From Desulfuromonadaceae bacterium (GTDB lineage Bacteria; Desulfobacterota; Desulfuromonadia; Desulfuromonadales; Geopsychrobacteraceae), in the NCBI GenBank assembly GCA_013138655.1, contig WTCI01000163.1:1-16997 (forward strand): 16,997 nt of DNA, read 5' to 3'. The notes under the pieces were generated by a model, which ran no database searches, had not been told where the DNA came from, and saw nothing but the letters and a program-made list of their open reading frames with translations. A program made the position numbers and the translations under genes. Each line of letters begins with the position of its first letter. Position 1 is the stretch's first letter. Below are positions 1 to 16,997 of this stretch, in pieces.

Positions 1-2
1 TA

Positions 3-464
3 CGTAAGTACCCCGGCTTTTTGTATCACGTGATGCAACTCAACCTCACCCACAAGGTTCCCACCGGTCTGTGGGGGCGCTTCACCACCGAGAAAAGTGG
101 CGAGCACAAAGGGCAGTTATCCCTGAAAAAAGGCGGTCTGATCTATATTGTCGACTGTCTACGGATGTTTGCTCTGGAACATGAGATCCGCGCCCTGACT
201 ACTCTGGAACGGCTGAAACAGCTGACCGATGACAACGTATTTACCGCAGAAACGGCAGAGCATATCCGGGTCGCCTTTGAAGCACTATCGTTCTTGCGCT
301 TACGCAACGAAATCAGCCTGCTGCAAAACGACCAGCCCGCCGACAGTTACATCGACCCCAATGCCCTGAGCAAAACCGAGCAAGAGCTGCTGCGCAGTTC
401 CTTCCACGTCGTGAGCAAGCTGCAGGACACCACCCGCAGCCACTTCGGCAAGGGGCTGACTTAA
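3..464 (+). CDS. DUF294 / CBS-type putative nucleotidyltransferase, C-terminal part (5' end outside window)
   Basis: This is the 3' end of a gene that enters from the left edge; the frame is open from position 3, so the TTG at 21 is not a convincing start. The visible 153 residues resemble the C-terminal DUF294_C helical domain. They include a KKGG-L-IVD segment, then the block MFALEHEIRALTTLERL, and a tail with FHVVSKLQDTTRSHFG. In complete family members this domain follows a cyclic-nucleotide-binding domain, two CBS domains and a GlnD-like nucleotidyltransferase domain. Those parts lie outside the window, so full-length architecture is assumed. The family is thought to act in signalling by nucleotide transfer or nucleotide sensing, and it is often found near sodium:solute symporters and DnaQ-like exonucleases. 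Both occur in this window. The next gene begins 37 nt downstream on the same strand. Confidence 0.8.
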   Translation, partial: RKYPGFLYHVMQLNLTHKVPTGLWGRFTTEKSGEHKGQLSLKKGGLIYIVDCLRMFALEHEIRALTTLERLKQLTDDNVFTAETAEHIRVAFEALSFLRLRNEISLLQNDQPADSYIDPNALSKTEQELLRSSFHVVSKLQDTTRSHFGKGLT

Positions 465-501
465 TGGATCACACAGATCCCGACATTCAACGAATCGCCC
501 G

Positions 502-1194
502 ATGCTGAAAAAACTAACCGCACACTGGAAACAGCAGGAAACCCTGCGCACCATCGATATTGCCGACTGCGACACCTTCTTTTTTTACGGCAGCCTGATG
601 GAGCGCTTCAGCAACTTTAACCGTTACATCAGGAAACGGGTGCGTTCCGTCGACATCGGTTATTGTCGCGGCTATCTGTACAACCTCCCCCTCGGTTTTC
701 CCGGGCTGATCATCCCCGAAAATCCTTGTTCCACCTTGGTGGCCGGTGAGATCATGCGTTTTGATAACCCACTGAAAGTGATGAAATTACTCGACCGGCT
801 GGAGAGTTACATTCCCGGCAATGAAAAGAAAAGTATCTACCTGCGCCGCAAACTACCACTGATCTGTGAAACAGCCGACCACTCTGAACAAATGCACAAG
901 GTGGATGCCTGGGTCTATACCTATCCGCAATACCATTTGAGCAATGAACACCATCGCGAGTTACGCATTGAATGCGGGCAGTGGAAAGCCTTTAGTGGTC
1001 CGGCCCGGCCTGACACGGAACTGGATGTGATGTTTGAGCGTTTGAGCTTCTGTGACAACCGGCAAAAGGTGATCGTCGACCCCTTATTGCATGAGGAACT
1101 GCTGCGCCACGACCTCCTGAGTGTCCCCTGCCGCCGATTTTGCGAAAGCAGTCACCGCTGTGGCTGGAGCAAACGACAGCACCGACCGGAATAG
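502..1194 (+). CDS. Gamma-glutamylcyclotransferase-like (GGCT/AIG2 fold) protein
   Basis: A 230-residue protein with the features of the GGCT/AIG2 superfamily. The first strand ends in FFYGSLM with the nucleotide-like YGSL loop at residues 29-32. LDRLES follows at 97-102, where Glu101 sits at the usual catalytic acid position (LDxxE). A Y-x-R-R element is at 113-116, the typical strand after that acid. Known family members cyclise gamma-glutamyl amines or peptides to 5-oxoproline, or cleave related isopeptides; the substrate here cannot be read from sequence. The C-terminal extension of about 100 residues beyond the core is longer than in minimal members and is rich in Arg, Cys and His. The ATG at 502 has no clear Shine-Dalgarno sequence, so coupling to the upstream gene is likely. 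The gene ends tail-to-tail with the gene ending at 1285. Confidence 0.72.
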   Translation: MLKKLTAHWKQQETLRTIDIADCDTFFFYGSLMERFSNFNRYIRKRVRSVDIGYCRGYLYNLPLGFPGLIIPENPCSTLVAGEIMRFDNPLKVMKLLDRLESYIPGNEKKSIYLRRKLPLICETADHSEQMHKVDAWVYTYPQYHLSNEHHRELRIECGQWKAFSGPARPDTELDVMFERLSFCDNRQKVIVDPLLHEELLRHDLLSVPCRRFCESSHRCGWSKRQHRPE

Positions 1195-1284
1195 CCGCAC
1201 TGATTGTTTGCTTGTACGATGAAGACAGGCTAAATGATCATTTCCCAACGCTGTATTGGGAGCGTACCGGGGTGAGCTGAACAG

Positions 1285-2718
1285 TTACGTGAGGCGGGCG
1301 TTTTGCCGTTCCAACCAGTGGCGCAAGCGTCGCAGATGGCACTGCACCAACACCTTGTCCAGTGACGAATCTGCCAGCATCCCCTGTTCGACCTTGGCCA
1401 AAAAGCTCTCAATCTCCTGCCCGGCGAGTGCCTGTGGCTGATGGGCCCAGTACAGTAAATCCCCCAGCGGCTCCAGACAATACCGACCAAGATCACTCAC
1501 CCGGTTGAACCCCGCCAACGCCAGTATCAGACTCAGCCAGTCATCGTAGCCACGCGTAGCACTCAGCCGTAAAAACGCATACTCGGTCACCAGGTGGTGG
1601 ATGTGGTCGAACAGTGACTCATGACGGCGTTGCTGCACCATCTTGATCAGTTCATTGCGGGCAAAACGTCGCTCACACAGGCGGCCATTATCATCGACCG
1701 TCAGATCACCGCCTAACAGCAACAAGCAGAGATAATCGGACAGCTGCGGCACCAGGAGCGCGCCCTGATCAACACATTCGACATTAAGATGCAGACTGTG
1801 GGGAGCCACGCACCGGTTAAAGGCGACAACCCTTTGAATGTAACGCGCCAGAAAGCCGGGGTCGCGGGTCAGAGGCAGGGAGTAACGTCGTGGATAGTCA
1901 ATCCGCACCAGATTATACTCGAAAAAACCGCCAATCCAGGGTACCGACAGATAACGGCGCAGGCGCACATGGTGATCCAGATAGCCACCGAGCCGCCAGC
2001 TGACATCTTCGAGAAAAAACTGGTGAAAATAGATAAAATTACGGAAGGGCTGATCCTGACCATGACGGCCGAATGAGTGTTCAAAAGAGGCCCGGTGGCC
2101 GAGATTGCTGAATTCCAGTTCCGCCCCCAGCGGCACCTGCCCGCCGATACGATAACGCAAACTGCGGGTAACAGCGGCCTGCAACGGCAACGTATCGCAC
2201 AGCTGACGGGTGATGTAAAAAGCCCGCAGACAGTACAGATAGAGATGACGACTGTCTTCCGCCAACACCTGAGCGATCTGTTTCTCGATCAGTGCTTCCA
2301 GCTCAGGTTCATGCTCGGCAAACCACTCCAGCGCCGCCAGTATCAGGGGAGCATCCGGATAGCAGCCGGGTTCGGTGGGCAACACCCGGGCATGGCGTTT
2401 GCGGATCATCTGCACCACAAACCCGAGTACGTAATGCCGAAAAATCAATTTGAGATAAGCGGGCAACAGCTGTTTTTTCCGCCAGATCCGGCGACGGATG
2501 CAAAACCTCCGATCCTGGCGTTGCGCTGCCAGGTACAGATTATTCTTAAAGGCAGATTGCGGGTGATGAAAACGGTATCGGTTGAAAAACTGGAAGCGGC
2601 GGCGATAGGTCACACCGATAAACTCGCGCAGCACCATCCCCCGCTCCACTGCCGACAGGCGGCCATAAAAGGTGCCGTAAAAGGGATGTTGAGCATGCTC
2701 CGGGAAAAAAAACGGCAT
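1285..2718 (-). CDS. Hypothetical protein, possible glutamine-synthetase-fold ligase (amidoligase-like)
   Basis: I do not recognise this 477-residue protein with certainty. The frame is open further upstream, but I place the start at the ATG at 2718: it has GGGAGAG five bases before it, whereas the earlier ATG at 2799 would overlap the preceding gene. The N-terminal 190 residues are basic and helical. The middle contains GAELEF (residues 198-203), FFEYNLVRIDYPR (265-277) and SLHLNVE (308-314). The G-x-E-x-E strand followed by an H-x-N/H-x strand recalls the metal- and ATP-binding strands of glutamine-synthetase-fold carboxylate-amine ligases (GCS2, COOH-NH2 ligase families). This is a motif resemblance, not a proven homology. 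The C-terminus is helical. It is the last gene of a - strand cluster, 37 nt after the acyl-CoA-synthetase-like gene, and faces a GGCT-like gene. Confidence 0.5.
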   Translation of the reverse strand: MPFFFPEHAQHPFYGTFYGRLSAVERGMVLREFIGVTYRRRFQFFNRYRFHHPQSAFKNNLYLAAQRQDRRFCIRRRIWRKKQLLPAYLKLIFRHYVLGFVVQMIRKRHARVLPTEPGCYPDAPLILAALEWFAEHEPELEALIEKQIAQVLAEDSRHLYLYCLRAFYITRQLCDTLPLQAAVTRSLRYRIGGQVPLGAELEFSNLGHRASFEHSFGRHGQDQPFRNFIYFHQFFLEDVSWRLGGYLDHHVRLRRYLSVPWIGGFFEYNLVRIDYPRRYSLPLTRDPGFLARYIQRVVAFNRCVAPHSLHLNVECVDQGALLVPQLSDYLCLLLLGGDLTVDDNGRLCERRFARNELIKMVQQRRHESLFDHIHHLVTEYAFLRLSATRGYDDWLSLILALAGFNRVSDLGRYCLEPLGDLLYWAHQPQALAGQEIESFLAKVEQGMLADSSLDKVLVQCHLRRLRHWLERQNARLT

Positions 2719-2755
2719 AGGGCTCTCCCATAATCTACATTGCGCTACGCTTCCG

Positions 2756-4621
2756 TCAGATCCCCTCCATCTGCAGTGCAATCTCCTTGAGCAGGTCACG
2801 GTTGATCCGGTTATCCGGGGTTTTGGGTAAATATTTGGTGAAACGGATTTTGTCGGGCAGATTCAATTCGCCAATCTCTTCGATGATATGTTCGTGGATC
2901 TCTCGCAACGTCTTTTCACGATAGCTCTCGTCACGAAAGTCGTACAAAACGCAGTAGGTGACCAGCATATAACCCTGAACCGGATGGTCAATGACAATCG
3001 CCGCACACTCGCGCACCCGCTTCATGGTCATCACCGTCTCCTCAATCTCGTCGAGGCTGCGCCGCCCGGCACCGGTACTGAGAATGTCATCGAGTCGACC
3101 GGTCAGATTGAGGTTTCCCTGTTCATCGTAATAGGCGCCATCTCCGGTACAAAAATAGCTGCGCTCAGGAAACTTCTTCCAGAAGGTCTGCTGATAACCG
3201 ACATCATCCTTGTATAGATCCTGCAACATTGACGGCAGCGGCGAGGCCAGAACCAGCCGTCCCGGCTCCACGAACCCATCCAGAGCCTTGCCCTGATTGT
3301 CAACGACACGTGCATCCACCCCCGGCAGCGGACACATCATGGTGTCATCTTCAAACCCCAGCACCCCAGGCACACCGGCGATCAGACAGCCGCCGGTTTC
3401 AGTCTGCCCCCAGATCTGCAGAATCGGCAAGTTACGTTTGTTGGTCAGCTCATACTGGATCCAGTCGTAAAGATCCTCGTTGATCTTCTCACCGCCACAG
3501 CCGATCAGCCGCAACGAATTGCCGGCACGATTCAGGTAACGCTTGGTACTTTTGGCACGCATGACGCTACGCAGAAGAGAGGGATTGGTATACAACACCG
3601 TCACATGAAATTTATCGAGATAATCGAAAAAGCACTGGGTGTTTTCGTAGGAGATACTGCCCTCGTAGAGAAACAGCGTCGCCCCCAACGCCAGAGGGCC
3701 GTAAACGGTATAGGTGTGACCGTTAATCCAGGCCAGATCGGAGGTATTCCAAAAGATATCCACCTCATCAAGATCGAACAACACCTCGGTGGTAAACTGA
3801 GCCCACATCAAATAACCCGCCAGGCTATGCAACACACCGCGCGGTGTTTTTGATTTGGTGGAGGTATAGATCATAAACAGCGGCTCGTCGGCAGAAAGGA
3901 CCAGATCGACGGTTGCTTCCCGGGAATATTGCGGGTCCGTAATCAGATCGTTGTACCAGATATCACGCTGCGGGCGCATCTGCACCTGCTGTCCGGTGTG
4001 TTCGACAACAACACAGTGACGGATGTCATAATCGATCCGTTCCAGTGCTTCATTGACCACCCCTTTAAGAGACCGCGTACGTAAGTGGGTTCCGTCACTG
4101 GTGATGATATATTTCGCCCGGCAATGCTGCAGACGCTGAGCTAGAGCCTCGGCAGAATAGGCCATGTGGTAGGCAACGTGAATCGCGCCGATACTGGCGC
4201 AGGCGAGCATGGAGATAACGGTTTCCGGAAGATCCGGCATAAACAGCAACACCCGATCCCCTTTTTTCACCCCCAGATGCACCAGCCCGTTGATCAGGCT
4301 TTTGACCTCATACGCCAAAGACTGATAGGTATAGATGCGCTCCTCAAAGTTGACACCACGCCAGATCAATGCCGCTTTGTTGCGACGGACAGTCTCCAGA
4401 TGCTTACCGAGAATATTGTGATAAACATCAAGTTTGCCACCGACAAACCAGCGATAGTGGGGAGGAGCCATGTCATCAAGCACCCTGCGAAACGGTTCCT
4501 CCCAAAGGAGATACTTACGTGCCAGCGTGTCAAACAGCGTCCCGGACGGAATTTTTTTGTATTCTTCGTATTGATCGGCCGATATCTTTTGCCGTTGATA
4601 ACTGAGTTTGGGATGAACCAT
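2756..4621 (-). CDS. Acetyl-CoA synthetase-like AMP-forming acyl-CoA synthetase with altered active-site motifs
   Basis: A 621-residue protein of the ANL adenylating superfamily, close in layout to acetyl-CoA synthetase. It has an ACS_N-type N-terminus (RWFVGGKLDVYHN around 57-69, AALIW at 83-87), a large adenylation domain and a small C-terminal lid. QTETGG (406-411), TGDG (492-495), GRLDD (508-512, hinge Asp) and Arg520 are retained. Three sites differ from active acetyl-CoA synthetases. The P-loop at 253-263 reads TSTKSKTPRGV instead of TSGSTGKPKGV. The acetate-pocket Trp before QTETGG is Gly405. The catalytic and acetylatable Lys of the PKTxSGK motif is Arg605. The reading frame is otherwise intact. 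The ATG overlaps the exonuclease stop by one base (TAATG), with AAGGA nine bases upstream, implying translational coupling. It may be a diverged acyl-CoA ligase with a wider pocket, or a ligand-binding pseudoenzyme. Confidence 0.85.
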   Translation of the reverse strand: MVHPKLSYQRQKISADQYEEYKKIPSGTLFDTLARKYLLWEEPFRRVLDDMAPPHYRWFVGGKLDVYHNILGKHLETVRRNKAALIWRGVNFEERIYTYQSLAYEVKSLINGLVHLGVKKGDRVLLFMPDLPETVISMLACASIGAIHVAYHMAYSAEALAQRLQHCRAKYIITSDGTHLRTRSLKGVVNEALERIDYDIRHCVVVEHTGQQVQMRPQRDIWYNDLITDPQYSREATVDLVLSADEPLFMIYTSTKSKTPRGVLHSLAGYLMWAQFTTEVLFDLDEVDIFWNTSDLAWINGHTYTVYGPLALGATLFLYEGSISYENTQCFFDYLDKFHVTVLYTNPSLLRSVMRAKSTKRYLNRAGNSLRLIGCGGEKINEDLYDWIQYELTNKRNLPILQIWGQTETGGCLIAGVPGVLGFEDDTMMCPLPGVDARVVDNQGKALDGFVEPGRLVLASPLPSMLQDLYKDDVGYQQTFWKKFPERSYFCTGDGAYYDEQGNLNLTGRLDDILSTGAGRRSLDEIEETVMTMKRVRECAAIVIDHPVQGYMLVTYCVLYDFRDESYREKTLREIHEHIIEEIGELNLPDKIRFTKYLPKTPDNRINRDLLKEIALQMEGI

Positions 4622-5322
4622 TACATATTATCCTTCCGTGACATGTCCTGCTGAGCACGAAACAGATCATTCAGGGTCTGGTACGATGACAGTTCGTGAA
4701 GTATACGCAAAAAGACCTTGGCCGTGGCAATGGAATCCCCAAGGGCGCGATGGCGCTGGTCGCAGTCGACACAATAAACATCAAGCATATCATCGAGCTG
4801 AGTGCTGGTATTATTTTCCATCACCAACTTGTGCAACAGCATGGTATCGAGCCAGGGGGCACCCTCCAGATTGCAGCCGAAATATTCCCGCAGATGACGA
4901 TCGAGCATCTTGATATCGAAATTGATGTGGTGTCCGGTGATCATACTGTCCCCGATAAAGCTCAGAAATTCGGGTAACACTTCACCAATCCCCGGTTTAT
5001 CGACCAGCATGTCGTCGGTGATGCCATGCCATTGAATTGATTCGGGAGGGATGGGGAAGGGGGGCTTGATATAGCTTTCAAAAATCTTCGTGATACGACC
5101 GCTTTTGATTTTCACTGCTGCGGCATTAATGATGACGTCTTTCGTCAGATCAAGACCGGTCGTTTCCAGATCGATAATACAGAACGTGGCTTCACGTAAA
5201 TCCAGCTTGAGGGCAGACCGGGAACGGATCTGCCCACAAAGTTTCTCGACATAATCACCCAGCGGATCAACATTCCATTCCTTTTTAAGCGGCGCAACGT
5301 TTTTCAGTAATGACTTCCACAT
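4621..5322 (-). CDS. DEDDh 3'-5' exonuclease, DnaQ/DNA polymerase III epsilon-like
   Basis: A 233-residue exonuclease of the RNase T/DnaQ family. All five DEDDh residues are visible: Asp51 and Glu53 in IDLETTGLD (Exo I), Asp136 in GHHINFD (Exo II), and His191 and Asp196 in HRALGD (Exo III). This predicts an active two-metal enzyme removing 3' nucleotides from DNA or RNA. The approximately 45-residue N-terminal extension and lack of a polymerase-binding tail point to a stand-alone enzyme rather than the replicative proofreading subunit. It is the first gene of the - strand cluster and overlaps the acetyl-CoA-synthetase-like gene by one base. Such DnaQ-like exonucleases commonly accompany DUF294 proteins and sodium:solute symporters; their role there is unknown. 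The ATG at 5322 has only a weak ribosome-binding site. Confidence 0.88.
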   Translation of the reverse strand: MWKSLLKNVAPLKKEWNVDPLGDYVEKLCGQIRSRSALKLDLREATFCIIDLETTGLDLTKDVIINAAAVKIKSGRITKIFESYIKPPFPIPPESIQWHGITDDMLVDKPGIGEVLPEFLSFIGDSMITGHHINFDIKMLDRHLREYFGCNLEGAPWLDTMLLHKLVMENNTSTQLDDMLDVYCVDCDQRHRALGDSIATAKVFLRILHELSSYQTLNDLFRAQQDMSRKDNM

Positions 5323-5491
5323 AATTGCTGTCCAGCCCCCGCTTCCAGCGTCCCCTGTTGCTCGTATCCTGTACCCGCACTTAATTCATGTCCCGCTCAA
5401 AAGGACACCTTTACATTCTAAAATAAACTAGTGTTCCATTCATTGAAAGTCTATACTCGACTCCATTATTTTCAACAGGAGTTTCTCTACT
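5323..5491. promoter_or_regulatory. Divergent intergenic region between exonuclease and TPR genes
   Basis: This 169-base spacer separates divergently transcribed genes and so should hold promoters for both. On the + strand, ACAGGAG at 5475-5481 is a good ribosome-binding site about ten bases before the ATG at 5492. TATACT at 5452-5457 and TTGAAA at 5444-5449 are possible core elements, but no pair has both ideal sequence and spacing. On the - strand TAGAAT (complement of 5414-5419) resembles a -10 box without a convincing -35. The centre is AT-rich relative to the flanks. Confidence 0.4.
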
Positions 5492-6145
5492 ATGAATTTA
5501 AAACCAATTTTTGTTCTTGTCATTATAATTTCTCTCATTTTACAGTTGCGCAACTGCGAGTACGGTGCCGAACATCAGGATGTCGACCCTAAATACCAAA
5601 AAGCTCATCTCGTCGCGATCAGCGCCCAGGACCTGCTCAAAGAGAAAAAACCGGCCGAAGCTCTTGAATACTACGAGATGGCGCGCCGCGAAATGGAACA
5701 CCCTGATGTTCAGGCCGACAAAGGGCAAGATATCTATATCAACTACGGCTTTGTCATGAACGATATCGGCGTCATCCATCTGAGCTGGGCATTGTACGGC
5801 AAGGATTTGAAAACCGAGCACAGCCACATCAACATAGCAAGGGTTGATCGCGATGAACTGGCTCAGGCCGCAGCCGCACTGCAAACATCCATTGATTTTT
5901 ATCAGCGCTGGTTCGAACACAACCCCGCGGACTACGAACGCTTCTCGAAAGCAATTTCTGAAAGTTACGCCAACCTGGGGGTCGCCCTGAAGTATGCCGA
6001 TAAAACCGATGAAGCAGTGGAGGCTTTCCGCATGTCCCTGTTACGCAACCCCGACAACGGCAACGCTGAACGTTCGTTGACCATGCTGGAGATCAATCCA
6101 GCCCCTTACATTGAAGCCGGGGAAAAAGAGCTGGAGAAATATTAG
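5492..6145 (+). CDS. Membrane-anchored or secreted TPR-repeat protein
   Basis: A 217-residue protein that begins with a short hydrophobic segment (residues 5-18), a signal peptide or single membrane anchor. Cys22 follows soon after, but the preceding residues LRN do not make a lipobox, so a lipoprotein is unlikely. The rest is helical. One clear tetratricopeptide unit is at about 157-190 (YANLGVALKYADKTDEAVEAF, ending in RNP). A second, degenerate one is at about 41-74 (AQDLLKEKKPAEALEYYEMA). TPR proteins act as protein-protein scaffolds; the partner is not evident. The start is supported by ACAGGAG ten bases upstream. It is transcribed alone, divergently from the exonuclease gene, and followed by a candidate terminator at 6228-6248. 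Confidence 0.78.
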   Translation: MNLKPIFVLVIIISLILQLRNCEYGAEHQDVDPKYQKAHLVAISAQDLLKEKKPAEALEYYEMARREMEHPDVQADKGQDIYINYGFVMNDIGVIHLSWALYGKDLKTEHSHINIARVDRDELAQAAAALQTSIDFYQRWFEHNPADYERFSKAISESYANLGVALKYADKTDEAVEAFRMSLLRNPDNGNAERSLTMLEINPAPYIEAGEKELEKY

Positions 6146-6227
6146 GGGGCTGTCGGGTTTTGCGGAGAAGACCATGGCACACTTAATATTGATGCTCCAG
6201 TGATGAAACAAGTAAATCCTGCGGTCG

Positions 6228-6248
6228 GGGCGATTCCTGTGATCGCCC
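6228..6248 (+). terminator. Candidate terminator hairpin after the TPR gene
   Basis: GGGCGAT (6228-6234) pairs perfectly with ATCGCCC (6242-6248) around a seven-base loop, followed by TTGTTCT. The stem is short and the T tract interrupted, so this is a modest intrinsic terminator about 83 bases after the stop codon. The right arm can also pair with 6259-6265 (GATCGCC with GGCGATC), which would break the first hairpin. Confidence 0.4.
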
Positions 6249-6291
6249 TTGTTCTGTCGGCGATCAGTCAGCAGAATATGTACGTAAATAG

Positions 6292-6358
6292 ATAGGGTGG
6301 GCACTGCCCACCAGAAGCAATTGCGATACAGCAATACGGTGGGCGGTGCCCACCCTAC
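6292..6358. repeat. Paired palindromic repeats in inverted orientation (REP/BIME-like)
   Basis: Two 20-base arms, TAGGGTGGGCACTGCCCACC at 6293-6312 and its near-exact reverse complement at 6338-6357 (one mismatch), face each other across about 25 bases. Each arm is itself a palindrome (GTGGGCA/TGCCCAC and GTGGGC/GCCCAC). The spacer holds a further small stem, ATTGC (6320-6324) with GCAAT (6331-6335). The layout matches bacterial interspersed palindromic elements. It lies outside genes in the spacer between the TPR gene and the transport operon. Confidence 0.7.
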
Positions 6359-6382
6359 GCATTCCGTCGGTGATCAGGATGC

Positions 6383-6403
6383 GGGCGAATACAAGATTCG
6401 CCC
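6383..6403. repeat. Short palindromic intergenic repeat
   Basis: GGGCGAAT (6383-6390) and ATTCGCCC (6396-6403) form a perfect eight-base stem around ACAAG, followed by CCTAC. The sequence resembles a widespread REP-like unit with the core GTAGGGGCGAAT, recalled from many bacterial genomes. It lies 25 bases after the paired repeats at 6292-6358, so the spacer is a cluster of such units. Confidence 0.6.
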
Positions 6404-6481
6404 CTACATGCACATAAATAACCACCGGCTTAATAACGCCAGCAACCCCGCCGGCGCTGATTCAACTCCCCCACGAAAAAC

Positions 6482-6553
6482 CAGAATCCGGCTATCCGCT
6501 TCACTCCAGCAGACTCCATTACAAAAGCAAACATAGACACGGACAGGGGCGGG
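6482..6553 (-). repeat. Dispersed repeat, copy A (inverted relative to copy at 9720-9801)
   Basis: The reverse complement of this stretch matches the + strand at 9720-9801. The first 17 bases are identical (6537-6553 versus 9720-9736). An 11 to 15 base length difference follows. Then there is a clearly related block containing TTTGCTTT, ATGGA, CTGGAG, GAAG and GGATA, ending in GAATCTG or GGATTCTG. No reading frame spans it. The two copies bracket the symporter operon and its upstream region. Confidence 0.7.
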
Positions 6554-6568
6554 CTCTCCCATGTTCAC

Positions 6569-6598
6569 TTTGTTTGTCCGCCATGGCGGACAAACAAA
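6569..6598. repeat. Perfect 30-base palindrome beside the symporter terminator
   Basis: The arms 6569-6583 (TTTGTTTGTCCGCCA) and 6584-6598 are exact reverse complements with no spacer, centred on CCATGG. It abuts the T-tract side of the terminator at 6596-6627. Lack of a loop and of a following T tract makes it a poor terminator by itself. A REP-like unit or a symmetric protein-binding site are the main options. Confidence 0.75.
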
Positions 6599-6627
6599 AA
6601 AACCCCCTTCGCGAGAAACGAAGGGGG
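6596..6627 (-). terminator. Intrinsic terminator of the symporter operon
   Basis: On the - strand a nine-base perfect stem (CCCCCTTCG with CGAAGGGGG; plus-strand arms 6603-6611 and 6619-6627, seven-base loop) is followed directly by seven T residues (complement of 6596-6602). It lies 24 bases after the symporter stop codon and is a textbook rho-independent terminator. Confidence 0.92.
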
Positions 6628-6651
6628 CGGGTAACGAATAGATCGCCAGGA

Positions 6652-8256
6652 TTACTCGTCGTTGTGAACCCTATAGAGCAATTCCTTGATTTCCTGAGAA
6701 GGCTCGGTTGTCATCAATGACACAATAATCATGGTCGCGATAACCGCCGGAACACCGACAACTGCGCTCGAAGTAAACGGGATATAGTAGGCCAGAATAG
6801 AGGTCTTGGGCAACAGCATGGAACCAAAGGTTACACCCAAGCCAACCACCATACCGGCGATGGCCGCTTCCTTGGTGGTACGACTCCACCACAGACCCAG
6901 CAGGAACAGCGGGAAGAAGGTGTTTGCACCCATGGCAAACGCCACTGCGGTAATCTGTGCAATCAGCGCCGGCGGATTCAGGGCGACGATAATGATGGAA
7001 ACGCCGAGAATAACGGTACCCACGCGGGCAATCAGCATCTTGCTCTCTTCACTGGCATTCGGTTTAAATACACGGAAGTAGATATCGTGTGCGAAGGCTG
7101 AGGAACCGGCCATCAACAAACCACCGACGGTCGAGAATGCTGCCGACACACCACCAGCCGCCAGGAAACCGGCAAACCCCTCGGGCAGACCGGCGAGCTC
7201 AGCCGCGTTAACAACGATAGCATCAGGCGTGATTATACCAGAGGTACCGAGCAGGTTGGAGAACTTGGCAAACGCGGAATAGGCCGGAGCCGTCCAGTAA
7301 ACCAAAGCGATGCAGAACAGACCCCAGACCACCTGCCAGCGTGCATCAGTGACGCGGGGAACCACATAGAAACGACCGATAACATGGGGCAGACCGGCAG
7401 TACCAAGCATCAGCGTCATGCACAGGGCAAACCAGTGATACATGGTGTATTTAGCAAACGGAAGGTAGTAGCTGGGATCTGAAATAGCCGCCGTAATACC
7501 GTTGCCACCATGACCGATGTCCCAAATTGCTGCACCATAACCGATCTGGGGAACTGCCGAGAAATAGCCCAGTTTGTTAGCGATGAAAAACAGGGGCAGG
7601 AAGAAAGTGATGACGATAACCACGTACTGGACCTGCATGTTCTTGGTGGCACCAAGCATCCCGGAAATAAGAACGTAAGTCAGAACAACACCGGTACCGA
7701 CAATAACCGAAGTCTGGTAGCTAATGCCGAAGATCCAGTTGAACATCATACCAATGCCTTTGTACTGACCGACAGCATAGACAAAGGAGATGAGAATAAC
7801 GATCAGTGCCGACATAAAACGGGCAGTGGTGGAATAGTAGCGGTCACCGACAAAATCCGGTGCGGTAAACTTACCGTAGCGACGTACCTGACCGGCCATC
7901 AGCACCAGCAACAGCACGTAACCACCCGTCCAGCCCAGAACGTAAGCGATGGCGAAGTAGCCTTTGAGATAGATCAGGCCCGCCATACCGAGGTAAGACG
8001 CTGCCGACATCCAGTTGGACGCAATCGCCATACCGCCACCGATCTGGCCGACGCCACGACCGGCCGCCCAGTAATCTTCGGTAGTCTGCGCCTTGGAAAA
8101 GACACCGACCAGGATGAACAGAACCAGCAGCGCGGTCATCATGATGGCGGGAATAATTTTAATCTCACCTTCCGGGTTGAGGTCGGTAACAGCAAAAGCG
8201 TTGCTGGCTATCAGCATAAAGAACAGGGTCAAGCCCCAATGCATCATTTTTTTCAT
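6652..8256 (-). CDS. Sodium:solute symporter family protein, acetate-permease (ActP)-like large subunit
   Basis: A 534-residue integral membrane protein of the SSS family. It has a cleavable-looking N-terminus (residues 1-22, ending SNAFA) and then about 13 hydrophobic segments. Family landmarks are TTEDYWAAGRG (58-68), SNWMSAASYLGMAG (80-93), GTAGLPHVIGRF (285-296) and SAAFSTVGGLLMAG (371-384). Ser375-Thr376 in the last are at the expected second sodium site. The pattern is closest to acetate and short monocarboxylate carriers such as ActP. Import of acetate driven by a sodium or cation gradient is the likely role, but the substrate is inferred. GGGAGAA precedes the ATG by eight bases. It is the third gene of a - strand operon, 18 bases after the small subunit gene, and is followed by a strong terminator. 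Confidence 0.9.
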   Translation of the reverse strand: MKKMMHWGLTLFFMLIASNAFAVTDLNPEGEIKIIPAIMMTALLVLFILVGVFSKAQTTEDYWAAGRGVGQIGGGMAIASNWMSAASYLGMAGLIYLKGYFAIAYVLGWTGGYVLLLVLMAGQVRRYGKFTAPDFVGDRYYSTTARFMSALIVILISFVYAVGQYKGIGMMFNWIFGISYQTSVIVGTGVVLTYVLISGMLGATKNMQVQYVVIVITFFLPLFFIANKLGYFSAVPQIGYGAAIWDIGHGGNGITAAISDPSYYLPFAKYTMYHWFALCMTLMLGTAGLPHVIGRFYVVPRVTDARWQVVWGLFCIALVYWTAPAYSAFAKFSNLLGTSGIITPDAIVVNAAELAGLPEGFAGFLAAGGVSAAFSTVGGLLMAGSSAFAHDIYFRVFKPNASEESKMLIARVGTVILGVSIIIVALNPPALIAQITAVAFAMGANTFFPLFLLGLWWSRTTKEAAIAGMVVGLGVTFGSMLLPKTSILAYYIPFTSSAVVGVPAVIATMIIVSLMTTEPSQEIKELLYRVHNDE

Positions 8257-8274
8257 ATCTAAATTCTCCCTTTC

Positions 8275-8625
8275 CTATTTTTGACTCTCGTGTTCAGACT
8301 CAAGCTTGTCAATAAACTTGCAGTAGACGTAGCACAGGAAAATAAACAGTGCGATCAGGAACTGCGAGGAATACCAGTAGTGGAAAGGGAAGCCCAAAAA
8401 CTTGGTTTCAGTCAGGAAGCTCTTGCCGGTCACCTGAGTAATCACCTCACCGGTACTCAGTGTCAACTGAACCACCTCATTCGGATCCGCTACCAGCTTC
8501 AGGAGAAGGAGAAAACCGAAAACAGAGACAAACCAAACGATAATGATCTTTTGTTTCATCGCCACGTCTTTTTTCATAAAGTCGCCGACCGGCCTGAAAA
8601 AATTAATATTAATATCTTTATCCAT
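8275..8625 (-). CDS. Symporter small subunit, DUF4212-like
   Basis: A 116-residue protein with two hydrophobic segments (about 28-44 and 86-104) and the hallmark FPFHYWYSSQFLIA before the second segment, followed by YVYCKFIDKLE. This matches the DUF4212 small subunit found directly upstream of one branch of sodium:solute symporters, probably needed for assembly or function of the carrier. The ATG at 8625 was chosen over the one at 8631 because AGGAGG lies seven bases before 8625 but only one base before 8631. The stretch between the membrane segments (about 45-78) is longer than usual for the family and rich in Thr, Val and Glu. Eighteen bases separate its stop from the large-subunit ATG. Confidence 0.82.
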   Translation of the reverse strand: MDKDININFFRPVGDFMKKDVAMKQKIIIVWFVSVFGFLLLLKLVADPNEVVQLTLSTGEVITQVTGKSFLTETKFLGFPFHYWYSSQFLIALFIFLCYVYCKFIDKLESEHESQK

Positions 8626-8806
8626 ACCCATACCTCCTCGGTGTCAATCTTTGGTGTCAAACTCATGAGGGCATCGCCCTCGCAAACCACATAAACTGTA
8701 TGTACCAATAAATTACGCCAAAGCTTGTTTTCTTGCCTGAATCCTCCTTTCGTTCAAGAAGTTCATAATCTGATCGGTGTAAAGCCTTTATACGGCACGG
8801 CGACCG

Positions 8807-8950
8807 CTACTCGCGGTTGATCAGCGAGTATAACGAACGCCGCTTACGAACACTTTTTTCACGATAGTCTTGATAATAAGAAAACACAAAGCAGATTATA
8901 GCGCCGCCGGTGATAATGCCGCCGAGAATATAATACAACGAGTCATCCAT
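8807..8950 (-). CDS. Small single-pass membrane protein at head of symporter operon
   Basis: A 47-residue protein beginning MDDSLYYILGGIITGG, with one hydrophobic span (about residues 5-23) followed by a basic tail (YREKSVRKRRS). The positive-inside rule puts the tail in the cytoplasm. The start at 8950 is supported by AAAGGA six bases upstream; a longer open frame exists but has no such signal. It is not a known named family to me. Position, strand and the promoter at 9015-9043 suggest it is co-transcribed with the symporter genes, although 181 bases separate it from the next start codon. A role as accessory subunit or regulatory peptide of the carrier is possible but unproven. Confidence 0.65.
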   Translation of the reverse strand: MDDSLYYILGGIITGGAIICFVFSYYQDYREKSVRKRRSLYSLINRE

Positions 8951-9014
8951 ACGGTTTCCTTTCCCGAGCCCCGTCAACCGGAACCGGCAACAAGAGGGAT
9001 TTTTCTTCCACGTT

Positions 9015-9043
9015 TTTATGCCACACGGGTCTTTTTCGGTCAA
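9015..9043 (-). promoter_or_regulatory. Candidate sigma-70 promoter for symporter operon
   Basis: On the - strand TTGACC (complement of 9038-9043) is separated by exactly 17 bases from CATAAA (complement of 9015-9020). This is a good match to the -35/-10 consensus, 65 bases before the start at 8950. A second AT-rich candidate, TATATT, lies further upstream without a good -35. Confidence 0.45.
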
Positions 9044-9131
9044 GTAAAATGTTGTTATAAAAATAATATACCACTTTTTCTCCAGAAACAAACCCGCGCA
9101 CAAAACCTTTCAAACAACATACAAAGAATCC

Positions 9132-9182
9132 ATTAATATCAAATAGTTATAAATATTAATCGGGCAAAACAGTGATTAATAT
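9132..9182. promoter_or_regulatory. Operator-like array of three ATTAATAT sites
   Basis: The octamer ATTAATAT or its reverse complement occurs at 9132-9139, 9153-9160 and 9175-9182. Starts are 21 and 22 bases apart, about two helical turns each, so all sites face the same side of the DNA. The last two form a perfect nine-base inverted repeat (ATATTAATC/GATTAATAT, twelve-base spacer). The array sits about 90 bases upstream of the candidate promoter at 9015-9043, a fitting place for an activator or nucleoid protein. Confidence 0.35.
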
Positions 9183-9494
9183 CAGAATTATTCCGGGCAG
9201 AACACGATATTTACAGCACGAGACAAACAACAAAAAAGGGGCTTACAACACAAGGTTCAACGTCAGGATAAAACAGCCATAGAAACGCCGCATACCAAGT
9301 ATAGTACGAAATAATTCACTTGCAATAAACATTGATGCACTTGCAAAAGGTTCCTGTCATATAATTATCTGAATCATTAGTTTCACACCATCGGCAGTTG
9401 CCTGTCGTCCGTATTGCGGCAAGATATTGCACGAGCGAATTACTTTATGGCTCTGATTGACGGGAACTGAAACGAAATCCATAAAACTGGTTTA

Positions 9495-9748
9495 GCCACT
9501 GAGACACACGGAGACACACGGACAACTACGGGACAAAATCAAAAGCTTGTCTCGCACAAAGCCACAAAGCCCACGAAGAAGAACAAGGGAAAAAGCGAAC
9601 TTATGGGTTGAAGATCAAAACCTGAATAATGGGTTTCCTTTGTGATCTTAGTGTCTTGAGTGAACGTAGTGAACGGGCGTGAGGAAGATTATGAACTTTT
9701 CTGATTTCAGGTTTTACGTCCCGCCCCTGTCCGTGTGGGTCCGTGGCC
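9495..9748. repeat. MITE-like composite repeat with inverted ends
   Basis: The left end (GCCACTGAGACACACGGAG, with GAGACACACG perfectly duplicated at 9501-9520) is mirrored at the right end by GTCCGTGTGGGTCCGTGGCC at 9729-9748. About 16 of 20 positions pair. Inside, AAAACCTGA (9617-9625) and TCAGGTTTT (9707-9715) form a nine-base inverted repeat. CACAAAGCCACAAAG (9556-9570) opposes a loosely related TTTGTGATCTTAGTGTC. Such degenerate, rhythmical ACACGGAG and CACAAAG stretches recur between genes in many bacterial genomes. No transposase is present. Confidence 0.5.
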
Positions 9749-9801
9749 AACATTTGCTTTCGTCATGGATTTACTGGAGCGAAGTGGATAAGCAGAATCT
9801 G
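9720..9801 (+). repeat. Dispersed repeat, copy B (inverted relative to copy at 6482-6553)
   Basis: This stretch aligns with the reverse complement of 6482-6553: the first 17 bases are identical, then an insertion shares the CCGTGG repeat theme of 9495-9748. The related block ATTTGCTTTCGTCATGGA to GCAGAATCTG follows. It lies just after the exonuclease III stop codon, so this copy may have replaced that operon's terminator region. Confidence 0.65.
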
Positions 9802-9820
9802 TAATTTCAGACAGTTAAAC

Positions 9821-10639
9821 TCAAAGCACAGCAAACTCGGCCCAGATCGGACAGTGATCAGACGGCTTTTCCATGCCGCGTAGTTGATAATCGATACCGG
9901 TGCCGGTGCACAGATCGAACAGCGGCCTGGTCGCCATTACCAGGTCGATTCGCAAACCACGTTTGGGGTTCTGGTCAAATCCGCGTGAGCGGTAATCAAA
10001 CCAGCTGTAGTGATCATTCACATCCGGATTCTTCATGCGAAAGCTGTCGATCAATCCCCAGCTCTTGAGCTTGTCCAGCCACTCCCGCTCTTCCGGCAAG
10101 AAACTGCATTTTCCAGTCCGTAGCCAGCGTTTGGCATTTTCTGCGCCGATACCGATATCGCTGTCCTCAGGTGAAATATTCATATCACCAAGCACGACCA
10201 GCAGTTCACCCGGATCGGCCTGGGTTTCCAACCAGTTCTGCAAGTTGACATAAAAGGCCTTTTTGCTGGGAAACTTTTCCGCATGCTGACGATTTTCACC
10301 CTGAGGGAAATAGCCGTTGATCACGCGCAGCCGACGACCGTCGGTCAGCCGGTAGCTGGTGATAAGCAACCGCCGTTGATGTGCGGGGTCCTCTGCGGCA
10401 AAGCCTTTCTGGACATCCAAGGGATCCAGTCTGGAGAGCGTCGCCACGCCGTAATGGGCTTTCTGCCCATGATAAACAACCTGGTAGCCCATGTCGGTGA
10501 TGACAGCGAGCGGAAACTCGCTGTCATGAACCTTGGTCTCCTGCAGGCCGATAATATCCGGCCGGTGCTGATCGATCAGGACCTGCAGCTGGTGAAACCT
10601 GGCCCGTAGGCCGTTAACATTAAAGGATACTATTTTCAA
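9821..10639 (-). CDS. xthA: Exodeoxyribonuclease III (AP endonuclease)
   Basis: A 272-residue exonuclease III very similar to Escherichia coli XthA. It cuts DNA at abasic sites and degrades 3' ends during base-excision repair. Landmarks are LQETKV with catalytic Glu34, NGYFPQGE with Tyr110, GDMN with Asp152 and Asn154, WFDYRS, RIDLV with Asp232, and SDHCP with Asp261-His262. I chose the TTG start at 10639 for two reasons. AAAGGA lies seven to eight bases upstream, and the product then begins at the same residue as the E. coli enzyme (its catalytic Glu is also residue 34). An upstream in-frame TTG at 10657 has no ribosome-binding site. It is the last gene of a three-gene - strand set, 25 bases after recQ. 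Confidence 0.95.
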
Positions 10640-10664
10640 GGGGTTTTCCTTTGGCAACGGTTGG

Positions 10665-12482
10665 TTATCGACACATATATCCGACGATCACGTCGATAAA
10701 TTCCGCACCATAACGCTGCAGTTTGATCTGGCCGACACCGTTGACCTGCAACAGTGCCTCATTATCAGTCGGCAATGTCGCGGCCATCTCGGCCAGACTG
10801 GCATCGCCGAAAACCACATAGGGAGGAACCCCATCGCGGTCGGCGATCTGTTTGCGGCGAGCGCGCAGCAGGTTAAACAGTTCCAGGTCGTATTCGAGGC
10901 CGACAATCTTCCGTTCCGGTCTCTTCTTTCGCTCCGGTTTAATCCGCGGCTTGCTGATGGTCAGCTGTATCTCTCCGCGCAACAGCGGCCGCGCCGCCTC
11001 GGTCAGCTTGAGCACCGAATAGTTGGCGATATCCTGTTCCAGGTAACCGTGATGGATCAATTGACGCAACAGGTGACTCCAGTGGGCCTGACTCTTTTCT
11101 CTGCCGATTCCATAGGTGGAAAGCTGCTCGTGACGCAGATCGAAAATCCGCTGGATTTTGGCACCACGCAGCACTTCGATGACATGGCCGACGCCGAAAC
11201 GCTGCCCGACCCGGTAGACGCAGGAGAGTGCCTTACGGGCATCCTCAGTGGCATTGTAACGCTCTGGAGGATTGAGGCAGATATCACAATTACCGCAGTC
11301 TTCTTCAAGACTTTCACCAAAATAACCAAGCAATGCTCGGCGGCGGCAGGTCCCGGACTCGGCAAAAGCGACCATGGCATTCAACTTATGAATTTCGATC
11401 CGCTTCTGCTCAGGGTTGCCCCCCTGTTCAATCAGTCCACGGCAGATGGCAATATCGCCATAACCGAACAGCAGCAGCACCTCGGCCGGCAGCCCGTCAC
11501 GCCCGGCACGACCGGTCTCCTGATAGTAGCTCTCGATATTTTTCGGCAGATCGTAATGAACAACAAAGCGCACATTCGGCTTGTCGATCCCCATCCCGAA
11601 GGCAACGGTAGCAACCACAATCTGCAGATCATCCCGCAGAAAGTCATCTTGCACCTGCTTGCGTACATCTGCAGGCAGACCGGCATGGTAGGCGGCCGCA
11701 CTGATACCGTCCGCTTGCAGTTTATCGGCAACCTCAGAGACCCGCTTACGGCTTAAACAGTAGACGATACCAGACTCTTGTCGACGGCTATCAAGAAAGG
11801 CACTGAGCTGCAGATAGGGCTTTGCCTTGTCGATTACCGTGTAGCGGATATTCGGCCGGTCGAATCCGGCGATAATCCGGCGGGCATTGTGCAAATGCAA
11901 CCGCTGGATGATATCGAGACGAGTCTGCTTTTCTGCGGTGGCGGTCAGCGCCACCATCGGTACTGACGGAAACTGTTCACGCAGTCGACCAAGCTGCACA
12001 TATTCGGGACGGAAATCATGTCCCCACTGGGAGACGCAGTGGGCTTCGTCAATAGCAAACAGAGCAATCTGCAGATCACCCAAGCGTGCGAGAAAATCCG
12101 AACTGAGCAACCGTTCCGGTGCCACATAGAGCAGGTCAAGCTGCCCGCTATGCAATTGCGACAACACCTGTCGGGCTTCATCTGTCCGCAGTGCGGAATT
12201 GTAGCAGGCAGCAGCTACTCCGTTAGCCTGCAAAGCATCAACCTGATCTTTCATCAATGAAATAAGCGGGGAAACTACGATGGCAACACCGGGACGGTGC
12301 AATGCCGGAATCTGAAAGCAGAGCGACTTGCCACCGCCGGTCGGCATCAACACAAAGGCATCCTTTCCAGCAATCAGATCATCAATAATCTGTTGCTGAT
12401 AGGGGCGGAATGCCTGATAACCGAAGACCCGCTGAAGGGTTTCCAGAGATGTGCCGGAAGCAGAGGCCGTATTTATCTTCAT
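10665..12482 (-). CDS. recQ: ATP-dependent DNA helicase RecQ
   Basis: A 605-residue RecQ helicase, close to the 609 residues of the E. coli protein. It unwinds DNA 3' to 5' in recombination and repair of stalled forks. It shows Walker A MPTGGGKS (46-53), DEAH (145-148) followed by the aromatic-rich loop [11 protein letters not shown], and motif [14 protein letters not shown] (319-330). The zinc-binding cysteines are Cys379, Cys396, Cys399 and Cys402. A winged-helix RQC domain follows (about 410-505), and a C-terminal HRDC domain (about 525-600) ends with the [16 protein letters not shown] motif. All domains look intact. The start codon follows the ubiD-like stop by five bases without a clear ribosome-binding site, which implies translational coupling. 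With exonuclease III downstream it makes a small repair cluster. Confidence 0.96.
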
Positions 12483-12487
12483 AATAA

Positions 12488-13822
12488 TCAGAGATTAAAG
12501 TCAGCGAATCGTGGTCGCAATTGTTTTACCGTTTGTTCATCCTCAACCACCAGAGTCTTCGGGTCGACCCCGGTCGCATCGATTGCCAGCCGTTTGCCGT
12601 TTCGATAGATCCGTTTTTCGTCAATCCGGTTGATCAAACGCCAATACGCCGTCGAAAAATCCTGTAGATCAATATCGCTATCAAGCAAAATTAACAGCTT
12701 CGATTTCTGCAACGGGCTGTCGGCCCAAAGAGCCTCGACCAGCTGCTTAACAGTTTTACTGTTCTGTCGCTGAACACTGAGCAATGCCACACCGTGGAAG
12801 ATTGTCATTTCCGGCATTTGCAGATCGATGATTTGCGGAAAATCGATTTTTAACATCTGGCGCAGCAAGCACTCACTGGTTTTTGCCAGAAAGATATTCT
12901 CGCTCGGCGGCGGCCCCACCACAGTCGCCGGCATAATCGCATTATCACGGCAAGAGATCGATGTGACCCGTAACAGCGGGCAATCGTTTCGCGTAACATA
13001 ACATCCGGTATGATTACCGAATGGACCTTCAAAACAGGTCTCACCGGGATTAATTTCACCTTCGATGACAAATTCGGCATCCACAGGAACATTCAGCGGC
13101 TGACTCACACAGGCGGTGGTTGTTAATGCCGTCGAAAAAAGCCGCCGGCAAATTGCCAGTTCATCGCAAGCTGCTGGAATTGGGGCCGCAGCCAACCAGT
13201 AGAGTGCAGGATCACTGCCGAATACCAGTGCCACGGGAAGAGGTGAATTATTCTTATGAGCTATATCTAAGTGCTCTGCAGCACCACTGCCGGGTGAGAA
13301 ATTGAGCGCAACATGTTGTTCGTCAATAATTTGTCCACGATAAATACCTAGATTTTGTGTGCCGGTCTGCGGGTGTTTGGTGATCACCAGCGGCAGTGTA
13401 AAATAGCGGCCTGCTTCCAGCGGCCAGGTTTTCAGCGCAGGCAAACTGCTGAGATTCTCAAGAACCTGATACTGATAACGAGGCTCTATCTCAACTACGG
13501 TCTCAGCTTTTACCGACAATTTTCGTAAACGTTCAACGGCACTCCCCTGCCCTGAATTCAACAACTGTTCGATCTGCTCAGTAAAATGTTCCAAATCACG
13601 GCAGCGTAACAGTTGTGACATTCTGCGAGCAGATCCGAACAGGTTGACAGTCAATGGAAACGGCGACCCCTGCACCTGTTCGAACAGTATGGCCTTGCCG
13701 TCTTGCCGGACAAATTCACGACGGGCCAGCGCAGCCACCTCTAAATTCGTATCGACTGAGCGCTTGATCCGCCTCAGATCACCGTTATTTTCCAGCCGTT
13801 GCAGAAACTCTTGCAGATCCAT
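12488..13822 (-). CDS. UbiD family (de)carboxylase-like protein
   Basis: A 444-residue protein of the UbiD family, whose members use prenylated FMN to (de)carboxylate aromatic or unsaturated acids. Shared landmarks are NLGIYRGQ with Asn157 and Arg162, Glu221 in DELAICRRL, and EGPFGNHTGCY with Glu265, plus GPPPSE near 303-308. Two features depart from typical members. The usual RWLxHRGGA segment, which contributes a metal-ligand His, is replaced around 171-181 by ALNFSPGSGAA. The acidic residue after EGPFG is Asn270. The protein is also some 50 residues shorter than E. coli UbiD. The true substrate is unknown; ubiquinone synthesis is not implied, since such bacteria normally use menaquinone. 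The ATG at 13822 lies 34 bases after the nuo terminator and is the first gene of the ubiD-recQ-xthA set. Confidence 0.85.
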   Translation of the reverse strand: MDLQEFLQRLENNGDLRRIKRSVDTNLEVAALARREFVRQDGKAILFEQVQGSPFPLTVNLFGSARRMSQLLRCRDLEHFTEQIEQLLNSGQGSAVERLRKLSVKAETVVEIEPRYQYQVLENLSSLPALKTWPLEAGRYFTLPLVITKHPQTGTQNLGIYRGQIIDEQHVALNFSPGSGAAEHLDIAHKNNSPLPVALVFGSDPALYWLAAAPIPAACDELAICRRLFSTALTTTACVSQPLNVPVDAEFVIEGEINPGETCFEGPFGNHTGCYVTRNDCPLLRVTSISCRDNAIMPATVVGPPPSENIFLAKTSECLLRQMLKIDFPQIIDLQMPEMTIFHGVALLSVQRQNSKTVKQLVEALWADSPLQKSKLLILLDSDIDLQDFSTAYWRLINRIDEKRIYRNGKRLAIDATGVDPKTLVVEDEQTVKQLRPRFADFNL

Positions 13823-13856
13823 TCCGACAGTTTAACCGATACTCACGCTGCAAACA

Positions 13857-13891
13857 TAAAAAAAAGCCCCTCGGACGGAATCCGAGGGGCT
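13857..13891 (-). terminator. Intrinsic terminator of the nuo operon
   Basis: On the - strand an eleven-base perfect stem (AGCCCCTCGGA with TCCGAGGGGCT; plus-strand arms 13865-13875 and 13881-13891, loop of five) is followed by seven T residues (complement of 13858-13864). It lies 22 bases after the nuoN stop codon. Confidence 0.93.
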
Positions 13892-13913
13892 TAGAGACTA
13901 ACAAGCGATGCTA

Positions 13914-15377
13914 TTAGAAAACGGCCAGCATAGCCATTTCCATAAATGGACCAGGCAGTACACCCAGGAGCAGTACAGCAGCAAGGGAAATAACAATTGA
14001 GACTGTGGTTGCAGCATTCATAGTGACCCAGCTGAAATCTTCTTCAGGATCCTTGAAGTACATACAGACCATGACACGCAGGTAATAATACAGCGAGACT
14101 GCTGAGTTCAAAACACCGATTATTGCCAACCAGATATACCCTGCTTTAATTGCCCCGGCAAAGACATAAAACTTGGCTGCAAAACCTGCGGTAGGCGGCA
14201 TCCCCATCAAAGAAAAGAGGAAAATACAGAGTGCGACTCCCATCAAAGGGCGCTTATAGCCCATCCCTGCCAGGCCATCGAGAGTCAGGTTATCCTCGCC
14301 TTTTTTGCCAACCAGAACTAATACCGCGAAGGCACCGATGTTCATAAAGGTGTAAACAAGCAAGTAGAACATGATGCCGGACCAGCCGACTTCGTTCCAA
14401 GCGACCATACCGATCAAGGCATAACCTGCGTGCGCGATTGAAGAGTAAGCCAGCATCCGCTTGACATCTTTTTGTGACAGAGCAATGAAGTTACCAACTG
14501 TCATCGTCAAGACAGCGAGAACCCAGAATACTGTGATGAGCTCAGCTTGAATACTGTCTAAGCTGACAATTGTCACGCGCATGAATGCAGCAAATGCAGC
14601 AGCCTTAGGTCCAGCACTCATAAATGCGGTGATCGGTGTCGGCGCACCCTGGTAAACATCAGGCGTCCACATATGGAAAGGTGCCGCAGCAACCTTGAAC
14701 AGAAACCCGGTGATCAGCAAGCCCGCGCCTGCAAGAAACATCACGTTGGAGGTTGCATCAGGCATGGTCTTTACAAATTCCGCAATCCCCGCAACCTTAG
14801 TCGTCCCGGTAACACCGTAGATCAGCGCTACACCGTACAGCAGGAAACCGGTAGAAAATGCACCCAAGAAAAAGTACTTGAGTCCCGCTTCATTCGAGCG
14901 GGTCTGGCGACGGAAAAAACCTGCCAGGACATACAGCGAAACAGACAGAACTTCCAGACCAAGGAAGATGGTCATCAAGTCGGTTCCAGAAGCCATCCAC
15001 ATGGCGCCTGCCGTTGTAAACAGTATCAGCGGATAATATTCACCGACCGGATATCCTTCTCTTTTCAGATATTCATCCGACATGAGAATTGTCAATGCCG
15101 CAGCAATGATACAAATCATACTGAAGAAGGTTGCAAAATTATCGAGCACAACACTTCCGGCAAAACCAGCTTGTGGATTATTCCAGGACATCAGGGTAAC
15201 AAACCCGGTAATAACCAGTGCGGCGACACTTAACCAGGCGACATGACTGGTCTTGCCGCGCGGAGAAAACACAGACACCAACAGCAGCGCCATACCGAAC
15301 ACACAGAGAACCAATGATGGCATAATTGCCTGAAAGTTTACATTCTGGATGGCTTCTTGTACTAAATTTGCGTCCAT
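13914..15377 (-). CDS. nuoN: NADH-quinone oxidoreductase subunit N
   Basis: A 487-residue membrane subunit of respiratory complex I, one of three antiporter-like proteins that form proton channels while electrons pass to quinone. The sequence is almost wholly hydrophobic with about 14 membrane spans. Conserved charged residues of the channel are visible: Glu142 in FLGLEVLSVSLYVLAGF, Lys228 in GFLFKVAAAPFHMWTPDVY, and Lys258 in SAGPKAAAFAAF. PDVYQGAPTP (239-248) is the family signature. AGGAG stands seven bases before the ATG. It follows nuoM by 48 bases on the same strand and is closed by the terminator at 13857-13891, as expected for the last gene of a nuo operon. Confidence 0.96.
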   Translation of the reverse strand: MDANLVQEAIQNVNFQAIMPSLVLCVFGMALLLVSVFSPRGKTSHVAWLSVAALVITGFVTLMSWNNPQAGFAGSVVLDNFATFFSMICIIAAALTILMSDEYLKREGYPVGEYYPLILFTTAGAMWMASGTDLMTIFLGLEVLSVSLYVLAGFFRRQTRSNEAGLKYFFLGAFSTGFLLYGVALIYGVTGTTKVAGIAEFVKTMPDATSNVMFLAGAGLLITGFLFKVAAAPFHMWTPDVYQGAPTPITAFMSAGPKAAAFAAFMRVTIVSLDSIQAELITVFWVLAVLTMTVGNFIALSQKDVKRMLAYSSIAHAGYALIGMVAWNEVGWSGIMFYLLVYTFMNIGAFAVLVLVGKKGEDNLTLDGLAGMGYKRPLMGVALCIFLFSLMGMPPTAGFAAKFYVFAGAIKAGYIWLAIIGVLNSAVSLYYYLRVMVCMYFKDPEEDFSWVTMNAATTVSIVISLAAVLLLGVLPGPFMEMAMLAVF

Positions 15378-15425
15378 CGAACAGCTCCTCGGGAACCAGT
15401 TGTTTATATAATCAGTCAGTCAGTT

Positions 15426-16985
15426 TTATTTGATTTCAATCAGTTTAGCAACAACCGGCTGATATACCTCAACAACCGCGACCTGCTTGTTGTTCATCTG
15501 ATTCAGTAACTGTTCGATAGCCGGATTCATTTTATCAAGGAAAGTGTTTGGATAAACACCAATCCAGAAGACAAACAGCAGCAGCGGCACCATAACCGCA
15601 ATTTCACGTAAGGACAGATCTTTCAGGTTTTCGTTGGCCGGGTTCGTTACTTTACCCAACATGACACGCTGGTACATCCAGAGCATGTAAACAGCGGCGA
15701 AGATAACACCACTCGTCGCGATAACTGCAAACCAGCGCAGGTTACTTTCAAACGCGCCGGCCAAGGCCAGGAATTCACCGACAAAACCGTTCGTCCCGGG
15801 CAAGCCGACAGAGGAAAAAGTAATAATCAGGAAGATCGTGGCAAACACAGGCATTTTATGAGCAAGGCCGCCGAACTCACTAATCATGCGCGTATGACGA
15901 CGCTCATAGATGAAACCGACGATGAGGAAGAGTGCGCCTGTGGAAATCCCGTGGTTAATCATCTGAATTATGCCACCTGCCATCCCCACCTGATTCATGG
16001 CAAAGATGCCAAGCATAACAAAGCCGAGGTGAGCAACAGATGAGTAAGCGACCAGCTTCTTGACATCTTCCTGCATCATGGCAACCAGGGATCCGTAGAC
16101 AATGCCGATCACCGACAAACCGGCGAGATACGGAATAAAGGTCTGCAGTGCATCGGGAAACAACGGCATCGCAAAGCGTACATAACCGTAAGTACCCATC
16201 TTCAGCATGACAGCCGCCAAAATGACCGAGCCGGCGGTCGGCGCTTCAGTGTGTGCATCAGGCAACCAGGTATGCAACGGGAACATCGGGACTTTGATAG
16301 CAAAGCTGAAAGCAAAGGCCAAGAACAACCAATACTGAGCATTGTAAGGTAGATCCAGCTTGTAGAAATCATGTACACCGAAACCGCTGATCTGTGCACC
16401 GGACTCAACAGCAAAGTAGTAGAGGAAGATGATCGCCACCAGCATCAACAGGGAACCGACTGCCGTGAAGATAAAAAACTTAACAGCTGCGTAGATGCGG
16501 TTCTTACCGCCCCAGATACCGATAAGAAAGTACATCGGAATCAGCATCAGCTCCCAGAAGATGTAGAAAAGGAACAGATCGAGGGCAACAAAGGCACCAA
16601 GCATAGCGGTTTCAAGTAGCAACAGCAGAGCCATGAACCCCTTGGTGTTCTTTTGTACAGATTTCCAGGTTGAGAGAACCGTAACCGGCATGATGAACGT
16701 GGTCAACATAACCAGCCAGAGACTGATTCCATCGACACCCAGATTGTAGTTCATCTGGAAATAATCGCCGATGTTGATCCACTCATAAAACTCTCGATAA
16801 TGCATTCCACCGGAGGTAGCAAAAATATTATCGAAAGCCAGGGGTAGACTGATCACGAAGGTCACCAATGAGACTACCAGGGTAAACCCTTTCAGCAGTC
16901 CATCGTTGTCCCGTGGGATAAAGAGGACAAACAGCATCCCCAGCAGCGGGAAGAAGATAATTAAACTGAGAAGATAATCGGCCAT
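15426..16985 (-). CDS. nuoM: NADH-quinone oxidoreductase subunit M
   Basis: A 519-residue antiporter-like membrane subunit of complex I. Channel residues match those known from E. coli: Glu145 in FWELMLIPMYFLIG, Lys231 in IKVPMFPLHTWLPDAHTEAP (with His238 and His245), Lys262 in LKMGTYGYVRF, and Glu404 in GFVGEFLALAG. LGVDGISLWLVMLT (82-95) is the usual N-terminal signature. About 14 membrane spans are evident. The start ATG at 16985 is 12 bases from the window edge with only a weak ribosome-binding site visible; the preceding nuoL is expected just outside. A short CAGTCAGTCAG tandem (15411-15421) lies in the 48-base gap before nuoN. Confidence 0.96.
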   Translation of the reverse strand: MADYLLSLIIFFPLLGMLFVLFIPRDNDGLLKGFTLVVSLVTFVISLPLAFDNIFATSGGMHYREFYEWINIGDYFQMNYNLGVDGISLWLVMLTTFIMPVTVLSTWKSVQKNTKGFMALLLLLETAMLGAFVALDLFLFYIFWELMLIPMYFLIGIWGGKNRIYAAVKFFIFTAVGSLLMLVAIIFLYYFAVESGAQISGFGVHDFYKLDLPYNAQYWLFLAFAFSFAIKVPMFPLHTWLPDAHTEAPTAGSVILAAVMLKMGTYGYVRFAMPLFPDALQTFIPYLAGLSVIGIVYGSLVAMMQEDVKKLVAYSSVAHLGFVMLGIFAMNQVGMAGGIIQMINHGISTGALFLIVGFIYERRHTRMISEFGGLAHKMPVFATIFLIITFSSVGLPGTNGFVGEFLALAGAFESNLRWFAVIATSGVIFAAVYMLWMYQRVMLGKVTNPANENLKDLSLREIAVMVPLLLFVFWIGVYPNTFLDKMNPAIEQLLNQMNNKQVAVVEVYQPVVAKLIEIK

Positions 16986-16997
16986 GTGGAATCGCTC

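What the first reader, a model, noticed from the sequence alone, without database searches (positions are those of the whole stretch)
2756..4621. Acetyl-CoA-synthetase-like protein with rewritten P-loop and lost catalytic Lys
The ORF is full length, yet three functional sites differ from active enzymes. The P-loop is TSTKSKTPRGV (253-263) rather than TSGSTGKPKGV. The catalytic Lys of the PKTxSGK motif is Arg605 (PKTPDNRIN). The Trp that limits the pocket to acetate is Gly405. The rest of the fold, the hinge Asp and QTETGG are kept, and the gene is translationally coupled to a nuclease. Selection appears to preserve something other than normal acetyl-AMP chemistry. Options are an acyl-CoA or acyl-AMP sensor, a partner protein, or a ligase with a wider acyl pocket and unusual mechanism.
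Basis: partly seen in the sequence, partly recalled or inferred. Interest (0 to 1): 0.7.

Follow-up and report, generated by a model that had tools for sequence, protein, structure and literature searches.

The report
Acetyl-CoA synthetase look-alike linked to nuclease
A bacterial protein built like the acetate-activating enzyme acetyl-CoA synthetase has lost the parts that do the chemistry but keeps the part that holds the nucleotide, and in its closer relatives its gene sits directly behind a nuclease gene, which suggests an old enzyme reused as a sensor or partner.

Summary
In detail: the 621-aa ORF has TSTKSKTPRGV for the P-loop, Gly405 for the pocket Trp and Arg605 for the catalytic Lys. 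It is not a decaying copy. Of 73 clade rows none keeps both P-loop glycines, none keeps the Trp, and 2 of 71 have Lys at that site; all 160 ordinary Acs compared keep all three. The clade is one side of a branch (SH-aLRT 100) and dN/dS is 0.02-0.13. The ribose-binding network survives: four residues together in 44 of 44 Desulfuromonadales rows. In 136 genomes of the order, this gene and a DEDDh exonuclease with intact catalytic residues occur in the same 29, always adjacent. None of the 29 has an E. coli-type Acs; 7 have a B. subtilis-type one. Best reading: an Acs-derived, non-adenylating pseudoenzyme that binds an adenosine nucleotide and works with the nuclease, probably in acetate/pyruvate metabolism. 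Ligand, inactivity and contact are inferred. Against it: in Deferribacterota, which share the clade, no linkage to the exonuclease was seen.

The parts
2756..4621 (-). Acs-like pseudoenzyme candidate ('pAcs'), 621 aa
   Evidence: Pfam AMP-binding, AMP-binding_C and ACAS_N above cut-off; TIGR02188 529.9 bits against a cut-off of 724.95
3833..3865 (-). altered P-loop TSTKSKTPRGV (residues 253-263; ordinary Acs TSG[ST]TGKPKG)
   Evidence: read directly
3407..3409 (-). Gly405 in place of the acetate-pocket Trp (E. coli W414)
2807..2809 (-). Arg605 in place of the A10 catalytic Lys (E. coli K609)
3140..3142 (-). Asp494, kept ribose-binding Asp of motif III (E. coli D500)
3095..3097 (-). Arg509, kept (E. 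coli R515)
4621..5322 (-). DEDDh 3'-5' exonuclease, 233 aa, immediate upstream partner; D51, E53, D136, H191, D196 intact
4619..4623 (-). TAATG: exonuclease stop overlaps pAcs start by one base
   Evidence: read directly
1285..2730 (-). uncharacterised protein downstream of pAcs (start uncertain; the longest ORF starts at 2799)
   Evidence: no Pfam or NCBIfam family at E <= 0.001
6652..8256 (-). VC_2705-family sodium/solute symporter, near neighbour
   Evidence: (TIGR03648 506.6 bits, cut-off 320.75)
8275..8631 (-). DUF4212 symporter small subunit
3..464 (+). C-terminal part of a DUF294 nucleotidyltransferase, cut by the contig end; the full-length relative in L066 has cNMP-binding, CBS, DUF294 and DUF294_C domains

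Best explanation
pAcs is an acetyl-CoA-synthetase-derived pseudoenzyme. It keeps the ANL fold and the ribose-recognition network, so it probably still binds an adenosine nucleotide (AMP, an acyl-AMP or ATP). It probably cannot carry out acetate adenylation, because the glycines of the triphosphate loop, the loop Lys and the A10 Lys are gone. In Desulfuromonadales its gene directly follows, and touches, that of a DEDDh exonuclease with intact catalytic residues, and the two act as one unit. Most likely pAcs binds the nuclease and sets its activity or target according to the adenylate/acyl state of the cell; in this window the pair lies near an acetate- or pyruvate-type Na+ symporter and a DUF294 nucleotidyltransferase. 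Shown here: sequence changes, clade, purifying selection, gene pairing, intact nuclease residues. Inferred: co-transcription, lack of adenylation, ligand, physical contact, direction of control.
For: Loss of catalytic residues is fixed in the clade: G266 and G269 both Gly in 0 of 73 rows, K609 in 2 of 71, W414 in 0 of 73; ordinary Acs 160 of 160 for each. The A10 column is free: 2.1 bits against a mean of 0.91 in Desulfuromonadales rows, 3.1 against 1.36 in the other clade rows, 0 in ordinary Acs. The ribose network W413/Q415/D500/R515 is kept together in 44 of 44 Desulfuromonadales rows, and D500/R515/T416/E417 in 72 of 72 clade rows. PMC3438747 (passages seen) gives D500 contacts to the 2'-OH and W413, and Q415 and R515 contacts to the 3'-OH, in Salmonella Acs; PMC11255334 (passages seen) says the A10 Lys is essential for adenylation. 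dN/dS is 0.022-0.134 over 14 pairs. The nuclease is adjacent in 29 of 29 pAcs genomes, and no ortholog-level match was found in the other 107. Its DEDDh residues are kept in the sequences aligned. In P. putida a CBS protein and an RNase_T nuclease form an operon in the acetate regulon, and the nuclease mutant grows poorly on pyruvate (PMC9927547, sections 7 and 8 read).
Against: No biochemistry. In those 28 rows the ribose network is only partly kept (all four residues in 2 of 28; W413 is Tyr in 24, Q415 is Gln in 5). T264 and a basic residue at K272 (K or R in 70 of 73) remain in the loop, so weak phosphate binding or slow chemistry is not excluded. P0011 and P0029 have Lys at the A10 site and P0020 has one P-loop Gly. 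In P. putida the nuclease mutant showed no defect on acetate, and I did not test whether that nuclease is an ortholog. dS above 1 makes many dN/dS values rough.
Confidence: 0.57

Rival explanations
1. pAcs is still an active ligase or transferase with an unusual mechanism and a wider, non-acetate pocket.
For: W414->G/S and V386->G open the acyl pocket, and changed positions such as H152, W273, A356 and G376 are conserved in the clade. D500, R515, T416 and E417 are kept in 72 of 72 rows. Two new lysines in the loop (K256 in 44 of 45, K258 in 41 of 45 Desulfuromonadales rows) could hold phosphates. The thioester half-reaction is little affected by loss of the A10 Lys in related enzymes (PMC11255334 passages). 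Most pAcs genomes (22 of 29) have no other Acs found at the cut-offs used, so a substitute enzyme would be useful.
Against: No fixed residue replaces the A10 Lys; the column holds 12 residue types and is free. The loop lysines are absent in the other clade rows, where position 256 is N, H or D. CoA-side positions F163, G165 and A357 are changed. In the 20 loci fetched, no acyl-CoA-pathway gene lies beside it as constantly as the exonuclease. An acetyl-CoA hydrolase/transferase family match that could serve acetate activation is found in 27 of the 29 genomes.
Confidence: 0.18
2. pAcs is a ligand-free scaffold or stabiliser of the exonuclease, or of another neighbour.
For: Fixed pairing with the nuclease in 29 of 29 genomes; the active site is dismantled.
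Against: In Desulfuromonadales rows the ribose network is invariant (44 of 44) and motif II is nearly as conserved as in ordinary Acs (0.39 against 0.29 bits), which a pure scaffold would not need. The hinge Asp is kept in 72 of 72. The clade also exists where no link to the nuclease was seen.
Confidence: 0.2
3. The gene is decaying and is carried along only by the nuclease operon.
For: Loss of catalytic residues alone could look like decay.
Against: dN/dS 0.022-0.134; no internal stop in the matches of the 29 genomes; changes fixed in 73 rows of an old clade; conserved clade-specific residues.
Confidence: 0.02

Closest known systems
[quoted passage not shown] Salmonella Acs 1PG4/2P2F, E. coli Acs)
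   Same: Full-length ANL fold; best PDB sequence match (2p2b, E 6.6e-111) and best fold match (2p20, TM about 0.82, 33% identity); ribose network and hinge Asp kept.
   Different: P-loop glycines, A10 Lys, acetate-pocket Trp and Val, and CoA-side positions lost; below the AcsA equivalog cut-off (529.9 against 724.95 bits); separate clade.
Acs-AcuA complex of Bacillus subtilis (regulation of Acs by a bound partner; PMC11255334, passages seen)
   Same: An Acs-fold protein whose state is tied to a bound partner.
   Different: There Acs is a real enzyme and the partner an acetyltransferase; here the Acs-like protein itself looks inactive and the linked gene is a nuclease. Resemblance only.
CrbS/CrbR (MxtR/ErdR) acetate-regulon genes of Pseudomonas: CBS-nucleotidyltransferase, RNase_T nuclease, actP/yjcH (PMC9927547 sections 7-8 read; PMC5715377 passages)
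   Same: Same kinds of neighbours: a CBS/nucleotidyltransferase protein, an RNase_T nuclease and an SSS-family symporter.
   Different: No Acs-like pseudoenzyme is mentioned in the parts I read; orthology of the nucleases was not tested; the window's symporter is of the VC_2705 type with DUF4212, not ActP with YjcH.
Pseudoenzymes in general (recalled, no call)
   Same: A catalytic fold kept after loss of catalytic residues, used for binding or regulation.
   Different: I recall no Acs-derived case with a nuclease; searches returned no paper, and the listings of 55 (20 of 41 shown) and 73 (3 of 3) showed none (open-licence papers only).

Membership tests
ANL superfamily (acyl-CoA synthetase fold) | AMP-binding and AMP-binding_C domains | tested here: met
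   PF00501 209.2 bits, PF13193 42.5 bits, both above cut-off; Foldseek hits to Acs
[quoted passage not shown]
   529.9 bits against 724.95
[quoted passage not shown]
   both glycines in 0 of 73 clade rows, 160 of 160 ordinary rows
[quoted passage not shown]
   Arg605 here; K in 2 of 71 clade rows
[quoted passage not shown]
   Gly405; 0 of 73 clade rows
[quoted passage not shown]
   D494 and R509, 72 of 72 rows
[quoted passage not shown]
   needs an assay
Pseudoenzyme | Enzyme fold kept under selection with catalytic residues lost | tested here: met
Pseudoenzyme | No catalytic activity | not testable with these tools
   needs an assay
DEDDh exonuclease (partner) | D, E, D, H, D catalytic residues | tested here: met
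   D51, E53, D136, H191, D196 invariant in the 12 rows of A3 and in the 21 rows; PF00929 113.9 bits
Anti-phage defence system | Match to a defence model beyond a generic exonuclease domain | tested here: inconclusive
   PADLOC at E <= 0.01: pAcs and the downstream protein none; the nuclease matches DEDDh, two PDC-S48 models and, weakly, RTasHel

The most novel reading that the evidence does not exclude
An acetate-activating enzyme was converted into a nucleotide/acyl-adenylate receptor that switches a dedicated exonuclease, so that the acetyl-metabolic state of the cell directly controls RNA (or nucleotide) turnover: a two-gene metabolite-sensing nuclease module of Desulfuromonadales, most of which have no ordinary Acs beside it.
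Probability: 0.3. Interest if true: 0.82.

Novelty: new variant of a known kind. Interest (0 to 1): 0.62.

Why it matters
Several of these proteins are labelled acetyl-CoA synthetase or acetate-CoA ligase by their sources (for example P0016, P0024, P0141), so metabolic models of acetate-using sulfur and metal reducers may credit them with an activity that they probably lack. If the pairing with the nuclease is functional, it would be a compact new link between carbon metabolism and nucleic-acid turnover, and a concrete system for asking what the nuclease near acetate-uptake genes does, a question left open for P. putida (PMC9927547, sections 7-8).

Tried and rejected
Decay was rejected. Regulation of a resident Acs as the general function was rejected for this order: the E. 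coli-type Acs (TIGR02188 over its cut-off) is in 7 of 136 genomes and in 0 of the 29 pAcs genomes. A B. subtilis-type acetate-CoA ligase (PRK04319) is over its cut-off in 18 of 136 and in 5 of the 29 (G005, G012, G033, G086, G100), with two further pAcs genomes matching below the cut-off (G035, G093); the three of these that I read (G005, G012, G033) have intact P-loop, Trp and Lys motifs. So 22 of 29, the window's genome among them, have neither at those thresholds, but in 7 a regulatory link cannot be excluded. Of the 7 genomes with E. coli-type Acs, 6 were read: all 6 carry PKTRSGK and WWQTETG, and my P-loop pattern matched in 4 (G110 not read). A defence role found no support beyond exonuclease-type models. 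A tie to acetyl-CoA hydrolase/transferase was not specific: PF13336 is in 27 of the 29 but in 123 of all 136. The phylum sample (395 genomes, at most 3 candidates scored in each) gave no clade-level match except the own genome, 1023 bits, next 584. The pAcs model (pLDDT 74) is weak exactly at the P-loop and hinge, and no coordinates are returned, so the ATP site was not inspected in 3D. Paper searches (listings only, some capped) showed no description of the pair; one of the listed papers, PMC9927547, was then read in part.

Limits: rows are 90% clusters and only the best 120 of each list were seen; taxon names rest on the few rows that carry one; genome searches score only the first candidates of each genome.

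Full report
What is there. The window is a whole contig (G000:C243) of a 2.45-Mb, 93% complete genome; relatives carrying a name in public records are mostly called Desulfuromonas, Desulfuromusa or Desulfuromonadaceae. The ORF at 2756-4621 (-) encodes 621 aa with AMP-binding, AMP-binding_C and ACAS_N domains. It is nearest to ordinary acetyl-CoA synthetase in the PDB by sequence (2p2b, E 6.6e-111) and by fold (2p20, TM 0.82), but it falls well below the AcsA equivalog cut-off (529.9 against 724.95 bits).

Not one odd copy. A protein search gave relatives, nearly all of the same length, at 54-96% identity (two are partial), then a group at 39-42%, then ordinary Acs. A second search from the distant group added 21 rows and showed a step from 781 to 591 bits where ordinary Acs begins. 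In 73 rows (query, 51, 21) both P-loop glycines are kept by none and the pocket Trp by none; 2 of the 71 rows that reach the A10 site have Lys there. In 160 ordinary Acs rows all keep all three. In a tree of 34 clade and 37 ordinary rows the clade is one side of a branch, SH-aLRT 100 (quick method, no bootstrap; the program warned that the long branch of P0045/P0046 meets that of the ordinary rows).

What was lost and what was kept. Mapped on E. coli Acs (the role given to most positions is recalled), the clade has lost G266, G269 and K270 of the triphosphate loop, V386 and W414 of the acyl pocket, G165 and A357 on the CoA side, and K609. It keeps T264, T416, E417, D500, R515, the hinge D517, P603 and K604. 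Of 162 columns nearly invariant in ordinary Acs, 67 are kept at 90% or more and 32 at 10% or less. PMC3438747 (passages seen) states that in Salmonella Acs D500 holds the ribose 2'-OH and W413, and that the 3'-OH meets Q415 and R515. All four are kept together in 44 of 44 Desulfuromonadales rows, but in only 2 of 28 other clade rows; D500, R515, T416 and E417 are kept in 72 of 72. The A10 position is unconstrained (2.1 bits against a column mean of 0.91; 3.1 against 1.36 in the other clade rows; zero in ordinary Acs), while P599, K600 and position 604 do not vary within either group (which used 43 of the 45 Desulfuromonadales rows, effective number 8.6). The loop is not simply relaxed: Desulfuromonadales rows have Lys at 256 (44 of 45) and at 258 (41 of 45), and the 28 loci read of the 29 genomes all show both (G100 was not caught by the pattern).

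Selection. Nei-Gojobori dN/dS for pAcs is 0.022-0.134 over 14 pairs with finite values (2 further pairs were undefined, and 11 of 20 comparisons with the window gene were not printed because synonymous sites are saturated). For the exonuclease the printed values run from 0.023 to 0.224. No pAcs match in the 29 genomes has an internal stop.

The partner. The exonuclease at 4621-5322 (-) ends in TAATG, one base shared with the pAcs start. Its DEDDh residues D51, E53, D136, H191 and D196 are kept. In 20 fetched loci plus the window the two genes are adjacent in 21 of 21. Across 136 genomes of the order, pAcs-level matches (676-1156 bits; the next match 521) are in 29, nuclease-ortholog matches (373-452 bits; the next match 131) are in 29, and these are the same 29 genomes, each with both genes on one contig and one strand, 2-9 bases apart before the stop codon is counted, and -2 in G091. 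Shared ancestry makes these not independent, but the pair comes and goes as a unit: in the window's genus 3 of 10 genomes have it and the other 7 have neither.

Other acetate-activating enzymes. None of the 29 has an E. coli-type Acs over the cut-off; 7 of the other 107 do. Five of the 29 have a B. subtilis-type acetate-CoA ligase over its cut-off and two more have a weaker match; three of these were read and are intact at all three motifs. The window's own genome has neither but has a member of the acetyl-CoA hydrolase/transferase family, as do 27 of the 29 and 123 of all 136. So pAcs is not a standing companion of an active Acs, and it is not restricted to genomes without one.

Setting. Among Desulfuromonas-type loci the stretches fetched show, in varying number and order, a DUF294 protein (with cNMP-binding and CBS domains in the one scanned), a gamma-glutamyl cyclotransferase-like protein, an unknown protein, a TPR protein and a VC_2705-type symporter with DUF4212; in the 8 Desulfuromusa-type loci these were not found in the stretches fetched, and an exonuclease-domain protein of 717-769 aa precedes the pair. 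In Pseudomonas, a CBS protein and an RNase_T nuclease are tied to the acetate two-component system, their homologs lie next to actP/yjcH in P. aeruginosa PAO1, and the P. putida nuclease mutant is slow on pyruvate but not on acetate (PMC9927547, sections 7 and 8 read; PMC5715377, passages). I did not test whether those nucleases are orthologs.

Evidence against my reading. The clade also occurs in Deferribacterota (named rows: Calditerrivibrio, two Deferribacterales, Deferribacter desulfuricans), and exonucleases at 43-46% identity occur there too (named rows: Deferribacter abyssi, Limisalsivibrio). But no contig length is shared between the 28 non-Desulfuromonadales pAcs rows and the 12 such nuclease rows, whereas many are shared in Desulfuromonadales (for example 266736, 50454, 3458). 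The pairing is therefore shown for Desulfuromonadales only. Nothing here proves inactivity, nucleotide binding or contact.

Conclusion. An Acs-derived, probably non-adenylating pseudoenzyme with a kept nucleoside site, fixed in Desulfuromonadales beside an intact exonuclease. Confidence: that it is a retained pseudoenzyme about 0.8; that it works with the nuclease about 0.7; that it is a ligand-dependent regulator of it about 0.4. Interest 0.62.

Noticed in passing
1285-2730 (-), and relatives in L066-L077: Uncharacterised protein of about 480 aa with no Pfam or NCBIfam match, found beside or near pAcs in 11 of the 12 Desulfuromonas-type loci fetched (not in L075). Its best fold match is Dop, a Pup-related ligase-fold enzyme (E 0.15, prob 0.89, weak; model pLDDT 71), and it has an invariant GAELEFSN stretch; next to a GGACT gene this could be an amidoligase-like pair (recalled association, untested).
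   Followed up: partly
L078:5979-8237 and equivalents in L079-L085: Exonuclease-domain protein of 717-769 aa (the one scanned has a weak PAS match) directly upstream of the nuclease-pAcs pair in 8 of 8 Desulfuromusa-type loci; similar matches with long open frames appear in many other genomes of the order.
   Followed up: partly
L035 (JADFVC010000352.1): A 4130-base contig 98% identical in pAcs is titled Chloroflexi MAG C2.bin.19, while a contig of the same length and match sits in a genome that the genome set places in the window's genus (G005): the public title is probably wrong.
   Followed up: no
L069:7524-8965: In G088, a single-contig genome, the ~480-aa downstream protein reads as two overlapping frames (390 and 90 aa), so it may be broken there.
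   Followed up: no
G091:C85:2672-5042 (L058, L146): The nuclease matches model positions 1-208 and pAcs 39-621 with the two matches touching, as if codons around the junction were missing; deletion or assembly error.
   Followed up: no
clade rows, query positions 151, 152, 273, 356, 376, 565, 577, 585: Residues conserved in the clade but not in ordinary Acs (Y151, H152, W273, A356, G376, E565, E577, E585); some lie where E. coli Acs has its CoA/acyl positions and could define a new ligand or partner surface.
   Followed up: partly
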